Assembly: GCA_018267285.1 (NCBI GenBank)
Contig: JAFDYU010000010.1
Coordinates: forward strand, 1 to 64,000
Source of the DNA: Bacteroidota bacterium
Lineage (GTDB): Bacteria; Bacteroidota; Bacteroidia; Cytophagales; Cyclobacteriaceae
Direction: 5' to 3'
DNA: 64,000 nt
Made by a program: the position numbers and the translations under genes. Of the stretch, positions 1-64,000 are shown in pieces. Positions within the stretch are counted from its first letter, which is position 1; each line of letters begins with the position of its first letter. Below the pieces are notes generated by a model that worked only from the letters and a program-made list of their open reading frames with translations, did no database searches and had not been told where the DNA came from.

Positions 1-31
1 TGTCTTTTAGCCTTGCCACCAACGACCGTAC

Positions 32-113
32 ACCCGCACCTGTTGCGGGTATATGGTATTTACAAAAATAGAAAAAGTTCGTGTATTCGCACATCGCCTG
101 TGGGTTTGCGAAT
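32..113. repeat. Two short inverted repeats beside the recombinase gene
   Basis: Two perfect 7-bp inverted repeats lie just 3' of the integrase gene. The first is ACCCGCA (32-38) with TGCGGGT (44-50) and a 5-base spacer. The second is ATTCGCA (85-91) with TGCGAAT (107-113), ending two bases before the integrase stop codon. Both fit AYYCGCA...TGCGRRT and both loops contain CCTGT. They could be a terminator pair, recombinase core sites, or the edge of a longer repeat array outside the window. Only the pairing is seen directly. Confidence 0.5.
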
Positions 114-115
114 GT

Positions 116-1240
116 TTATAGGTCGAGGTTGTCAAGCGGGCTTTTAATTTTGTCCATGCCTTTTTTTGTTACATGCGCATAAATTTCCGTGGTGCGCGAG
201 CTGTTGTGCCCCAGCAATGTTTGAATATACCGCAGGTCGGTGCCGTGCTCCAACAAATGGGTGGCAAAACTGTGCCGCAACGAATGCACCGTTACGCGTT
301 TGCGCAAGCCCGCCTTTTGCACAGCGGTTTTCAATATTTTTTGTATGCTGCGTGCACTGTATTCTTCTCCATGCTGCCCTTCAAACAAAAACTCTTTCGG
401 GCGATATTGTTTGTAATATGTGCGCAACAAAACCAGCAATTTTTCCGAAAGGAGCGACCCCCGGTCTTTGCCTCCTTTTGCGTTGCGCACAAACACCGTC
501 TTCCTATCAGAGTTGATGTCGGTAAGGCGTAGGTTAATAGCCTCGCTTATCCGCAAGCCGGCCGAATAGATGGTGTAAAGTATCGCCTTGTGTTTAAGGT
601 TCTCCACTTGTTTTAAAATACGGCTCACTTCTTCCTCGCTCAGCACCAACGGCAATTTAAATTCTTTGATCGGCCGATCGAGCCAATACGTGGCTTTCTG
701 CTGCCCGAGCATTTTTTCGTAATAAAATTTTATCGCATTGATGGCCTGATTTTGTGCCGACTTGCTGATTCGCTTCTTTTCAACCAAATGAAGCAAGTAC
801 ATTTTTATCTCTTCTTCACTCAACTGTGCCGGTGGCTTGGGCTGATAGTAGAGCATAAATAATTTAAACTGCTCCTGGTAGGTTTTGCAGGTAGATTTTG
901 AATACCCTTTTAAGTGAAGCTTTTCTTCCATCTGCCGTAAAATAGCTTGTACAGCAGAAGGCATATTTTTTTTAGAGGAAGGCGGTGCAACAGATTCCTG
1001 CTGCTGGTTCCGTAAAGCCCGGTAGTCAACCCAAGCAATACCTTTTAGCGTATTTAGAATTTCGCCTACTAAGTCTTTTCGTTGCGGCACATACCAGCAT
1101 TGATGGGTTTTTGAGAAACGGATATGTTCAATCTGTTTTACAACATCAACAAGTGGCTTGCTGTACGGAAATCGGAGTGCCAGGCAGTCTTGCCCCCGAT
1201 GGTGCAGCGGTTCAAGCGTAACGGTAGTTTTAGATGCCAT
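116..1240 (-). CDS. Tyrosine recombinase/integrase (XerC/D-like)
   Basis: Site-specific recombinase of the phage-integrase family, 374 aa. The catalytic set is complete: Arg230 (SAGLRISEA), Lys in NAKGGKDR near 255-258, His319 and Arg322 in HSLRHSF, His345 in LLGH, and the nucleophile Tyr354 in TTEIYAHV. Residues of about 95-185 look like the SAM-like core-binding domain. The first 60 residues form an additional N-terminal segment seen in many Bacteroidota recombinases, whose role I cannot assign. It is not the housekeeping XerC/XerD by length or N-terminus; it could serve a mobile or cassette element. Start is the ATG at 1240. Two inverted repeats follow the stop codon. Confidence 0.9.
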   Translation of the reverse strand: MASKTTVTLEPLHHRGQDCLALRFPYSKPLVDVVKQIEHIRFSKTHQCWYVPQRKDLVGEILNTLKGIAWVDYRALRNQQQESVAPPSSKKNMPSAVQAILRQMEEKLHLKGYSKSTCKTYQEQFKLFMLYYQPKPPAQLSEEEIKMYLLHLVEKKRISKSAQNQAINAIKFYYEKMLGQQKATYWLDRPIKEFKLPLVLSEEEVSRILKQVENLKHKAILYTIYSAGLRISEAINLRLTDINSDRKTVFVRNAKGGKDRGSLLSEKLLVLLRTYYKQYRPKEFLFEGQHGEEYSARSIQKILKTAVQKAGLRKRVTVHSLRHSFATHLLEHGTDLRYIQTLLGHNSSRTTEIYAHVTKKGMDKIKSPLDNLDL

Positions 1241-1288
1241 GTGTCGAATATCCTAATTCGAAACACAAAAATCAAGGAGTAAAAAAAC

Positions 1289-1315
1289 AAAAGCCACTCG
1301 GTTGAGCGGCTTTTT
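1289..1315 (-). terminator. Intrinsic terminator of hppA (possibly bidirectional)
   Basis: The hairpin AAAAGCCACTC-GGTT-GAGCGGCTTTT has one mismatch in the stem. On the minus strand it is followed by a T run (A run at 1281-1287 on the plus strand). It lies about 20 bases after the hppA stop and before the integrase start, so it separates the two genes. Confidence 0.75.
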
Positions 1316-1337
1316 AAAATATCCTTTGTTCAAAAAA

Positions 1338-3518
1338 TTACTTTTGTTCCGTTGCCGGAGGGAGTTTCTCTATTTTTTCAATCCTCACTTCCGGCTGATC
1401 GGCCTTAGCAGAATGCCCAACGGTAGAAATATGTGGGGCAATAATCAATGCCACAATGGAGGAGAGCTTGATCAAAATATTCATCGAAGGACCCGAAGTA
1501 TCTTTGAACGGATCGCCTACGGTATCGCCCGTAACCGATGCCTTGTGCGGCTCCGATTTTTTATAGTACGTCTCACCATTGATCACCACACCTTTTTCGA
1601 ACGATTTCTTGGCATTGTCCCACGCACCACCGGCATTCGATTGGAAAATGCCCATCAGCACACCACTTACGGTAACCCCCGCCAGCATTCCGCCCAACAC
1701 TTCGGGGCCAAAAATAAAACCAACTAGAATGGGGGTAATCAACGCAATGGCTCCGGGGGCAATCATCTCGCGAAGCGATGCCTTGGTAGATATGGCCACG
1801 CACTTTTCGTATTCGGGCTGGGCTTTGTATTCCATAATGCCCGGAATTTCCCTGAACTGCCTGCGCACTTCGTTCACCATATCCATAGCCGCACGGCCCA
1901 CAGCCGCAATGGCAAGCGATGAGAAAATAAACGGAATCATTCCGCCAACAAAAAGCCCTGCAAGTACCGGAGCTTTGTAAATATCGATGGCAGTAATTCC
2001 GGAAACGCCAACAAATGCGGCAAACAATGCCAACGAAGTTAACGCTGCCGATGCAATGGCAAAACCCTTTCCGGTTGCAGCCGTAGTGTTTCCTACCGCA
2101 TCGAGGTTATCGGTGCGGTGGCGCACTTCTTCGGGAAGCTGGCTCATCTCGGCAATGCCACCCGCGTTGTCGGCAATAGGGCCAAAGGCATCAATCGCCA
2201 ACTGCATGGCGGTGGTGGCCATCATACCGGCAGCCGCAATGGCAACACCGTATAACCCGGCAAAAGAATACGAACCCAAAATTCCGGCCGCCAACACAAT
2301 AATCGGCAGCATGGTAGATTCCATCCCAACCGAAAGACCGCCAATAATGTTGGTGGCGTGGCCGGTTGCCGAGCGGTTGATGATCGACCGCACCGGGCGC
2401 TTACCCATAGCGGTATAAAATTCGGTAATCATGCTCATCAGTGTTCCAACCACAAGCCCGATAACGATGGCGATAAAAACATCGGTCGAGGTGAACACCA
2501 CACCGCGGTGTTCAAGGTTTTCCGGAAGCAAATATTTTACCGCAAAGTAAGAGGCGATTGCAGTCATGATTATGGATGACCAGTTGCCAATGTTCAAAGC
2601 GGTCTGAACGCTATCGGTTTCATTTTTAATGCGCACAAACCAGGTTGCCACGATCGAGAAAATCAGTCCCAGCCCGGCTGTTACCATTGGTAATAAAATA
2701 GGGGAGAGCCCGCCAAAATTATCGGCCGAAGAAATTTCCTGCCCAAGCACCATCGTAGCGAGAATCGTTGCCACATAAGAGCCAAACAAATCGGCACCCA
2801 TGCCCGCCACATCGCCTACGTTGTCGCCCACGTTGTCGGCAATCGTTGCCGGGTTGCGCACATCGTCTTCGGGTATTCCGGCTTCCACTTTGCCAACGAG
2901 GTCTGCGCCCACATCGGCAGCTTTGGTATAAATGCCACCGCCCACACGGGCAAACAAGGCAATGGATTCTGCGCCAAGCGAAAACCCGGCAAGCACTTCA
3001 ATGGCTTTTTTCATTTCTATGCCCGTACTGGTTGCACCCTCGGGCACAAAGTAGTTATAGAATACAATGAACAGGCCGCCCAGCCCCAACACGGCAAGCC
3101 CGGCTACGCCAATGCCCATCACCGATCCGCCCGTAAACGAAACGCCCAACGCTTTTGCCAGCGAAGTTCGTGCGGCTTGGGTAGTACGCACGTTGGCTTG
3201 GGTAGCAATGCGCATACCAATGTACCCCGCCAAGCCCGACAGCAAGGCTCCGATTAAAAATGAAATGGCAATGATGGGGCTCGATTCTTCAATCAGTGTA
3301 CCCGACCATCCCAACAAAATTGAGGCAATCAATGCAAATACACCGAGTATGCGCCACTCGGCTTTTAAAAATGCCATGGCGCCACGCGCAATGTAGCCCG
3401 CAAGCTCTTGCATTTTTTGTTCACCGGCATCTTGTTTTACTACCCACGAAGATTTGAATGCAGTGACGATCAAACCCAGCAGGCCGACCGCAGGAATTAA
3501 GAAAAGTACAGTGTTCAC
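1338..3518 (-). CDS. hppA: Membrane-bound ion-translocating pyrophosphatase
   Basis: Couples pyrophosphate hydrolysis to pumping of Na+ and/or H+ across the cytoplasmic membrane. 726 aa, the normal length, with many transmembrane helices. Diagnostic motifs are visible: GGGIYTKAADVGADLVGK (from about residue 193), the Mg-PPi binding repeat DNVGDNVGD (about 229-237), and near the C-terminus GDTVGDPFKDTSGP. The segment GNTTAATGKG carries Ala where K+-independent enzymes carry Lys, so a K+-dependent enzyme is inferred. Whether it pumps Na+, H+ or both cannot be decided here. The start codon is GTG (3516-3518). A candidate -7 box, TAGTTTTG on the minus strand, lies at 3575-3582. Gene stands alone, with a terminator downstream. 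Confidence 0.95.
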   Translation of the reverse strand: MNTVLFLIPAVGLLGLIVTAFKSSWVVKQDAGEQKMQELAGYIARGAMAFLKAEWRILGVFALIASILLGWSGTLIEESSPIIAISFLIGALLSGLAGYIGMRIATQANVRTTQAARTSLAKALGVSFTGGSVMGIGVAGLAVLGLGGLFIVFYNYFVPEGATSTGIEMKKAIEVLAGFSLGAESIALFARVGGGIYTKAADVGADLVGKVEAGIPEDDVRNPATIADNVGDNVGDVAGMGADLFGSYVATILATMVLGQEISSADNFGGLSPILLPMVTAGLGLIFSIVATWFVRIKNETDSVQTALNIGNWSSIIMTAIASYFAVKYLLPENLEHRGVVFTSTDVFIAIVIGLVVGTLMSMITEFYTAMGKRPVRSIINRSATGHATNIIGGLSVGMESTMLPIIVLAAGILGSYSFAGLYGVAIAAAGMMATTAMQLAIDAFGPIADNAGGIAEMSQLPEEVRHRTDNLDAVGNTTAATGKGFAIASAALTSLALFAAFVGVSGITAIDIYKAPVLAGLFVGGMIPFIFSSLAIAAVGRAAMDMVNEVRRQFREIPGIMEYKAQPEYEKCVAISTKASLREMIAPGAIALITPILVGFIFGPEVLGGMLAGVTVSGVLMGIFQSNAGGAWDNAKKSFEKGVVINGETYYKKSEPHKASVTGDTVGDPFKDTSGPSMNILIKLSSIVALIIAPHISTVGHSAKADQPEVRIEKIEKLPPATEQK

Positions 3519-3574
3519 AGATATAGATTTTGGTTAATAATCACTCTATTATATATAGTCTATAAAAAGAGGTG

Positions 3575-3582
3575 CAAAACTA
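3575..3582 (-). promoter_or_regulatory. Candidate Bacteroidota -7 promoter box for hppA
   Basis: TAGTTTTG on the minus strand matches TAnnTTTG exactly, about 57 bases before the GTG start. No clear TTG at the usual distance upstream, so support is moderate. Confidence 0.4.
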
Positions 3583-3789
3583 ACCAAAATCGGGAAATGG
3601 CCATGAAAAATTGAGCTACATAGCCAAAAATCGTATACGACCGAAATCGGACACATTCGTTCAGTATCGTCCGCATTTGATTTAAAAATCCGCTTTTTCA
3701 GGATAATTAGGCCTTTATGGGCAATGGCACATTAAATGAATAGCGTAAATGCAGAAGTTAAAATCTGTTCACACCAAAACCAAAAAGGT

Positions 3790-6159
3790 ATGCTGCGCAA
3801 CTACATCAAAATTGCCATTCGAAGCCTGATGAAAAATTCATTTTATACCTTCATCAACATAAGCGGGCTGGCCGTTGGCATCGCTTCGAGCTTGCTAATC
3901 TTACTCTGGGTGGCCGATGAATATTCTTTCGAAAAATTCAACAAAAACTACGATCGTATTTACAAGGTGTATCAAAGCCAGCAGTGGGTGCAAGGTATTG
4001 GCACGCATCCTTCCATGCCCTACAAACTTTTGGAGACGCTGAAAGACAAGGAGAAAAAAATTGAATATGCCGCCATGACCAACTATGGCGAAGGCAATAT
4101 GCTTCAGGTGGGCGACAAACGCTTGAATTTATTAGGGCTGAGTGTGAGCGAAGATTTCTTTAAAATTTTTGATTTTAATATGTTGAAGGGAGACCGCAAC
4201 ACCGCCCTTAACGACCCCAACTCAATTGTCATCACCCAATCTACTGCAAAATCTTTTTTCAACGATCAGGACCCCATCAATCAATTCATTAAAATCGATA
4301 ACGGCCGCGATCTTAAAGTAACGGGCGTAATTGAAGACGTGCGCACCAAACGAACGGAGTTTAAGTTCGACTATGTAATGCCCTATGCTTTCTATGAAGC
4401 CACGCAGCCCTGGGTGGTGCCGGCCTCTAAAAGCTGGGATAATAATTTTGTTCAGATTTATGTTCAGCTTCAGGAAGGCGCAACCGAAGCCGAGGTGAAC
4501 GTCAACATTCAAAATATTGTTAAAGACAACAACCCCAAGGCACCCACAGCAAAATTATTTCTGCACCCCATGAGCAAGTGGCGGCTCTATTCCGATTTTA
4601 AAGACGGACAAAACACAGGCGGCATGATTGAGTACGTACGCTTGTTTACGGCCATCGCCATTTTTGTGTTGGTGATTGCGTGCATCAATTTTATGAACCT
4701 CGCCACCGCCCGAAGCGAAAACCGTGCGCGCGAGGTAGGCGTGCGCAAAAGCGTTGGCTCGCAACGAAAAGATCTCATCTTTCAGTTTTTGGGCGAATCT
4801 ATTGTAATCGCGTTCCTGGCTTTTGCCGTGGCCATAGTTCTGGTTGAACTGGCATTGCCGTTTTACAATGAGTTGGTGAGCAAAAAAATTCAAATCGATT
4901 ACTCAAATCCCTGGCTGTGGATTTCTTCGTTGGGCTTGGTGTTGTTAACCGGCATCTTTGCCGGCAGCTATCCGGCATTTTACCTCTCCGGGTTTCAGCC
5001 GGTAAAAGTTTTGAAGGGGAAACTGAGCGTGAGCAAAGGCGGCAGCACCCCACGCCAGGTGCTGGTGGTGTTGCAATTTGTTTTTTCCATTTCATTAATC
5101 ATTGGCACAGTTGTAATCTATCAACAGATCATGCACGTAAAAGCGCGCGACATGGGCTACGACCGCGAGAACCTGATGCTGATCTGGACCAACGGTGAGC
5201 TGGAAAATAATTTTCAACCCATTCGCGAAGAACTGCTGCGCACCGGAGCGGTGAAGTCGGTATGCAAAAGCAACAGCCCAATCACCAGTATTTTTTCCAA
5301 CAATGAAGTAAAGTGGGCGGGCATGCCCACCGACAAACGGGTTTCGTTCAGCACCATTGCTACCGAGTACGACTACATTAAAACGATGGGGATAAAATTG
5401 ATTGAAGGCCGTGATTTTTCACGCGATTTTAAAAGCGACTCCACGGCCGTGATTGTAAACCAGGCTGCCGTTGACCTGATGGCCATGAAAGAACCGTTGG
5501 GGCGGTTTATCGAATTCAACAATCAACAATTTAAAATAATAGGTGTGGTGTCTAATATCGTAATGAACTCACCCTACCAACCGGTGGACCCTATGATTTT
5601 GCTCTTTGCTCCGGACTGGAGCAGCACCATCAGCGTGCGGCTTGAAGCAACCTCCGATTTGAAATCGTCCATTGCAAAAATTGAAAGTGTATTTAAAAAA
5701 CTAAACCCCAATCATCCGTTTGAATATCGTTTTGCCGACAGCGACTTCGATAAGAAATTTTCTACCATCAACCTCATCAGCCGCCTGGCGGGCTTGTTTG
5801 CTTCGTTGGCCATCGCCATCACGTGTTTGGGCTTGTTTGGCTTGGCGGCATTTACGGCCGAACAGCGCACCAAAGAAATCGGCATCCGCAAAGTGTTGGG
5901 CGCTTCGGTTTCTAGTTTGGTGGCATTGATATCGAAAGATTTTTCGCGCCTGGTGGCCATTGCCTTTGTGGTTTCGGCTCCGCTGGCGTGGTGGTTTTTA
6001 AATAATTTTTTGCAACGCTATCCCTACCGTGTCGAAATCGGGTTATGGGTTTTGCCGTTGGCGGGTGCAGCCGCCCTGATTCTTACCCTTGCCATTGTAA
6101 GCACACAGGCATTGAAAGCGGCCACGAGCAACCCTTCTCAAAGTTTGAGGAGCGAATGA
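3790..6159 (+). CDS. FtsX/MacB-type ABC transporter permease, paralogue 1
   Basis: Permease subunit resembling MacB/LolC-type transporters, inner membrane with large periplasmic domains. Architecture is an internal duplication: one TM helix near residues 18-42, a MacB_PCD-like periplasmic domain, an FtsX core of three helices (with the ACINFMNLATA segment and the REVGVRKSVG coupling-like loop), then a second copy ending with EIGIRKVLGAS and three helices. It ends NPSQSLRSE, like its neighbours. An in-frame upstream ATG at 3736 exists, but the ATG at 3790 (MLRNYIKIAIRSL) matches the start of the other five paralogues. No ATPase partner is encoded nearby. Substrate unknown. Confidence 0.85.
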   Translation: MLRNYIKIAIRSLMKNSFYTFINISGLAVGIASSLLILLWVADEYSFEKFNKNYDRIYKVYQSQQWVQGIGTHPSMPYKLLETLKDKEKKIEYAAMTNYGEGNMLQVGDKRLNLLGLSVSEDFFKIFDFNMLKGDRNTALNDPNSIVITQSTAKSFFNDQDPINQFIKIDNGRDLKVTGVIEDVRTKRTEFKFDYVMPYAFYEATQPWVVPASKSWDNNFVQIYVQLQEGATEAEVNVNIQNIVKDNNPKAPTAKLFLHPMSKWRLYSDFKDGQNTGGMIEYVRLFTAIAIFVLVIACINFMNLATARSENRAREVGVRKSVGSQRKDLIFQFLGESIVIAFLAFAVAIVLVELALPFYNELVSKKIQIDYSNPWLWISSLGLVLLTGIFAGSYPAFYLSGFQPVKVLKGKLSVSKGGSTPRQVLVVLQFVFSISLIIGTVVIYQQIMHVKARDMGYDRENLMLIWTNGELENNFQPIREELLRTGAVKSVCKSNSPITSIFSNNEVKWAGMPTDKRVSFSTIATEYDYIKTMGIKLIEGRDFSRDFKSDSTAVIVNQAAVDLMAMKEPLGRFIEFNNQQFKIIGVVSNIVMNSPYQPVDPMILLFAPDWSSTISVRLEATSDLKSSIAKIESVFKKLNPNHPFEYRFADSDFDKKFSTINLISRLAGLFASLAIAITCLGLFGLAAFTAEQRTKEIGIRKVLGASVSSLVALISKDFSRLVAIAFVVSAPLAWWFLNNFLQRYPYRVEIGLWVLPLAGAAALILTLAIVSTQALKAATSNPSQSLRSE

Positions 6160-6268
6160 TTTTTAAAAAATTAATAGTTATGCAAAACTAAAGTTTGGGA
6201 AACGTAAGAAAATAAATAAAAAATTCAGAAAGCGATAATCGATCAAAACAAATCATACCCAATTCATC

Positions 6269-8692
6269 ATGTTAAAAAGTTATCTTAAAATTACCCTCCG
6301 CAATTTGTTGCGCAACAAAACTTTTTCGGCCATCAATATTTTTGGTTTGGCACTCGGTATTGCTTGCTGCCTGTTGTTAACATTATATATTCAAGATGAA
6401 TTGAGCTACGATCAACACCACGCCCAGCCCGATGATTTGTACCGCATCGTTTCTCATTTTCAGTCTGACGTTAGTTTTAATAAGTTGGGCTCGTGCTCAC
6501 CGCCCATTGCCATGACCATGAAAGACGAAATTGCCGAAGTGGAGAATGCGGCACGTGTGCTTCCCTCGTTTTCCAAAAGTTTGATTCGCTATAAAGAAAA
6601 TCTTTTTTACGAACCCAACGCGTTTTTAGCCGATTCTACTTTGTTCGATGTGCTTACGTACGATTTGATTGAAGGCAATCCTAAAAAAGCATTGACGGAA
6701 GCAAACTCTATTGTACTATCAGATAAACTGGCACACAAACTTTTTGGCAACGAACCCGCGCTCGATAAAATGATTTCGATGAGCCAGGGCGGAAAATTCA
6801 TTGAATATAAAGTTACGGGCGTGTTCACCGATAAATACAACAGTGTTATCAAAGCTAATTTTTTTACTTCCATGACGAGCAGTGGCATGGGCGAATACGT
6901 TACCAAAGACAAAGAAGCAGCCAAGCAGTGGGCGGGCCAAAACTTTATGCCTTCGTATCTCAAATTAGTGCACAACCACAACCAAGCAGATGTTGAAAAA
7001 AAGATGAACGAAGTGTTGATGAAACACGGTGCCGAGCAGTTGAAAGCGTTGGGCATGAAAAAAACACTTTCGCTTGAACTGGTGAAAGACATTTACCTTA
7101 AGTCGGATGTACAACAAAGTCCGCGCATTACGTATTTATATGTAGTTACCTCCATTGCCATTTTTATTTTGGTGCTCGCGTGCATCAACTTTATGAACCT
7201 ATCAACCGCCAAAGCCACCAAACGCGCTGCCGAGATTGGCATACGCAAAACGTTGGGTGCCTATCGTTCGTCATTGATTAGCCAACTATTAGGCGAGGCC
7301 ATGGTGATTGTGGTCATCGCTATTATCATAGGCTTGGTGTTGGTGCAGTGGGCGCTTCCATTTTTTAATCAACTAACAGATAAAAGCATTTCATTTACTT
7401 CCGATAACATGGTTTATTTCGTTGGTGCTTCTGTCATCATCACCCTCGTCACAGGTTTGTTCGCAGGCAGCTACCCCGCGTTTTATCTTTCATCGTTTGA
7501 GCCCGCGCAAGTGTTGAAAGGAAAATTGAATATGGGTAGTGCTTCGGGGCGTTTGCGCCAAGTGTTGGTGGTGTTTCAGTTTATGATCGCCATAGCCTTG
7601 GTGTGCGGCATTTTCATCATTTCACGGCAGATGAATTTTATGATTGAAAAGAATTTGGGTTTTGATTCAAAAGCAAAAATTATTTTACCGCTACGTACGG
7701 CTGAGGTACAAGACACATACGATGCCTTAAAAAAGGAGTTGCAGAAAAACAGCAACGTGAAGATGGTATCGGGCGCAGAGTATATGCCGGGTTCAGAAAT
7801 TTTTAGCGATATGTTTTTTTACCCCGATGGCGGCAGCATGGAAAAAGCAGTTGATATTCATCGCAATCGTGTTGATGTGGACTATATGGAATTGCTCAAC
7901 ATCAAATTGCTCGCAGGCCGCTCCTTTACCGACAACCGTAAAATGGAAAGCCAAGTAAATTTGATTTTGAACAGGACAGCCGTAAGTAAATTGGGCTTTA
8001 CTCCCGAAAAGGCGGTTGGGCAAAATCTGCACTTCATTTGGGAAGGAGAAAAGTATGATTTTAAAGTGATTGGCGTGATGGAAGATTTTAACCAAACTTC
8101 GCTGCACGATGCAATCAAACCTACGCTGTTCGAAATGCTCGACAGCACCAATCGGTACGACCACATCATTGTTTCGGTGGCATCGGCCGATTTCGAACAA
8201 ACCATAAAATCGATCGAGCAGACCTGGAAATCATTAATCATCGATACGCCTTTTGAATATTCTTTCCTCGACCAAAAAATTCAAGAACAATACAACGAAG
8301 ACCGCAGGGTGGCAAGCATCATCTCCACTTTTGGTTTGGTGGCTATGGCCATATGTGCACTCGGTTTGTACGGGCTGTCATCGTACATGGCCGAACGCAG
8401 ATTTAAAGAAATAGGAATTAGAAAAGTAATGGGCGCAAGCGTAGCACAAATTGTAATGATGATGTCGTCTGAGTTTGTGAAGCTGGTACTCGTTGCATTT
8501 GTTATAGCGGTGCCGGTTGCCTGGTACGGCATGGGCCAATGGCTGGAAGGGTTCGCTTATAAAACCTCCATGGGCTGGATTGTGTTTGTGCTGGCCGGAG
8601 CGGTGGCTCTTGCCATTGCGTTGATTACCGTAAGCTTCGAATCTGTAAAATCAGCCATGGGAAACCCGGTGGATAGTTTAAGGAGTGAGTAA
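6269..8692 (+). CDS. FtsX/MacB-type ABC transporter permease, paralogue 2
   Basis: 807 aa, same two-unit layout as the preceding gene: N-terminal helix (about 18-42), periplasmic MacB_PCD-like domain, three-helix FtsX core containing ACINFMNLSTA and AEIGIRKTLGA, then a second periplasmic domain and FtsX core with KEIGIRKVMGAS. C-terminus NPVDSLRSE. Starts MLKSYLKITLRNLLRN, a basic N-terminus typical of the group. It sits 109 bases after paralogue 1, a gap large enough for its own promoter. No ATP-binding cassette is present in the protein, so it must use an ATPase encoded elsewhere or act differently. Confidence 0.87.
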   Translation: MLKSYLKITLRNLLRNKTFSAINIFGLALGIACCLLLTLYIQDELSYDQHHAQPDDLYRIVSHFQSDVSFNKLGSCSPPIAMTMKDEIAEVENAARVLPSFSKSLIRYKENLFYEPNAFLADSTLFDVLTYDLIEGNPKKALTEANSIVLSDKLAHKLFGNEPALDKMISMSQGGKFIEYKVTGVFTDKYNSVIKANFFTSMTSSGMGEYVTKDKEAAKQWAGQNFMPSYLKLVHNHNQADVEKKMNEVLMKHGAEQLKALGMKKTLSLELVKDIYLKSDVQQSPRITYLYVVTSIAIFILVLACINFMNLSTAKATKRAAEIGIRKTLGAYRSSLISQLLGEAMVIVVIAIIIGLVLVQWALPFFNQLTDKSISFTSDNMVYFVGASVIITLVTGLFAGSYPAFYLSSFEPAQVLKGKLNMGSASGRLRQVLVVFQFMIAIALVCGIFIISRQMNFMIEKNLGFDSKAKIILPLRTAEVQDTYDALKKELQKNSNVKMVSGAEYMPGSEIFSDMFFYPDGGSMEKAVDIHRNRVDVDYMELLNIKLLAGRSFTDNRKMESQVNLILNRTAVSKLGFTPEKAVGQNLHFIWEGEKYDFKVIGVMEDFNQTSLHDAIKPTLFEMLDSTNRYDHIIVSVASADFEQTIKSIEQTWKSLIIDTPFEYSFLDQKIQEQYNEDRRVASIISTFGLVAMAICALGLYGLSSYMAERRFKEIGIRKVMGASVAQIVMMMSSEFVKLVLVAFVIAVPVAWYGMGQWLEGFAYKTSMGWIVFVLAGAVALAIALITVSFESVKSAMGNPVDSLRSE

Positions 8693-8794
8693 ACAAAGCA
8701 AAAGTTTATGGTTAAAAATTTTTTTAAAAACTGTGTGGCAAAATATTCTTCGATATAAAGTCAAATTGTAAAAACCTCGTAAACAAAAAAGAAT

Positions 8795-11197
8795 ATGCTA
8801 AAGAATTACCTTACCATTGCAACGCGAAACATCTGGCGCAACAAAAGTATTGCCTGCCTAAACGTGGCCGGGCTCACGTTGGGCATTACGAGCAGTATTG
8901 TACTTTTTCTCATCATCACACATGCGTTGAGTTTTGATACGTTTCAATCGAAACGCAATCGCATTTACCGTGTGGTGAGCCAGAGAGACGGCAACAACGG
9001 CACTAACTATGGAGCAGGTGTGCCAGCGGTATTTCCCGATGCATTTAGAAATGATTTCCCCGAAGCAGAGCAGGTTGTTTTTGTTTCTTATCGGCACGAA
9101 AGCTTGATTGCCATACCGCAGCCAAATGGAGCAGCACCCAAGCGGTTTAATACCGACAACCACACGGCCTTTACATCGTCTGCATTCTTTGATGTGTTTG
9201 ATCGAAAAATTTTGAGTGGCGATGCACACAAAGGATTGGATGAACCGAATGAAGCCATCCTCGCTAAAAAATCGGCCTTCCGTTATTTTGGCCGTGAAGA
9301 TGTTATTGGCGAAAGCGTTGTTTACGATAACATTGAATATAAAATCACAGCGATAATGGAAGATTATCCGGACAATACCGATTTTCCGTTTGGAATTTTA
9401 TTGTCGGTCAGCACTATAAAAAAAGAATTGGATACCCGCGGTTGGAACAGCGTCTGGAGCGATAATCAATGTTATTTTTTGTTAAAAGAGAATGAATCGA
9501 TCGATAAAATAAAAGCCCGGTTTCCTGCATTTTTTAAAAAATACTACGGACCCAAAAACGAAAACAATTTTTCATACATTGCCCAACCCTTAAGCGATTT
9601 ACATTTTGACGATCGCTTCGATAATTACAGTTACAACACCACACCACGTCCGGCTTTATATTCGTTGGGTGCAATTGCTTTATTTTTAGTTATCACTGCG
9701 TGCATTAACTTTATCAATCTCACCACAGCAGAAGCCATTAAACGTTCAAAAGAAGTAGGTATCAGGAAATCGTTGGGAAGTTCACGCCAGCAACTGGTAC
9801 TTCAATTTTTAGGGGAAACATCGCTGATTACTTTTACGGCCATTGCACTTTCATTAGCGGTTACACAATTGGTTCTGCTTTTTCTAAATCCTTTTTTAGA
9901 GTTGTCGTTGAAATTAACACTCGACCCTGCCTTGTGGCTGTTCATCACGTTCGCATTTGTTTTTGTTTCGTTGTTTTCAGGATTGTATCCTTCGTTTGTG
10001 GTGTCGGGTTATAACCCCGTGTTGGCATTAAAAAATTTAATGAGCGACAGAAATTCATCGGGCTATGTGTTGCGCAGAGGTTTGGTGGTAATGCAGTTTT
10101 TTATTTCGCAAGTATTTATCATCGGTACGATTATCATCGTTAAGCAAGTCGATTTTTTTGACCGTGCCGATTTAGGTTTTTCAAAAGAAGCCATTATCAC
10201 CGTGCCCATTCCGGTACGCGAAAAAACGGAAGCCAATAGCGCAAGCAAAATGCGAACACTCAAAAATGAAATCTTGAAAATATCGGGCGTTGAAAAAGCA
10301 AGTTTAAACAACGCACCACCTTCCTCAGGAAGTACATCGTCAACCGATTTTAAAGTAGAAGGCAACTCCGATAACATGTTGTTCACGGAAGTAAAAACAG
10401 TGGATGGCGATTATGTTGATTTGTTTAAAATGCACTTGCTCTCAGGAAAAAATATTGCCGACTTAGATACCACAACTGGTTTTCTCGTGAATGAAAAACT
10501 GGCCGGCATTGCGGGTTTTGCCAACAGCGAAGAAATGGTGGGCAAGCAAATTACGTTGTGGGATAAACGCTATCCGGTGGTGGGTGTAATTAAAGACTTT
10601 CATATGGCCTCATTAGCTACGGCCATTGAACCTGTGGCATTGTTTAACCGAATAGAGAGCTATAGAAATCTTTCGATAAAAACGAATGCGCACGATATAC
10701 AACATCTGCTTCAACAGGTACAACAAAAATGGGAGGCGGCTTACCCCGAATTTATTTTCAGTTATGAATTTTTAGATGAAGACATCCGCCACTTTTACGA
10801 TGGCCAACGCAAGATGTCAACCCTGATTACCGTTTTTTCTTCGATGGCCATTTTTATTGGGTGCCTCGGCTTGTTCAGCTTGGTTACCTTTATGGCCAAT
10901 CAAAAAACAAAAGAGATTGGCGTGCGCAAAGTTTTGGGAGCAAGTGTGGAAAGCATTGTGCTTTTGTTCTCAAAAGAATTTGTAAAACTGATTGCCCTAG
11001 GTTTTATGTTGGCTGCGCCCGTGGCCTGGTATGTGATGAATGAATACTTGAACCAGTTTGTTTACAAAATCACCATTGGCCCTATGATTTTTATTACGTG
11101 TATAGCTTCCACTTTTTTTATTGCCATGTTAACGGTGAGTTATAGATCGCTGCGCGCAGCAAATGCAAACCCGGTGGAAAGCTTAAGAAGTGAGTAA
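8795..11197 (+). CDS. FtsX/MacB-type ABC transporter permease, paralogue 3
   Basis: 800 aa. N-terminus MLKNYLTIATRNIWRNKSIACLNVAGLTLGI, then a periplasmic domain, FtsX core with ACINFINLTTAEAIKRSKEVGIRKSLGSS, a second periplasmic domain, and a final core with TKEIGVRKVLGAS. Ends NPVESLRSE. Clearly paralogous to its neighbours but diverged in the periplasmic domains, where substrate or partner specificity would reside in MacB relatives. 102 bases separate it from paralogue 2; only 26 bases separate it from paralogue 4, suggesting co-transcription with the next gene. Confidence 0.87.
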   Translation: MLKNYLTIATRNIWRNKSIACLNVAGLTLGITSSIVLFLIITHALSFDTFQSKRNRIYRVVSQRDGNNGTNYGAGVPAVFPDAFRNDFPEAEQVVFVSYRHESLIAIPQPNGAAPKRFNTDNHTAFTSSAFFDVFDRKILSGDAHKGLDEPNEAILAKKSAFRYFGREDVIGESVVYDNIEYKITAIMEDYPDNTDFPFGILLSVSTIKKELDTRGWNSVWSDNQCYFLLKENESIDKIKARFPAFFKKYYGPKNENNFSYIAQPLSDLHFDDRFDNYSYNTTPRPALYSLGAIALFLVITACINFINLTTAEAIKRSKEVGIRKSLGSSRQQLVLQFLGETSLITFTAIALSLAVTQLVLLFLNPFLELSLKLTLDPALWLFITFAFVFVSLFSGLYPSFVVSGYNPVLALKNLMSDRNSSGYVLRRGLVVMQFFISQVFIIGTIIIVKQVDFFDRADLGFSKEAIITVPIPVREKTEANSASKMRTLKNEILKISGVEKASLNNAPPSSGSTSSTDFKVEGNSDNMLFTEVKTVDGDYVDLFKMHLLSGKNIADLDTTTGFLVNEKLAGIAGFANSEEMVGKQITLWDKRYPVVGVIKDFHMASLATAIEPVALFNRIESYRNLSIKTNAHDIQHLLQQVQQKWEAAYPEFIFSYEFLDEDIRHFYDGQRKMSTLITVFSSMAIFIGCLGLFSLVTFMANQKTKEIGVRKVLGASVESIVLLFSKEFVKLIALGFMLAAPVAWYVMNEYLNQFVYKITIGPMIFITCIASTFFIAMLTVSYRSLRAANANPVESLRSE

Positions 11198-11223
11198 ACA
11201 ATTTTGAACTATACTTTGAAATT

Positions 11224-13647
11224 ATGATTCGAAATTATTTTAAAATAACCCTGCGTACGCTTTCAAAATTTAAAGGCTACGCTACCATTAATTTACTGGG
11301 CCTCGCCCTCGGGTTGGCTTCGGGCATCCTTATTCTTATTTATGTTCTCGATGAAATCTCATACGATAAATTTCACACCAAGGCAGATCGCATCTATCGC
11401 GTGGGCACCGACATGACGGATATTAAATCCGGACAGGCCAATGGCTCTATCGAAACCAACGGATGGCCGATTGGTATGCTGCTCGAAAAAGATTTTCCGG
11501 AAGTAGAGAAACAAGTGTACATAGCGAATGCTTCAAACCTTCAGGTAAACCACGAGGGTAAACGTTTTGACGAACGTATTTTTTATGCCGGCAAAGATTT
11601 TTTTGAAATTTTTACATTCCCGATGCTGAAAGGAAATTCTTCCACCGCCTTGTCAAGACCCAACTGCATTGTGATTACCGAATTGCTCGAGAAAAAATAT
11701 TTCAACGGCCAAGATGCACTTGGCAAAACACTAACACTTGCCGATACCCTGGTGTTTGAAGTGACGGGCGTGATGAAGGACATTCCGCAGCAATCGCACA
11801 TGCAGTTTGGTATGCTGATCTCCTTTGCCACCTACGAATCCAATTCTTGGTTTTCGTACAATGACGGCTGGGGAAACATCAACGTGCGCAATTATATTCT
11901 TTTTAAAGAAGGCGTTGACAAAGCAAACTTTTTTGCCAAAGCACGCAACATTTATATGGATCATGTAAAAGCCGAATTGGATAATTGGGGTATGCACATG
12001 TTTTTGGGTTTTGAACCGCTCCAGGATATTTATTTAAAAACTAAACGAGGCAACGGCATGGGGCCGCTCGGCAGCATCGACCGGATATATATGGTGAGTG
12101 GCATCGCTGCCTTTGTTATTTTACTGGCGTGCATCAATTTTGTTAACCTGGCCACAGCCCGCTCGGTGTATCGTGCCAAAGAAGTGGGGCTTCGAAAAGT
12201 GGTGGGCTCTACACGGCAATCGTTGATCAACCAGTTTTTAAGCGAATCTTTTTTACTCACCCTTTTTTCGTTTGCTATTGCGCTCGCGCTGATCGGGCTA
12301 TTACTTCCGTTGTTTAATCAATTGCTCGATAAGTCGTATAATTTATCTCAGCTTACTAACCCGTTATCGGTTGCAGGTATGTTGTTGCTGGTGGTATCGA
12401 TTGCGTTGCTGTCGGGATACTATCCTGCATTGGTGCTGTCGTCCATGAAACCTTCGGAAGTGCTGAAAGGCAATATGACAACGAGTTCACGAGGTGTGCA
12501 GCTGCGCAGAGTGTTGGTGGTTTTTCAATTTATGATTTCTGCCTCGCTGATTATTTCTACGTTAGTGGTAATCGATCAGTTAGACTACATGCAAAATCGC
12601 GATCTTGGTTTTAGCGGTAAGCAAGTATTGATATTGGATGCCGACCGTGTTACCGATAGAGGAGGAAATGGTTCTGAGACGAATGCAACCTTTAAAAATG
12701 AAATCAAAAATCTGGCTTCGGTTGAATCGGTAACGTTTACCAACGCAGTGCCGGGTCGCCCGGGCTGGGTAGGGCAGTGGGCGTTCCCTGCCGACCGACC
12801 TAACGAAGGAAGCATCGGCACTGAATATATGGCCATCGATGAAGATTACATAAATACACTTGGCCTTAAAATAATAGCCGGCCGAAATTTTGAATTGGAA
12901 CGCCCCTCGGATATAGACGATGGGCTGATCATCAACGAAATGTGTGCCCAAAAAATGGGTTGGGGCACAGCCGAAAAAGCTATTGGTAGAAAAATCGATT
13001 CGCCTTCGAAACACCCGGCCGGAACGGTAATCGGTGTGGTGAAAGATTATCACGAGTTCGGGCTTCAGAAAAAAATCTACCCGATGGCCATGGATTACAA
13101 CCCAAGCCGGGCGCGCTACTATGCCATCCGCTTCCATACAACGGGCACGGCCAACTTGCTCACTAATTTGGAAAAACTTTGGAAGAAGAATTATTCGGGC
13201 TACGATCTTAACTATTTTTTTCTCGATCAGAATTTCGCCAAGCAATATCAGGCCGAACAGAAGTTAGCCAAAGTATTCACTGCCTTTTCGGTGGTTACAA
13301 TTATTATCGCAGTGATTGGCTTGGTTGGCCTTGTTTCGTTTATGATTACCTCGAAGACAAAAGAAATTGGGGTACGAAAAATTCTGGGCGCTAACGTGTT
13401 GAGTATTGCCCAACTGTTGTCGAAAGAGTTTTTGGGTTTGGTGTTGCTCGCCAATATCATAGCATGCCCATTGGCCTGGTATGCCACCCATCAGTGGTTG
13501 GATACGTTTGCCTATCGCACTACCGTTGGCATTGGAGTTTTTGTGGCTACACTTTTAGTAGCACTGCTCATCACAATCGTAGCCATTAGTTTCCAAACCA
13601 TTAAGGCAGCACTTACAAACCCGGTAGAAAGTTTAAGAAACGAATAA
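11224..13647 (+). CDS. FtsX/MacB-type ABC transporter permease, paralogue 4
   Basis: 807 aa, start MIRNYFKITLRTLSKFKGYATINLLGLALGL. First FtsX core contains ACINFVNLATARSVYRAKEVGLRKVVGS; the second contains TKEIGVRKILGANVLS. Ends NPVESLRNE. Spacing of 26 bases before and 15 bases after argues for one transcript with paralogues 3 and 5. A 221-aa open frame on the opposite strand (12580-13245) is a shadow of this gene. Confidence 0.87.
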   Translation: MIRNYFKITLRTLSKFKGYATINLLGLALGLASGILILIYVLDEISYDKFHTKADRIYRVGTDMTDIKSGQANGSIETNGWPIGMLLEKDFPEVEKQVYIANASNLQVNHEGKRFDERIFYAGKDFFEIFTFPMLKGNSSTALSRPNCIVITELLEKKYFNGQDALGKTLTLADTLVFEVTGVMKDIPQQSHMQFGMLISFATYESNSWFSYNDGWGNINVRNYILFKEGVDKANFFAKARNIYMDHVKAELDNWGMHMFLGFEPLQDIYLKTKRGNGMGPLGSIDRIYMVSGIAAFVILLACINFVNLATARSVYRAKEVGLRKVVGSTRQSLINQFLSESFLLTLFSFAIALALIGLLLPLFNQLLDKSYNLSQLTNPLSVAGMLLLVVSIALLSGYYPALVLSSMKPSEVLKGNMTTSSRGVQLRRVLVVFQFMISASLIISTLVVIDQLDYMQNRDLGFSGKQVLILDADRVTDRGGNGSETNATFKNEIKNLASVESVTFTNAVPGRPGWVGQWAFPADRPNEGSIGTEYMAIDEDYINTLGLKIIAGRNFELERPSDIDDGLIINEMCAQKMGWGTAEKAIGRKIDSPSKHPAGTVIGVVKDYHEFGLQKKIYPMAMDYNPSRARYYAIRFHTTGTANLLTNLEKLWKKNYSGYDLNYFFLDQNFAKQYQAEQKLAKVFTAFSVVTIIIAVIGLVGLVSFMITSKTKEIGVRKILGANVLSIAQLLSKEFLGLVLLANIIACPLAWYATHQWLDTFAYRTTVGIGVFVATLLVALLITIVAISFQTIKAALTNPVESLRNE

Positions 13648-13662
13648 CCCAAAATTTAATAT

Positions 13663-16065
13663 ATGTTACGACATTACCTCACTACGGCTCTGCGCAACTT
13701 TGTGCGTAATAAATTTTACACCGCTATCTCGGTAGTTGGCATGGCCATCGGTCTGGCTTCAGTTTTTCTGATTGTACACTATGTAAAACAAGAATTGAGC
13801 TACGACCGCTTTCATGAAAACGTAGAAAATATTTACCGCATAGCCTGGATCAACACCAACGCCCAAACACGCACTCCGCACCCCATGGCACAAGCTATGG
13901 TACAGGATTTTCCCGAGGTGGAAAGCGCGGTGAGCCTTTCGCCTTTGTGGGGCCCTGGACTTACGAAGGAAATTTTCTCCATTCGTAATCCCGAAAAAGA
14001 TATTCGCTACGATGAATCAAATGTACTGGCCGTAGACAGCACGTTCTTCGATGTTTTTTCTTTCCCGTTGATTAAAGGCGACCCAAAAACGGTTTTAAAA
14101 AACCCGCGCGGGGTGTTGATCTCGGAATCGACAGCCCTTAAATATTTTGCTACCACCGATTGTGTTGGTAAGCAACTGGAAGTGAACAAAGAAAAATATT
14201 TGGTTCAGGTACTCGGTGTTTTTAAAGATGTGCCACAGGCTTCGCATTTTCATTTTGATTTTCTGGTATCGTACGTGCGCGAAAAATTGATGGATCCCAA
14301 CGACCCGTATTATCAATGGGTTGATTTTGGGCACTACAATTATGTAAAACTAAAACCCGGCACCGATGCCAAAGCACTGCAAGCCAAGCTGCTCGACTGG
14401 TCAAGAAAATATGTAGAGTATCGTGATGAAGATGTGCGTTGGCTTAAAGAAAATAATTTTGGTTTTGAATTGCAGCCGCTCACCGACATTCACTTGCAGT
14501 CGCACTTGCGGTGGGAGCTTGAGCCCAACGGCAACATCGCCTACATTTATTTGATGTCGGCAGCTGCGTTGTTGATTTTGATTATTGGCATAATAAATTT
14601 TGTAAACCTTAATCTGGCACAAGCCACCGAACGCACCAAAGAAATTGGCTTGCGGAAATCGTTGGGAGCTTTTCGCCAGCAGCTCGCGTTTCAGTTTTTG
14701 GGCGAATCGGTTTTGGTTACGTTGATGGCCGTTTTATTGGCGGTGGTGTTTATTGAAATCTCCATCCCAATATTTCAGACACTAACGGGTAAACTCTTTT
14801 CGCTCGATACCAAATTTTTTGTCTCCGTAATTTTAGTGTTGGGTGTGGTTGTGGCTTTGATCACGGGCATTTACCCTTCGCTTTTCCTGTCATCGGCCAA
14901 ACCTGCGCTGATCTTAAAAAACAATTTTATCCAAACGAGAGGCCTTGGGCTCAGGCGTACGTTTATCGTTTTTCAGTTTCTTACTTCGATGGCACTGATC
15001 TCGGCAAGTGTAATCATAACTCAGCAGCTCGGATTTATGCAACATAAAAACTTGGGATTCAAACCCGAAGAAGTAATTGTGTTGCCCATTAAAGACCGAT
15101 CGATGAACAAACGCATTGAAGAACTGCGTACGGAGATGCTGAACATTAAAGGCGTGGTCGGCTTGTCGGCTGCATCAAATATTCCGGGCAAATCATTTAA
15201 CCAACATTCTATTTATGATGTGCAAAATCCCAAAGAACCCAGAGATGCTTCAGAAGATTATGTTGATACGGATTTTTTGAAAGTGATGAACATGACGATA
15301 GTTGAGGGGAGAACATTTATAAAAAATAATCCTGCCGACTCTGATGGTTTTATTTTAAATGAAACCGCAGTGAAACAATTGGGAATGAAAGACCCGATAG
15401 GAAAAGAAATTTTGTGGAAGCGTGGCGATGATGAAATCAAAGGGCCAATCATTGGTGTGGTAAAAGATTTTTATTTTCAATCCTTGCACGAACCATTGCG
15501 TCCGCTGTTCTTTCGGCTCGAAGCAAATTACAATTATGCTGTGATAAAAATCAATACCACTGATTTTGCATCGACCATAAAAAATATTGAAACTACTTGG
15601 CATAAGTTTGAAGACCGTTTCCGTTTTGAGTTTTTGTTTCTTAATGAGCAGCTCAATCAACAATACATTGAAGAAAAAAATATGGCAAACGTGTTAAACA
15701 TTTTTTCAGTGTTGGCTATGCTTATTGCAAGTATGGGTTTGCTGGGCATTGCTGCGTTGGCCTTCCGCCAACGAACCAAAGAGGTGAGCATCCGCAAAGT
15801 GTTGGGTGCAAGTGTAGCCAACCTGATTGTATTGCTCGTTAAAGATTTCACTAAGCTGGTTATGATTGCCGTGGTGTTGGCCGTGCCGTTGGTGTGGTGG
15901 ACGATGGACTCCTGGTTACAAAATTTTTCGTACCGAATTACGGTAAACCCCGTGGTATTTATTTTGTCGGGTGTGGGTCTGGTGCTCATTTCATGGATTG
16001 TACTGAGTTTCCTAACGGTAAAAACAGCACAGGTAAACCCGGCCGAGACGCTGAAATCGGAATGA
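13663..16065 (+). CDS. FtsX/MacB-type ABC transporter permease, paralogue 5
   Basis: 800 aa, start MLRHYLTTALRNFVRNKFYTAI. First FtsX core carries NFVNLNLAQATERTKEIGLRKSLGA, the second TKEVSIRKVLGASVAN. The tail is NPAETLKSE, the most diverged of the six copies of this C-terminal motif. Follows paralogue 4 by 15 bases. Function as for the family: periplasm-facing mechanotransmission or export permease; no ATPase domain. Confidence 0.86.
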   Translation: MLRHYLTTALRNFVRNKFYTAISVVGMAIGLASVFLIVHYVKQELSYDRFHENVENIYRIAWINTNAQTRTPHPMAQAMVQDFPEVESAVSLSPLWGPGLTKEIFSIRNPEKDIRYDESNVLAVDSTFFDVFSFPLIKGDPKTVLKNPRGVLISESTALKYFATTDCVGKQLEVNKEKYLVQVLGVFKDVPQASHFHFDFLVSYVREKLMDPNDPYYQWVDFGHYNYVKLKPGTDAKALQAKLLDWSRKYVEYRDEDVRWLKENNFGFELQPLTDIHLQSHLRWELEPNGNIAYIYLMSAAALLILIIGIINFVNLNLAQATERTKEIGLRKSLGAFRQQLAFQFLGESVLVTLMAVLLAVVFIEISIPIFQTLTGKLFSLDTKFFVSVILVLGVVVALITGIYPSLFLSSAKPALILKNNFIQTRGLGLRRTFIVFQFLTSMALISASVIITQQLGFMQHKNLGFKPEEVIVLPIKDRSMNKRIEELRTEMLNIKGVVGLSAASNIPGKSFNQHSIYDVQNPKEPRDASEDYVDTDFLKVMNMTIVEGRTFIKNNPADSDGFILNETAVKQLGMKDPIGKEILWKRGDDEIKGPIIGVVKDFYFQSLHEPLRPLFFRLEANYNYAVIKINTTDFASTIKNIETTWHKFEDRFRFEFLFLNEQLNQQYIEEKNMANVLNIFSVLAMLIASMGLLGIAALAFRQRTKEVSIRKVLGASVANLIVLLVKDFTKLVMIAVVLAVPLVWWTMDSWLQNFSYRITVNPVVFILSGVGLVLISWIVLSFLTVKTAQVNPAETLKSE

Positions 16066-16148
16066 CTTGTTTACATATTTTTTTAGAAAACAGAATAAAC
16101 GAAAAACTAATTTAAAAATTGGATCATCTCAGATAAAATGTATTTCCA

Positions 16149-18536
16149 ATGCTGAAAAACTATATTACCACCGGTTTGAGAAATTTGCTTAAGCAGAAAA
16201 GCTATTCTATTATTAATATTATTGGATTGTCGTTTGGGTTGACGGCAAGTTTGCTTATCTATCTGTATGTGCTTGAAGACTTATCGTACGACAAGTTTAA
16301 TACAAAGTACGATCGTATTGCCCGATTGCTGACCATTGATAACTCGGAAGGAGTGAGCAGCAAACGGGTTGGTGTTACAGCCGCACCCCTAGGGCCTGCC
16401 GCAGCAGCTGAGCTGCCCGAAGTTTTAATGAGTGCACGAATTTCAGGTGGCGGTAAACTTGATTTGAGCTATGAAGACAAGATGCTGAAGTGCGATGCGG
16501 GTTTTAGAACGGAGTCTTCATTGTTTGATATTTTCGATTTTAAAATTATTGATGGAAAAACGAAGGGCGCGCTGGATGAACCCAACTCCATCGTAATTAC
16601 TCAATCGTTAGCCTCCCGCATTTTTGGGGAAGTAAATCCTATTGGAAAAACAATAAAACTGAATCAGACTACCGATTTACACGTAACTGCCCTTGTGGCG
16701 GATCCTCCTAAAAATTCTCACCTTCAGTTTGACCTGCTTCGTTCATTAACACCCGGAACAAACGATGATGGGCTACGGCAATTTCTTCAAAGCTGGCAAG
16801 GTATTGGAATATTTACCTATGTGTTGCTGGATAAACCCCTTCAAGCCGGCACGCTCAATCCAAAACTTAAACAAATTGCTGATAAAAATAATGCGGTTGA
16901 AGCGTTTACTCCCGTTGCTCAATCGTTGCGCGATGTGCATTTGCATTCAAAAGATATTTTATTTGAATCAAATGCAAATAAATCGGATATTCTAAATGTG
17001 TACGTACTGTCCGTTATTGCGTTTCTCATACTGGTTCTTGCTGTAGTAAATTTTGTAAACATGGTTACCGCCAAATCGGCCAGCCGCGCGAAAGAAGTGG
17101 GTATGCGTAAAGTTATTGGCGCAAAACGGATTCAATTAATCGCACAACATTTAACCGAGTCGATACTTATTACTTTTTTTGCTGGTGCGCTTGCCGTAGC
17201 CGCTGTGCTGCTGATTGTACCTGCGCTCAACAGTGTTTATCAACGATATGCAGAGTTTGCAATTTTATTCGAATTAAAGAATGTTATACTGATTTTTGGA
17301 TTGCTCGTAGCAGTCGGCTTATTGGCCGGCTCATACCCTGCGTTTATACTATCCTCTTTTAATCCCGCTTTAGTACTGAAGGGCTCCTATAAAAATTCTG
17401 CCGGAGGTATTCGGCTTCGCAAAGCATTGGTTATACTTCAATTTACAATTTCTATTTCATTGATGGTGGGCACCGGAATCGTTTACCAGCAAATGCATTT
17501 TATTTACACTACGGATTTGGGGTATAACCGTGATCAGGTAGTAACCCTTTCGCTAAACGGACAAAATGCAAACAAGGCAACAACATTTAAAAACGAGCTG
17601 CTTCGAAATGAAATTATTGCAGGCGTGGGAACAGCCTCTTCGCGAATTGGCCAACAACTTGGTAGAACCGGAATTATTCCCGAGGGTTATGATATTAAGA
17701 GCAATATCATAACCAGCATCATGTCCATAGACGAATCATTCATTCCAACAATGGGGATGAAGATAAAAGAAGGAAGAAATTTTTCCCTTCAATATAATGA
17801 TTCGCTTACCATGATCATTAATGAAGAAATGGTTCGGTTGCTTAAGTGGGAAAATGCAGTAGGAAAAAAAATTAGCTTGCAATCAGGGCCTAATCCAACT
17901 GATCTTACCGCTTATACGGTTGTGGGCGTAGTAAAAGATTTTCATTTTGCAACGATACGACACAAACTGGAACCACTGTTTATGCTCTACAGTAAAAACA
18001 ATGGTTCTGTTGCAATCAAAATAAAAGAAGCGGAGTTGAAGGAAGGCCTTGCCTTTATAGATCAAACCTGGAAAAACCTCATGCCGGGTACATCGTTCGA
18101 ATATGCTTTTCTTGACGAGCAATTTGCCAACCTTTACCGTAACGAACAGGCATTCTCCAGTATGTTTAGTCACTTTACGTTTCTTGCGATTACCATTGCA
18201 TGCCTTGGCTTATTTGCTTTGTCGGCTTTCACAGCCGAACAGCGTAAAAAAGAAATAGGAATTCGTAAAGTGCTCGGAGCTGGTCAAGGAACTATTTTAT
18301 ACAAACTTTCCGTAGAATTTATTCGACTCATCTCCATTTCTTTTGTGTTGGCAAGTGTGCTTGCTTATTTTGTTATGGAAAGATGGCTTCACGATTTTCA
18401 ATATGCCATTAAAATCGGTGTGGGAATTTTTATAGTATCTGGTGCAGCTTCTTTATTGATTGCTATGCTAACCGTTAGTTTTCAGGCACTAAGAGCAGCC
18501 TGGACTAATCCTGTAGAGAGTTTAAGGAGTGAGTGA
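16149..18536 (+). CDS. FtsX/MacB-type ABC transporter permease, paralogue 6
   Basis: 795 aa, start MLKNYITTGLRNLLKQKSYSIINIIGLSFGL. FtsX core 1 contains NFVNMVTAKSASRAKEVGMRKVIGAK, core 2 contains KKEIGIRKVLGAGQ. Ends NPVESLRSE. Composition is slightly more AT-rich than the previous copies. Last gene of the array; 83 bases after paralogue 5. A small hairpin (GTGAGT...ACTCAC, 18529-18546) overlaps its stop codon but has no T tract in this direction. Confidence 0.86.
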   Translation: MLKNYITTGLRNLLKQKSYSIINIIGLSFGLTASLLIYLYVLEDLSYDKFNTKYDRIARLLTIDNSEGVSSKRVGVTAAPLGPAAAAELPEVLMSARISGGGKLDLSYEDKMLKCDAGFRTESSLFDIFDFKIIDGKTKGALDEPNSIVITQSLASRIFGEVNPIGKTIKLNQTTDLHVTALVADPPKNSHLQFDLLRSLTPGTNDDGLRQFLQSWQGIGIFTYVLLDKPLQAGTLNPKLKQIADKNNAVEAFTPVAQSLRDVHLHSKDILFESNANKSDILNVYVLSVIAFLILVLAVVNFVNMVTAKSASRAKEVGMRKVIGAKRIQLIAQHLTESILITFFAGALAVAAVLLIVPALNSVYQRYAEFAILFELKNVILIFGLLVAVGLLAGSYPAFILSSFNPALVLKGSYKNSAGGIRLRKALVILQFTISISLMVGTGIVYQQMHFIYTTDLGYNRDQVVTLSLNGQNANKATTFKNELLRNEIIAGVGTASSRIGQQLGRTGIIPEGYDIKSNIITSIMSIDESFIPTMGMKIKEGRNFSLQYNDSLTMIINEEMVRLLKWENAVGKKISLQSGPNPTDLTAYTVVGVVKDFHFATIRHKLEPLFMLYSKNNGSVAIKIKEAELKEGLAFIDQTWKNLMPGTSFEYAFLDEQFANLYRNEQAFSSMFSHFTFLAITIACLGLFALSAFTAEQRKKEIGIRKVLGAGQGTILYKLSVEFIRLISISFVLASVLAYFVMERWLHDFQYAIKIGVGIFIVSGAASLLIAMLTVSFQALRAAWTNPVESLRSE

Positions 18537-18577
18537 TTTAACTCACCTCAAAAAAATTACTGTTTTGATAATTTATT

Positions 18578-18585
18578 TAGCTTTG
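18578..18585 (+). promoter_or_regulatory. Candidate -7 promoter box for the SlyD-like gene
   Basis: TAGCTTTG matches TAnnTTTG exactly. Transcription would begin a few bases on, which supports the ATG at 18602 rather than the upstream GTG at 18587 as the translation start. Confidence 0.45.
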
Positions 18586-18601
18586 CGTGAAAATAAAATT
18601 T

Positions 18602-19075
18602 ATGCAAATCGCTAAACACAAAGTTGCCTCTATACATTATACCCTCACCAACAACGAAGGAAAAGTGATCGACAGCAGCGTAGGGCGCGAGCCTCTTTAT
18701 TATATTCAAGGCATTGGTAATTTGATTCCCGGCATGGAAGAAGGACTTGAAGGAAAAAAGATCGGAGATAAATTCAATCTGAAGGTAAGTCCGGAGAAAG
18801 GCTATGGCTTAAAGGATGAAAAGTTAACACAACGCATACCGAGGTCTTCCTTCGGAACTCAAAAAATAGAAAAAGGGATGCAGTTTCAAACGAACCATGG
18901 ACAGGTGGTTACGGTAACCGATGTTGGACTGAGCGAAATAACCGTAGATGCCAATCACCCGTTGGCGGGAGTTGAATTGAATTTTGCCGTTGAAGTGTTG
19001 AGTATCCGCGAAGCAACAGCCGATGAACTGGCTCACGGCCATGTGCACGGACCGGGCGGGCATCATCACCATTAA
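18602..19075 (+). CDS. slyD: SlyD-like FKBP-type peptidyl-prolyl isomerase
   Basis: Folding helper that interconverts cis and trans prolyl bonds, with a metal-binding tail. 157 aa from the ATG at 18602 (MQIAKHKVASIHYTL). The N-terminal FKBP half is interrupted by the insert-in-flap region (about residues 65-125), as in SlyD: GREPLYYIQGIGNLIPGMEEGLEG precedes it and HPLAGVELNFAVEVLSIREAT follows. The C-terminus is His-rich (HGHVHGPGGHHHH), a likely Ni/Zn-binding tail. An in-frame GTG at 18587 would add five residues, but it overlaps the predicted -7 box. Convergent with the large secreted protein downstream. Confidence 0.9.
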   Translation: MQIAKHKVASIHYTLTNNEGKVIDSSVGREPLYYIQGIGNLIPGMEEGLEGKKIGDKFNLKVSPEKGYGLKDEKLTQRIPRSSFGTQKIEKGMQFQTNHGQVVTVTDVGLSEITVDANHPLAGVELNFAVEVLSIREATADELAHGHVHGPGGHHHH

Positions 19076-19100
19076 GAATAACTTTCAGGTTTTTTGCCAA

Positions 19101-22100
19101 TTATTTTACGAGCACCAGCTTACCGCTTTGGGTAGCTGTTTTTCCGTTTGTCGAAACCGTTAATCGGTAAATAAGCAACCCGCTTGAGATGCCTGCTTCA
19201 GCCGCACTCCAGCGCAGTTCGTTGTTGCCTACAAAAAATCCGGATACATCGTGGGCCGAAAATTGTTTTATGAGTTGGCCGCTGGACGTGTAGATCTGGA
19301 GCGAAAAACTTTCGGGTAAATCTCCACCCGATAAAATAAAATTAAACGTAAAGATATCGTTCGAAGGGTTGGGGTAAACCGACTGTATGGCAAGCGTAGT
19401 TTCGGTCAATACCTGAAAACTAACTTGATAGGGGAGCGACCCGCTTAAATTACCACTCGCGTCTGCGCCCGTAACCTGAAGCGTGTAAATACCCTGCGGT
19501 AAACCGGAAGGATGAAATGTTGTGATAAAATCTGTAGTTGCCGTTGCCGGTGCCCACTGAACATCGCTTCGATTGAAATTAATTCGGGCAAATGGGCACG
19601 GGGTGGTGTCGCACGGATAACTTAAAAATATATTTAAGTGTGTAGTATCGTTGATGAATAAAAACGGGTTGTCGTCATGTATCTTGGCTCGAATAACCGG
19701 GCTTGTAGAAACATAGTCACCGTCTTGCAAGTAACGATCATCGACTGTTACATCAAGGATAGGATCCGACTTATCGGCCAACACGTTGAGGTAAGCACTT
19801 AAGCCAATTACATTGTTCTCATAAAATTGTTCGGTCTGTATTTTAGGGTTAACGAAAACCGTAACATCGTTTAAGCCTGCTTTGCCTTTGGTGTTCACCG
19901 CTACATCGAATAGAGTTGTGTCGCCAGGTGCAGGCGCAGGTATTTTGAAATTTCGAAGATCATGAGTTGACTTAGATTCTGTTACTACATCGGTATTTAC
20001 CTGAAGCGAGTCGGTAAATGATTTTGCGGAGATGTTTACAAAACCATAATTGGCTGCAAACGGCTGGCCCTCTTGTACAGTCTGCTGATTTGTTGATCCA
20101 TTGAAAAATAATAAACCCTCGGCCACCGACTCGTACAACACAAACCAATTCTTAAGCTGGGCAGCCGTTTGATTAATGGTGTCTTGCACATTCATCTCAA
20201 TTCTCAACTGCGGATATTGACCGGCATCGATGAACGATAAATCCAGATTGTTTTGAATGTTGGGTTGAATCAAAGTTTCCTGGCCATTTAGTGTAACTCC
20301 ATAAATAGAATAACTTAACCGATCGGCTGCTTCAACTTGAGTTGCTTTGGCCGAAAAGTTTAACCATTTTTTTGCAGGACCGATTAGTCCCGATTTTATA
20401 TTTCCGGAAACAAATTTTCCCGTGATGGTTGAAGTAACCAACAAATCTTGTGAGGTGGCAGGCGTTGCCGAAGTTCTATAAACTTTTGCCGAACCCACGA
20501 CCGATCCTTTTTTGGCAAAGATGACGACAGGCTCACCGTCTTGAAGGGAAGTAATTTGTGAATCGGCAATACCCAGATCGTTTAGCTTAGCGAGCACCGT
20601 AGTCGACCAGCCCGAAAAACCAGCGTTGCCCACCGAGTACAAAATCACCGAATCGCTTGCTTTGATGTGGTCGATATAATTTAAAATATTCAGACCATCC
20701 GTTGCTTCGAGTTCTGTTTTAAGAAAACTATTGATTACCGAAGGCTGCAATCCGCACCCGCGCGGGTCTTGCCAATAAATTCCAAGCCCCGGGTAAGGCG
20801 TTGCGGTTTCTTTGTTGAAGGCAACAAGATTGATGGTATTGTTTCTGCAATTAATATCTACCTGTGCTGCCACATTGTACTCTACTCCATCAATTTTCAT
20901 CGAGGCATCTACTTGTGTTGAGGTGCTGCTACTCCCGGTTGATTTAATGCTTACATCGTTGATCGTTTCGATAAAATGGAATTCCTTTTGTGAAAGATCG
21001 GCATCCAGGTGGATCAATGCGTTTGTGTTTACTTGCTGAAACCTTGCCTGAGCCCACCCTTCGCTGCCGTTAAAGATGTTGATGAATGAGGAAACGGTCC
21101 AGTCAGAGCTATCCGATGAAGATTGTTTCTCGGGTTTTGTTCGCCAATAATAAACCACCGAGTCGTTGGGAAGTAAATTAACGGATGTTTTAATTAATAC
21201 TTTTCCGGTAACCGTTTGGTTTTGCAAAAACGGACTATTAAATGTATTCACCGTATCCAACTGAACTGAAAAATTTCGTTGCTGCCCGAGTAAGTTGGCA
21301 TCTTGAAACATCAGGTTGACCGAACCGCTGTTTACAATTCCGAAAGGAGGCGGGTAAAGATTCAATGTTCCGTTGGATGGAATGAACGTACTTAATGTTG
21401 CCGTGTTGTTGGCATCATTTATTTCTTTTACCGTGTTCAGAGGATCGATAATCACGGTAAATAGATTATTGCCAAAACCATCGGTGCCGTTTTCTTTTTT
21501 GATCGTGAAGTTTAATGTGTCGATATACAAGGTGGGCGAGTAGATCGAATCGTAGGTTTTAGATGAACCATCGTTGAAGGTTCGGATAACCCGAATCTTC
21601 ATGGGCTTGGATGCATAAGCCCCAAGATTCTTCACAATGATTTTGATTGCAAACGAATCGGTCATCGAATTAACGGGCCTGCTATCGAGAGAGGCGAGCG
21701 AAAGCGATCCGTTGTCAACCGAATAATCAGGTAAGGACGTGCCAAACAGTTTCAAGGCCGGGTCGCCCGACAGCACCATTTGTTGTACCTGCGTTATTGA
21801 AAAAATATTGGCCGATTGTGTGCTGAGATATTGACGGCTTGCCTCTTTTTGAATTTCTCCAATGCTTTTTGTGATAAATGTAGAGTCGCCAAAACCTACT
21901 TTATAGAAAAGCGTAGAGTAAAGCTGAAGATCGCTGATCAAGCCAAAGGAAGTACCCGCGATGAGGTTTCTAGAACCTTTGTTGGCGGCCAGAATCCAAT
22001 CTTCACCAAACGTAATTTCATTGCTAAAAATAGTTCCGGCATTACACCCGTTGATTAAAAACACCGGATATTTCCCCGCATTGTTGTAGCCGAGTGTTGG

Positions 22101-24041
22101 GTTGGTAACATTGCCAATGTCGATGTCTATAATATTGGGAGCCGAGTGACCAAAGAACGTAACCAGGTTTACACCTTGATTAACAATTGGTGAAACATTG
22201 ATCTGCTCAATGCCTACATTTTGTTTGGCTTCCGTAGTCACGTGCCCTCCGAGGTAAGGGCCTTCGGCAATTTGCGCAAAGCCGTTCACAATCGATTTGA
22301 AGTAGGCGAGTTCGAAGGCATCGGTTGTAAAATTTCCACCGCCACTTAGATGCAGTATTTGTTTTGCCCAGGGTTGCAACGGTTGTGCCTCTACTTCTTT
22401 CACTTTGTTGAGATAGGCCGCAACATCGGCAGCCGTGTTGGCGGTGATTCTACCCGTAGGTATGGAGGGCTCGTAGGTAGTGCCGTTCAGTCCGGCCGTA
22501 AACGCAATGTCTCCGCCCGGAAATCCGGCCGAAGGCACCAAGTCAATAAACTCACCGGGCTGCATCGGCTTGCGCTGATACGGTGAGAACGTAATGTCTC
22601 TACCTTTACCAATTAAAAACAAGTGCTTGATGTTTGCCTGTGCCATAAATTTCATAAAACTGTAAACACCAAGCGGAGAAGTTTCTCCGTAATTAAATTG
22701 GTTGTACAACTGATCGACCGTAACAACCAACGTATCGTAGCTTCCCCCTGCAGATGAGGCACGATACGCGGCATACGCCTGTACCGGGTTAGCATAACCG
22801 GCAGCAGCCTTTGTCAAAATTTTATTAGTGACGATCACAAAGTTGTGCAGTGCGGGGGTGATCTGCCGGAAAGACACCGGAATTATAGCGGGCACAAAAA
22901 CAACAGAGGAACTGTACAGGGTTTTAGAAACCGATGTGCCGGGCACTATGGCTGAGAAAGGACTAACCGATGTGGGCAAAATGCGTGTAATGTTTTGCAG
23001 GTTGGAGATATCCCACACGCGCATATTCGATGATCCCGACAGCGTGAGATACGATTGCCCGGATGCATTTATATCTAATTGAAATTTCTTTTGAAGCACA
23101 TTGCTCCAATTTAAGCTTTGAGGGTACCTCAACTTCATATACGACAAACTCGCTTGATAGCGGTTGGTGGAAGCGCTCGCAGCCAGAATGCGCACTACCA
23201 TTTTTCCGTCTGCGCCAACATCGCTCCAATTTAATTCGGATTGAAACAGGGAGGTTTCGTAATTAGCAAAACTAACGGTTGATAAGGTGCGCAGACTTGC
23301 AATGTTGGGGCCTACTAAAATAGATATGCTGTGAGGTATGGCATCGCGGCCTACCAGAAGAAGCTCAAGCTTGGGGTTGCCACCAGCAGCTACTCCATTG
23401 AAAACAGAATCAAATACATAATCGAATGAAACACCTTGTTGCAAAGCAGTTCCGGTCCATCCTTCACCTTGATCGAAATACGTGGATTGCACCAGGCCAT
23501 TCACCGTATAACCTGCACTATAATTAGTATGATACACATTTAACCGCTCAGCATATTGATAGGTCTCAGCCGGCTGGCTATTCACATTTACAAGTTGCAC
23601 GGAATCCATGCGCAGCCCTATGGGTGGAGCTGGGCTGTACGTAAGAAAATAGGCGGTTGTATCCGAATACAGATTGTAATATTTGTGCGGTTGCAGCGAG
23701 GATGGCCGGTACAGCAAACTATCGAGTGTGCCATCGTTTTTTTTACCATAAAATTCGATGTAGTCGTTGGTATCAATCCGTCCGTCCGATTGCCCGCTTA
23801 TATAAATGGACTGCTCTTGCCCTCGGTGCAACAAATGAATAAACCGTGGGTCGACACCGCCTGTGCCCACCGGCATTCCGGCCGATTGTAGATTAGAATA
23901 AGTGAGTCGGTAAATTCCATCGTGCGAAACGGGTATTTTAAAATACGGTTGGCTGAAGTTTATCCAACTGTTGCTGAACTGAGCCAGTACGGCAAGCGGC
24001 AAAAAAAAGACTACGCCACAAATAAAACGCTTCACGCTCAC
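19101..24041 (-). CDS. T9SS sortase-like C25 peptidase (PorU2-like)
   Basis: Very large secreted or surface protein, 1646 aa. Signal peptide at 1-20 (MSVKRFICGVVFFLPLAVLAQ). A gingipain-type C25 peptidase region lies in the middle: catalytic His in VTFFGHSAPN (about 630) and Cys in FLINGCNAG (about 665). Behind it are CARDB/Ig-like beta modules (for example VKNLGAYASKPMKIRV and VKEINDANNTATL), and the last 95 residues are a type-A T9SS sorting domain (YPNPSNDIFTFNF ... GLLIYRLTVSTNGKTA..GKLVLVK). Longer than PorU itself (about 1100-1300 aa) and matching proteins called PorU2. A role in T9SS cargo processing is inferred from family, not shown. Confidence 0.85.
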   Translation of the reverse strand: MSVKRFICGVVFFLPLAVLAQFSNSWINFSQPYFKIPVSHDGIYRLTYSNLQSAGMPVGTGGVDPRFIHLLHRGQEQSIYISGQSDGRIDTNDYIEFYGKKNDGTLDSLLYRPSSLQPHKYYNLYSDTTAYFLTYSPAPPIGLRMDSVQLVNVNSQPAETYQYAERLNVYHTNYSAGYTVNGLVQSTYFDQGEGWTGTALQQGVSFDYVFDSVFNGVAAGGNPKLELLLVGRDAIPHSISILVGPNIASLRTLSTVSFANYETSLFQSELNWSDVGADGKMVVRILAASASTNRYQASLSYMKLRYPQSLNWSNVLQKKFQLDINASGQSYLTLSGSSNMRVWDISNLQNITRILPTSVSPFSAIVPGTSVSKTLYSSSVVFVPAIIPVSFRQITPALHNFVIVTNKILTKAAAGYANPVQAYAAYRASSAGGSYDTLVVTVDQLYNQFNYGETSPLGVYSFMKFMAQANIKHLFLIGKGRDITFSPYQRKPMQPGEFIDLVPSAGFPGGDIAFTAGLNGTTYEPSIPTGRITANTAADVAAYLNKVKEVEAQPLQPWAKQILHLSGGGNFTTDAFELAYFKSIVNGFAQIAEGPYLGGHVTTEAKQNVGIEQINVSPIVNQGVNLVTFFGHSAPNIIDIDIGNVTNPTLGYNNAGKYPVFLINGCNAGTIFSNEITFGEDWILAANKGSRNLIAGTSFGLISDLQLYSTLFYKVGFGDSTFITKSIGEIQKEASRQYLSTQSANIFSITQVQQMVLSGDPALKLFGTSLPDYSVDNGSLSLASLDSRPVNSMTDSFAIKIIVKNLGAYASKPMKIRVIRTFNDGSSKTYDSIYSPTLYIDTLNFTIKKENGTDGFGNNLFTVIIDPLNTVKEINDANNTATLSTFIPSNGTLNLYPPPFGIVNSGSVNLMFQDANLLGQQRNFSVQLDTVNTFNSPFLQNQTVTGKVLIKTSVNLLPNDSVVYYWRTKPEKQSSSDSSDWTVSSFINIFNGSEGWAQARFQQVNTNALIHLDADLSQKEFHFIETINDVSIKSTGSSSTSTQVDASMKIDGVEYNVAAQVDINCRNNTINLVAFNKETATPYPGLGIYWQDPRGCGLQPSVINSFLKTELEATDGLNILNYIDHIKASDSVILYSVGNAGFSGWSTTVLAKLNDLGIADSQITSLQDGEPVVIFAKKGSVVGSAKVYRTSATPATSQDLLVTSTITGKFVSGNIKSGLIGPAKKWLNFSAKATQVEAADRLSYSIYGVTLNGQETLIQPNIQNNLDLSFIDAGQYPQLRIEMNVQDTINQTAAQLKNWFVLYESVAEGLLFFNGSTNQQTVQEGQPFAANYGFVNISAKSFTDSLQVNTDVVTESKSTHDLRNFKIPAPAPGDTTLFDVAVNTKGKAGLNDVTVFVNPKIQTEQFYENNVIGLSAYLNVLADKSDPILDVTVDDRYLQDGDYVSTSPVIRAKIHDDNPFLFINDTTHLNIFLSYPCDTTPCPFARINFNRSDVQWAPATATTDFITTFHPSGLPQGIYTLQVTGADASGNLSGSLPYQVSFQVLTETTLAIQSVYPNPSNDIFTFNFILSGGDLPESFSLQIYTSSGQLIKQFSAHDVSGFFVGNNELRWSAAEAGISSGLLIYRLTVSTNGKTATQSGKLVLVK

Positions 24042-24110
24042 CTCTTGTTTTTAGGAAGTAAATACAACCAACAAAGATACGGTAACTTCCAAAATCAACA
24101 TAACCTTAAT

Positions 24111-24257
24111 AACTGATGTTACGCAAACTATAGATTGACTGTCATGTTGAGTTTATCGAAATCTGATTTCGATGCTCGAAAATGCCTTCGACTTGCTCTC
24201 CGAAGGAGTCCTTTGGACAGGCTGACAATGTTTTGAATAGTTTGCGAAACATCAGTT
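24111..24257. repeat. Dispersed intergenic repeat, copy A (imperfect palindrome)
   Basis: Terminal 20-bp arms AACTGATGTTACGCAAACTA (24111-24130) and its near-complement at 24238-24257 differ at one base. The interior contains TGTCATGTTGAG and a CCTTCGA...TCCGAAGG stretch. Related to copies at 49008-49108 and 55469-55587, and the TCCGAAGGAGTCC segment recurs near 33697. The rest of the gap 24042-24390 shows no gene. Confidence 0.75.
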
Positions 24258-24390
24258 AATAACGAAGAAGCCCTTTAATTTTTTGACTAACCGAAATCAA
24301 GTTTCGACACTTCGAATTACATAAGCATCTTATCTCCAATTACCGTTTATGGATTTCTTTTTTACAGCCCAACATATAAATGGCCATGAC

Positions 24391-25584
24391 TTAATGTTGA
24401 TGTTCGGCCATTGGGCTTGTTCCTTTCTTTAAAATCAATTCGCTGTAAAGTAAGTAGGCACCGCTCACCACTACGATTTCGTTTTCTTCCAATCCCGAAG
24501 TAATTTCTACTTGATCAAAATCCTCAACGCCAATTTTTACCGGACGGGGTGCAAATGAGTTTGGTTCTGATTGCACATACACATGAGCTCCTTTTTCATT
24601 GCGGATAACGGCATCCGTGGGTAAGGCCAACGCATTGCGCAACGAGTGTTTTAAAAAGACCTGAGCCTGCATGCCGGGCTTAAAGCGCAACCCCGGGTTG
24701 CTTAAAGATGCTCGCATAACCGTGACCTGAGTGTTTGCTCGATATTCCGGGCTTAAAAAATTTATAGTTGCCGAGAGATTTTCCGATTCAAAACCATTCA
24801 CTCGAAAAGAAACACGGTCGCCCAGGTTTACATAACTCGCTTCGTGCGGATAGAGTTCTGCCTCAAGCCACAATGAATTAATGTTTTCAATTCGATATAG
24901 CTTATCGCCTTCATTTACATACTGCCCTTCGGCTACTCCAATTTCTTCAACGATTCCACTCGTTGGAGCGAGGAAAGTGATGCGCGGTTGCACAGTCTTT
25001 GCTTCAGCCAACTGGTTTACCTGTTTCTTGCTCAGCCCGTAAAGCACCAATTTATTTTCAGCAGCTTTGAGGAAATGCTCGTATCGTTTCTCTTCGCTAA
25101 GAGATTGATATTGTGTTAACGCCAGCAGGTACTCGCGTTGGAGCGTGAGCAAAGTCTCACTGTAAATTTCGTAGAGCGGCTCTCCATTTTTTACGGTGCG
25201 GCCCGTTTCCTTGATGAAAAGCTTTTCAATTCTTCCTGCCGCACGGCTGCTGATCAGGGTTGTTTGATCTTCGTTTGGCTTGAGTTTGGCATTGACGATC
25301 AGGGTTTGCCCAATTGGTTTTATAGAGACTTTTTGTGTAACAATATTGGCTAACTTAATTTGACTATCGGTCAACATTAAGTCGGTGGTTTCGTGCTTAG
25401 CGATGCGAACCAGATTCATACCACACACCGGGCATTTGCCGGGAGCATCTTCCACCACATTGGGGTGCATGGGGCATGTATATTTTGCGGTGGTATTTTC
25501 TCGAGATGTTTGATTGCCGCTATTTTTTTTACAGGCAGTAAAAAAAATCGCTGTTGTAAAAATTAAAATAACTGATGCTTTCAT
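24391..25584 (-). CDS. Heavy-metal RND efflux periplasmic adaptor 2 (CusB-like)
   Basis: Membrane-fusion subunit linking an RND pump to TolC for metal export. 397 aa from the ATG at 25584 (MKASVILIFTTAIFFTACKK), a lipoprotein signal with the acylated Cys in FFTACKK. A longer in-frame start at 25686 would read back into the preceding gene and is rejected. After the signal comes a heavy-metal-binding domain (YTCPMHPNVVED..GKCPVCGMNLV), then hairpin, lipoyl-like and beta-barrel regions (SRAAGRIEKLFIKETGRTVKNG; LAPTSGIVEEIGVAEGQYVNEGDKLYRI; FKPGMQAQVFLK). C-terminal AEHQH may bind metal. One base separates it from the stop of the upstream adaptor. Last gene of the operon. Confidence 0.9.
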   Translation of the reverse strand: MKASVILIFTTAIFFTACKKNSGNQTSRENTTAKYTCPMHPNVVEDAPGKCPVCGMNLVRIAKHETTDLMLTDSQIKLANIVTQKVSIKPIGQTLIVNAKLKPNEDQTTLISSRAAGRIEKLFIKETGRTVKNGEPLYEIYSETLLTLQREYLLALTQYQSLSEEKRYEHFLKAAENKLVLYGLSKKQVNQLAEAKTVQPRITFLAPTSGIVEEIGVAEGQYVNEGDKLYRIENINSLWLEAELYPHEASYVNLGDRVSFRVNGFESENLSATINFLSPEYRANTQVTVMRASLSNPGLRFKPGMQAQVFLKHSLRNALALPTDAVIRNEKGAHVYVQSEPNSFAPRPVKIGVEDFDQVEITSGLEENEIVVVSGAYLLYSELILKKGTSPMAEHQH

Positions 25585-25585
25585 T

Positions 25586-26908
25586 TTAATTTGATTTAAT
25601 AAAACTTTCACTGTCCACCAGATATTGTGCATTGGCGGCCACTTCATCAGTCGATGAAATGCCTTGCACGATCTCCACAAATCCATTTGCCCGAATGCCC
25701 GTACTAATTTTTACTGGTTTAAACAAGGTGCTGGATTTTACAAACACAATTTTATCAACACCCAGATCGAGTATCGTTTCTTTGGGTAACCACATTGTTT
25801 CTTTTGTTTGAAACTGAATGTTGCCAGAAACCAGCTGCCCGATCCGCAAACCTTGTGCGTGGTGCACATACACTCGTATCTTGATAAATTCTTCGCCTTG
25901 AGAAAAGAAAGGCTGCACAAAATCTACTTCGGCAGTTTCCATTTTTCCGTTCCCCATGTCAAGTAAAATTTTATCACCCGCTTTTACCGTACTTGCCTGC
26001 GAAAGAGCAACGTTGAGTTCAACACGTATTGCAGAAGTATTAACCACTTTAAACAACACCTGGCCTGTGGCAACGTAGCTTCCCTCTCTAATCAGTTCTG
26101 TATCCGAAGGCGGATTTACTGGAGTAGCAGTAGTTGTGTTGGCAGCACCCATACTCGAACCACCCATATTTTCCGGTGAAGATGCAGCAGCAGTTGTTGA
26201 AGATGAGGTCGATACATTTTTATTTTCATTAATAACATAACCATCGTACTGGCTGAAAATTGAAAAAGTGTACACTGCTTCTTTTCGTGCGATAATTTCT
26301 TCGACTTGTTTTTCGGATGCGCCCAGCAAAAACAGCTTGCTCTTAGCCGAATGAATTAGCTCCTCGTTGCTCTTGTCGTTTTGTACCAGATAAAGCAACT
26401 CACGTTGAGCCGTCAACAGTTCGGGGCTATAAATGTCGGCCACTTTTTGCCCTTTGTGCACCGGCTGCAAGGCGTACTTTAAATAGACTTTTTCCAGTCG
26501 TCCACCGATGCGCGCGGGTATATCGTAAACATAACGTGTATCGTAGGTTACCACACCCTGTGCTTGTACCGCTGCCTTCTGCGATTTGTACACACCTTTC
26601 ACTGTTTTAATAGAGGTGATGACAACTTCGTTTGGCGATTTGATCAGACTCGTCAGGTCTTTGGTGATTTTTACTTCTTCGGCCTTTTGTGCTTTACGCA
26701 CTAAATTCATTCCACACACCGGGCATGTACCCGGGCGATCGGAAATTACAGTAGGGTGCATGGGGCATGTGTACGTGTCCGCGCTACTGTGCTTATCAAC
26801 CGAACATGAAATTGACAGAAATACAATCAGTGCTCCGATCAATAGTTGCTTACCCGCAGCCCTTTGAATTACTAGGGACTGTATTTTATTTCTCAGATTC
26901 TTTTTCAT
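25586..26908 (-). CDS. Heavy-metal RND efflux periplasmic adaptor 1 (CusB-like)
   Basis: 440 aa membrane-fusion protein. Hydrophobic lipoprotein signal around 20-36 with Cys in FLSISCS, followed by the metal-binding domain YTCPMHPTVISDRPGTCPVCGMNLVRK. The lipoyl/barrel parts are PARIGGRLEKVYLKYALQPVHKG and the C-terminal IKISTGIRANGFVEIVQ-type segment. A Ser/Thr/Gly/Ala/Met-rich insertion (about 235-265: SSSTTAAASSPENMGGSSMG) sits between the hairpin and second lipoyl half and is low complexity. Overlaps the end of the TolC gene by 23 bases. It is the second adaptor type in the same operon; whether both adaptors sit in one pump is unknown. Confidence 0.9.
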   Translation of the reverse strand: MKKNLRNKIQSLVIQRAAGKQLLIGALIVFLSISCSVDKHSSADTYTCPMHPTVISDRPGTCPVCGMNLVRKAQKAEEVKITKDLTSLIKSPNEVVITSIKTVKGVYKSQKAAVQAQGVVTYDTRYVYDIPARIGGRLEKVYLKYALQPVHKGQKVADIYSPELLTAQRELLYLVQNDKSNEELIHSAKSKLFLLGASEKQVEEIIARKEAVYTFSIFSQYDGYVINENKNVSTSSSTTAAASSPENMGGSSMGAANTTTATPVNPPSDTELIREGSYVATGQVLFKVVNTSAIRVELNVALSQASTVKAGDKILLDMGNGKMETAEVDFVQPFFSQGEEFIKIRVYVHHAQGLRIGQLVSGNIQFQTKETMWLPKETILDLGVDKIVFVKSSTLFKPVKISTGIRANGFVEIVQGISSTDEVAANAQYLVDSESFIKSN

Positions 26909-28130
26909 AAGCTACGATCAGGTTGTAGTACTCTTCCATTTTTTCAAGGTATTGCATCTGTGCCATGTTCAGCGCTTCCCAGGCATCAATTACAATGGGT
27001 AATTGCTCACGGTTTTCTTCGTAGGCGAGCATCACGGTTTCCTGGTTTTTGCGCAAAGCAGGAATAATTTTGGTTTCATAATTATTCAATTGCTCTTGCA
27101 TTCTTTTTAGCTGCGAGGCAATACCGGCCAACATTCCGCGTGCTTCAACCAAGATGGCTTCGCGGCCTCGTTTCATGGCTTCGATGTCGTACTGCATTCC
27201 GCGAACTTCCGATTTGTACATTTTAGACGACCACGGTGCAATGGGTATGGAAACCATTGCCATGGCGGTGAACTGGGTTGGCATGTTGCCCAACGGCTGC
27301 ATGTGGTTAAACCGAATGGCAAAATCGGGCTTGGCTTGAGCTTGCTGCACTTTTTGGCTGAACCGCATGGCATCAATTGTTTTGTTGATCTGCTTTACAT
27401 CGCTGCGGTGGCTTCTTAACTCAGTTGTGTCGTACATCAGTTGATTGGCCTCGAACGTAACAGAAGTTGTTGTGTCGATCTCCAGGCGCGAATCGTGCGG
27501 TGCGTTCATCAAACTTTTTAACCGATATTGTCGCTCTTCAATTTCGCCCTGTGTCATGGTCTGCATATTTTTTATTTCGTATAACCGGCCTTCTGCTTTG
27601 TAAATGTTGCCGAGGTTGCCCTGATTGTACGGATATCGGATTTTAGAAATCTTCACCATCAATTCGATGATGCGTTCGTTCTCGCTCAGGATTTTTAGTT
27701 TTCGATCCGCGATCAGCCATTGATAATAAAGAGATTTAGCTTCCGACCTAAGTACATTGAATTGCCTGGCCCTGCCTTGTTCTTCTACCGAAGCACGCGA
27801 TGCAAAATAATTTTTGTTGGCATTTAATTTGGCCGGGTTGGGTATATCTTGTTCAACGGCAACCATGAAAGAACCTTTGTCGCGGTCGTCCATTACCCGC
27901 TGGCCGGGGTAGGGCGTCATAAACGTTCCGACTCCCACCATCGGTGCCATCCAACTTTTTGCTCCTTCCGTGTAGGTGTTCAACGCCTTCACTTTGTTGT
28001 CGTACTCCTGGAGCATAGGGTTGTGCTGATCGATGGCACGCAATACACTGTCGAGGCTAACTACCTGGGCATGGCCCACGGCAATTAGCCCAAAACAAAA
28101 CAGTACCGTTATTTTAATGTTGTGTTTCAT
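26886..28130 (-). CDS. TolC-family outer-membrane efflux protein (CusC-like)
   Basis: Outer-membrane channel of the metal efflux complex. 414 aa from the ATG at 28130, giving a Sec signal MKHNIKITVLFCFGLIAVGHAQ; the in-frame ATG at 28163 only adds an odd hydrophilic leader. The long helical coiled segments and duplicated layout fit the OEP family. No lipobox Cys, unlike E. coli CusC. The start overlaps the end of the RND gene by 17 bases and the stop overlaps the adaptor start, so translation is probably coupled through the operon. Confidence 0.85.
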   Translation of the reverse strand: MKHNIKITVLFCFGLIAVGHAQVVSLDSVLRAIDQHNPMLQEYDNKVKALNTYTEGAKSWMAPMVGVGTFMTPYPGQRVMDDRDKGSFMVAVEQDIPNPAKLNANKNYFASRASVEEQGRARQFNVLRSEAKSLYYQWLIADRKLKILSENERIIELMVKISKIRYPYNQGNLGNIYKAEGRLYEIKNMQTMTQGEIEERQYRLKSLMNAPHDSRLEIDTTTSVTFEANQLMYDTTELRSHRSDVKQINKTIDAMRFSQKVQQAQAKPDFAIRFNHMQPLGNMPTQFTAMAMVSIPIAPWSSKMYKSEVRGMQYDIEAMKRGREAILVEARGMLAGIASQLKRMQEQLNNYETKIIPALRKNQETVMLAYEENREQLPIVIDAWEALNMAQMQYLEKMEEYYNLIVAYEKESEK

Positions 28131-30042
28131 AAACTTCCAGTTTTCCAAATTTTCTGAGTTCATATTCTTTAGTCATCAAAAAGATGAGCGGTGTTACAAG
28201 CAAGATGTGCGTGGAAGAAGTGAGTACGCCACCAATCATAGGCAACACAATGGGCTGCATCACATCGCTGCCAACGCCTGTTGCCCACAACACGGGCACT
28301 AAGCCAAACAACGCAACGCTTACCGTCATGATTTTTGGGCGCAACCGCTTGGCTGCTCCGGCAATCACAAATTCTTTCAGTTCGTCCTTAGAAATAGTTT
28401 CGCTTGAGTTGCCCCGAAGTTTCACCAGTTGCTGCATGGCATCGTTCAGGTAAATTACCATCACCACTCCGGTTTCCACGGCAATGCCGAACAACGCAAT
28501 GAAGCCAACGGCTACGGCCACCGACAAATTAACTCCGTAAAAGTAAACCATGTAGGCTCCGCCAATCAACGCAAAAGGAACCGTGATTAAACTGAAGAAT
28601 GCTTCGCGAATGGATTTGAAGGCTAGGTAGAGCGACACAAAAATAATGAGCAGCACCACGGGCAAAATCATCATTAAAGTCTGCTGCCCGCGAATCAGGT
28701 TTTCGTATTGCCCGCTCCACTCGATATAATAACCGTTGGGCATAGCTCCCAATTTTGTATTCAACGTTTCGATGGCTTCTTTCACAGTGCTGCCCAAATC
28801 GCGATCGCGCACATTAAATAGTACTGCCCCCCGCAACATGGCGTTCTCCGAAGTAATCATGGGGGGGCCGTCTTCAAACTTGATCGAGGCAACTGCCGAA
28901 AGCGGCACATTGCCGAGGGCAGGTGTTTTAATTGGAATGCGTTTGAGTTGGTCGATGCTGTTGCGGTAATCTTGTGCCAGCCTAACGCTGATGGAAAACC
29001 GCTGCCGTCCTTCAATAGTCTGCCCAATGGGCGAGCCGCCAATAGCAGATTCTACAACGGTGTTCACATCATTTACGGTTAATCCATAACGGCCAAGAAC
29101 TTGTCGGTTTATGTCGACCGTCAAATACTTTCCCCCGGTAATCGGATCTACGTACAAATCTTTTACACCCGGTATTTCTTCCAACGCTTCTTTCACCCGA
29201 TTTGATAAAACATAAATGCTATCAAGGTTTTGTCCGTACACTTTAACGCCAACATCTGTGCGTATGCCCGTGGCCAGCATGTTAATCCGATTGATGATGG
29301 GTTGAGTCCAACCATTTACCACACCGGGTATTTGCATCTTTGTGTCCAGTTCATTAATAATTTCTTTCTTGGTGATACCCTCGCGCCACTCCGATTTAGG
29401 TTTGAGCATGATTATGGTTTCAATCATACTGATGGGCGAGTTATCGGTGGCCGTACTTGCGCGGCCCGCTTTGCCCAACACTTTGTCCACTTCGGGCACG
29501 GCCTTGATAATTTTATCCTGAACCTGAAGAATGCGTTTGGCTTCTTCGTTAGAGACATCGGGAAGGGTGACGGGCATAAACAAAATTGACTGCTCGTCAA
29601 GCGGAGGCATGAATTCTGTGCCGAGGCTTGTTAAGAGTGGTACGCTCACCACCAACGCCAACACATTTATCCCGATTGTGGTCTTTCGCCATTTCATACA
29701 GGTGCGGATGATGGGCTCGTAAACTTTTTCAAGAAACCGATTGATGGGATTTTTGCTTCCATCGGTAAATTTCCCTTTCATGAAAAAAGAAATAATAACC
29801 GGAGCCAACGTTACCACCAAGAACGCATCTACCAGCATGATAAAAGTCTTGGTGAATGCAAGCGGGTGAAACAACTTGCCTTCTTGCCCCGTGAGTAAAA
29901 AGACGGGTAGGAACGATGTGATGATGATGATGGTAGAATAAAACACACCGCGCGAAACTTGCTTGCTCGATTTTTCAATGATCTCAAGCCGTTCTTGCTC
30001 GTCAATTTTATTGTAGTTTTTCGAAAATAATTTCTTTACCAT
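28114..30042 (-). CDS. cusA: CusA/CzcA-type RND pump, C-terminal part
   Basis: 642 aa that align with CusA from just after the sixth-helix junction to the C-terminus: SRGVFYSTIIIITSFLPVFLLTGQEGKLFHPLAFTKTF, PLDEQSILFMPVTLPDVSNEEA, RINMLATGIRTDVGVKV, then four or more C-terminal helices (ALIGGAYMVYFYG, FIALFGIAVETGVVMVIYL, RPKIMTVSVALFGLVPVLWATG). It lacks the N-terminal helix and first porter subdomains, which are in the preceding ORF. Start ATG at 30042, but the frame is open upstream past the stop of the first half, so this may be the product of a frameshift. Overlaps tolC. Confidence 0.9.
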   Translation of the reverse strand: MVKKLFSKNYNKIDEQERLEIIEKSSKQVSRGVFYSTIIIITSFLPVFLLTGQEGKLFHPLAFTKTFIMLVDAFLVVTLAPVIISFFMKGKFTDGSKNPINRFLEKVYEPIIRTCMKWRKTTIGINVLALVVSVPLLTSLGTEFMPPLDEQSILFMPVTLPDVSNEEAKRILQVQDKIIKAVPEVDKVLGKAGRASTATDNSPISMIETIIMLKPKSEWREGITKKEIINELDTKMQIPGVVNGWTQPIINRINMLATGIRTDVGVKVYGQNLDSIYVLSNRVKEALEEIPGVKDLYVDPITGGKYLTVDINRQVLGRYGLTVNDVNTVVESAIGGSPIGQTIEGRQRFSISVRLAQDYRNSIDQLKRIPIKTPALGNVPLSAVASIKFEDGPPMITSENAMLRGAVLFNVRDRDLGSTVKEAIETLNTKLGAMPNGYYIEWSGQYENLIRGQQTLMMILPVVLLIIFVSLYLAFKSIREAFFSLITVPFALIGGAYMVYFYGVNLSVAVAVGFIALFGIAVETGVVMVIYLNDAMQQLVKLRGNSSETISKDELKEFVIAGAAKRLRPKIMTVSVALFGLVPVLWATGVGSDVMQPIVLPMIGGVLTSSTHILLVTPLIFLMTKEYELRKFGKLEVYETQH

Positions 30043-30047
30043 ACTTT

Positions 30048-31328
30048 TTATTTTTTCGGGTTTAGTTCCTCAAAACGATGCGACAGATTTTTGTACGAAT
30101 TTTCTGCCATGATGATACCGTTATCTACAATTACGCCAATGGCCAGCGCGATACCCGTTAGCGACATGATGTTAGATGAAATATCGAAGGCATTCAATAA
30201 AATAAAACTCGTGGCAATGGTAATGGGTATCTGAATGATGATGCTGGCAGCACTGCGCCAGTGAAACAAAAACAGGATCACCACCAGCGACACCACAATC
30301 ATTTCTTCCATAAGTGTTGTTTTTATGGATGAGATCGATTCTTCAATCAGTTCACTGCGGTCGTACACTATGTTGAACTTCATGCCGCCCGGCAGACCCT
30401 TCGCTACCTCGGTCATTTTCTTTTTCACGGCATGAATAACCTCATCGGCATTTTCGCCATAGCGCATCACCACAATGCCGCCCACCACTTCGCCATCGCC
30501 ATTCTCATCAAAAATGCCGAGCCGTGTTTCGCCCGTCATTTGCACAGTGGCAACATCGCTCACTTTTACTGGTGTTGTGTTCACTGTTTTCAGTGGGATA
30601 TTTTCGATTTCTTCCACCGACTTGAGGTAGCCGGTTGTTTTGATGATGTAGCCGATGTCGTTGATTTCAAACTTGCGCCCCCCCGCTTCGTTGTTGTTGC
30701 TGCGCACGGCCTGAATTACTTCGGGCACGGAAAGATCGTAGTAGATAAGCTTGTTGGGATTGAGCGTTACCTGATATTGCTTTTGGAAACCTCCGAAGGA
30801 AGCAATCTCACTAACACCGGGTACATTTTGCAAACCAAACTTGATGTACCAATCTTGCAAGGCACGCTGTTCTCCCAAATCCATGCCGGGAGCATCGAGT
30901 GTGTACCACAGTATGTGCCCCACACCCGTTCCATCGGGGCCGAGCGTGGGCGTAACTCCTTGCGGCAATAAACGTGTGGCATAGTTTAACCGCTCCAACA
31001 CTCGCTCGCGCGCCCAGTAAATATCGGTATCGTCATTAAAGATCACATACACAAAACTCATCCCGAACATAGACGAGGCCCTCACGTATTTTACTTGTGG
31101 CAAGCCTTGCAAGTTGGTGACCAACGGATAGGTGATCTGGTCCTCGATAATCTGAGGACTGCGCCCCATCCATTCGGTGAATACAATGACCTGGTTTTCG
31201 GATAGATCGGGTATGGCATCAATTTTATTGACACGCACCGAATGCACACCCCAGGCAAACAATCCGGTAGCAACCAACAACACCAGAAAGCGGTTGCGAA
31301 GCGAGAACGATATTAATCCTTCAATCAT
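30048..31328 (-). CDS. cusA: CusA/CzcA-type RND pump, N-terminal part
   Basis: 426 aa from the ATG at 31328 (MIEGLISFSLRNRFLVLL), matching the CusA N-terminus; an ATG four codons earlier is possible. Contains the porter domain (DAIPDLSENQVIVFTEWMGRSPQIIEDQITYPL, GPDGTGVGHILWYTLD, SNNNEAGGRKFEI) and helices 2-5 with the proton-relay Asp in LAIGVIVDNGIIMAENSYKNL. The ORF stops at TAA in CCGAAAAAATAAAAAG. The second half lies in the -1 frame, with ATG six bases beyond the stop. Together the parts make about 1070 aa, a normal CusA. Natural fission, a frameshift site or a sequencing error are all possible. Confidence 0.9.
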   Translation of the reverse strand: MIEGLISFSLRNRFLVLLVATGLFAWGVHSVRVNKIDAIPDLSENQVIVFTEWMGRSPQIIEDQITYPLVTNLQGLPQVKYVRASSMFGMSFVYVIFNDDTDIYWARERVLERLNYATRLLPQGVTPTLGPDGTGVGHILWYTLDAPGMDLGEQRALQDWYIKFGLQNVPGVSEIASFGGFQKQYQVTLNPNKLIYYDLSVPEVIQAVRSNNNEAGGRKFEINDIGYIIKTTGYLKSVEEIENIPLKTVNTTPVKVSDVATVQMTGETRLGIFDENGDGEVVGGIVVMRYGENADEVIHAVKKKMTEVAKGLPGGMKFNIVYDRSELIEESISSIKTTLMEEMIVVSLVVILFLFHWRSAASIIIQIPITIATSFILLNAFDISSNIMSLTGIALAIGVIVDNGIIMAENSYKNLSHRFEELNPKK

Positions 31329-31421
31329 AAAAAGAAACATTAAATAAAATAGACGATCGGAAGCCGCTTAAATAATGCGGCAAGAGAAGAGCGAATGCCC
31401 TTTCTCAGAATAAAAAAGAAA

Positions 31422-31829
31422 TCAGATAAGGAAAGTTCGGTGGGCAACAGTACGATCACTCGCTCGCAGAGGCGAATCGTAGTTGAAGTGGTTTGTGCGA
31501 GAGGAGTGATCAATCGGAATGACTTCGGAAAGAATGATAACAGGGGCTGCCAGAGCAATACATGAAATAGGAGGAATACTAACTTCTACCGAGGCGGCAT
31601 TAAAATCTTCTCCGTTGTGCAGAATAACTTCGTCTTTGCAGCAAGATTTTTTTTCCTGACGGTGGCACGGAGGAAGCTTCTTTTCCATCTCACAGCCATT
31701 GGCTTTAGTAAACAAAGCGATGTTCTGAACTTCGCCCCCGCAAAAGTGCATGCCTACCCTAAAGCTGGTGGACGAAAGCAACACCAACAAGGTTAGGGCT
31801 GTTGACGCTATGGAACGCAGGCTTTTCAT
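31422..31829 (-). CDS. HYC_CC_PP-type small Cys-rich protein
   Basis: 135 aa exported or membrane-anchored protein. Hydrophobic N-terminus (MKSLRSIASTALTLLVLLSSTSF), then conserved-looking metal-ligand clusters: MHFCGGEV, NGCEMEKKLPPCHRQEKKSCCKDE, and a Pro-rich ISIPP-like segment near 85-90. Such proteins, named for HYC, CC and PP motifs, accompany metal-efflux genes in Bacteroidota. It precedes the split cusA by about 90 bases on the same strand and is probably the first gene of that operon. Role as a periplasmic metal binder or sensor is inferred. Confidence 0.7.
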   Translation of the reverse strand: MKSLRSIASTALTLLVLLSSTSFRVGMHFCGGEVQNIALFTKANGCEMEKKLPPCHRQEKKSCCKDEVILHNGEDFNAASVEVSIPPISCIALAAPVIILSEVIPIDHSSRTNHFNYDSPLRASDRTVAHRTFLI

Positions 31830-31935
31830 TTTGATGTGCCAAATATAACGTTTTTTTACCGGAGTTGGTTTTATATAGTTCGGTAAGGGTTTTACACAAT
31901 TTTACAACGTGTACTACAGACCCAATGAATATATG

Positions 31936-32247
31936 CTAATTAGTTGTTTGCCCACCCGCATTTGCCCAGGCTACAATGGTATTGATATCGCTTTGACTTA
32001 ACGAACCGCCTTTGGGCATAACTTTGTTTGTTACTGCAAATTTTATTACAGCCGCATTTACTGCAATTCCCGAGTCGGTATCGAACCCTACCGGTTTGCC
32101 ATACCAAGATTTTGATTCGCTGTGGCAGTGCATACAATTATTGTTAATGATTGTCTTTACTTTAGAAAAGTAAAGTACGGGTTCCACATCATTATAGGTG
32201 CAAGAACCCAACCCAACGAGAGCGAGTAAGAAAATTATTTTTTTCAT
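31936..32247 (-). CDS. Small c-type cytochrome lipoprotein
   Basis: 103 aa. Lipoprotein signal MKKIIFLLALVGLGSC with Cys at 16. One heme-binding motif CMHCH (about 38-42) and a downstream Met in NKVMPKGG that would be the sixth ligand, followed by the terminal helix LSQSDINTIVAWANAG typical of small class I cytochromes. Likely a membrane-tethered electron carrier on the periplasmic side. No obvious operon partner; the nearest gene upstream is an IS element. Confidence 0.85.
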   Translation of the reverse strand: MKKIIFLLALVGLGSCTYNDVEPVLYFSKVKTIINNNCMHCHSESKSWYGKPVGFDTDSGIAVNAAVIKFAVTNKVMPKGGSLSQSDINTIVAWANAGGQTTN

Positions 32248-32519
32248 GTTAAGGCAACAACCGGATGGTCTATCTAAGTTTGATTAAAGTTTATTTTACG
32301 AATATAAAACTGTAAGCTCCCCCTAATTTCGAGCCAATCAAAAGTATAAAAAAGCGGTGCTTACGCTGTTTTTATAATGAGTTTTAAGAGGCATCCCGCT
32401 CTTGGGATGATGACCATCCCAGTCGAACAGGATATTCCTGGCAAGTTGCTCTCCAGCATTGCTTGCTTCCGCTTACCTGTTGATCGTAAAGTTACTGGTG
32501 GCATCTCGATTATAAAAAT

Positions 32520-33317
32520 TCATGAAAGCGCTTCGAGCAGGTCCACGGGAGCCCTGTAGTCGAGGGCTTCGTGAGGTCGGTGGTGATTGTAGTCCAGCAT
32601 CCACTCCTCGATTTTTTCACGCACTTCTTTGAGTGAGTAAAATACGTTGGCGTTCAGCAACTCCTTGCGGATGCTCCCGTTGCACCGCTCCACATATCCG
32701 TTTTGCATGGGCTTGCCCGGTTGGATATACGTTAAGCTTATCTTATGCTGCCGGCACCATTCATCCAACGTGTGCGAGATGAACTCCGGGCCGTTATCAA
32801 CCCGGATCATTTTGGGTAGCCCCCTGAACTCTTTCAAGTATTCCAACACACGAACCACGCGCAACGCGGGCAAAGAGAGGTCTGCCTCCATGGCAAGGAC
32901 CTGCCGGTTGTAATCATCTACTATATTCAGCAAGCGGAATTTACGGCCATCCCACAAACTATCGCTCATAAAATCAACGGACCAGACTTCATTGATTGCC
33001 TGGGGCTGAAATAAGGCCTGCTTCACGCGCGCGGGCAGCCGTTTTTTAAAACGCCTGCGGATGTTGAGCTGCAAGCCCGTGTACACACGGTAGACCCGCT
33101 TGTGGTTCCAGGCCAAGCCCTTCCGCCTTATCCGGAAGAACGATTGCCAGAACCCAATGGCCGGATGGCGGGCCACCAGTGCCTGCAATTCATTGATGAC
33201 AGGGGCATCATTCTTCGATTTAGGGGTATACTGGTGAGTACCCCGCGACACGCTCAGTGTTTTGCACGCCTGACGTTGGCTCACTCCATGGGTTTCAATC
33301 ATGAACTGAACCAGCAT
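32520..33317 (-). CDS. IS3 transposase OrfB (DDE integrase domain)
   Basis: Catalytic subunit with an rve-type DDE core: Asp in EVWSVDFMSDSL, Asp in IRVDNGPEFIS, and Glu in MQNGYVERCNGSIRKELLN. The N-terminal HTH_21-like part includes HPAIGFWQSFFRIRRKGLAWNHKRVYR. The first Met of the frame is at 33317 (MLVQFMIETHGVS), but translation normally comes from -1 frameshifting at the orfA end (33341-33347); the frame is open upstream to 33482. The reading frame itself is intact to LLEALS at 32520. Confidence 0.88.
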   Translation of the reverse strand: MLVQFMIETHGVSQRQACKTLSVSRGTHQYTPKSKNDAPVINELQALVARHPAIGFWQSFFRIRRKGLAWNHKRVYRVYTGLQLNIRRRFKKRLPARVKQALFQPQAINEVWSVDFMSDSLWDGRKFRLLNIVDDYNRQVLAMEADLSLPALRVVRVLEYLKEFRGLPKMIRVDNGPEFISHTLDEWCRQHKISLTYIQPGKPMQNGYVERCNGSIRKELLNANVFYSLKEVREKIEEWMLDYNHHRPHEALDYRAPVDLLEALS

Positions 33318-33334
33318 GCCCTTCTGGTCAGGCG

Positions 33335-33601
33335 CTAAAGCTTTTTTGCAACGGCATCTTTCAATGCTTCGTGCACAAGGCTCAGGTTGGCGTACATCCG
33401 CTTGAGCCGCGAGTTCTCTTCCTCCTACTCTTTCATCCTTTTGACATCGCTGACCTGCATGCCCCCGTAGCGCTGCCGCCACTTATAGAAGGAGGCTGTG
33501 GTGACGCCCAACTCCCGGCAGATTTCTTCTGCCTTGCGACCTGCCTCATGGTCTTGGATCGCTTTTACAATCTGTGTTTCTGTGAATCTTGACTTTTTCA
33601 T
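33335..33601 (-). pseudogene. IS3 transposase OrfA with in-frame amber stop
   Basis: Helix-turn-helix subunit of an IS3 transposase, IS407/IS51-like in appearance: MKKSRFTETQIVKAIQDHEAG, then EEICRELGVTTASFYKWRQRYGGM. At codon 59 (33425-33427) a TAG replaces what is normally a Leu codon in KELEEEN; reading continues in frame as EEENSRLKRMYANLSL...VAKKL to the true stop at 33335-33337. One substitution (TTG to TAG) would explain it. The intact protein would be 88 aa. With the stop, neither full OrfA nor the OrfAB fusion can be made without readthrough. Confidence 0.85.
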
Positions 33602-33657
33602 ATTTAACCATTTTAAAATTGAACTTTATTATTCAACTTTCAAATGGCCGAACTTTA

Positions 33658-34044
33658 GGGAAGCTTACAAAACGAACTTTCCGATTTCGATCGGCTTTCC
33701 GAAGGAGTCCTTTTGGACAATCCTCTTTTCTGGCGCAAGCGTCTCGCTTGTGCTCTCTCTTTCAAAACATAACTCAGCTCAATCAACCCCTTTCTATCAT
33801 AAAAATCACACGGCTACTTACTGAACAAAAAGAAACACAAAGAGGCCATCAAATATTTTATACAACGTTACAGATTTTTATTGGCACAAGCGAGACGCTT
33901 GCGCCAGTCGGGAGTACCCAAGGTTATCAAAAAGAAAGAGACAGATCAAATGACCTGCTTATTAACATCGTTTCATTTTACCATCAACTAAAATCAAATC
34001 ATTACAACTTCAGTTTTTAAAATATGACAGTCTGAGGCACTATT
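33658..34044. repeat. Gene-free stretch with 24-bp perfect inverted repeat
   Basis: No convincing gene. Arms at 33730-33753 and 33884-33907 are exact reverse complements over 24 bases; each arm can itself fold (CAAGCG-TCT-CGCTTG). Nearby, TTTCCGAAGGAGTCCTTTTG (33689-33708) resembles part of repeat copy A at 24200. A 143-codon open frame across this region has no recognisable features and is not called. Confidence 0.6.
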
Positions 34045-35166
34045 CTACTCATTTGGATTATAATCGATAGGCAAAAGCATTCCGATTTTGCTCAAACTTC
34101 CTAAGTAGCCTTCTGTATAAATAAAGAAACGATCAAAATACCCATTCGAGTAAACTACTAAAGAATCAGTTAAAATTTTTACAAAAGATTGTTGATAATG
34201 TTTAGGGTTATAATTTTTTCCGTAATATTTTATGGACAGTGTTCCTTTATTACAAATTACATTTTTACTGGAATCACAAAGTAGCTCCTTACCGTGTAGA
34301 ATTAAAGATTCTATGTTGCTGTTGGCTGGAAGCTTTTTGAGATTTTGATAATATTTTATACTGTCATTGGTTGCATGTAATTTTTTATTAATTAGATTAT
34401 CAGGTGGTCTAATTTGTGGATATACGATGTGAGCTTCATAGCCTTCTTCTATCAACTTATTATTTAAGATACACTTTATGAGGTGATTTAACGATCCCCA
34501 ATAAACCTTTAGCCTAGCTCTTTTCCATTTTGAACGTTGTTTATTATTTGATGGTTTCATCTCCCTAAAAAATACACTGCCCCTAAAAATTAACTTGTCA
34601 GTTCTATATGAAGCTTTAAAATTTTCTAAATTGTATTCTATGTAGTAACCAAGAACCTTATTTTCAATTCTGATTGGGTTTCTTGATAGTGCAAATAAAG
34701 AATTTTCTACTTGATCAAAGTATATATAAATGTCTCTTGGATTCAATATTCTGACATCAGTATCTTTAAATCCTCCCAAAATCAGATTTTTAAATTCCTT
34801 ATAATTTCTTTTTCGATCACTTGAATCTGGCGAAAAAATAGCTTCTGGCAACAAGGTATCCTTAGGAGTTAATAAAATATCCAAAACTAAAGTAGAATCA
34901 CTTTTAACTGAAAAATAAAAATGCTGTGGGTTATATCCCAGATATGTAACTATTAGATCAAATTTTGGAATTGAACTAAATAAAAGTTCAAAATATCCAT
35001 TCTCGTCTGAGCTCGATCCAATTGTGGTGTTATTCAAATATATGGTCGCAAATGGCAATGGTTGACTTGAACCTTTATCTGACACCCGACCTTTCACTAA
35101 AATTTTTTGTGCGTCACAAATTAAGCTAAGAAAAAAAGCACCTATTATAAAAAGGATCCATCTCAT
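34045..35166 (-). CDS. Secreted protein with carboxypeptidase-regulatory-like domain
   Basis: 373 aa from the ATG at 35166, which gives a clean signal peptide MRWILFIIGAFFLSLICDAQ; an ATG 15 codons earlier is in frame but adds a polar leader. Residues of about 22-100 form a CarboxypepD_reg-like beta domain (VKGRVSDKGSSQPLPFATIYLNNTTIGSSSDENGYFEL, then LIVTYLGYNPQ). The remaining 270 residues have no motif I recognise and are rich in Lys, Asn and Tyr. No TonB-dependent barrel follows, so it is not a SusC-type receptor. AT-rich compared with neighbours and isolated next to an IS element, which suggests accessory DNA. Confidence 0.75.
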   Translation of the reverse strand: MRWILFIIGAFFLSLICDAQKILVKGRVSDKGSSQPLPFATIYLNNTTIGSSSDENGYFELLFSSIPKFDLIVTYLGYNPQHFYFSVKSDSTLVLDILLTPKDTLLPEAIFSPDSSDRKRNYKEFKNLILGGFKDTDVRILNPRDIYIYFDQVENSLFALSRNPIRIENKVLGYYIEYNLENFKASYRTDKLIFRGSVFFREMKPSNNKQRSKWKRARLKVYWGSLNHLIKCILNNKLIEEGYEAHIVYPQIRPPDNLINKKLHATNDSIKYYQNLKKLPANSNIESLILHGKELLCDSSKNVICNKGTLSIKYYGKNYNPKHYQQSFVKILTDSLVVYSNGYFDRFFIYTEGYLGSLSKIGMLLPIDYNPNE

Positions 35167-35577
35167 TTTTTTTGAGCTAATTTTACAACGAACAGAAGAA
35201 GAAGTATACAAATAGAAAACAAGTTAAAATTAATATTTCCAGATGAAGATCTATCAGTTCTTTATTTGTAACTTCTTATTCTTCGCGGTGTCACCTGTCT
35301 CAGGAACTCTGCACTTTTTATTATACTGTCCATTTCATCAAGTCACTTGCCATCGTTGGTGTTCTTCACCAACGATCTCGCTCTCAAAAAACAAAGATAT
35401 CTATTCATCGTAGCGACTCAAAAAATTAAATACCGATTTATTCGTTTCGTAAAACGCAGCACCCGAGTATTCATATTCTTCCGGCAGCCGATAAAAACAA
35501 CCCATCAAGCTATATGGCAATGTCGGATGGGTAGGTAATAAAATACAACCAACCAAGAAAATAGTGTGCTGAAAAGT
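35167..35577. other. Intergenic stretch with one perfect hairpin
   Basis: No gene seen. ATCGTTGGTG (35352-35361) and CACCAACGAT (35367-35376) form a perfect 10-bp stem with a TTCTT loop. There is no T tract immediately after it on either strand, so a terminator is uncertain. ACCCATC/GATGGGT (35508-35532 region) forms a weaker pair. Confidence 0.4.
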
Positions 35578-35862
35578 CTAAATTAATTTGGAATAGATAC
35601 TGAATGCAGCAATCCCCATCCCTAAGGTCAATACAAATAAAATTTTAATCCATTGTGTAGAAAGGGTCACTTCCAAATCAATAAGGCCTGCTTTTTGCAA
35701 AACCAATTGCAACACAAGGTAAGCATAAATCAATACTACAATGGAAATTACAATGACCACCGATGCAAACGAAAGCACCGTACTCATTTGAAAAGTGCTG
35801 CCTGCACTTTGAAGCAGAATACTTTTTAAACTGATAAATAAAAACTGGCTTAACGTATTCAT
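35578..35862 (-). CDS. Small membrane protein of the oxidase/NOR-like operon
   Basis: 94 aa with two hydrophobic helices, about residues 28-55 (STVLSFASVVIVISIVVLIYAYLVL) and 70-90 (ILFVLTLGMGIAAFSIYS). Its start overlaps the stop of the SCO gene by four bases (ATGA type), so translational coupling is likely. I do not recognise a family. By position it could be an accessory or small structural subunit of the heme-copper enzyme encoded upstream. Confidence 0.65.
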   Translation of the reverse strand: MNTLSQFLFISLKSILLQSAGSTFQMSTVLSFASVVIVISIVVLIYAYLVLQLVLQKAGLIDLEVTLSTQWIKILFVLTLGMGIAAFSIYSKLI

Positions 35863-36617
35863 TGTTGGTTTTGGGTTAAGGTTGAATAACTATGCTTCTT
35901 TCTGGCTTTGCCTGAAATGATCTGCAATAACAAAAGTAAACTTACCGTAAAGATTGCCGGAGCAACGATTAACAAAAGCCCCCAGTTCATCCGCCAGTTA
36001 CCGCTGGCCGGATCGAAGCGGAAGCAACTCATCCATACGTTGCTGCCCAACGTGGAGTAAACCGGAACAAAATCATGGGTCAATTCTTTGAAGAGACGAT
36101 TCCATTGATCGTTGGTGGGTAGGCCTTCAATCCATTGCAGTATTTTGCCGTTGGTGTCGATCAAAGCGAGGATGGTATTGTGTTCGTATAAATTATCTAC
36201 TACTTGAAGCTCAAGCCCGAGTGAAGTCAGTAGTCGGTCGCTGCTCTCTTGCTCAAGCACCCCAAACGTCCAATTGGCAGGAGGGGGGCTGGCTTCGGTA
36301 AAGCCGGCTAACTTAGACAAACGTTTGGAGTCATCGTTCGGGTCGAAACTCAATACCATCATCTGAAAATTACTTTCATTGGTACCTTGCAGCAAAACAC
36401 GATCACGAATTTGTAGCAGATAGGGGTTGCACACACCGGGGCAACGGCTATACGCAAAGGTTATCAGTACAGGTTTTTGAGAATACCAACGTGAAATAGG
36501 CCGTGCAGAGGAGTCAGCGGTTAGAATTCTCACATCCGGAATTTCCCTTAGCAGAAATTCCATCTCACCCGTTTTTTGTAAGGGAAGAAAATTCAGGAGA
36601 ATAATTGCCCAACACAT
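35859..36617 (-). CDS. SCO1/SenC-family copper chaperone-like protein
   Basis: 252 aa thioredoxin-fold protein, used in relatives to metallate or reduce the CuA centre of cytochrome oxidase. The metal/thiol motif is Cys59-x3-Cys63 in AYSRCPGVCNPY, and the conserved His occurs in NLYEHNTILALID. A C-terminal membrane helix (about 218-240, GLLLIVAPAIFTVSLLLLLQI) and a short hydrophobic N-terminus place the domain outside the membrane. Unlike typical SCO proteins it carries the C-terminal anchor and a stretch (TLGSNVWMSCFRFDPASGNW) between domain and anchor. Its start overlaps the catalytic subunit gene by 25 bases. Confidence 0.85.
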   Translation of the reverse strand: MCWAIILLNFLPLQKTGEMEFLLREIPDVRILTADSSARPISRWYSQKPVLITFAYSRCPGVCNPYLLQIRDRVLLQGTNESNFQMMVLSFDPNDDSKRLSKLAGFTEASPPPANWTFGVLEQESSDRLLTSLGLELQVVDNLYEHNTILALIDTNGKILQWIEGLPTNDQWNRLFKELTHDFVPVYSTLGSNVWMSCFRFDPASGNWRMNWGLLLIVAPAIFTVSLLLLLQIISGKARKKHSYSTLTQNQQ

Positions 36618-38026
36618 CGTTTAATAAAATCGAAGGTGTAAATGATCATACCCAGAAAATAGAGCGAAGCAAAAGCCACCGCCATCTGCGCCAGCGAAAT
36701 ACCTTTGCTCACCACTTCGTTGTACATATTTACTTTTCGGGGAACGGAAAGAGCCCCGCCTAAATAAAAGGCCAACAAAAAGCCGACACCGCCAATCACC
36801 AGCAAACTGAAAATTATTTTCACCGTGCCCGGTTTTATTTTTTCGGGCGCAATTTCATCGGCAAACCAACTGGCGAAAGCCAAACTGAAAAATACATTGC
36901 CGAGTAAATTATAGGTATGAAAGTGAGCAGGCACCCATTGGGTATTGTGCAGCACAAAGTTGTTGGCGATCACCGCATCCAGAAGCGCACCCATGCCCCC
37001 AATCACCCAAAACATCACACCAAAAAAATACAATAACGAAGCCAAGCTCCATTTCATTTTTGAGCCGTATAGGGTAACAAGCACCGAAAAAATAGTTACG
37101 CATACCGAAGGCAGCGGAGCAAGCCAGGTAATAATTTGGCCTGCGTACTGAAGCGCAAGCGGCTGAGCAAAATCCATATACAAGTGGTGGAAGTAGGCAA
37201 ACAACACAATCAGCAGGGTAGCATTCCAGGCCAACACCACATACCAGGTTGACTTGTAGGCAGGCTTGCCAACCATGCCGGGAAACAACTCATAAAGCAC
37301 GGCCAAACCCATGTAGAGCATTTCGTTGGCGATGGTATGACCAAAAAAGAAGGTCAGGTTTTTCATGAGCAATGGATCGTTGGTGAAGGCGCCCTTGCTA
37401 AACATCTCGATGTAATACAACACCAACAACACCACAGCAGCGAGCAAACAACAAATTACCCCAATGATGGATACAAATGAGATGAGTATAAACGGTGAAA
37501 CAGCAGGCTCAGTCTTACCCGCGAGATGGTGCCAGCCAAGTGCCTGAACTATCGTATATTTTTTGAGGATGGTCGCAACCAAAACCACCGACCACACCAA
37601 CCAACCCACACCAAGAATAGTGAGAGCAATAAAAAATAGAAGTGGACCAATTTCCATACCGGTGGCAAGAAACGGTAACGGGTAAAGAAAATACCAACTG
37701 GCATGAAACTTGGCAAAGAATGTTGCCGTCAGCAGTACAACGATGCCAAGGATTGTACACACATAAGCAAAGACACTACTCCATCGGGGCACGGTGAGGT
37801 ACCGGCTCATTAAATACTGAATGCCCGCCATGCCCGCAACGTACCACACACCAATCATCAATAAGCCGTGCGAGGTCATCAGCACATAGAAATTTACGGG
37901 GTTTAAATTTACAAGCTCGGCTTGCCCCATGCGCATCGTCAAACCGAAAATAATAGCTACCAGAAACACCACCAGTACAGTGATGAGCCAGAGCAGGGTT
38001 GTTTTTTTGTTAGTAGTTATGTCCAT
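36593..38026 (-). CDS. Heme-copper oxidase superfamily catalytic subunit (possible NO reductase)
   Basis: 477 aa, about 12 membrane helices. Heme and CuB ligands are visible: His53 (TSHGLLM), His230 (FFGHTIAN), His280-His281 (YFHHLYMDF), His368 and His370 (WVPAHFHTYN). In oxygen-reducing A- and B-type enzymes His230 would start HPxxY with the cross-linked Tyr four residues later; here that position is Asn234, followed by Glu235. Loss of this Tyr is a known trait of NO-reducing members of the superfamily. So either an unusual oxygen reductase or an NO reductase of the CuA-containing kind. It follows the CuA subunit by 14 bases and overlaps the SCO gene. Automated annotation would probably say cytochrome c oxidase subunit I. 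Confidence 0.88.
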   Translation of the reverse strand: MDITTNKKTTLLWLITVLVVFLVAIIFGLTMRMGQAELVNLNPVNFYVLMTSHGLLMIGVWYVAGMAGIQYLMSRYLTVPRWSSVFAYVCTILGIVVLLTATFFAKFHASWYFLYPLPFLATGMEIGPLLFFIALTILGVGWLVWSVVLVATILKKYTIVQALGWHHLAGKTEPAVSPFILISFVSIIGVICCLLAAVVLLVLYYIEMFSKGAFTNDPLLMKNLTFFFGHTIANEMLYMGLAVLYELFPGMVGKPAYKSTWYVVLAWNATLLIVLFAYFHHLYMDFAQPLALQYAGQIITWLAPLPSVCVTIFSVLVTLYGSKMKWSLASLLYFFGVMFWVIGGMGALLDAVIANNFVLHNTQWVPAHFHTYNLLGNVFFSLAFASWFADEIAPEKIKPGTVKIIFSLLVIGGVGFLLAFYLGGALSVPRKVNMYNEVVSKGISLAQMAVAFASLYFLGMIIYTFDFIKRCVGQLFS

Positions 38027-38040
38027 GATTTTAGAAATGC

Positions 38041-38592
38041 TTATTCAACTTTTATCTTAGCCATCATGCCCGAATGTGCAACCCCGCAATATTCCAGGCA
38101 CAGTATATCGTAGGTGCCGCTTTCTTCGAATTTCCACCGCAGCCGGTTCATGTATCCGGGCATAACCTGAACCTGTGCCTGCAGCACACCTTCTTTATAT
38201 AAACTGAACCCATGATTTACATCCAGACTTGAAACACTAAACTCAATGATCTTATCAACCGGAACGGTTATCTCTACACCGGCCGACATATTAAAATCGT
38301 CTTCCGTTTTTATCGGGAATTTGGAAATCGCAAAGGCAAACTGTTTGGCCACCACAAATACTTTTTCTTCGGGCTCCGATTTGGCGTAAAGAAAATAAGG
38401 TGATTTGGGTAATGTAACCCCCATAATCAATATCACGGTTCCGAGCGAAATAAAAAAGAAAATCGCCCTCTTGCGATTGACATTTTCTACAGCCCCACTT
38501 TTATTGGCTGAAATAAAGACAAGAAAAAAAACGCAAATGATGATGAGCGACATCACCATAAAAACCAGAAATACTTCTTTTTGTGTAGTCAT
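38041..38592 (-). CDS. CuA-containing subunit II of heme-copper enzyme
   Basis: 183 aa, electron-entry subunit. Two N-terminal helices (about 7-28 and 43-62) then a periplasmic cupredoxin domain. All CuA ligands are present: His127 (DVNHGFSLY), Cys165, Glu167, Cys169, His173 and Met176 (CLEYCGVAHSGM). Electrons therefore probably come from a soluble cytochrome c or cupredoxin, not directly from quinol. First gene of a four-gene minus-strand operon with the catalytic subunit, SCO protein and a small membrane protein. The region upstream holds several ATGACTT-type half-sites. Confidence 0.9.
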   Translation of the reverse strand: MTTQKEVFLVFMVMSLIIICVFFLVFISANKSGAVENVNRKRAIFFFISLGTVILIMGVTLPKSPYFLYAKSEPEEKVFVVAKQFAFAISKFPIKTEDDFNMSAGVEITVPVDKIIEFSVSSLDVNHGFSLYKEGVLQAQVQVMPGYMNRLRWKFEESGTYDILCLEYCGVAHSGMMAKIKVE

Positions 38593-38655
38593 AGTCTGTG
38601 CATGCTGTTGTTCTACATATTTTTTTATTTACCTAAGTCGGTCTGTTTTCGCATT

Positions 38656-38779
38656 ATGACTTCAAGATAGTTTTTTTAGAAAATCAAAAAGTAATTTCCG
38701 TATGACTTTTTTTAACAAAAAAAGCAAAAATCATCTTTGAGTAGTCATACGAAATGATTAACATGACTTTGGTCATGTT
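38656..38779. promoter_or_regulatory. Operator-like cluster upstream of the CuA/HCO operon
   Basis: In the 379-bp divergent gap, a perfect dyad AACATGAC-TTTG-GTCATGTT occupies 38760-38779. It has the TGAC-N4-GTCA layout of Crp/Fnr-family sites. Further ATGACTT half-sites lie at 38656-38662 and 38702-38708, and AGTCATA at 38743-38749; CGTATGACT (38699-38707) and AGTCATACG (38743-38751) pair exactly. Which gene is controlled, and by what, is inference. Confidence 0.5.
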
Positions 38780-38971
38780 TTTTATTGGCTGTACAAAATT
38801 TTGTAACACGTTTATGTGAAGTACAGAGTGAAAGCAGATTAGAATAGGATTAGTGGTTAGGCTTTCGAATCAAAGCTGAGTCAGTCTCAGTAGATTCGTA
38901 AGTTGTTATTGCAACAAAAGAATTTCTAATTTAGAAGTGCTATTTGAGGAAATGAAATCAAAAACCAAAAA

Positions 38972-39949
38972 ATGAACCTTCACTATATAGGACCTTTCCT
39001 TTCATTCATCATTTTATCCATCATCTGTTCGTGCTCCACAACTAAAAATCTACAACTTCAATTTGGCAAAAGCTCGTGCACACCACAACGAAGTCGGCAG
39101 TTTTCTGAACGTGATATTCCCAAACCTTTGTACAATATAGATATTGACACTGCACTTTCTTCGCGTATCTCATTTTCCAGTTTAAATGTTGCGAACGCTA
39201 TCGGCATTTTGGATTTGCTCTCCGATTATGTTACTGAAATTAAACTGCACCGCAATCAGCAAAACTTTGCCAACAAGCTTACTCTATTCGAAATGCATTT
39301 AAAAATGTCTCAACGGATAGACCGCGCCTCGCTCGAAGTTTCATCCGTTACTTCTGAGTTAGATTGCGAAGAAGAAAAGATAGCCCAGATAGCCGATTAC
39401 CTCAACGGAAAAGAAGGAGAAAACGAAACCAGGCTTACCGCAGCAGCCATTGCAACCGGTGCCGCTGGAGCAATTATTTCGGAAATTTTATTGAACAACA
39501 ACAATCAAGGAAACCATAATTTAGAAACCATTGGCATTGCATCGGGTATTACAGAAGCAACACTGGGCTTGATGATTTTGTTGAATAAAAAGAAAACGGA
39601 TTTTTCTCATCCTCGCAATGCCCTGCGCGAAATTTGGGAAGGACGCGATGTGTCTGAAATATTTCCTCCCTTTATTTGGTATTACCTGAATTACTACGAT
39701 CCCAACAAGCCCAACGATTTGTCTATTAGAAATCAGATCATCGAACGATGGATGAGCTTTAAGCAAATCGGCAGTGCCAATTCAAAGAAAAAACATCAGC
39801 TCATTGGGTTGTATTTTGGCAATGGAGGTAGATACTCCACCGAGCAGTTGTACAACCGTGCCAATATGTACGACCAATTAGAGTCCTATATCAAATTAAT
39901 AAAACAGGACCTCACTCTACTGGCAATCGAACTTGAAAAGATTAAATAG
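38972..39949 (+). CDS. Uncharacterised lipoprotein
   Basis: 325 aa, not recognised. Lipoprotein signal (MNLHYIGPFLSFIILSIICSCS) with acylatable Cys near 20-22. Residues of about 75-145 are helical and polar and could form a coiled coil (LLSDYVTEIKLHRNQQNFANKL ... ELDCEEEKIAQIADYL). Two Gly/Ala-rich hydrophobic stretches follow (TAAAIATGAAGAIISEILL, about 152-170; ETIGIASGITEATLGLMILL, about 180-200), then a charged C-terminal helical domain. Six bases before the next gene, so probably co-transcribed with the PepSY-like gene and the two membrane proteins. Confidence 0.75.
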   Translation: MNLHYIGPFLSFIILSIICSCSTTKNLQLQFGKSSCTPQRSRQFSERDIPKPLYNIDIDTALSSRISFSSLNVANAIGILDLLSDYVTEIKLHRNQQNFANKLTLFEMHLKMSQRIDRASLEVSSVTSELDCEEEKIAQIADYLNGKEGENETRLTAAAIATGAAGAIISEILLNNNNQGNHNLETIGIASGITEATLGLMILLNKKKTDFSHPRNALREIWEGRDVSEIFPPFIWYYLNYYDPNKPNDLSIRNQIIERWMSFKQIGSANSKKKHQLIGLYFGNGGRYSTEQLYNRANMYDQLESYIKLIKQDLTLLAIELEKIK

Positions 39950-39954
39950 AAAAA

Positions 39955-40416
39955 ATGAAAAAATATTCTGCATCAATACTTCTGTCGGTATGCATGTTGG
40001 GTTTCTGTTTTGTACGAAGCCAGGATTTAACAGAAGGCAAAGTGCCTAAAATGGTAACCGAGGCTTTTAAAAAGAAATACCCCAATACGTTTGCGTACGA
40101 ATGGGAGTGGAAAAAAAGAGAGCAACTGTACGAAGCAGAATTTATGCGCAATGGAGATAAGTACGAAGCCCGCTTTTCTAAAGAAGGAAACTGGGTAAGT
40201 ACAACTCGCGAAATAAATACGCAACAACTCCCTAAATCGGTAATGGATGCCATCCATCAGTCGGAATACAGCTCCTGGCGGCTCGATGACATAGAAGAAC
40301 ACAGTACGCCCCAACAAGAACAGATGTACTTAATTGAAGTAGAAAAAGGCAAACGAAATGTATATTTGTATATGATGCCCGATGGCAAAATGGTAAAAAC
40401 ATCTACAAAAAAATAA
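39955..40416 (+). CDS. Periplasmic PepSY-like protein
   Basis: 153 aa with signal peptide MKKYSASILLSVCMLGFCFVRSQ. Two PepSY-like repeats follow: VTEAFKKKYPNTFAYEWEWKKREQLYEAEFMRNGDKYEARFSKEGNW, then VMDAIHQSEYSSWRLDDIEEHSTPQQEQMYLIEVEKGKRNVYLYMMPDGK. Members of this beta-lactamase-inhibitor-like fold are secreted and of unknown binding function. Lies between an unknown lipoprotein and a DUF1295 gene, with short gaps (5 and 11 bases). Confidence 0.8.
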   Translation: MKKYSASILLSVCMLGFCFVRSQDLTEGKVPKMVTEAFKKKYPNTFAYEWEWKKREQLYEAEFMRNGDKYEARFSKEGNWVSTTREINTQQLPKSVMDAIHQSEYSSWRLDDIEEHSTPQQEQMYLIEVEKGKRNVYLYMMPDGKMVKTSTKK

Positions 40417-40427
40417 CTAATCAACGA

Positions 40428-41117
40428 ATGGAGTTATACGGGCAACACAGCAAAAGCATACCTCAAAAAGTTATCATTCACGTTTTAGAAATCTTGTTGT
40501 TGTGGCTCTCGTTTTGGATTTTATTTCAAAACGGTGGCAACCGGATTGAAAGCATTTTTTCCATAACTAATTCTTCTGAGCAAGTTTACCGGAGAATCAT
40601 AATTTTCGTTTTCAATATAATTACGTTTTTCAGGCTTTCGTATATGATGATTGTATTGTTGAAAAGAAACATACCCTGGGAAGAAAGCATCAGTGTGCCC
40701 TTTGCCTTTGCACTCTATTACATTGGATTTACACTGTTTGTGCTGCCGGCATCTGCAACCATAGACGTAATAGATTTTTTTGCCGTTACAATGTTTATAG
40801 CGGGTTCCGTACTAAACAGCGGTGGAGAAATTTTAAGAGATAGGTGGAAAAAGATCCCTGAAAACAACGGTAAAATATACACCGAAGGTTTTTTTAAATA
40901 TTCCCGCCACATTAATTATTTCGGAGACATTCTTTGGGTGACAGCCTATGCCATAATTACCCGAAATATATATGCGGCAAGCATCCCAGTATTTATATTC
41001 TGTTTTTTTGCTTTTTTCAATGCACCAAAACTTGATGCCTACCTCAAAAAAAAATACGGTGAGGATTATACGCTATACGCCAGGAATACCAAAATGTTGA
41101 TACCCTTTATTTATTGA
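40428..41117 (+). CDS. DUF1295/isoprenylcysteine methyltransferase-like membrane protein
   Basis: 229 aa with about six membrane helices. The C-terminal part has the family pattern: GKIYTEGFFKYSRHINYFGDILWVTAYA, then PKLDAYLKKKYGEDYTLYARNTKMLIPFIY, resembling the SAM- or nucleotide-binding end of ICMT and steroid 5-alpha-reductase relatives. Substrate unknown. Part of a probable operon starting at 38972. Confidence 0.8.
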   Translation: MELYGQHSKSIPQKVIIHVLEILLLWLSFWILFQNGGNRIESIFSITNSSEQVYRRIIIFVFNIITFFRLSYMMIVLLKRNIPWEESISVPFAFALYYIGFTLFVLPASATIDVIDFFAVTMFIAGSVLNSGGEILRDRWKKIPENNGKIYTEGFFKYSRHINYFGDILWVTAYAIITRNIYAASIPVFIFCFFAFFNAPKLDAYLKKKYGEDYTLYARNTKMLIPFIY

Positions 41118-41154
41118 TCCTTCAATTTAATTACAACCCTAATTTTCTTGTGCT

Positions 41155-42258
41155 ATGAACGAACGTTATCTTTCCGTAGATGTGCTGCGCGGCCTCACAG
41201 TTACGCTTATGATCATCGTAAACACACCCGGAAACTGGGATACCACGTTCGCTCCGTTGCTTCATGCCAATTGGCATGGGTTTACACCTACCGATCTCGT
41301 ATTTCCAACCTTCCTGTTTGTAGTGGGAAACGCCATGAGTTTCAGCCTCGAAAAATATGCGGCTCAAGGTACAACACCGTTTATGTTAAAAATTTTTAAA
41401 CGAACAGCGCTCATATTTCTGCTTGGTTTTTTAATGTATTGGTTTCCTTTTGTACATCAGGAAAATGGAAACTTGGTGTTTAATTCGATAAGCAATACGC
41501 GCATCATGGGTGTGTTACAACGCATTGCGCTGGGCTACTGCATTGCTTCGCTGATTTTGTTCTACTGGAAAGACCGAGGGGCACTCTGGTTTAGTGCAAT
41601 TGCCCTTTTAGGCTATTGGCTGATCCTGTATTCTTTTGGCGACTACACACTCGAAGGAAATGCCGGCCTCAAACTCGACAAACTTATTTTAGGAGACAAT
41701 CACCTTTATCATGGGGAAGGAATTGCATTCGACCCCGAAGGGATATTGAGCACACTTCCGTCTATTGTAAACGTAATTGCGGGCTATCTCACCGGGAAGT
41801 TTATTCAGAAAAAAGGTAATTCGTTCGAAACCATTGGTACGCTCATGGTCTACGGAGCTTTGCTGCTGCTGGCCGCCCTTACCTGGAATATGGTTTTCCC
41901 AATTAATAAAAAGCTTTGGACAAGTTCTTTTGTGCTCTATACCACCGGGCTGGATTTGCTCATCTTACCCATTCTTATTTTTATTATCGACATCAAGAAA
42001 GTAAACAAATGGACCTACTTCTTTGAAGTTTTCGGACGAAATACTTTGTTTGTCTACATCTTGTCGGAAACAGCAATTATTTTTCTTTGGATTTTCACCA
42101 TCAACGGGGTGTCGATTGTTCGTTGGCTGTACGAAACCATTTATAGCCCACTGGCCGGTGCCTACTTGGGCTCACTGCTTTTTGCAATCACCTGGACGTT
42201 AATCTGCTGGCTGGTAGGCTATGCCCTCGATAAAAAGAAGATATATATTAAGGTATAG
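41155..42258 (+). CDS. DUF5009/HGSNAT-like membrane acyltransferase
   Basis: 367 aa, about ten membrane helices. N-terminal signature ERYLSVDVLRGLTVTLMIIVNTPG and HANWHGFTPTDLVFPTFLFVVGNAMSFSLEK is typical of the heparan-alpha-glucosaminide acetyltransferase-like (NagX/DUF5009) family. His in NWHGFTPTD is the likely catalytic region in relatives. Probably transfers acetyl groups across the inner membrane to a sugar in the periplasm; the actual acceptor is unknown here. 37 bases after the DUF1295 gene. Confidence 0.85.
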   Translation: MNERYLSVDVLRGLTVTLMIIVNTPGNWDTTFAPLLHANWHGFTPTDLVFPTFLFVVGNAMSFSLEKYAAQGTTPFMLKIFKRTALIFLLGFLMYWFPFVHQENGNLVFNSISNTRIMGVLQRIALGYCIASLILFYWKDRGALWFSAIALLGYWLILYSFGDYTLEGNAGLKLDKLILGDNHLYHGEGIAFDPEGILSTLPSIVNVIAGYLTGKFIQKKGNSFETIGTLMVYGALLLLAALTWNMVFPINKKLWTSSFVLYTTGLDLLILPILIFIIDIKKVNKWTYFFEVFGRNTLFVYILSETAIIFLWIFTINGVSIVRWLYETIYSPLAGAYLGSLLFAITWTLICWLVGYALDKKKIYIKV

Positions 42259-42320
42259 TCGGCCTGTTAGTTTCGAAACCTCGGCTAAGCAGTAATTTCT
42301 AATTTTTTCCTCAAAAAAAT

Positions 42321-42350
42321 TTTGCGTAGTCAAATAACTACATATATTTG
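42321..42350 (+). promoter_or_regulatory. Promoter of the arsR-type operon
   Basis: TTTG at 42321-42324 and TATATTTG at 42343-42350 are separated by 18 bases, an exact fit to the Bacteroidota TTTG-N17-23-TAnnTTTG promoter. It lies 19 bases before the ATG, inside the operator palindrome. Confidence 0.75.
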
Positions 42351-42368
42351 TAGTCAAATGACTACGCA
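42323..42368. promoter_or_regulatory. Operator palindrome of the ArsR-type repressor
   Basis: Arms TGCGTAGTCAAATAACTACA (42323-42342) and TGTAGTCAAATGACTACGCA (42349-42368) are complementary at 17 of 20 positions, centred on TATATT. Each arm also holds a smaller TAGT..ACTA dyad. The site covers the -7 box and abuts the start codon, so repressor binding would block initiation. Autoregulation by the adjacent ArsR-type protein is inferred. Confidence 0.8.
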
Positions 42369-42692
42369 ATGAATTTAAGACGAGATCCATTTCAGGCCAT
42401 CGCAGACCCCACCCGCAGGGCCATTTTGTTGTTGGTGGCTTCGCAGTCGTTAACTGCCGGTGCCATTGCCGCTAACTTTGATTCTGCCCGCCCCACCATT
42501 TCCAAACACCTGCAAATACTCACCGAGTGCGAGTTGTTGCAGCAGGAACAGAACGGACGGGAGATGCACTACCACTTCAACCCTAAAAAAATGAAAGAAA
42601 TAGCCGATTTCATTGAGCCTTTCCGCCTGATGTGGGAAGCCCGGTTCAACAAACTGGAAAGTGTGATGAAAAAATTCAAAACCAAAAAATAA
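42369..42692 (+). CDS. ArsR-family winged-helix repressor
   Basis: 107 aa DNA-binding protein: [65 protein letters not shown] is a complete winged helix with recognition helix [12 protein letters not shown]. There is no obvious Cys pair for metal sensing, and the family members paired with SRPBCC genes usually are not metalloregulators. First gene of a four-gene operon, starting at the base after its operator. Confidence 0.92.
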
Positions 42693-42698
42693 AATAAC

Positions 42699-43166
42699 AT
42701 GGAGCAAAAAACAAAAGTCAATGCCGAAACCGGCAAGCAGGAATTGGAAATTACCAGAGAATTTAATTTACCGTTGGAGCTGCTCTTTAAAGCGTACAAA
42801 GAAAAAGAAATTATTGAGCAATGGATGGGTACCAAGGTTTTGAAGCTGGAAAGCAAAAAGCACGGCAGTTATCAGATTGAAACCACAGACCCAAAGGGTA
42901 ACGTTGCTTTTCGTGCCAACGGTGTTATCCACGAATTTATTCAAAATCAAAAAATCACCCGCACCTTCGAAATGGAAAATACTCCGTTTGGTGTGCAGCT
43001 CGAAGTGTACGAATTTCAAAAACTTACCGATGACACCAGCCGCCTCCGTATGCGTGTCATCTACGAATCGGTGGAACAAAGAGACCAGGTACTGAAGCTA
43101 CCTTTTGCTGCGGGTATCAATTTCGCACACAATCGGATAGAAGAAATCATGAACAAAATAAAATAA
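42699..43166 (+). CDS. SRPBCC (AHSA1-like) protein
   Basis: 155 aa with the START/AHSA1 ligand-binding fold: LEITREFNLPLELLFKAYKEKEIIEQWMGT at the start, YQIETTDPKGNVAFRANGVIHEF, and the terminal helix LPFAAGINFAHNRIEEIMNK. Six bases after the repressor gene. Ligand unknown; such proteins are routinely paired with ArsR-type repressors. Confidence 0.88.
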   Translation: MEQKTKVNAETGKQELEITREFNLPLELLFKAYKEKEIIEQWMGTKVLKLESKKHGSYQIETTDPKGNVAFRANGVIHEFIQNQKITRTFEMENTPFGVQLEVYEFQKLTDDTSRLRMRVIYESVEQRDQVLKLPFAAGINFAHNRIEEIMNKIK

Positions 43167-43173
43167 CAACGTT

Positions 43174-43575
43174 ATGTCAAAAAGAAATAAAATTATTTAT
43201 TGGATCGCTACCGTTTGGCTTTGCGCAGGGATGGGCGCAACGGGTGTGCAGCAATTGATGAAAGTGCAATTAGAAGGCGCACTGTCACCTCCGGGTGTGT
43301 ACGGAATTAAGGAATTGGGTTACCCGTTATATTTTCTAACCATACTTGGTGTTTGGAAAATATTAAGCGTTATCGCGTTGCTTGTACCTAAATTTCCACT
43401 TGTTAAAGAATGGGCGTATGCGGGCATTGTATTTCTCCTTACCGGGGCAATTTTTTCTCATCTTGCAGTAGCCCACACTCTTGCCGAATTATTTCCTGCC
43501 GGTTTGCTTCTGGTGCTGACAGGCTTGTCCTGGTACTTTAGACCGATTGAAAGAAAAGTGAATGAAAAATTTTAA
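43174..43575 (+). CDS. DoxX-family membrane protein
   Basis: 133 aa with four helices: IIYWIATVWLCAGMGATGVQQL, LYFLTILGVWKILSVIALLVPK, WAYAGIVFLLTGAIFSHLAV, and FPAGLLLVLTGLSWYF. Resembles the DoxX-like/DUF4260 group found with SRPBCC genes. Third gene of the operon, seven bases after the previous stop. Confidence 0.85.
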   Translation: MSKRNKIIYWIATVWLCAGMGATGVQQLMKVQLEGALSPPGVYGIKELGYPLYFLTILGVWKILSVIALLVPKFPLVKEWAYAGIVFLLTGAIFSHLAVAHTLAELFPAGLLLVLTGLSWYFRPIERKVNEKF

Positions 43576-43586
43576 TTCTTTAAAAT

Positions 43587-44150
43587 ATGAACAAGAAAAA
43601 TAAACTAACTGCCGACCAACGCGAAGAGTTGCTCCACAAATTAAAAACTCGTTTTGAAAAAAATACGAATCGGCACAAGGGAATAGATTGGGTTAAGGTG
43701 CAGACGAAGCTTGAAGCTAAACCCGAAAAGTTGTGGTCTTTAAATGCCATGGAAGAGACCGGTGGAGAACCCGATGTGGTGGGCTACGATAAAAAAACCG
43801 ATGAATATATTTTTTACGATTGCGCTGTCGAAAGCCCCAAAGGCCGCAGAAGCTATTGTTACGATCACGAGGCGTTGGAGAAAAGAAAAGAACACAAGCC
43901 TGCCGACAGCGCGATCAATTGTGCGGAGGAGATGGGCATTGAACTCTTGACCGAACAGCAATACCGCGAGTTGCAGACACTCGGAGAGTTCGATGCAAAA
44001 ACATCAAGCTGGGTTAAAACTCCGGCTGCAATCAGAAAACTGGGTGGAGCACTTTTTTGCGACTTCCGGTTCGACACGGTCTTTGTTTACCACAACGGAG
44101 CCGAATCGTACTATGCTGCACGCGGGTTTCGGGGGGTGCTGCGTGTATAA
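43587..44150 (+). CDS. DUF4256 protein
   Basis: 187 aa soluble protein of the DUF4256 family, function unknown. Recognisable stretches: LHKLKTRFEKNTNRHKGIDW, WSLNAMEETGGEPDVVGYD, YDCAVESPKGRRSYCYDHEALEKRKEHKP, MGIELLTEQQYRELQTLGEFD, FCDFRFDTVFVYHNGAESYYAARGFRG. Last gene of the ArsR operon; its stop lies three bases from the stop of the convergent gene. Confidence 0.9.
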   Translation: MNKKNKLTADQREELLHKLKTRFEKNTNRHKGIDWVKVQTKLEAKPEKLWSLNAMEETGGEPDVVGYDKKTDEYIFYDCAVESPKGRRSYCYDHEALEKRKEHKPADSAINCAEEMGIELLTEQQYRELQTLGEFDAKTSSWVKTPAAIRKLGGALFCDFRFDTVFVYHNGAESYYAARGFRGVLRV

Positions 44151-44153
44151 CCC

Positions 44154-44927
44154 TTATACTTTTTCGTTGCCGGCAATAACCAAAGCAATTCCGCTGTAGG
44201 CAAGTGCTAAAAAAGCACTGGAGATTTCGCTGCCCAAATATTCGGGAGGCGAGGCCACTATTCTTGGAATATGCAGAATCACAAACCACGTAAAAGTCAT
44301 TGCACCCAAAAGTGTAGCCGCAAGTGTATTTTTTATTTTCAAAATAATACCCAGACCTGAAGCGATCAAAGCGGTGCCGGTAAAATAAATCCAAAAAACC
44401 CGGTATGGAATCCACGAAGGCACATACTCCGCGGCAGCTTCACCAACCACATAGTGATCGATGCCAAAGCTGATAATGGTGATAGAAAATAAAATAGTGC
44501 CGAGCGGCAATAGTTTTTCTAAAAACTTAAATAGGGGAAGTTCGGACTTTTTATAAAAGTGTTGAGCCATAACCAACGCACCTGTGGCTAAAGCCAGCTC
44601 TTTAGCTGAGTTTTCCCAATCGATAAATTGCATAAAGTTTGGACTCACCATAAATTGATAGGGCACAAAATAGAAACAGAATATGATTAAGAGCACACAG
44701 CCAAGAAGTAGCGAAGCCGGAGTGATTTTTTTTTCTAAAACGATACATACCCCGGACCAAACCAGTAAGCCACCTGCAACATAAGCTACTACCGCAAGGC
44801 TCGGAATCCAAGAGTGATCGTAGGGGATTAACATGTACGGAAAATCACGATAGTAGATGGTTAATATTCCCAATACGGCTATGGAGGAACCAAAAAAGAT
44901 ACGGCCTATGGACGACAGATTTTTCAT
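44154..44927 (-). CDS. Polytopic membrane protein, DoxX-like
   Basis: 257 aa with about eight helices (for example FFGSSIAVLGILTIYY, LLLGCVLLIIFCFYFVPYQF, LLPLGTILFSITIISFGIDHYVVG, FWIYFTGTALIASGLGIIL, FLALAYSGIALVIAG). The pattern of two four-helix units resembles duplicated DoxX proteins. Function unknown. Transcribed divergently from the MocR regulator and converging on the DUF4256 gene. Confidence 0.75.
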   Translation of the reverse strand: MKNLSSIGRIFFGSSIAVLGILTIYYRDFPYMLIPYDHSWIPSLAVVAYVAGGLLVWSGVCIVLEKKITPASLLLGCVLLIIFCFYFVPYQFMVSPNFMQFIDWENSAKELALATGALVMAQHFYKKSELPLFKFLEKLLPLGTILFSITIISFGIDHYVVGEAAAEYVPSWIPYRVFWIYFTGTALIASGLGIILKIKNTLAATLLGAMTFTWFVILHIPRIVASPPEYLGSEISSAFLALAYSGIALVIAGNEKV

Positions 44928-45070
44928 TCTGATATTGTTATTGGATCAGGATTGGTTGACACGAAAGATAAAGATGATATTCAGGGAATGCTACTGATCC
45001 ACGCAGGTTCACCCATAATTCACGCAAACCTCGTTACAAAAAATTGGAATGTACCATCGCGTGAATGGTA

Positions 45071-45095
45071 TTTAAAAACAGTTTCTGTTTTTAAA
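45071..45095. promoter_or_regulatory. Perfect palindrome upstream of mocR
   Basis: TTTAAAAACAG (45071-45081) and CTGTTTTTAAA (45085-45095) are exact complements with a TTT spacer. It lies 17 bases before a TATTTTTG -7 box (45113-45120), covering the -33 region of the regulator gene. Likely operator, possibly autoregulatory; in the other direction it could also serve the divergent gene. Confidence 0.6.
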
Positions 45096-45112
45096 TTATC
45101 AACCAGATCAGT

Positions 45113-45120
45113 TATTTTTG
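45113..45120 (+). promoter_or_regulatory. Candidate -7 box for the MocR-type regulator
   Basis: TATTTTTG matches TAnnTTTG, 23 bases before the ATG at 45144. Confidence 0.5.
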
Positions 45121-45143
45121 TCTGAATAAGTAGCAACGCCATT

Positions 45144-46598
45144 ATGCTTACCCTGACAAAAAAGAAAGCGAAGAAATTCGCACCCCGAGATCACAAATAC
45201 ACAACGGTGGCAGACCGCATTGGCCGGCTGATCGAAAATGGTGCCATGAAAGTAGGGGATAAGCTCCTCTCGGTGCGAGCGTTGAGCAAAGAACAAGACA
45301 TCAGCCTGAGCACTGCATTTCAGGCATACTACCACCTGGAAGCGAAAGGCCTGATTGAAGCCCGGCCTCAATCGGGTTACTATGTAAAATTTTCACCACG
45401 CCATGGCCTGTCCTTGCCCAAGAGCAGCGAACCTTGCGATGAGGTTGTGCCCGTTACACTCGATGACATCATTTCGAGCGTGTACCACGATCTCCGTTCA
45501 GACAAACTCATTCAATTTTCGATGGGCGCCCCCGATTATTCGCTCCTTCCCATATCCAAGTTGAACAAATCGGTGGTGCAAGCCATCCGCAATTCGAAAG
45601 ACAGTTGCCTGAATTACGAACACGTTCAAGGAAACCCCGAATTAAGAAAACAAATTGCGCGCCTGTCGTTTAACTGGGGAGGTGCGTTGAGCGAAGAAGA
45701 TATTGTGGTTACGGCCGGCTGCATTGAAGCACTCACCCATTGCTTAATGGCAACCACCAAAGCGGGGGATGCCGTGGCCATCGAGAGCCCTACTTATTTT
45801 GCCATTTTCAGAGCTATGGAAAATCTTGGATTGAAAGTGGTTGAAGTACCCACCAACCCCGAAACCGGAGTGGACCTGAACTATTTGGAAAAAGCGATAC
45901 CGCGTTTCAATATTAAAGCGTGTTTGTTCGTCACCAACTTTAACAATCCCATCGGCTCGTGCATGCCCGATGAAAATAAAAAACGGTTGGTTGAGATGCT
46001 CGCTAAAAAAGATATACCGATGATTGAAGACGATATTTACGGTGAGTTGTATTTTGGAAAGAAGAGACCGACTACCTGTAAAACCTACGATAAGAAAGGA
46101 CTGGTTTTGCAATGCGGTTCGTTTTCAAAATCGTTGGCTCCTGGCTATCGGATTGGCTGGGCGGCACCCGGCAGGTTTAAAGAAAAATTTATCCGGCTCA
46201 AACGGATGAACAGTGTATCAACCAACACACTCACCCAAACCGCCATTGCCCATTTTTTGCAAAACGGAAGATATGAGTTGCACCTTCGTCATCTGCGCAA
46301 GAACCTGCACACTCAATGCCTGCGGTATATCCAGGCCGTAACGGAATATTTTCCGGAAGACACGCGTATCACCCGGCCTCAGGGTGGCTTTGCGTTGTGG
46401 GTAGAGATGGATAAAAAAATGGATGGCTATAAACTGCACAAGCGTGCGCTTAAACACAACATCGGCATTGCACCCGGGCACATTTTTTCCAACAGCGGGC
46501 AGTTTCCAAATTATTTCCGCCTCAGTTATGGCCTGCCGTGGAGCGACCGCGTGGAAGAAGGGATCAAAACATTGGGCGAGTTGGTAAGGAAGAATTAA
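45144..46598 (+). CDS. MocR-type GntR/aminotransferase regulator
   Basis: 484 aa fusion of a GntR winged helix (VADRIGRLIENGAMKVGDKLLSVRALSKEQDISLSTAFQAYYHLEAKGLIEARPQSGYYV, about 22-85) with a fold-type I aminotransferase domain. PLP site: SFSKSLAPGYRIGW with the Schiff-base Lys, and the NPIG-type loop TNFNNPIGSCMP. Known family members sense PLP or amino acids and control PLP, GABA or taurine genes. No obvious target gene lies next to it, so autoregulation through the upstream palindrome is the simplest reading; a stand-alone aminotransferase role cannot be excluded. Confidence 0.92.
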   Translation: MLTLTKKKAKKFAPRDHKYTTVADRIGRLIENGAMKVGDKLLSVRALSKEQDISLSTAFQAYYHLEAKGLIEARPQSGYYVKFSPRHGLSLPKSSEPCDEVVPVTLDDIISSVYHDLRSDKLIQFSMGAPDYSLLPISKLNKSVVQAIRNSKDSCLNYEHVQGNPELRKQIARLSFNWGGALSEEDIVVTAGCIEALTHCLMATTKAGDAVAIESPTYFAIFRAMENLGLKVVEVPTNPETGVDLNYLEKAIPRFNIKACLFVTNFNNPIGSCMPDENKKRLVEMLAKKDIPMIEDDIYGELYFGKKRPTTCKTYDKKGLVLQCGSFSKSLAPGYRIGWAAPGRFKEKFIRLKRMNSVSTNTLTQTAIAHFLQNGRYELHLRHLRKNLHTQCLRYIQAVTEYFPEDTRITRPQGGFALWVEMDKKMDGYKLHKRALKHNIGIAPGHIFSNSGQFPNYFRLSYGLPWSDRVEEGIKTLGELVRKN

Positions 46599-46654
46599 CT
46601 CCAATAAAAAAATCTCAACCGATAAAAAAACTTTTCGATCGGTTTTCAGGTTGT

Positions 46655-46662
46655 TATATTTG
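46655..46662 (+). promoter_or_regulatory. Candidate -7 box for superoxide dismutase
   Basis: TATATTTG matches TAnnTTTG exactly, 31 bases before the ATG at 46694. Confidence 0.5.
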
Positions 46663-46693
46663 AAACAGGTTTAAACATTAAATTAAAATTAAT

Positions 46694-47296
46694 ATGGCAT
46701 TTACACTTCCCGCACTCCCGTATGCATTCAATGCGCTGGAGCCCCACATCGATGCACGCACCATGGAGATACATCATGGCAAGCACCACAACGCATACGT
46801 TACCAACCTCAACACAGCCGTTGCCGGTAAACCCGAAGAGCAGTTAAGCCTTGAAGAGCTCTGTAAAAATATTTCAAAGTACCCGGCTGCAGTACGAAAT
46901 AATGGCGGTGGCCATTTTAACCACAGCTTGTTCTGGACCGTACTAGGCCCTAATACTGGCGGTGCACCAACGGGTGCGCTTGCCGATGCCATCAACACCG
47001 CCTTCGGAAGCTTTGATGAATTTAAAACAAAGTTTGCGGCCGCAGCTGCAAGCCGCTTTGGCTCCGGCTGGGCTTGGCTGATAAAAGATGCAGCCGGCAA
47101 ATTGGCCATCACCTCTACACCCAACCAAGATAATCCCTTGATGGATGTGGCCGAAGTAAAAGGCACGCCAATCCTTGGTATTGATGTGTGGGAGCACGCC
47201 TACTACTTACATTACCAAAACCGCAGGCCCGACTATGTGGCTGCATTTTGGAACGTGGTAAACTGGGGTGAAGTAGCCAAGCGCTTCGCAAAGTGA
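46694..47296 (+). CDS. sod: Iron/manganese superoxide dismutase
   Basis: Converts superoxide to oxygen and hydrogen peroxide in the cytoplasm; no signal peptide. 200 aa, normal length. Metal ligands visible: His in [12 protein letters not shown], His in [13 protein letters not shown], and Asp and His in [11 protein letters not shown]. The second-sphere region is RFGSGWAWL. Iron or manganese preference cannot be decided with confidence. Followed by a strong terminator, so monocistronic. Confidence 0.95.
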
Positions 47297-47323
47297 TTTG
47301 ACAGAAAAAGATTGACCCAATCC

Positions 47324-47365
47324 AAGAGGCTGCCTCCTTCGTTGTTGAGACAGTCTCTTTTTTTT
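47324..47365 (+). terminator. Intrinsic terminator after sod
   Basis: AAGAGGCTGCCTC (47324-47336) pairs with GAGACAGTCTCTT (47347-47359) through 13 positions, two of them G-U, with a 10-base loop, and is followed by a run of T to 47365. Confidence 0.85.
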
Positions 47366-47411
47366 AATCCACATAAAATTTACGATCGAATAGAAAAATG
47401 CGCAAACCCTC

Positions 47412-48437
47412 ATGACAGACCAAATGAAATCAGGCGAAAACACCCGCATCGCCATCAATGGCATGGGGCGGATCGGCCGCACGCTGTTGCGGTTGCTGCA
47501 TCAGGAATCCCTTTTGAAACACGTTATTGCCGTGAACGACATCATGCCCAAAGAAAACCTGATCTATTTATTAAAATACGATTCGATCCGCGGAGCATTT
47601 AATGCCGAGATAATTTCTACCCAAAATGGTTTTTCGATTAACGGTCATGAGATCGCCTACACACAGCAAGCTGAAATATCTAAACTCAATTGGAAATTTT
47701 TTTCAATCGATCTGCTCATTGAAGCTACCGGTTTGTTCACTCATTCAACAGAAGCAAACCAGCACATCAGCTCCGGAGCAAAAAAAGTATTGCTCACCAC
47801 ATTCGGCAAAGACATACCCACCACCGTTTGCGGGGTGAATCATCTGGAAATAAAACCGGAAACACAAATTGTTTCACCGGGCGATTGCACCATTAATTGT
47901 GTGGCTCCTCTGATCTATTTGATAGATCAACATTATGGAATTGAATCGGTGCACATCAACGTAATTCAGGGTTATACCACCCGGCAAGAACTACTCGATG
48001 CCCCCTACAAAGGCTTTAGACGCGGGCGGGCTGCGGCACACTCGTTCATTCCGTTTGAAGTAAACATCGCACCCGTACTCGAAACCATTTTTTCGACATT
48101 GAACAGTAAAATTGAATCGATGTCAACGCGTGTGCCCGTATCGTGCGGGGCAATGGCCGATCTTTCTGTTGTTTTGAAAAAACACACAACTGCCGAAGAA
48201 ATTAATTCAGTAATTGCGAACGCATCGAAAGGTGAGATGAAAAAATGGGTAAGCATAACGTACGATCCCATTGTTTCGTCCGATGTTTTAGGGAACCCAC
48301 ACGCCAGCACAACTGACGGAACGCTCACTAAAATTACCAACGGAAACCACCTGCGCCTTTTGGCCTGGTTCGATAACGAATGGGGTTATGCCAATCGGTT
48401 ACTGGATTGGATTCACTTGTTGCAGGGTTATTTTTGA
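47412..48437 (+). CDS. Divergent GAPDH-like protein, catalytic His missing
   Basis: 341 aa with the glyceraldehyde-3-phosphate dehydrogenase type I fold: Rossmann motif INGMGRIGR (about 15-23), NDI near 42-44, catalytic Cys159 in SPGDCTINC, and WFDNEWGYANR near the C-terminus. Changes at the active site are marked. The usual SNASCTTNC is SPGDCTINC, the catalytic His of TTVHxxT is Gln186 in NVIQGYT, and the phosphate-binding STGAAK is EVNIAP (about 216-221). Canonical glycolytic activity is therefore doubtful; it may act on another substrate or be a moonlighting paralogue. No metabolic neighbours point to a pathway. Confidence 0.88.
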   Translation: MTDQMKSGENTRIAINGMGRIGRTLLRLLHQESLLKHVIAVNDIMPKENLIYLLKYDSIRGAFNAEIISTQNGFSINGHEIAYTQQAEISKLNWKFFSIDLLIEATGLFTHSTEANQHISSGAKKVLLTTFGKDIPTTVCGVNHLEIKPETQIVSPGDCTINCVAPLIYLIDQHYGIESVHINVIQGYTTRQELLDAPYKGFRRGRAAAHSFIPFEVNIAPVLETIFSTLNSKIESMSTRVPVSCGAMADLSVVLKKHTTAEEINSVIANASKGEMKKWVSITYDPIVSSDVLGNPHASTTDGTLTKITNGNHLRLLAWFDNEWGYANRLLDWIHLLQGYF

Positions 48438-48473
48438 TAACTTTCCCCCAAAAAAGTTTGACCTTTCTTCACC

Positions 48474-48623
48474 ATGAAAAAAATCCTGTTTCAACTATTA
48501 GCAAAAACCAATAAATTATTGTTGCCGCGTTACAGCCAACGCGACATCACGCGGCTCTCAAAATTTGACAAAGTGCTTGTTGCCTACCGCTATTGGGTTA
48601 CACTTCATGCAATCGAGAAATAA
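48474..48623 (+). CDS. 49-aa conserved-looking small protein
   Basis: Short ORF (MKKILFQLLAKTNKLLLPRY at its start, then SQRDITRLSKFDKVLVAYRY). Basic, one amphipathic helix plus a C-terminal helix. Resembles a family of roughly 50-residue Bacteroidota proteins often mislabelled SsrA-binding protein; it has no SmpB fold. Its TAA overlaps the ATG of the next gene (TAATG), which supports real, coupled translation. Confidence 0.7.
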   Translation: MKKILFQLLAKTNKLLLPRYSQRDITRLSKFDKVLVAYRYWVTLHAIEK

Positions 48624-48985
48624 TGACCGATCAGGAATTAAATGAAATCGCGCGAAAATGGTTTGCTGCGTTCAATGCTAAAAACCTTGATCTACTTCTT
48701 TCATTGTATCACGACCAAGCCGAGCATTTTAGTCCTAAATTAAAAGTGCGCCACCCGGAAACCCATGGACTGATTAAAGGTAAAGCTGCGTTGCGCACGT
48801 GGTGGCAAGATTCGTTCGACCGTCTGCCATCGCTGCATTACCAAGTTACCCGGCTCACGCCATACCACGACCGAGTGTTTATGGAGTACATACGCCAGGT
48901 GAGTGGCGAACCCGATCTGTGCGTAGGCGAAATGCTCGAAACAGCAAACGGACTCATTGTAAAGTCAAGCGTTTTTCATCAATAA
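48623..48985 (+). CDS. NTF2-like/SnoaL-like small protein
   Basis: 120 aa from the ATG at 48623 (MTDQELNEIARKWFAAFNAKNLDLLLSLY); an upstream in-frame start at 48593 would overlap the 49-aa gene heavily and is rejected. The helix-cone pattern with DQAEHFSPK, RTWWQDSFDRLPSLHYQV and RVFMEYIRQVSG fits the nuclear transport factor 2/SnoaL family of ligand-binding proteins or small enzymes. Substrate unknown. Coupled to the preceding small ORF. Confidence 0.8.
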   Translation: MTDQELNEIARKWFAAFNAKNLDLLLSLYHDQAEHFSPKLKVRHPETHGLIKGKAALRTWWQDSFDRLPSLHYQVTRLTPYHDRVFMEYIRQVSGEPDLCVGEMLETANGLIVKSSVFHQ

Positions 48986-49007
48986 AAAAATGTGCTAACT
49001 TAGTATA

Positions 49008-49108
49008 TGATGTTACACAAACTATAGTTTAGCTGTCAGGTTGAGCCTGTCGAAACCTGATTCAGGTACACAAAAAACGCCTTCGACACACTCAGGCTGA
49101 CATCAGTT
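49008..49108. repeat. Dispersed intergenic repeat, copy B
   Basis: The left end TGATGTTACACAAACTATAG (49008-49027) matches copy A (24114-24133) at 19 of 20 bases; the right end CATCAGTT (49101-49108) also matches. Inside, TGTCAGGTTGAG..TGTCGAA (from 49035) and TTCGACACACTCAGGCTGACA (49082-49102) are near-complements, so the element folds into a long stem. Confidence 0.75.
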
Positions 49109-49134
49109 AGTATCACACATCAAACCCTATGATT

Positions 49135-50346
49135 ATGAATAAGATTTTTATTGTTGCAGTGGGCTTGTTTACGTTAAATGGTTGCGCGTATGACGGAGAG
49201 ACACCGGACAACAACCCGAATTTAAGACCGTTGTCTGCTGCCGAACAGACGGTTTCAGCAGCGAATAATAATTTTGCATTCAATCTTTTTCAAACCATCC
49301 GAAACAATTCAGATGGCTCTAATGTTTTTATTTCTCCACTCAGTGTAACTACGGCACTGGCCATGACAATGAACGGTGCGTGCGATTCAACACAACAATC
49401 GATTTTAAAAGTACTAAAGTTTGGAAATTATTCGCCCCAACAAGTAGATCAGGCGTGCAAAGATTTAACTTCACTGCTTACTTCAATGGATCGCACCGTT
49501 TCGCTCGGTTTGGCCAATTCCGTGTGGAGTAATCAACGGTACTCGGTTCGCGATTCGTTTGCCACCACTATTAAAAATTATTTCGATGGCACCGTGCAGG
49601 GCTTGAATTTTTCCGATCCGAATTCCGCCAAACATATCAATTCATGGATTGAATCGAAAACCAATCACCTCATCAAAAACATGATTGAATCTACTACCGA
49701 AGATGAAGCCATGCTATTAGTTAACGCCATCTATTTTAAAGGAGATTGGTCGTATCAATTCGATGCATCGAAAACACATTCCGCACCATTTTATCGCGAG
49801 GACGGTTCATCGCAAAATGTAACCACTATGTTCTCAAAAGAAACTACCGTCTCCTATTTTACAAATTCTACTTTTGAACTGATCGATATTCCTTACGGCA
49901 ACAAACAATTCACGATGACGGTGCTGATGCCTTATACAAAACATTCGATCAACGAAATACTTCAGCAGGTAACTGCCGATTCGCTAAACCATTGGTTGAG
50001 CCAAACACAATCAACAACAACTCAGCTTGAAATTCCAAAATTTAAAATGAGCTGGAAAAAGGAGTTGCTTGGCAGCTTAATAAATATGGGTATGCAGACC
50101 TCGGGATTCCCCCGTTTGTTCAAAGAAAATTTACCACTACAAATTTCTGGTGTGTTGCACCAATCACTCATTGATGTGAACGAAGAAGGAACCGAGGCGG
50201 CTGCGGCTACCGTAGTAACTATGCTTGTTAGTTCAGCTCCTCCCAAACTAACACAAATCAACCGCCCGTTCCTTTATATGATCCGCGAAAAACACAGCAA
50301 CACTATATTATTTATGGGGCAGATGATGATGCCATCGGATCTATGA
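49135..50346 (+). CDS. Serpin-family lipoprotein
   Basis: 403 aa from the second ATG (MNKIFIVAVGLFTLNGC), a lipoprotein signal with Cys at 17; an ATG two codons earlier is equally possible. Complete serpin fold: NVFISPLSVTTALAMTMNGA near the start, LVNAIYFKGDWSYQFD, and the signature NRPFLYMIREKHSNTILFMG. The reactive-loop hinge is EEGTEAAAATVV, with small residues typical of inhibitory serpins; the scissile bond is probably within TMLVSSAP. Likely a surface or periplasmic protease inhibitor, perhaps guarding against host, prey or self proteases. Confidence 0.92.
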   Translation: MNKIFIVAVGLFTLNGCAYDGETPDNNPNLRPLSAAEQTVSAANNNFAFNLFQTIRNNSDGSNVFISPLSVTTALAMTMNGACDSTQQSILKVLKFGNYSPQQVDQACKDLTSLLTSMDRTVSLGLANSVWSNQRYSVRDSFATTIKNYFDGTVQGLNFSDPNSAKHINSWIESKTNHLIKNMIESTTEDEAMLLVNAIYFKGDWSYQFDASKTHSAPFYREDGSSQNVTTMFSKETTVSYFTNSTFELIDIPYGNKQFTMTVLMPYTKHSINEILQQVTADSLNHWLSQTQSTTTQLEIPKFKMSWKKELLGSLINMGMQTSGFPRLFKENLPLQISGVLHQSLIDVNEEGTEAAAATVVTMLVSSAPPKLTQINRPFLYMIREKHSNTILFMGQMMMPSDL

Positions 50347-50390
50347 TAAAAAGATTTTAGAGGCACTTAAATTCTGTTAACCCCTCTTCG

Positions 50391-50406
50391 TATTTTTGTA
50401 TTTTTG
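50391..50406 (+). promoter_or_regulatory. Tandem -7 boxes upstream of paaA
   Basis: Two consecutive TATTTTTG octamers (50391-50398, 50399-50406) match TAnnTTTG, 22-30 bases before the paaA start. Confidence 0.5.
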
Positions 50407-50428
50407 TACTTCATAAAATGATTTGGGT

Positions 50429-51415
50429 ATGTACGGTGGGGGAAACACGTTTGAAGGAATAAAGACAGACAGCCTTGCGCAGGAGGATCCGGTTAAGCTT
50501 GCCGCCTTCGAAGCACGCATTGCTCGCGGAGAAAAAATAGAGCCCACCGACTGGATGCCGCAGCTCTATCGCAAGCAACTCATCCGCATGATTGAGCAAC
50601 ACGCACACAGCGAAATCATCGGTGCTCTGCCCGAAGGCACCTGGATTACACGCGCTCCCGGGTTCAAACGCAAACTGTCGTTAATGGCTAAAGTGCAAGA
50701 CGAAGTGGGCCACGCCCAACTGTTATACAGTGCTGCCGAAACGCTGGGCAAACCCCGCGAACAGATGATCGATGACCTCATCAGCGGCAAATCGAAATAC
50801 TCCAACATTTTCAATTACCCCACGTTTACCTGGGCCGATTGTTGTTTTATTTCCTGGCTTGTAGATGCAGGAGCTATCGTAAACCAGTTGGCCAACGCCA
50901 AAGGGAGTTACGGCCCCTATTGCCGCGCACTGGACCGCATCTGTGCCGAAGAGTCTTTTCATTTAAAGTACGGCCATCATTGCGTTATTTATTTAGCCAG
51001 CGGCACACCTAAGCAACGCGATATGTTTCAAGAAGCACTCAACCGATGGTGGCCACCGATGATGCACTTCTTCGGGCCAAGCGATAAAATCTCGGCACAC
51101 ACCGAAATACTCATGCGCTGGAAAGTGAAGATGGGCACCAACGATGATATGCGCAATCAGTTTCTCGACATGTACGTGCCCAAAATCTGGGAACTCGGAT
51201 TTACGATTCCTGATCCACTCTTGAAAAAAAATCCTGACACCGGAAAGTGGAATTACACCGAACCCGACTGGGAAGAATTTAAGCGCGTGATCAATGGCGA
51301 TGGCCCCTGCAACAAAGAACGGCTTGAAGTGCGCAGAATTGCCGAAGAACGCGGCCGCTGGGTACGCGAGGCACTCAAGGCTTCGAGCGCTGAGTATGTG
51401 ATGCCGTTGGCGTGA
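50429..51415 (+). CDS. paaA: Phenylacetyl-CoA epoxidase catalytic subunit PaaA
   Basis: 328 aa from the ATG at 50429; a TTG two codons earlier is not needed. Di-iron ring 1,2-epoxidase subunit acting on phenylacetyl-CoA. Iron-binding carboxylate bundle motifs: [20 protein letters not shown] (ExxH), and [11 protein letters not shown] (ExxxH). Other conserved parts: [16 protein letters not shown] and CAEESF. Full-length for the family (about 310-330). paaB follows about 360 bases on, after a small opposite-strand ORF; paaC, paaD and paaE are not in the window, so the complex must be encoded partly elsewhere. Confidence 0.93.
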
Positions 51416-51419
51416 TTGT

Positions 51420-51656
51420 TCAATTCCCCCAATACGGCCCCATCAGCAGTTGAATTTCTTTCCAGATGGACCGGAGTGCTTCGGTGGGTGAGCTGTATAA
51501 GCTTTTCAAATATTTTAACGTGCTGCTGTCTTGAGGGAGTTCACCCTGCAACCACTTGATAATATCATCCAATAAAATCAACAGCTCGTTCGAATAATAT
51601 TTTGGATAATATCTTCGCAGCCAATCGCTCGCCCACAAAAGATCAAGGTATTTCAT
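51420..51656 (-). CDS. Small protein of unknown function between paaA and paaB
   Basis: 78 aa from the ATG at 51656 (MKYLDLLWASDWLRRYY). Trp/Tyr/Leu-rich, predicted helical, soluble. Ends MGPYWGN at 51420. Opposite strand to the paa genes, in a gap with no other gene. No family recognised. It could be chance, but composition and a full gap fit support a real gene. Confidence 0.45.
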   Translation of the reverse strand: MKYLDLLWASDWLRRYYPKYYSNELLILLDDIIKWLQGELPQDSSTLKYLKSLYSSPTEALRSIWKEIQLLMGPYWGN

Positions 51657-51744
51657 ATACACTTATCTTGACTAAGTCAACAAGGTAACCTTAAAAGTTG
51701 TTCTAAAACAGGAAAATTACAGCAACGTCAACCTGTAAAACTGA

Positions 51745-51752
51745 TATATTTG
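51745..51752 (+). promoter_or_regulatory. Candidate -7 box for paaB
   Basis: TATATTTG matches TAnnTTTG exactly, 21 bases before the TTG start at 51773. It indicates that paaB has its own promoter rather than relying on paaA. Confidence 0.5.
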
Positions 51753-51772
51753 TTATTCAAATTCAAAACACA

Positions 51773-52372
51773 TTGAACTCACTCGATCCACGCGTTACGC
51801 GCCTCCCGCAAGTTGGGGAAGTGAAGCCCAAAAAAATGTTGGATCAACTCGGCACGTTTGAGGTATTTGTTCAGGCCAAAGACGGAAAAGCATTTCAGCA
51901 CGAAGGCTGTGTGCACGCAGCCAATTTGGAAATGGCCTATGTGCTGGCCAAAGAAACGTTTACAAGACGATTTACCTGCGTATCGATTTATGTGGTAGAT
52001 ACACGCGATGTGTTTGCTTCGATAACCACTGAAGGAAACCAAAGTACGTACGAACTCATAGAGCAAGAGCCTTCTTCTTTGCCTAAAAAACAGTTTGAAA
52101 TCTATCAACTTGCCAAACGAGGGAAACAGCATGTAAACGCAGGAGTTGTTGAAGCCGGTTCCCCGGCCGAAGCCTTGTGGATTGCCAAAGATTTATATGG
52201 GGCAGGGAAAATCATTTACAACGTTTGGGCGATAGAAAAAAATAAAATTAGGTTTACCGCAGACACTGAAAAAGATTTATGGCTGACACTGCCCGAAAAA
52301 AAATTCCGCGATGCTTCAGACTACAAAGGCGGAGATAAGCTGAAAGAATTTTTAGAGCGGCAAAAGAGTTAA
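51773..52372 (+). CDS. paaB: PaaB-like epoxidase subunit with tandem duplication
   Basis: 199 aa, twice the usual PaaB length of about 95. Two copies of the fold: FEVFVQAKDGKAFQHEGCVHAANLEMAYVLAKETFTRR (about 28-75) and FEIYQLAKRGKQHVNAGVVEAGSPAEALWIAKDLYG (about 110-148), sharing FE-x-aromatic..AK.GK....G.V.A...E.A..AK. The first copy is closer to canonical PaaB. Start is a TTG; the N-terminus NSLDPRVTRLP looks conserved in the family, and the only ATG (51837) would remove it. PaaB is a structural subunit of the epoxidase that bridges PaaAC and the reductase. Confidence 0.88.
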   Translation: MNSLDPRVTRLPQVGEVKPKKMLDQLGTFEVFVQAKDGKAFQHEGCVHAANLEMAYVLAKETFTRRFTCVSIYVVDTRDVFASITTEGNQSTYELIEQEPSSLPKKQFEIYQLAKRGKQHVNAGVVEAGSPAEALWIAKDLYGAGKIIYNVWAIEKNKIRFTADTEKDLWLTLPEKKFRDASDYKGGDKLKEFLERQKS

Positions 52373-52461
52373 GAACGTTTCACGTAAGCAACGAACAGCC
52401 CTCCTTTGCCGTGGTCGTGAGGCCTTACCAGATTGCTTAAATGTTTGCGTACTCTACGCTG

Positions 52462-54471
52462 CTACCAAACCGTTATCCTTTCGTTTTCTGGCTTGTACAT
52501 TTTATCACCAGCCTGTACATCGAAAGCGTTGTAAAATGGTGTGAAGTTCATCAACGGTCCATTCACACGCCATCGGGCCGGAGAGTGAGGGTTGGTGTTT
52601 ACATACATGCGCAAAAATGCATCGCGGGTTTTTACGCGCCATATCCTTGCTATTGAAATAAAGAAGCGTTGATCGGGTGTAAAGCCATCCAGTTTGGTGG
52701 TGTCCTTTCCTTGCTCGGTCAGCTTGAAGGCATCGTAGGCAATTGCCACACCGGCAATGTCGGCCGTATTTTCGCCAACGGTTAGCGCACCTTTCACGTG
52801 CACCGAATCGAGAACGGTAAATTTATTGTATTGATCGATTACCTGCTGTGTTTTTGCTTTGAATTTTTCGTAATCGTGTTTTGTCCACCAGTTGGTTACA
52901 TTGCCTGCTTTATCGTACTGCGCACCTTGGTCGTCAAACGAATGGGTGATCTCATGGCCGATTACCATGCCGATGCCTCCGTAGTTCAGGGCATCGTCTG
53001 CATCTAATTCAAAATAAGGAGCTTGTAAAATCCCAGCGGGAAAAACAATTTCGTTGAGCGGAGGGTTGTTGTAGGCAGTTACGGTGGGAGGTGTTGTCAG
53101 CCATTCGGTGCGGTCTACAGGTTGCCCCGCTTTACTGATGTTGTAGAGATAATCGTTTTTGTTTGTTGCAAGTCTGTTTTCAAAATACGAACCGCGCTTG
53201 ATCTCAACTTTAGAATAATCCCTCCACTTATCGGGGTAGCCGATTTTCTCCGAAAAAGCATGCAATTTTTCTTTGGCTTTAGCTTTGGTAGAATCACTCA
53301 TCCAATCCAGCTTGGTAATCCGCACTTCAAATGCCTTTTTTAAGTTGTCGACCAATACGGCCATCCGTTTCTTGGCCGATTCCGGAAAATATTTCTTTAC
53401 ATACAACTGTGCCAACGCTTGTCCCAGCGAACGATCAACAGCCTGAGTCATTTCTTCGGCACGAGGTTTTTTAACAGCCTGACCGGTTAAAGCTTTGGTG
53501 TACTCAAACGTTGCATCGGCAAACGGTTTGCTCAACCAATTTGCAAACGTGGTGAGCGAATTAGCTTTTAAATATATTTTCCACTCGTTGATCGAAATGG
53601 ATTTTAGTAGGGTGTTGAGTTTGTCGTAATACGCGGGCTGGCCCACATTAACAGAATCGACTTTTACACCTAAGTCATTTAATAAAGTTGACCAGCTGAG
53701 GTTGGTGTGTTTTTTTGAAAGGAACGCAACGCCCAATTTATTATAGTTAGCCTTCACATCGCGGAGTTCAATATTTGTTCTATGCGAGGCGGCCAGTTGC
53801 TTTTCAATAGCGTAAGTTATGGAAGCATTTTTTTCGGCAGTGGCGGGATCAGCCCCCGTCAGCGCAAACAAGTTGGTAAGGTATTTTTTGTAGGCGTTTT
53901 GAATTTTAAGCGTTGACGAATCGGTATTGAAATAGTAGGCCTTTTCGGGTAAGCCAATGCCCGTCTGAAAGAATTGAGCAATATTTACGGAGCTCCTTTT
54001 GTCATCAGGCCCCACATAAAAACCAATGATAGATGAGTTTCCAATTTTTTGCGTCTCGGCTACAAACTTCAAGAGAGAAGGAACATCGGTGATGGCATCG
54101 ATGCTGGTAAGAATAGGTTTGATGGGTTCGTAACCCAGGTTGTTAATAGCAACGGTGTCCATACCCGAAGCATAAAAATCGCCCACTTTCTGCTCGATGC
54201 TTCCGGGTTGATTAGTACTTTTCGAAACGCTGTCCAAAATTCCCTGCATACGTATGCGCTGCGGGAAATTTAAGAAGGAGTAGGACCCCACCCCGGTTTG
54301 GCTTGCCGGTATCTGTGCGGTGTCGTACCAAATACCGTTTACGTATTCAAAGAAATCAGCTCCTGGTTTTTTAGAAGTATCTACTTTGATGACCACATAA
54401 CGGTTATCCGAGGTGCGTTTGCAGGCGTTAGTCAATAACAGTGCAAGTGCAAAAAAGGCTATTTTTTTCAT
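52462..54471 (-). CDS. M13 (neprilysin/PepO-like) metallopeptidase, lipoprotein
   Basis: 669 aa from the ATG at 54471 (MKKIAFFALALLLTNAC), a lipoprotein signal; a longer in-frame ATG at 54558 adds a non-signal leader. Zinc site VIGHEITHSFDDQG (HExxH) and third ligand Glu in ENTADIAGVAIAYDAF, with NAYYxP-like AYNNPPLNEIVFPAGILQAPYF and the C-terminal FDVQAGDKMYKPENERITVW. Cleaves small peptides outside the cytoplasmic membrane. Complete, normal length. Converges on paaB. Confidence 0.93.
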   Translation of the reverse strand: MKKIAFFALALLLTNACKRTSDNRYVVIKVDTSKKPGADFFEYVNGIWYDTAQIPASQTGVGSYSFLNFPQRIRMQGILDSVSKSTNQPGSIEQKVGDFYASGMDTVAINNLGYEPIKPILTSIDAITDVPSLLKFVAETQKIGNSSIIGFYVGPDDKRSSVNIAQFFQTGIGLPEKAYYFNTDSSTLKIQNAYKKYLTNLFALTGADPATAEKNASITYAIEKQLAASHRTNIELRDVKANYNKLGVAFLSKKHTNLSWSTLLNDLGVKVDSVNVGQPAYYDKLNTLLKSISINEWKIYLKANSLTTFANWLSKPFADATFEYTKALTGQAVKKPRAEEMTQAVDRSLGQALAQLYVKKYFPESAKKRMAVLVDNLKKAFEVRITKLDWMSDSTKAKAKEKLHAFSEKIGYPDKWRDYSKVEIKRGSYFENRLATNKNDYLYNISKAGQPVDRTEWLTTPPTVTAYNNPPLNEIVFPAGILQAPYFELDADDALNYGGIGMVIGHEITHSFDDQGAQYDKAGNVTNWWTKHDYEKFKAKTQQVIDQYNKFTVLDSVHVKGALTVGENTADIAGVAIAYDAFKLTEQGKDTTKLDGFTPDQRFFISIARIWRVKTRDAFLRMYVNTNPHSPARWRVNGPLMNFTPFYNAFDVQAGDKMYKPENERITVW

Positions 54472-54655
54472 GGGATGAATGTAAGATAATTTTGTGGGTA
54501 TAGTCAAACCGCTCACAAAATAAGGAGCAAAATATAGGGATGACAAAAAAAAGGACACAGATAGAAACCATGAAGTGTCCAGTTTTGTAGCCTAACTGAA
54601 AAAATATCGAACCAATTATTGGGAGATGTAAGGCTTTTACAAATGCTAAAAGCTC

Positions 54656-54958
54656 TTATACTGTTTGTAAAGGTTTGATTTGATCATATTCAGACTTATG
54701 TGCTCGCCTTTCCTCCAAATCAAAGCGATTTTGGATGTTGAGCCAAAACTCGGCTGAAACATTGAAAAACTTTCCGAGCCTTAGCGCTGTATCGGCAGAC
54801 ATATTCCGTGTGCCACGGAGCAATTGGCTTATTCTTGTTTGATCAACGTTAATGGCTTTTGCTAATGCATAAGCAGTGATATTCATTGGATCCATAAAAT
54901 CCAATTTTAGGACTTCTCCTGGATGTACGTTTTTTAATTTTTTCATAATACGAGTCAT
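54656..54958 (-). CDS. higA: HigA-like antitoxin
   Basis: 100 aa with a helix-turn-helix (AYALAKAINVDQTRISQLLRGTRNMSADTALRLGKFFNVSAEFWLNIQNRFDL), family signature HPGEVLKLDFMDPM. Its ATG directly follows the toxin stop codon (TAA then ATG), giving the higB-higA order; a second in-frame ATG lies four codons later. Binds the toxin and represses the operon in known HigBA pairs. Confidence 0.93.
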   Translation of the reverse strand: MTRIMKKLKNVHPGEVLKLDFMDPMNITAYALAKAINVDQTRISQLLRGTRNMSADTALRLGKFFNVSAEFWLNIQNRFDLEERRAHKSEYDQIKPLQTV

Positions 54959-55240
54959 TTAATGATAGTCAATAATTTCAACTTCGTTTGCGTTTCCATT
55001 TGACCACTTAAAAATTATTCGCCACTGTTCATTTATCCTTATGCTGTAAAAACCGTTCAGCGTGCCAGAAAGTTTTTCAAGCCTGTTGCCGGGTGGTACG
55101 CGGAGATCGTTTATCGAAACCGAGGAATGGATATGTACTAATTTTCTTCTTGCAGTTTGTTGAATAGAAGGTGGAAATTTTCTGGAAACATATCCGTCCC
55201 AAATCCGCTCTGTTTCTTTGTCCCCAAAAGAATCGATCAT
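54959..55240 (-). CDS. higB: HigB/RelE-type toxin
   Basis: 93 aa RelE/ParE-fold mRNA endoribonuclease-like toxin: FGDKETERIWDGYVSRKFPPSIQQTARRKLVHIHSSVSINDLRVPPGNRLEKLSGTLNGFYSIRINEQWRIIFKW. The terminal IRINEQWRIIFKW and basic residues of the active face are present. Intact. Transcribed upstream of and coupled to the antitoxin. Confidence 0.93.
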   Translation of the reverse strand: MIDSFGDKETERIWDGYVSRKFPPSIQQTARRKLVHIHSSVSINDLRVPPGNRLEKLSGTLNGFYSIRINEQWRIIFKWSNGNANEVEIIDYH

Positions 55241-55385
55241 TCAAGAATAGGTATGCTATTGCAAGGTAATAGTATTGCGATTCACTTACAATACGGCAAA
55301 CTAATTTAGTATAATGGCTCGGTTCGTCCAGTCAGGTTCAAAAAAAATCCCTCAATTCAGCACAGAAATGAGAGATTTGTGTAAG

Positions 55386-55457
55386 TAGCCCCGACAGGAA
55401 TCGAACCTGTATCAAAAGTTTAGGAAACTTCTATTCTATCCATTGAACTACGGGGCC
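55386..55457 (-). tRNA. tRNA-Arg (anticodon CCT)
   Basis: 72 nt cloverleaf on the minus strand. The acceptor stem GGCCCCG pairs with CGGGGCT (one G-U), D-arm GTTC...GAAT, anticodon stem GAAGT/ACTTT with loop TTCCTAA giving CCT, T-arm ACAGG-TTCGATT-CCTGT, discriminator A. CCA is not encoded. tRNA-Arg genes are frequent integration sites, and accessory genes lie on both sides. Confidence 0.93.
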
Positions 55458-55468
55458 AAAAAAATGAA

Positions 55469-55587
55469 GAGGCTGTATCAAAAGTAAATAGTTGTCAGGT
55501 TGAGTGAGTCGAAACTTTGCTTTTGGACTCAAAATAGTCTTAGACTAAGCTCAGACTGACATTTGGATATACTTTCGATACGGCCTC
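55469..55587. repeat. Dispersed intergenic repeat, copy C
   Basis: Terminal arms at 55469-55489 (starts GAGGCTGTATC) and 55567-55587 are complementary at 18 of 21 positions. The core TTGTCAGGTTGAGTGAGTCG (from 55492) and the near-complement ending CAGACTGACA (55552-55561) match the core of copy B, but the outer ends differ. The remaining 55588-55824 shows no gene. Confidence 0.7.
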
Positions 55588-55824
55588 ACTTTTGTCGGGG
55601 TGAGATGATGATAACCCTTCTCACAACCCTCTATTTATCAATACTTTGTAAGAACATTTTTTAGCAGTTCACCGAATAGTTCACCAGATTTTAAATACGC
55701 CAATGTGAATTATCCGTTATGTGAAAGAAACTCATGTAAAGATAAGATTTGAATTTGATTTGAAGAAAAGAAAATGACCCAAAAGACTTCAAAATCTATT
55801 GAGTCATTTTCAACGTGAAAGGGT

Positions 55825-56292
55825 TTACAGCAACCCTTCGTCAGCGAACGAATAGTAACCCTCGGTGGTAACTATTATATGGTCAAGTAATTGGATTTCT
55901 AAAAACCTTCCGCCTTCTCTTAACTTCCTAGTCAGGTCAATATCTTGCTGACTTGGTTTCATATTTCCAGAAGGATGATTGTGAGCTACTATCACTCCGC
56001 AAGCATTGGCTTTTAGTGCGGAAACAAAGATCATTTTCGGATCAGCTACAGTTCCGGTAGCACTTCCAGTGGAAACTTCAAAAATTCCCAAAACCTTGTT
56101 TGCTCTGTTTAGCAACAACACCTTGAACTGTTCGCACAATTCAATCTTGGCACTGTCCCAATTTTCCAACAGAATTTCATAAGCATCTTTTGATGCATTC
56201 ACTTTTGGTCGTAACGATGGTTTGACGTTCGACTTGTAAGCGAGATAGATTTCAGCAACTTCCAACAGACTTTTTGCATTTGTGTTTTCCAT
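55825..56292 (-). CDS. radC: Short RadC-family JAB-domain protein
   Basis: 155 aa, little more than the JAB/MPN core. Metal-binding motif VAHNHPSGNMKPSQQD, followed by LTRKLREGGRFLEIQLLDHIIV. It lacks the N-terminal helix-hairpin-helix region of full RadC (about 220-230 aa). Short versions of this type are usually carried by mobile or defence islands. DNA-repair function has not held up for RadC in general. A nested inverted-repeat structure lies just upstream of its start. Confidence 0.88.
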   Translation of the reverse strand: MENTNAKSLLEVAEIYLAYKSNVKPSLRPKVNASKDAYEILLENWDSAKIELCEQFKVLLLNRANKVLGIFEVSTGSATGTVADPKMIFVSALKANACGVIVAHNHPSGNMKPSQQDIDLTRKLREGGRFLEIQLLDHIIVTTEGYYSFADEGLL

Positions 56293-56322
56293 AATCGTTT
56301 GAATTAATTATGGTGCACAGGC

Positions 56323-56443
56323 AGGCTTATGACAGAATTTGCGCAAGGAGGAACGGAATAAATGGGGGTTCCTGGAAGCGATAGCTGGAAGGGGGAAACC
56401 GTTTATGCCGTAGTTCCTTGCAAGCATATTCAGGCATAAGCCT
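56323..56443. other. Nested inverted-repeat element, possible structured RNA
   Basis: AGGCTTATG (56323-56331) pairs with CATAAGCCT (56435-56443). Inside it, GCAAGG..GAAC (56343-56354) pairs with GTTCCTTGC (56413-56421), leaving a three-base bulge, and GGTT/AACC can extend inside that. It begins 31 bases upstream of the radC start codon. Could be a radC leader, a small RNA or a transposable fragment. No known RNA family recognised. Confidence 0.45.
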
Positions 56444-56500
56444 AAATTAGTACCAATGATTAATGAGAGATATTAACTGTTAACTTATACACAGCTACTT

Positions 56501-57528
56501 ATGAACAATAAATCATTAATTAACCAATTAGAACTGTCATACAGTCCTTTGTGCAATAGGGACTTTACAATTCTCAGAGATGACGAAATAATACAAAAAG
56601 CAATTGAGTTCAGTAACTTTTTATTATTGCACAACGCCCGGTTATTAGGTTTGATAACTTTTATATAAACAATGACGACCACGCAATACATTTTGAAATA
56701 AGACAAAATGAGAATCCCAGTGTCTTGAAATGCAGAGTACCACTATTTCAGGAATGCATTGCGCCTAACCCAGATATGGGAGTGGATTTGCATGTCGGCT
56801 CGAATAATGATCGAGTACCATTGCCAAAGGAATTTCCCTTGAACAATATTCATGGTGTGAAGTTTCTTGAAGTAGACCCTGATGACGAAAGAAAGAAAAC
56901 ATTTTTGGTCTGGTTCACGCCTGAAAAATTCTTGCAGAATTATTGGCGTGATTTAGTCACAGGAGAAATTCACGGCAATATTCACGATTTCACTAAATAT
57001 AAAGTTCACTATGTGGGCCAATCTACGAAACAAGAAATTTGGGAACGCCTAACTGGTCACGATAAGCTTCAAGACATACTATCTCTTGAATTTCCTTTTT
57101 GCTATGGAGACTTGCCAACACACGAAATCGCAGTTCTTCCATTTAATTTTAGAGAAAATCTAAACATAACTACTTTTGGCGGGGACTCAGCCTTTGACGA
57201 CTTTAACGCTGCTCTCCAAGGTAAGGATTTGCCAGACCAAAGGTCAATTTATCTCGATGCGGAAAAGGCTTTGATTCATGCGATGCTTCCGAAATACAAT
57301 GAAGAACTGTTCAAGAATTATCCAAAGAGCAAAGACGGACTTGAAAAGCACAATTTCAATAGCATTTCATATTCGTTCATGGATCCGATCAGTTTAGTCT
57401 ATGAAAATGGTGAAATTCGTGGAGGTTTGTCACCTTGGGGTGGGGACTCAATTCGGGTATTGAATAGTAAAACGGTAGACCTTATTAAGTACAATGACAA
57501 GGCTCAATCCGATTCTCCCAAAACGTAA
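56501..57528 (+). pseudogene. GIY-YIG-like protein gene with apparent frameshift
   Basis: Two frames make one plausible protein. The first (56501-56668, 55 codons, MNNKSLINQLELSYSPLCNRD..IEFSNFLLLHNARLLG) runs into a stop; the frame continuing to 57528 is open from 56617 (..FDNFYINNDDHAIHFEIRQNENPSVLK) and has no good ATG (its only early start is TTG at 56725). An indel between about 56617 and 56665 would join them into roughly 340 aa. The second part has a GIY-YIG-like segment HYVGQSTKQEIWERLTGH and a matching helix EKALIHAMLPKYNEELFKNYPKSKDGL. AT-rich and next to radC and HigBA, so probably horizontally acquired. Confidence 0.65.
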
Positions 57529-58246
57529 CACACCCAACCATTCTTACCGACAAGCCGCCAATTGCGCTTGTTGCGGAGCGTTTGTCAAGGGTGACGATTC
57601 CGCTGAAAAAAGTAAAAATCAGATCGGCACTTGCCTTGCCCTTGACAAACGTTGCGCAACAGGCCTACCTTTGGCTTGGCGGTGAAATGGTCATCTTTTT
57701 TGTGCGTTTGATTAGTCAATGAATCATGGCAAAGGTTTTGTTGAATGTGTGATTCCATAGTGATTAAGAAATTAAATCGCACTTTCGACAAGGGCTTTGC
57801 CGCTTAACATTTAGAATCTATTGTCGGAATTTTTAGGAACTATGCCAAAGCGGTTGCCCCTTTTGAAAACATTGTGCGGCCAACCGCTTTGGCATTGTTC
57901 AGGTAAATCTTCTAAATAACTAAAGAAATCCATCAGCACTTGTCACCGATACAACTGGGCATCATCTTTTCAAACTCAAAGTTTTCTCACATGTATTTTT
58001 CCAGAGAGGTCTTTAGTTTTGATTTAGTAACTTGATGGAAAGGTTTCGCAACAGGCCTACCTTTGGCTTGGCGATGAGATGGTCTTCCTTAAATGAAATT
58101 TAAGATAATATTTTCCATTTGAAACACTCTTGGTAAGAACCTCGGTGACAATAGTTAATACCTAAATTTGTCTTTTTACGTTCGTGCTTTTTAAAAGCCA
58201 ATCCACATTGTCAATACATTATAGAAAGTATTGTTAGATTAGCTTT
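57529..58246. repeat. Gene-free repeat-rich stretch (718 bp)
   Basis: No gene seen. A 38-bp direct repeat occurs at 57655-57692 and 58047-58084 (two mismatches). Arms at 57570-57590 and 57640-57660 are complementary at 18 of 21 positions. ATGCCAAAGCGGTTG (57842-57856) and CAACCGCTTTGGCAT (57881-57895) are a perfect 15-bp inverted repeat with a 24-base loop. Confidence 0.7.
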
Positions 58247-59284
58247 ATGAAGATAATTTTTATTGCATTCTTTTTTTGGCTATTTCAAGCAGGATTTGGC
58301 CAGCCGTCACAAATCGGCCCTGGAGAGCAACCTCAACTGTCATTAGATGCTAAAGGTATCATAAGGTTAGTTTATGGTGAAGGAGAGAAAATATTCTATT
58401 CTGTTTCTTTTGATCATGGCATTTCATTTTCAAAGCCGACCGTAATCGGTGAAATAAGTGGAATGCATCTGGGAATGACAAGAGGCCCACAACTCGCCAG
58501 TTCGAAAGATTATTCTATCGTCACTGCTATGGATAGGAAAGGTGACATCCATTCCTTCCGATTAGACCACCAAAAGAAAACGTGGAGCATCACTAAGAAT
58601 GTCAATGATGTGGAAGGGTCAGCCCCCGAAGGATTGATGAGCGTGACTGCGGATGAATCAAACAATTTTTATGCCGTTTGGTTGGATGCGAGAGAAGACA
58701 AGAATAACAAAATTACCTTTTCGATGTTAACCAAAAATGGTTCATGGTCTAAAAATAAAATCGTTTATAAATCTCCGGACAAGACCATATGCGAATGCTG
58801 CAAACCATCCATTGCTATTAGAGGCAAGAATGTTTCGTTGATGTTCAGGAATTGGATTAATGGCTCTCGGGACTTGCATTTGATAACATCCTCTGATGGT
58901 GGCGCAAAGTTTGGAAATGTAAGAAAGCTTGGAAATGGAACATGGAAGTTAAAAGGGTGTCCAATGGATGGTGGCGGATTATTGATGGATGACAAAAATG
59001 TCATCCATACAGTATGGCAACGGGAGGGTGTCGTGTATTACGACCAGCCTAATCAAGCTGAGAATAAAATAGCCGATGGCAGAAGCTGTGGTCTTTTTGG
59101 AAGCTCAACTCCTTTTATGACTTGGCAAAAAGATGGCCGAATTTATGGGCATTCACTTAATGATGAAAGTGAAATAAATATTGGCGAGGGCACTGCTGTA
59201 AGCGTTATCCAGTTGAGCAATAAGGTTTTTTTTGCAGCTTGGGAGCATGAAGAAAAAATACTTTTCAGAAAACTTGAACTGTGA
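58247..59284 (+). CDS. Secreted beta-propeller protein with CECC and GCP motifs
   Basis: 345 aa, signal peptide MKIIFIAFFFWLFQAGFGQ. Repeated sheets with sialidase-like features (YSVSFDHGISFSKPTVIGE; ITSSDGGAKFG, an Asp-box-like turn). Four clustered cysteines stand out: ICECCKPSIAI near 180 and LKGCPMDGGGL near 240; further Cys in GRSCGLFG. The same pair of motifs occurs in the protein at 59942-61150 on the other strand. Enzyme activity is doubtful because no catalytic sialidase Arg triad could be identified. Metal binding or thiol chemistry is inferred from cysteine pattern and neighbours (TlpA-type thioredoxin, copper ATPase). Confidence 0.75.
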   Translation: MKIIFIAFFFWLFQAGFGQPSQIGPGEQPQLSLDAKGIIRLVYGEGEKIFYSVSFDHGISFSKPTVIGEISGMHLGMTRGPQLASSKDYSIVTAMDRKGDIHSFRLDHQKKTWSITKNVNDVEGSAPEGLMSVTADESNNFYAVWLDAREDKNNKITFSMLTKNGSWSKNKIVYKSPDKTICECCKPSIAIRGKNVSLMFRNWINGSRDLHLITSSDGGAKFGNVRKLGNGTWKLKGCPMDGGGLLMDDKNVIHTVWQREGVVYYDQPNQAENKIADGRSCGLFGSSTPFMTWQKDGRIYGHSLNDESEINIGEGTAVSVIQLSNKVFFAAWEHEEKILFRKLEL

Positions 59285-59308
59285 TTTGCTGTTGCCCGCC
59301 TATTCTGT

Positions 59309-59923
59309 TTACAACTTGGTTGACACTGGTAACGAAATTTCCAGCATTTCCCAATAAATGACGACCTCCCCTTCGGTGGCATTCTCAGATTCAATCATAT
59401 AGCGAAGTCTCTCCTGGTTATCCCTTTCGATTTCCGGTTTTACCTTTATACGTGCCACATCATCTTTGCGGTCATAGTTATCGGCAAGGTGCTGATCCCA
59501 ATTTTTATTGATGATGATTGTCCACTCTTCTTTTCCGGGAATGGAGAACAGGGCATACTTCCCCGCAGGAATTGTCACTCCTCCAATCTTTACATCACGA
59601 CTGAATTCTATGCTCGTTGCTTTATGCGCACCGGTTACCCAAACATTATCGTATGGCACAAGACCGCCCCAGATCACGCGGCCCCGAACGGCTGGCGAAT
59701 GATAATCGATGGTGATGCTTACGTCACCAATATCCCCAGAGGCCTTTGCTTTCAGGCTTCCTTTCAAAGTATCGGGCTCAATCTGCTTTTCAATCACGCG
59801 AATCTCTTCGTTTTTGGATGCAGTTGCGGGCATGGTTTGATTTGCTTCTTTGCTGCTCTTTGTTTTCGAGCAGCTAACCATAAATAATAGAATGAAGACA
59901 GTGATGCTAGTAAATGTTTTCAT
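59309..59923 (-). CDS. DUF2911 lipoprotein
   Basis: 204 aa; lipoprotein signal MKTFTSITVFILLFMVSC with Cys18. DUF2911 domain from about 60: SITIDYHSPAVRGRVIWGGLVPYDNVWVTGAHKATSIEFSRDVKIGGVTIPAGKYALFSIPGKEEWTIIINKNW. Function unknown; widespread in Bacteroidota. Fourth gene, in transcription order, of the minus-strand run that begins with the copper ATPase; 18 bases after the propeller gene. Confidence 0.88.
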   Translation of the reverse strand: MKTFTSITVFILLFMVSCSKTKSSKEANQTMPATASKNEEIRVIEKQIEPDTLKGSLKAKASGDIGDVSITIDYHSPAVRGRVIWGGLVPYDNVWVTGAHKATSIEFSRDVKIGGVTIPAGKYALFSIPGKEEWTIIINKNWDQHLADNYDRKDDVARIKVKPEIERDNQERLRYMIESENATEGEVVIYWEMLEISLPVSTKL

Positions 59924-59941
59924 AGTCGTAGTTGGAAAGAG

Positions 59942-61150
59942 TTATAAGTTTATACTGGCTACCTTGATGTTCTTTTCTTTATCGTCAGTCCAGGCGAAGA
60001 TAAGTTTGTTTCCTGCTTTTGTCATTTGGGGAAATCCACTGGAGCGCGATTCGGAGGACGATGCGATAGTGATAGGGGGTTGTTTCGTACCGTCTGAACT
60101 TACTTTAACAGCTTTGATAACAGCGTCTTCCATCCAGCTTACCACAGCAGTTTTGGCGTCAAGCAAGACAACATCAACACGGCCAATCGCATTCCGTTCG
60201 TCAACTCTTATGGCCTTTCCGAATGTGGCTCCACCATCCGTTGAGAAAATAATATTCACTTGCGAAGTATCTGAAGCGGCTGAGAACCAGGCAGCCACGA
60301 GATTGTTGCCTTCTGCAACTACGCGTGGACCGTTGACAGGACAACCAGCAATTTTCCAATTGTCGTTATGAATTGTTCGAGGAGTCGTCCATTTGTTGTC
60401 TACCAACCGCACGATGGACATGTCGCGGATTTCGTCATCCGAGCGGTCACGATAAACGACCACCGGGCCATTCCCTGTAATTGCCGCACTGGTCTGGCAA
60501 CAATCGCAAGTTTTGTTATCAAGCTCCCATTCATTGATCTTATTCCCTTTGCTATCGATAATGGCAGCGCGAAGGCTCATGGCACCGTGATGACCTCCAT
60601 GATGATCAATATTTTCCATGCCTTCCATTACAGTATTCCTCCCATCAAGCCAAGTAACAAAAAAATTATCGCCATAAGGAAGAAGCGTAACGAACCCATG
60701 CTCAGCCTGCTTCTTATCATCATGAAGCGTTACGGGATCATTCCATGTAGTTCCATTATTGTCTGATGCTGTCAACTTTACATCGTAAGCGTAGGTACTT
60801 TCTCCGCTTTTATCCAGAAAATGGGCAACAAACTGTTTTCCGTTTGCTGCGATCATTGGGTAATCAGCCCAGTTGACGAACCAAGTATTGCCAGAAGCGA
60901 TGGTAACAGGTTCGGACCATTGTCCATTCGTGAGTTTTGAAAATTTAAAAATGCTTTGGTCTTCGGCCTTCTCGATCCACGATAAATAAGCGTTGCCGTC
61001 TTTATCAGAAAACAAGAATGGCTCTGCACTATTGGTTTCCGCAGGCGAGTTTAACGAATTTACCTGAACCGTTTGCTCCGTTGACCTTTCTTTTACAGAA
61101 CAGGCACCGGCAATCAGGCACAAGGCAAGAAAGTAAGATTTATTTTTCAT
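59942..61150 (-). CDS. Beta-propeller lipoprotein with CDCC and GCP motifs
   Basis: 402 aa; lipoprotein signal MKNKSYFLALCLIAGAC. Sialidase-like propeller sheets (FLFSDKDGNAYLSWIEKAED; SDNNGTTWNDPVTLHDD; IIFSTDGGATFGKAIRVD). Motifs shared with the 58247 protein: KTCDCCQTSAAITG (about 215) and WKIAGCPVNGPRVV (about 268). A His/Met-rich insert HHGGHHGAMSLRAA (about 187-200) precedes the CDCC, a plausible metal ligand set. The gene start overlaps the TlpA gene end by 11 bases, so both are co-expressed. Role unknown; copper handling is inferred. Confidence 0.78.
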   Translation of the reverse strand: MKNKSYFLALCLIAGACSVKERSTEQTVQVNSLNSPAETNSAEPFLFSDKDGNAYLSWIEKAEDQSIFKFSKLTNGQWSEPVTIASGNTWFVNWADYPMIAANGKQFVAHFLDKSGESTYAYDVKLTASDNNGTTWNDPVTLHDDKKQAEHGFVTLLPYGDNFFVTWLDGRNTVMEGMENIDHHGGHHGAMSLRAAIIDSKGNKINEWELDNKTCDCCQTSAAITGNGPVVVYRDRSDDEIRDMSIVRLVDNKWTTPRTIHNDNWKIAGCPVNGPRVVAEGNNLVAAWFSAASDTSQVNIIFSTDGGATFGKAIRVDERNAIGRVDVVLLDAKTAVVSWMEDAVIKAVKVSSDGTKQPPITIASSSESRSSGFPQMTKAGNKLIFAWTDDKEKNIKVASINL

Positions 61151-61613
61151 GGTCGTTCATTATTTTGGTGATCAGGTCAATATTCTTTTGCTCATCCCAC
61201 ATACGAAATCCTGTTTCTGAGAATTTTAGTTTCCCTTCTGAATTATAGATGAATGTGGTGGGTAAGGCCTGGATGTTAAGTGCTTCCATATTATCGAGAT
61301 GTACATAATGAAACTTGTAGCTCCGTTTGTTACTGAACGTCTCTATTTGGGCAGGCTCCTCATTAGAAGCCAAAAGAAAAACTACTTCTTTGTGGTTAAA
61401 TTTTTCCTGAACACTTGCAATGGTTGGCATCTCCTGAATGCATGGGCCACACCACGTTGCCCAAAAATTAATAAAGACTACTTTCCCTTCGTATTGTGTA
61501 AGATCGATTGACTCACCACTCAATTCCGTGAGTTTTACTTTAGCGATATCCGAATCCTGTTTTGAACAAGCAAACAGTGAAGTGAAAAGAATGATGTGCA
61601 AGTAGTATTTCAT
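61140..61613 (-). CDS. TlpA/ResA-type thioredoxin-like lipoprotein
   Basis: 157 aa; lipoprotein signal MKYYLHIILFTSLFAC. Thioredoxin fold with active site FWATWCGPCIQEMP (about 50-63) and cis-Pro in ALPTTFIYN. Periplasm-facing thiol-disulfide oxidoreductase. It sits between a copper-type ATPase (9 bases upstream) and a cysteine-motif propeller protein (overlapping downstream), which would be natural substrates; that link is inference. Confidence 0.92.
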   Translation of the reverse strand: MKYYLHIILFTSLFACSKQDSDIAKVKLTELSGESIDLTQYEGKVVFINFWATWCGPCIQEMPTIASVQEKFNHKEVVFLLASNEEPAQIETFSNKRSYKFHYVHLDNMEALNIQALPTTFIYNSEGKLKFSETGFRMWDEQKNIDLITKIMNDHEK

Positions 61614-61622
61614 CGTATTTTC

Positions 61623-64000
61623 TTAAATGGTTGTTGTTCGTAATCTCAAACTATTTGCAATCACTGAAACGGAACTGAGGCTCATCGCCAATGCTGCAAG
61701 CATAGGACTTAAAAGAATTCCGAAAGACGGATACAACGCACCAGCGGCAATAGGAATCCCGATCACATTGTAGATGAAGGCAAAAAATAAATTCTGTTTG
61801 ATATTATTCATCACTTCAGAACTTAGCTTTCTCGCCCTGATAATTCCGATCAGGTCGCCCTTGACAAGGGTAATGCCTGCACTTTGAATAGCCGCATCTG
61901 TGCCCGTACCCATGGCAACACCAACATTCGCCTGGGCTAATGCGGGTGCATCATTTATTCCATCTCCTGCCATGGCAACTACCCTCCCGGCTTCTTGCAG
62001 TTCCTTTACTTTTCTAAGTTTATCGGCCGGGAGAGAATCCGCCTCGTACCCATCAAGTCCTAATTCTTCTGCCACCCTTTTAGCAGTCATTTTGTTGTCG
62101 CCCGTGAGCATGATTACGCTCAGGCCTTGCGCCTGTAATTGCCGGATTGCACTCTTGGAATTTGCTTTTATCGGATCGATAACGCTGATGTATCCTGCCA
62201 GTTGACTGTCAATAATTACGAACATTACGGTTTCCCCAGCGGTTTGCTTTTCTTCTACCTCTTTTGAGCTGGCATCAGATAATGGCACATTTTGCTCTTT
62301 AACCAACTTGGAATTACCGACAGAAACCTTTGTGCCATTGACAATGCCTGTAATTCCATAACCTGTAATGGACTTGAAATTTTCTACATGACCTGGTTGA
62401 AGACCCCTTGCTTTTGCTGCGCTTACGATGGCTTCTGCAAGAGGGTGCTCGCTGCTTGATTCAAGGGAGGCTGCATTTTTTAATACTTCTTCTTCCGTGA
62501 AAGAATTGGTGAATCCCTTGATTGATTTTAGAACGGGTTTCCCTTCCGTGATTGTACCAGTCTTATCAATAACCAGCACGTTTACTTTTTTCATTTCCTC
62601 AATAACCTTTGCCTCTTTTATTAGTACTCCAAATGTTGCTCCACGACCCGTTCCTACCATAACGGACATGGGTGTTGCAAGTCCTAACGCACACGGACAT
62701 GCGATGATCAGGACTGTCACTGCGTTGGCAAAGGCAAATACCATTGCCGGATCGGGCCCCCAGATTGCCCAGATGATGAAAGAAGCAACAGCGATGAGCA
62801 CAACAACGGGTACGAAATATCCGGAGACTTTATCAGCCAGATTTTGAATGGGCGCTTTGGAACGACTCGCTTTATTGACCATTTCAATAATCTGCGCAAG
62901 TAGTGTATCGGCACCAACTTTCAAAGCCCTCATTTCAAAACTCCCCGTTCCATTTACTGTTCCGGCTGTTACGGAATCGCCCTCATTTTTTTCTATCGGC
63001 ATAGGCTCGCCCGTGATCATGGATTCATTTATCGAGCTATTGCCTTTTACCACTTCACCATCGACCGGAATTTTTTCACCGGGCCTGATTTTTAAGATGT
63101 CATTCAATTGTACATGCTCTAATGGGATTGTTTGTTCAATTCCGTCTCTTATTATAGTGGCTTCGGGCGGCACCAAATTCAATAAGGAGCGGATGGCACT
63201 GTTTGTTTGACCGCGGGCTTTTAGTTCCAGCACCTGACCGAGCAAAATAAGAGTTAGAATAACAGTGGCCGCTTCAAAATAAAGATGTACAGCACCATCC
63301 ATCTTAAATTGATCTGGGAATAAATCAGGAAAAATCAATGCCACAACGCTGAACAAGTAAGCTGCGCCTGCCCCCATTGAAATTAGCGTCCACATGTTAG
63401 GCGACCGATTGATGATTGATTTATAACCACGCGTAAAAAAATCGGCACTGCAATAGAACAATACAGGTGTCGACAAAAGAAGCTGAATCCATCCCCACGT
63501 AGTCATGTCGGCAATGTGCGTGAGATGCAATCCAATTAGTTCTCCCATTGCTATAATGAATACAGGTACCGTAAATGCAGTGGCTATCCAAAACCGCTTC
63601 AGCATTGATTTATAGGCAGCCTCTTCTTCTTCATTGTCCTTTTGAACAACTCGTGGAACGAGTTCCATCCCACAAATGGGACAGCTTCCAGGTTCATTGC
63701 GAATAATTTCAGGATGCATCGGGCACGTGTATTCTGTTGCTCTTGCTTTCAGCTTCTGTTCCTTCTCCAGATGCATACCACATACCGGACAATTTCCCGG
63801 CTTCGGATATTTTTTGTCACTCTCGCAAAGCATAGGACAATAGTACTCTCCCTCTTTACTTTTCTTTTTAATGGCGGGCATTGGAGGAAGCGAGTGTTGT
63901 TTTGCTTCTACATTGTCAATGTTTTTCTCTGAGTGCTCTTTCACCAAGTGCATTCCACACACGGGGCAATCTCCAGGTTCAGCATATTTTTTATCGCCTT
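61623..64000 (-). CDS. copA: Copper-type P1B ATPase with three metal-binding modules (5' partial)
   Basis: At least 790 aa; the start lies beyond 64000, since the frame is open to the window edge ([19 protein letters not shown] reading in). Three heavy-metal-binding modules of the CPxCGM type are visible before the ATPase core: ..[41 protein letters not shown], and [27 protein letters not shown]. Core motifs: [18 protein letters not shown] (metal-site CPC), [11 protein letters not shown] (phosphorylation), [23 protein letters not shown]. Final helices [22 protein letters not shown] carry the MxxSS ligands of copper pumps. Exports copper from the cytoplasm. First visible gene of the minus-strand run with TlpA, propeller and DUF2911 genes. 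Confidence 0.93.

Follow-up and report, generated by a model that had tools for sequence, protein, structure and literature searches.

In ammonia oxidisers, the sNOR operon is norSY-senC-orf1 (NE0683-86 in Nitrosomonas europaea) and encodes a CuA subunit, a catalytic subunit, SenC and a small membrane protein, in that order (PMC4940428). In the tabulated signatures, the position of the cross-linked Tyr of oxidases is N in sNOR, for which carriers are listed; it is also Asn in bNOR, D in gNOR and Glu in cNOR and qNOR (PMC8756737 Table A4). According to PMC11388526, cNOR, qNOR, bNOR and eNOR have been biochemically characterised, while sNOR has been proposed. The substrate of sNOR, NO or O2, is contested in print (PMC11388526; PMC6967387): in N. 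europaea, O2 limitation raises the sNOR transcripts, and a high-affinity oxidase is the authors' preferred reading, and the same paper cites indirect evidence of NO reduction by sNOR in Nitrococcus mobilis (PMC6967387). sNOR has been typed across many genomes (PMC12569097) and published for two species of Candidatus Methylomirabilis (PMC6094997). Annotation readily labels sNOR genes as cytochrome c oxidase, which can lead to an under-count of NO reduction.

In a window of 64,000 nucleotides from a Bacteroidota bacterium of the Cyclobacteriaceae (the whole stretch of DNA that we analysed), we found an operon with the same order as that of the ammonia oxidisers, which automatic annotation would call cytochrome c oxidase. 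All four of its genes, including the SCO gene and the gene for a 94-aa membrane protein that the first-pass annotation had reported, are present on the minus strand. The norS frame (38041..38592; PF00116, E 5e-8) encodes a CuA-bearing subunit II of 183 aa with two N-terminal membrane helices by simple hydropathy prediction. Its CuA site is complete, as had been claimed: the motif CLEYCGVAHSGM spans NorS residues 165-176 (38065..38100) and reads C165-LEY-C169-GVA-H173-SG-M176, with an extra ligand, His127, upstream. The motif is also complete in 77 of the 78 homologous subunits II encoded beside the relatives' genes. Separated from norS by 14 bp, norY (36593..38026; PF00115, E 3e-52, 178 bits) is an open frame without stops that encodes the heme-copper catalytic subunit of 477 aa. 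It overlaps by 25 bp the gene for a 252-aa senC/SCO copper-delivery protein with a CPGVC motif (35859..36617; PF02630, E 5e-7), which in turn overlaps by 4 bp the frame of the 94-aa protein (35578..35862). Of 73 loci with room, 70 keep the order norS-norY-SCO, which also occurs in two genomes that carry ammonia monooxygenase (AMO). The 94-aa protein takes the place of the ammonia oxidisers' orf1, but we detected no similarity to the orf1 of the AMO genomes, orf1 having 189-202 aa and 4-6 predicted helices as compared to 94 aa and 2 helices by hydropathy here, and homologues of the 94-aa protein were found only in the closest relatives.

In NorY, all six histidine ligands noted in the first-pass annotation (H53, H230, H280, H281, H368 and H370) are present in the alignment; CuB ligands H280 and H281 lie at 37184..37189 and heme ligands H368 and H370 at 36917..36925, all on the minus strand. 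By analogy with the family, we take H368 to be the high-spin and H370 the low-spin heme ligand. Four residues past CuB ligand His230, at the site of the Tyr of A- and B-type oxidases, NorY has N234 followed by E235 (37322..37339, minus strand), just as had been read from the sequence. None of the 73 aligned rows, the window counted among them, departs from N234 or from any of the six histidines, which excludes chance. At the same site, A- and B-type references have Y and two eNOR-like references have Q. The ba3-type (B-family) oxygen reductases share the HNTLWVP-HFH signature, a CuA subunit and a Tyr at His+15 with NorY; in contrast, the Tyr at His+4 is lost here, and at His+11, where the Haloarcula protein has Tyr, there is Leu, Val or Ile. 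In both C-type (cbb3) references, the Tyr stands six residues ahead of the HH pair (His280 minus 6); the window has V274 there, and each of the 73 rows has V, I, L or F. Thus, by alignment, a cbb3-like Tyr from another helix, which had been named beforehand as grounds for giving up the reading, is absent. Tyr283, two residues past H281 and invariant in our alignment A4, was considered as a substitute and, by alignment, set aside, as the sequences of Ruegeria pomeroyi and the two AMO genomes have Leu there.

To place the operon, we used an alignment and trees with A-, B- and C-type oxidases, Q-bearing eNOR-like proteins and sNORs, along the lines that the first-pass annotation had proposed, and the window falls outside the oxygen reductases. 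It lies within a 35-row sNOR clade (SH-aLRT 100) with the R. pomeroyi sNOR and the two AMO genomes, and apart from the A-, B- and C-type and Q-bearing rows; these are quick trees, made without bootstrap and with long-branch warnings at deep forks, whose known sNORs are those of R. pomeroyi and the two AMO genomes rather than a named Nitrosomonas sequence and which hold no cNOR, qNOR, authentic bNOR or gNOR rows. In the two AMO genomes, NorY (494-496 aa) has Asn at the Tyr position, followed by Ala (NA, as compared to NE in the window), and NorS (174-181 aa) has two helices; these sizes resemble the window and not the type I enzyme of Bacillus. The sNOR of R. pomeroyi (synonym Silicibacter pomeroyi; WP_011241963.1) is 34% identical to the window protein and also has NA at the site. 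Its locus consists of a divergent Rrf2-family gene followed by genes for a CuA subunit, COX1, SCO and a membrane protein and, unlike in the window, a formate/nitrite transporter. The Methylomirabilis homologue (L043) carries NE, belongs to the window's clade and is 53% identical over the best segment; it is an enrichment-bin sequence, unmatched to the published locus tags, with the nearest SCO match 1.6 kb off. Gelidibacter japonicus (L035) is a carrier that is in culture. By sequence, tree and gene order, the operon therefore adds a new member to a known family, and the group, which the first-pass annotation had said could not be told, can be named: it is sNOR.

This placement supports the earlier suggestion of a possible CuA-type NO reductase, the activity itself being putative, and we consider it probable that the product of the operon is an sNOR-type nitric oxide reductase with NO as its substrate, which would serve NO stress at low oxygen. 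SCO would load the CuA of NorS, which cytochrome c or another small donor would presumably reduce. From CuA, electrons would reach NorY, first at its predicted low-spin heme (H53, H370) and then at a high-spin heme (H368) and CuB (H230, H280, H281), where two NO would be coupled to N2O and water. The cross-linked Tyr is the oxidases' extra electron and proton donor for O2 splitting; it would be dispensable here, with Asn234 in its place. The proton path, like the metal and heme content, is putative.

The host genome encodes a clade II NosZ (924 bits) that could reduce the N2O product. In the same genome, we found no nirK over the cut-off and no nirS. Since no NO-forming nitrite reductase was recognised, the NO would most likely come from neighbours or from chemistry and be removed at low oxygen; with sNOR and clade II nosZ, the host is a candidate consumer of NO and N2O. 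Within the COX1 family of the host genome, we found no other NOR candidate. The host's C-type protein L002 was examined as a second Tyr-less enzyme and, by this test, rejected, as its Tyr sits at the C-type position in the alignment. Across the genus, nosZ is present in 10 of 11 genomes with sNOR and in 32 of 51 without (Fisher p 0.087), a co-occurrence that is suggestive only, and nirK is present in 1 of the 11.

The four closest siblings have the gene order norS-norY-SCO-orf-rrf2-RIC, and an operator-like dyad is shared by the operon and RIC. RIC repairs Fe-S damage by NO and is described as usually unclustered with such defences; RIC genes can also answer oxidative stress (PMC9268430). Among 80 loci, only 9 have RIC close to the operon, and the dyad is absent from the window's own norS promoter. 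With sNOR, RIC and an Rrf2 gene placed under a single dyad, the sibling operon makes the question of NO versus O2 directly testable. An annotated ric gene also adjoins the gene of an A-type reference (L021). A COX1-like membrane protein beside RIC (L004, L124) was considered as NnrS, a name that neither Pfam nor NCBIfam supports. The R. pomeroyi Rrf2 gene gave no match from the host-genome Rrf2 at E 1e-10. In the window, a perfect inverted repeat, AACATGAC-TTTG-GTCATGTT (38760..38779, no strand assigned), lies 168-187 bp upstream of norS; shuffling the intergenic sequence 1000 times gave such a repeat in 18 cases, and with its CRP/FNR-like spacing it is a candidate element, as a lead only. As a shared norS motif, TGAC-N4-GTCA showed no enrichment (23/40 and 22/32 loci against shuffled means of 21.3 and 18.5, two NE loci outside A4 being grouped as 'other'). 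In the host genome, the window site alone has fewer than 2 mismatches, and exactly 2 occur at four more places; with the motif read backward as a control, the count was 3 as compared to 5 per strand.

The strongest alternative, which we regard as unlikely, is that the enzyme is a high-affinity B-family oxygen reductase without the cross-linked Tyr and that NO reduction is a side reaction. This has been proposed for the Nitrosomonas sNOR, based on its induction by O2 limitation and on the missing NorB glutamates (PMC6967387). The R. pomeroyi operon adjoins ccoNOQP, a micro-oxic setting, and in the host genome the dyad occurs at an Rrf2 gene beside a C-type oxidase gene, which would fit an oxygen-linked regulon too. 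However, Tyr is missing at both known positions in 73/73 rows, the host is already equipped with one A-type and one C-type protein that have their Tyr in place, and in the four closest siblings the dyad is common to the operon and an NO-repair gene.

It is very improbable that the operon belongs to another Tyr-less group, whether bNOR (the Bacillus CuA NOR, type I), eNOR or gNOR. All of these are related to B-type oxidases and linked to CuA or a cupredoxin, the Tyr site of bNOR likewise holds Asn (PMC8756737 Table A4), and the type I enzyme has been grouped with, and given the name of, the sNOR of Nitrosomonas eutropha (PMC3475470). In contrast, Q is the mark of eNOR and D that of gNOR (PMC8756737); the window has N234, and the two Q-bearing proteins fall outside its clade. 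cNOR and qNOR combine Glu at this position with C-family kinship, and the window protein has Asn and stands apart from the C-type rows. Type I subunit I genes are 1683-1707 bp long and their subunit II has one helix less (PMC3475470), as compared to 477 aa and two helices here, so that among the NOR groups offered by the first-pass annotation sNOR stands and the strict Bacillus CuA-type NOR falls by its anatomy. As described, the 'type II' qCuANOR of Bacillus azotoformans (BAZO_04695-04710), to which PMC3475470 does not give the sNOR name, is closer: it has Asn for Tyr, a short subunit I, a two-helix subunit II and the gene order CuA-COX1-SenC-membrane protein, as in the window, although its third subunit, unlike the window's, has 4-5 helices (PMC3475470). 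From this shared anatomy, we infer that type II may be what is now called sNOR. It is least probable of all that the enzyme has decayed and lost its reaction or has been repurposed for a different one (e.g. NO dismutation); loss of a catalytic residue can equal loss of function, but all the metal ligands and both the CuA and the SCO motif are complete and kept from phylum to phylum, and the frame is open with zero stops.

Within the aligned rows, Glu235 marks one clade (43 of 73 rows, mostly Bacteroidota), in which Asn355 and Asn373 are also fixed and Asn377 is present in 41 of 43 rows. Seven columns (154, 235, 261, 355, 377, 387 and 456) do not overlap between this NE clade and the rest; NE co-fixation is therefore not restricted to polar residues near the active site. 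Tentatively, the Bacteroidota-centred NE clade could be a distinct catalytic sNOR variant, in which Glu235, Asn355, Asn373 and Asn377 would form a new cluster, protonatable or hydrogen-bonded, close to the active site and with a role like that of the active-site glutamates of cNOR, and the enzyme would be the NO remover of an Rrf2-RIC nitrosative-stress regulon and not a respiratory oxidase. In the available literature on sNOR, norSY/senC, the heme-copper superfamily and Bacteroidota, we found no description of this clade; the supplement of PMC12569097 may hold Bacteroidota cases. A Pfam scan covered 141 of the 149 proteins encoded next to the NE-clade loci (two genes per side where present); those of the other clades, 109 proteins, lie outside this tally. 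Hemerythrin/RIC is absent from the 25 commonest families. The commonest are cytochrome c (6), short-chain dehydrogenase (5), CMD (5), DUF488 (4), SCO (4) and Rrf2 (4), along with cbb3-type cytochrome c (4), KR (4), formate/nitrite transporter (3) and COX1 (3).

Four genes lie on the minus strand at 35578..38592, where the first-pass annotation had placed them: norS, whose product carries a COX2 periplasmic domain (Pfam PF00116, E 5e-8), norY (COX1, PF00115, E 3e-52), a gene for a SCO protein (SCO1-SenC, PF02630, E 5e-7) and a gene for a 94-aa membrane protein with zero Pfam matches. Every NCBIfam match to norY is far under its cut-off and the best is CtaD_CoxA (90.5 bits vs 670.75), so automatic annotation would indeed call it something like a cytochrome c oxidase subunit. 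The norY homologue of R. pomeroyi carries the annotation 'cbb3-type cytochrome c oxidase subunit I'. About 2 kb past the downstream end of the operon, an ORF (32520-33482) resembles, by eye only, an integrase-type transposase.

The ligand roles of the histidines, the role of the cross-linked Tyr in O2 splitting and the role of SCO are taken from heme-copper enzymes in general. We aligned the window's NorY with two sNORs (a Tyr-less CuA family, norSY-senC-orf1 in ammonia oxidisers) and with five references, two of A-type, one of B-type and two of C-type; a second alignment added four B-type rows, two Gln-bearing rows and further sNORs. All six histidine ligands are present (H53, H230, H280, H281, H368 and H370), the A/B-type Tyr column is N234 and the C-type column, where a Tyr from another helix would stand as in cbb3, is V274. 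In an alignment of 73 rows, made up of the window plus 72 of 80 loci (eight were left out as partial or overlong frames or duplicates), N234 and the six histidines are invariant; the relatives were retrieved by patterns around HH and HNT, and conservation at those motifs, not that of N234, is partly by construction. Across a wider set, duplicates included, Asn is at the Tyr position in 97 of 99 rows, the remaining two being A- and B-type references. Gln, as in eNOR, fills this position in L113:2336-4021 and L115:2285-4015, Thermus thermophilus and Defluviimonas plasmid genes whose annotation reads b(o/a)3- or cbb3-type oxidase.

To place the enzyme, we built a tree of 46 rows comprising the window, 30 of the 72 relatives and 15 references, with no cNOR, qNOR, bNOR or gNOR rows. 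The window falls within a 35-row clade (SH-aLRT 100) that also contains R. pomeroyi, Thermomicrobium and NorY from two genomes bearing ammonia monooxygenase (AMO), and stands apart from the A-type (2), B-type (5), C-type (2) and eNOR-like Gln (2) rows, with deep forks unsure owing to long branches (program warning). The sNOR carriers listed in Table A4 of PMC8756737 include Silicibacter, and Silicibacter pomeroyi is R. pomeroyi. Among 399 sampled genomes of one order, 12 were AMO-positive; sNOR matches were strong in two of these, weak in one (1.7e-16) and absent in nine. The two are tied to ammonia oxidisers by their AMO gene, and both have consecutive norS, norY, senC and a gene for a membrane protein of 189-202 aa. 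The published description of the B. azotoformans 'type II qCuANOR' (PMC3475470) gives it the same anatomy as the window's enzyme, and the norSY genes of the AMO genomes match type II in sizes and helix number. That paper applies the name sNOR to its own type I enzyme, which it compares to N. eutropha, and later work keeps bNOR (formerly CuANOR) separate from sNOR (PMC11388526). The window enzyme is an sNOR, a member of an already known family; the earlier observation of a missing Tyr and its interpretation as a possible NO reductase were both sound, and the group can now be named.

Within the 73 rows, E235 is present in 43, which form one clade (SH-aLRT 99), here called NE for Asn234-Glu235. 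Bacteroidota supply 37 of these rows, Ignavibacteriota two, and Acidobacteriota and Methylomirabilis one each; the last two rows, the window among them, bear no phylum label. N355 is fixed across all 43, N373 occurs in these and one other row, and position 377 has N in 41 rows of the clade and Q in the remaining 2. Residues 235, 355 and 377 are hydrophobic in the other 30 rows, and non-polar columns too separate NE from the other clades. Neither this signature nor the link to Rrf2 and RIC was described in the sNOR literature searched, and both are worth following.

Of 73 loci with room, 70 have subunit II directly upstream and SCO directly downstream of norY; L043, L049 and L093 (norY frame broken up) depart from this, the nearest SCO match lying 1.6 kb off in L043 and 5.2 kb off in L049. 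All 79 SCO proteins have CxxxC, and 77 of 78 subunits II have a complete CuA site. Homologues of the 94-aa gene were found only in the closest relatives. The gene order in one sibling genome is norS, norY, SCO, (orf), rrf2, RIC, and rrf2 and the NO-damage repair gene RIC also follow the operon in L022, L023 and L024. RIC homologues lie within ~6 kb in nine of 80 loci (L022, L023, L024, L028, L031, L042, L050, L057 and L095, the first three close kin), where 0.2-0.6 would be expected if each 3.3 Mb contained one to three RIC genes, as assumed here. Six of the nine were scored under NCBIfam, with five above cut-off (L042 barely) and L057 below. A lone A-type COX1 gene (L021:80-3418) and an annotated ric gene lie ~1 kb apart on a plasmid of Paracoccus ferrooxidans.

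Many NE loci have a 20-base dyad (like TTAGGACAAAATTGTCCGAA) 81-121 bp upstream of norS. Allowing one mismatch at most, we found GACAANNTTGTC in 11 of 42 NE upstream regions, against a shuffled mean of 0.28 and a maximum of 2 over 40 shuffles, and in 0 of the 30 others; allowing up to two, it was in 15 of the 42 NE regions (shuffled mean 3.8, maximum 10) and in 3 of the 30 others (shuffled mean 2.1). L022 and L024 are near-identical siblings, and the dyad loci are not all independent. In 1.24 Mb searched, much of it around norS, we found nine exact matches, sibling duplicates included: eight upstream of norS, two of these (L014 and L015; NI type) at -167, and a ninth, L008, that is the same site as L023. 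The norS sites served as the training set of a weight matrix and therefore rank high by construction; independent matches lie 31-43 bp before the Rrf2 gene downstream of the operon (L023, L024, L050), 20 bp before the host's Rrf2 gene (L002) and before RIC (L022, L023, L024, L126), with further strong matches at L037:468, L035:4756 and L046:474. The host's two dyads (L002:515-534 and 1025-1044) and Rrf2 gene are on a different contig from the operon, beside a divergent C-type oxidase gene; its RIC is on a third contig, where a weaker dyad (L124:2016) precedes the gene ahead of RIC. Upstream of norS in the window itself the dyad is missing (best site 3 mismatches); this promoter instead has a perfect inverted repeat, 38760-38779, with core TGAC-N4-GTCA. 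The HcpR consensus described upstream of hcp and norB in two cyanobacteria, TTGACnnnnGTCAA, has this same core; for Bacteroides a different motif is given, GTAACnnnnGTTAC (PMC1274295). Since 18 of 1000 shuffles yield such a repeat, this candidate regulatory site is a lead only.

NO reduction is the best-supported reading of the window enzyme because the O2-splitting Tyr is lost at both known positions, because the enzyme belongs to sNOR, because it is the sole COX1-family NOR candidate in the host, beside NosZ, and because siblings have a dyad common to the operon and the NO-repair gene. The main rival, argued for the Nitrosomonas sNOR in PMC6967387, is a high-affinity oxidase; the cbb3-type genes near the R. 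pomeroyi operon and the C-type gene near the host's Rrf2 gene are compatible with either function. A search of the host genome for the COX1 family gave four matches: an A-type oxidase, the divergent C-type protein (its C-type Tyr is kept), the window gene and one weak, partial match. A clade II NosZ (924 bits) is encoded in the host, near NosD and a response regulator of Crp type; in what was a loose first look, where absence is no proof, the host gave no NirK over cut-off (best 20.6 bits vs 296.3) and no NirS. By the same searches, 11 of 62 same-genus genomes, the host included, have sNOR, and of these 10 have NosZ, one NirK and none NirS; the sNOR-nosZ association is not significant (p 0.087, 62 genomes).

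The divergent C-type COX1 (L002:1000-2847) has 615 aa and an N-terminal extension and scores 231 bits to ccoN vs a cut-off of 583; its partner fuses FixO-like and cytochrome c domains. Near the host's RIC, L124:4608-5900 encodes a COX1-like membrane protein of 430 aa that has no family name; its gene also adjoins a DUF2249/DUF1858 gene there, and similar proteins occur in L028, L042 and L057.
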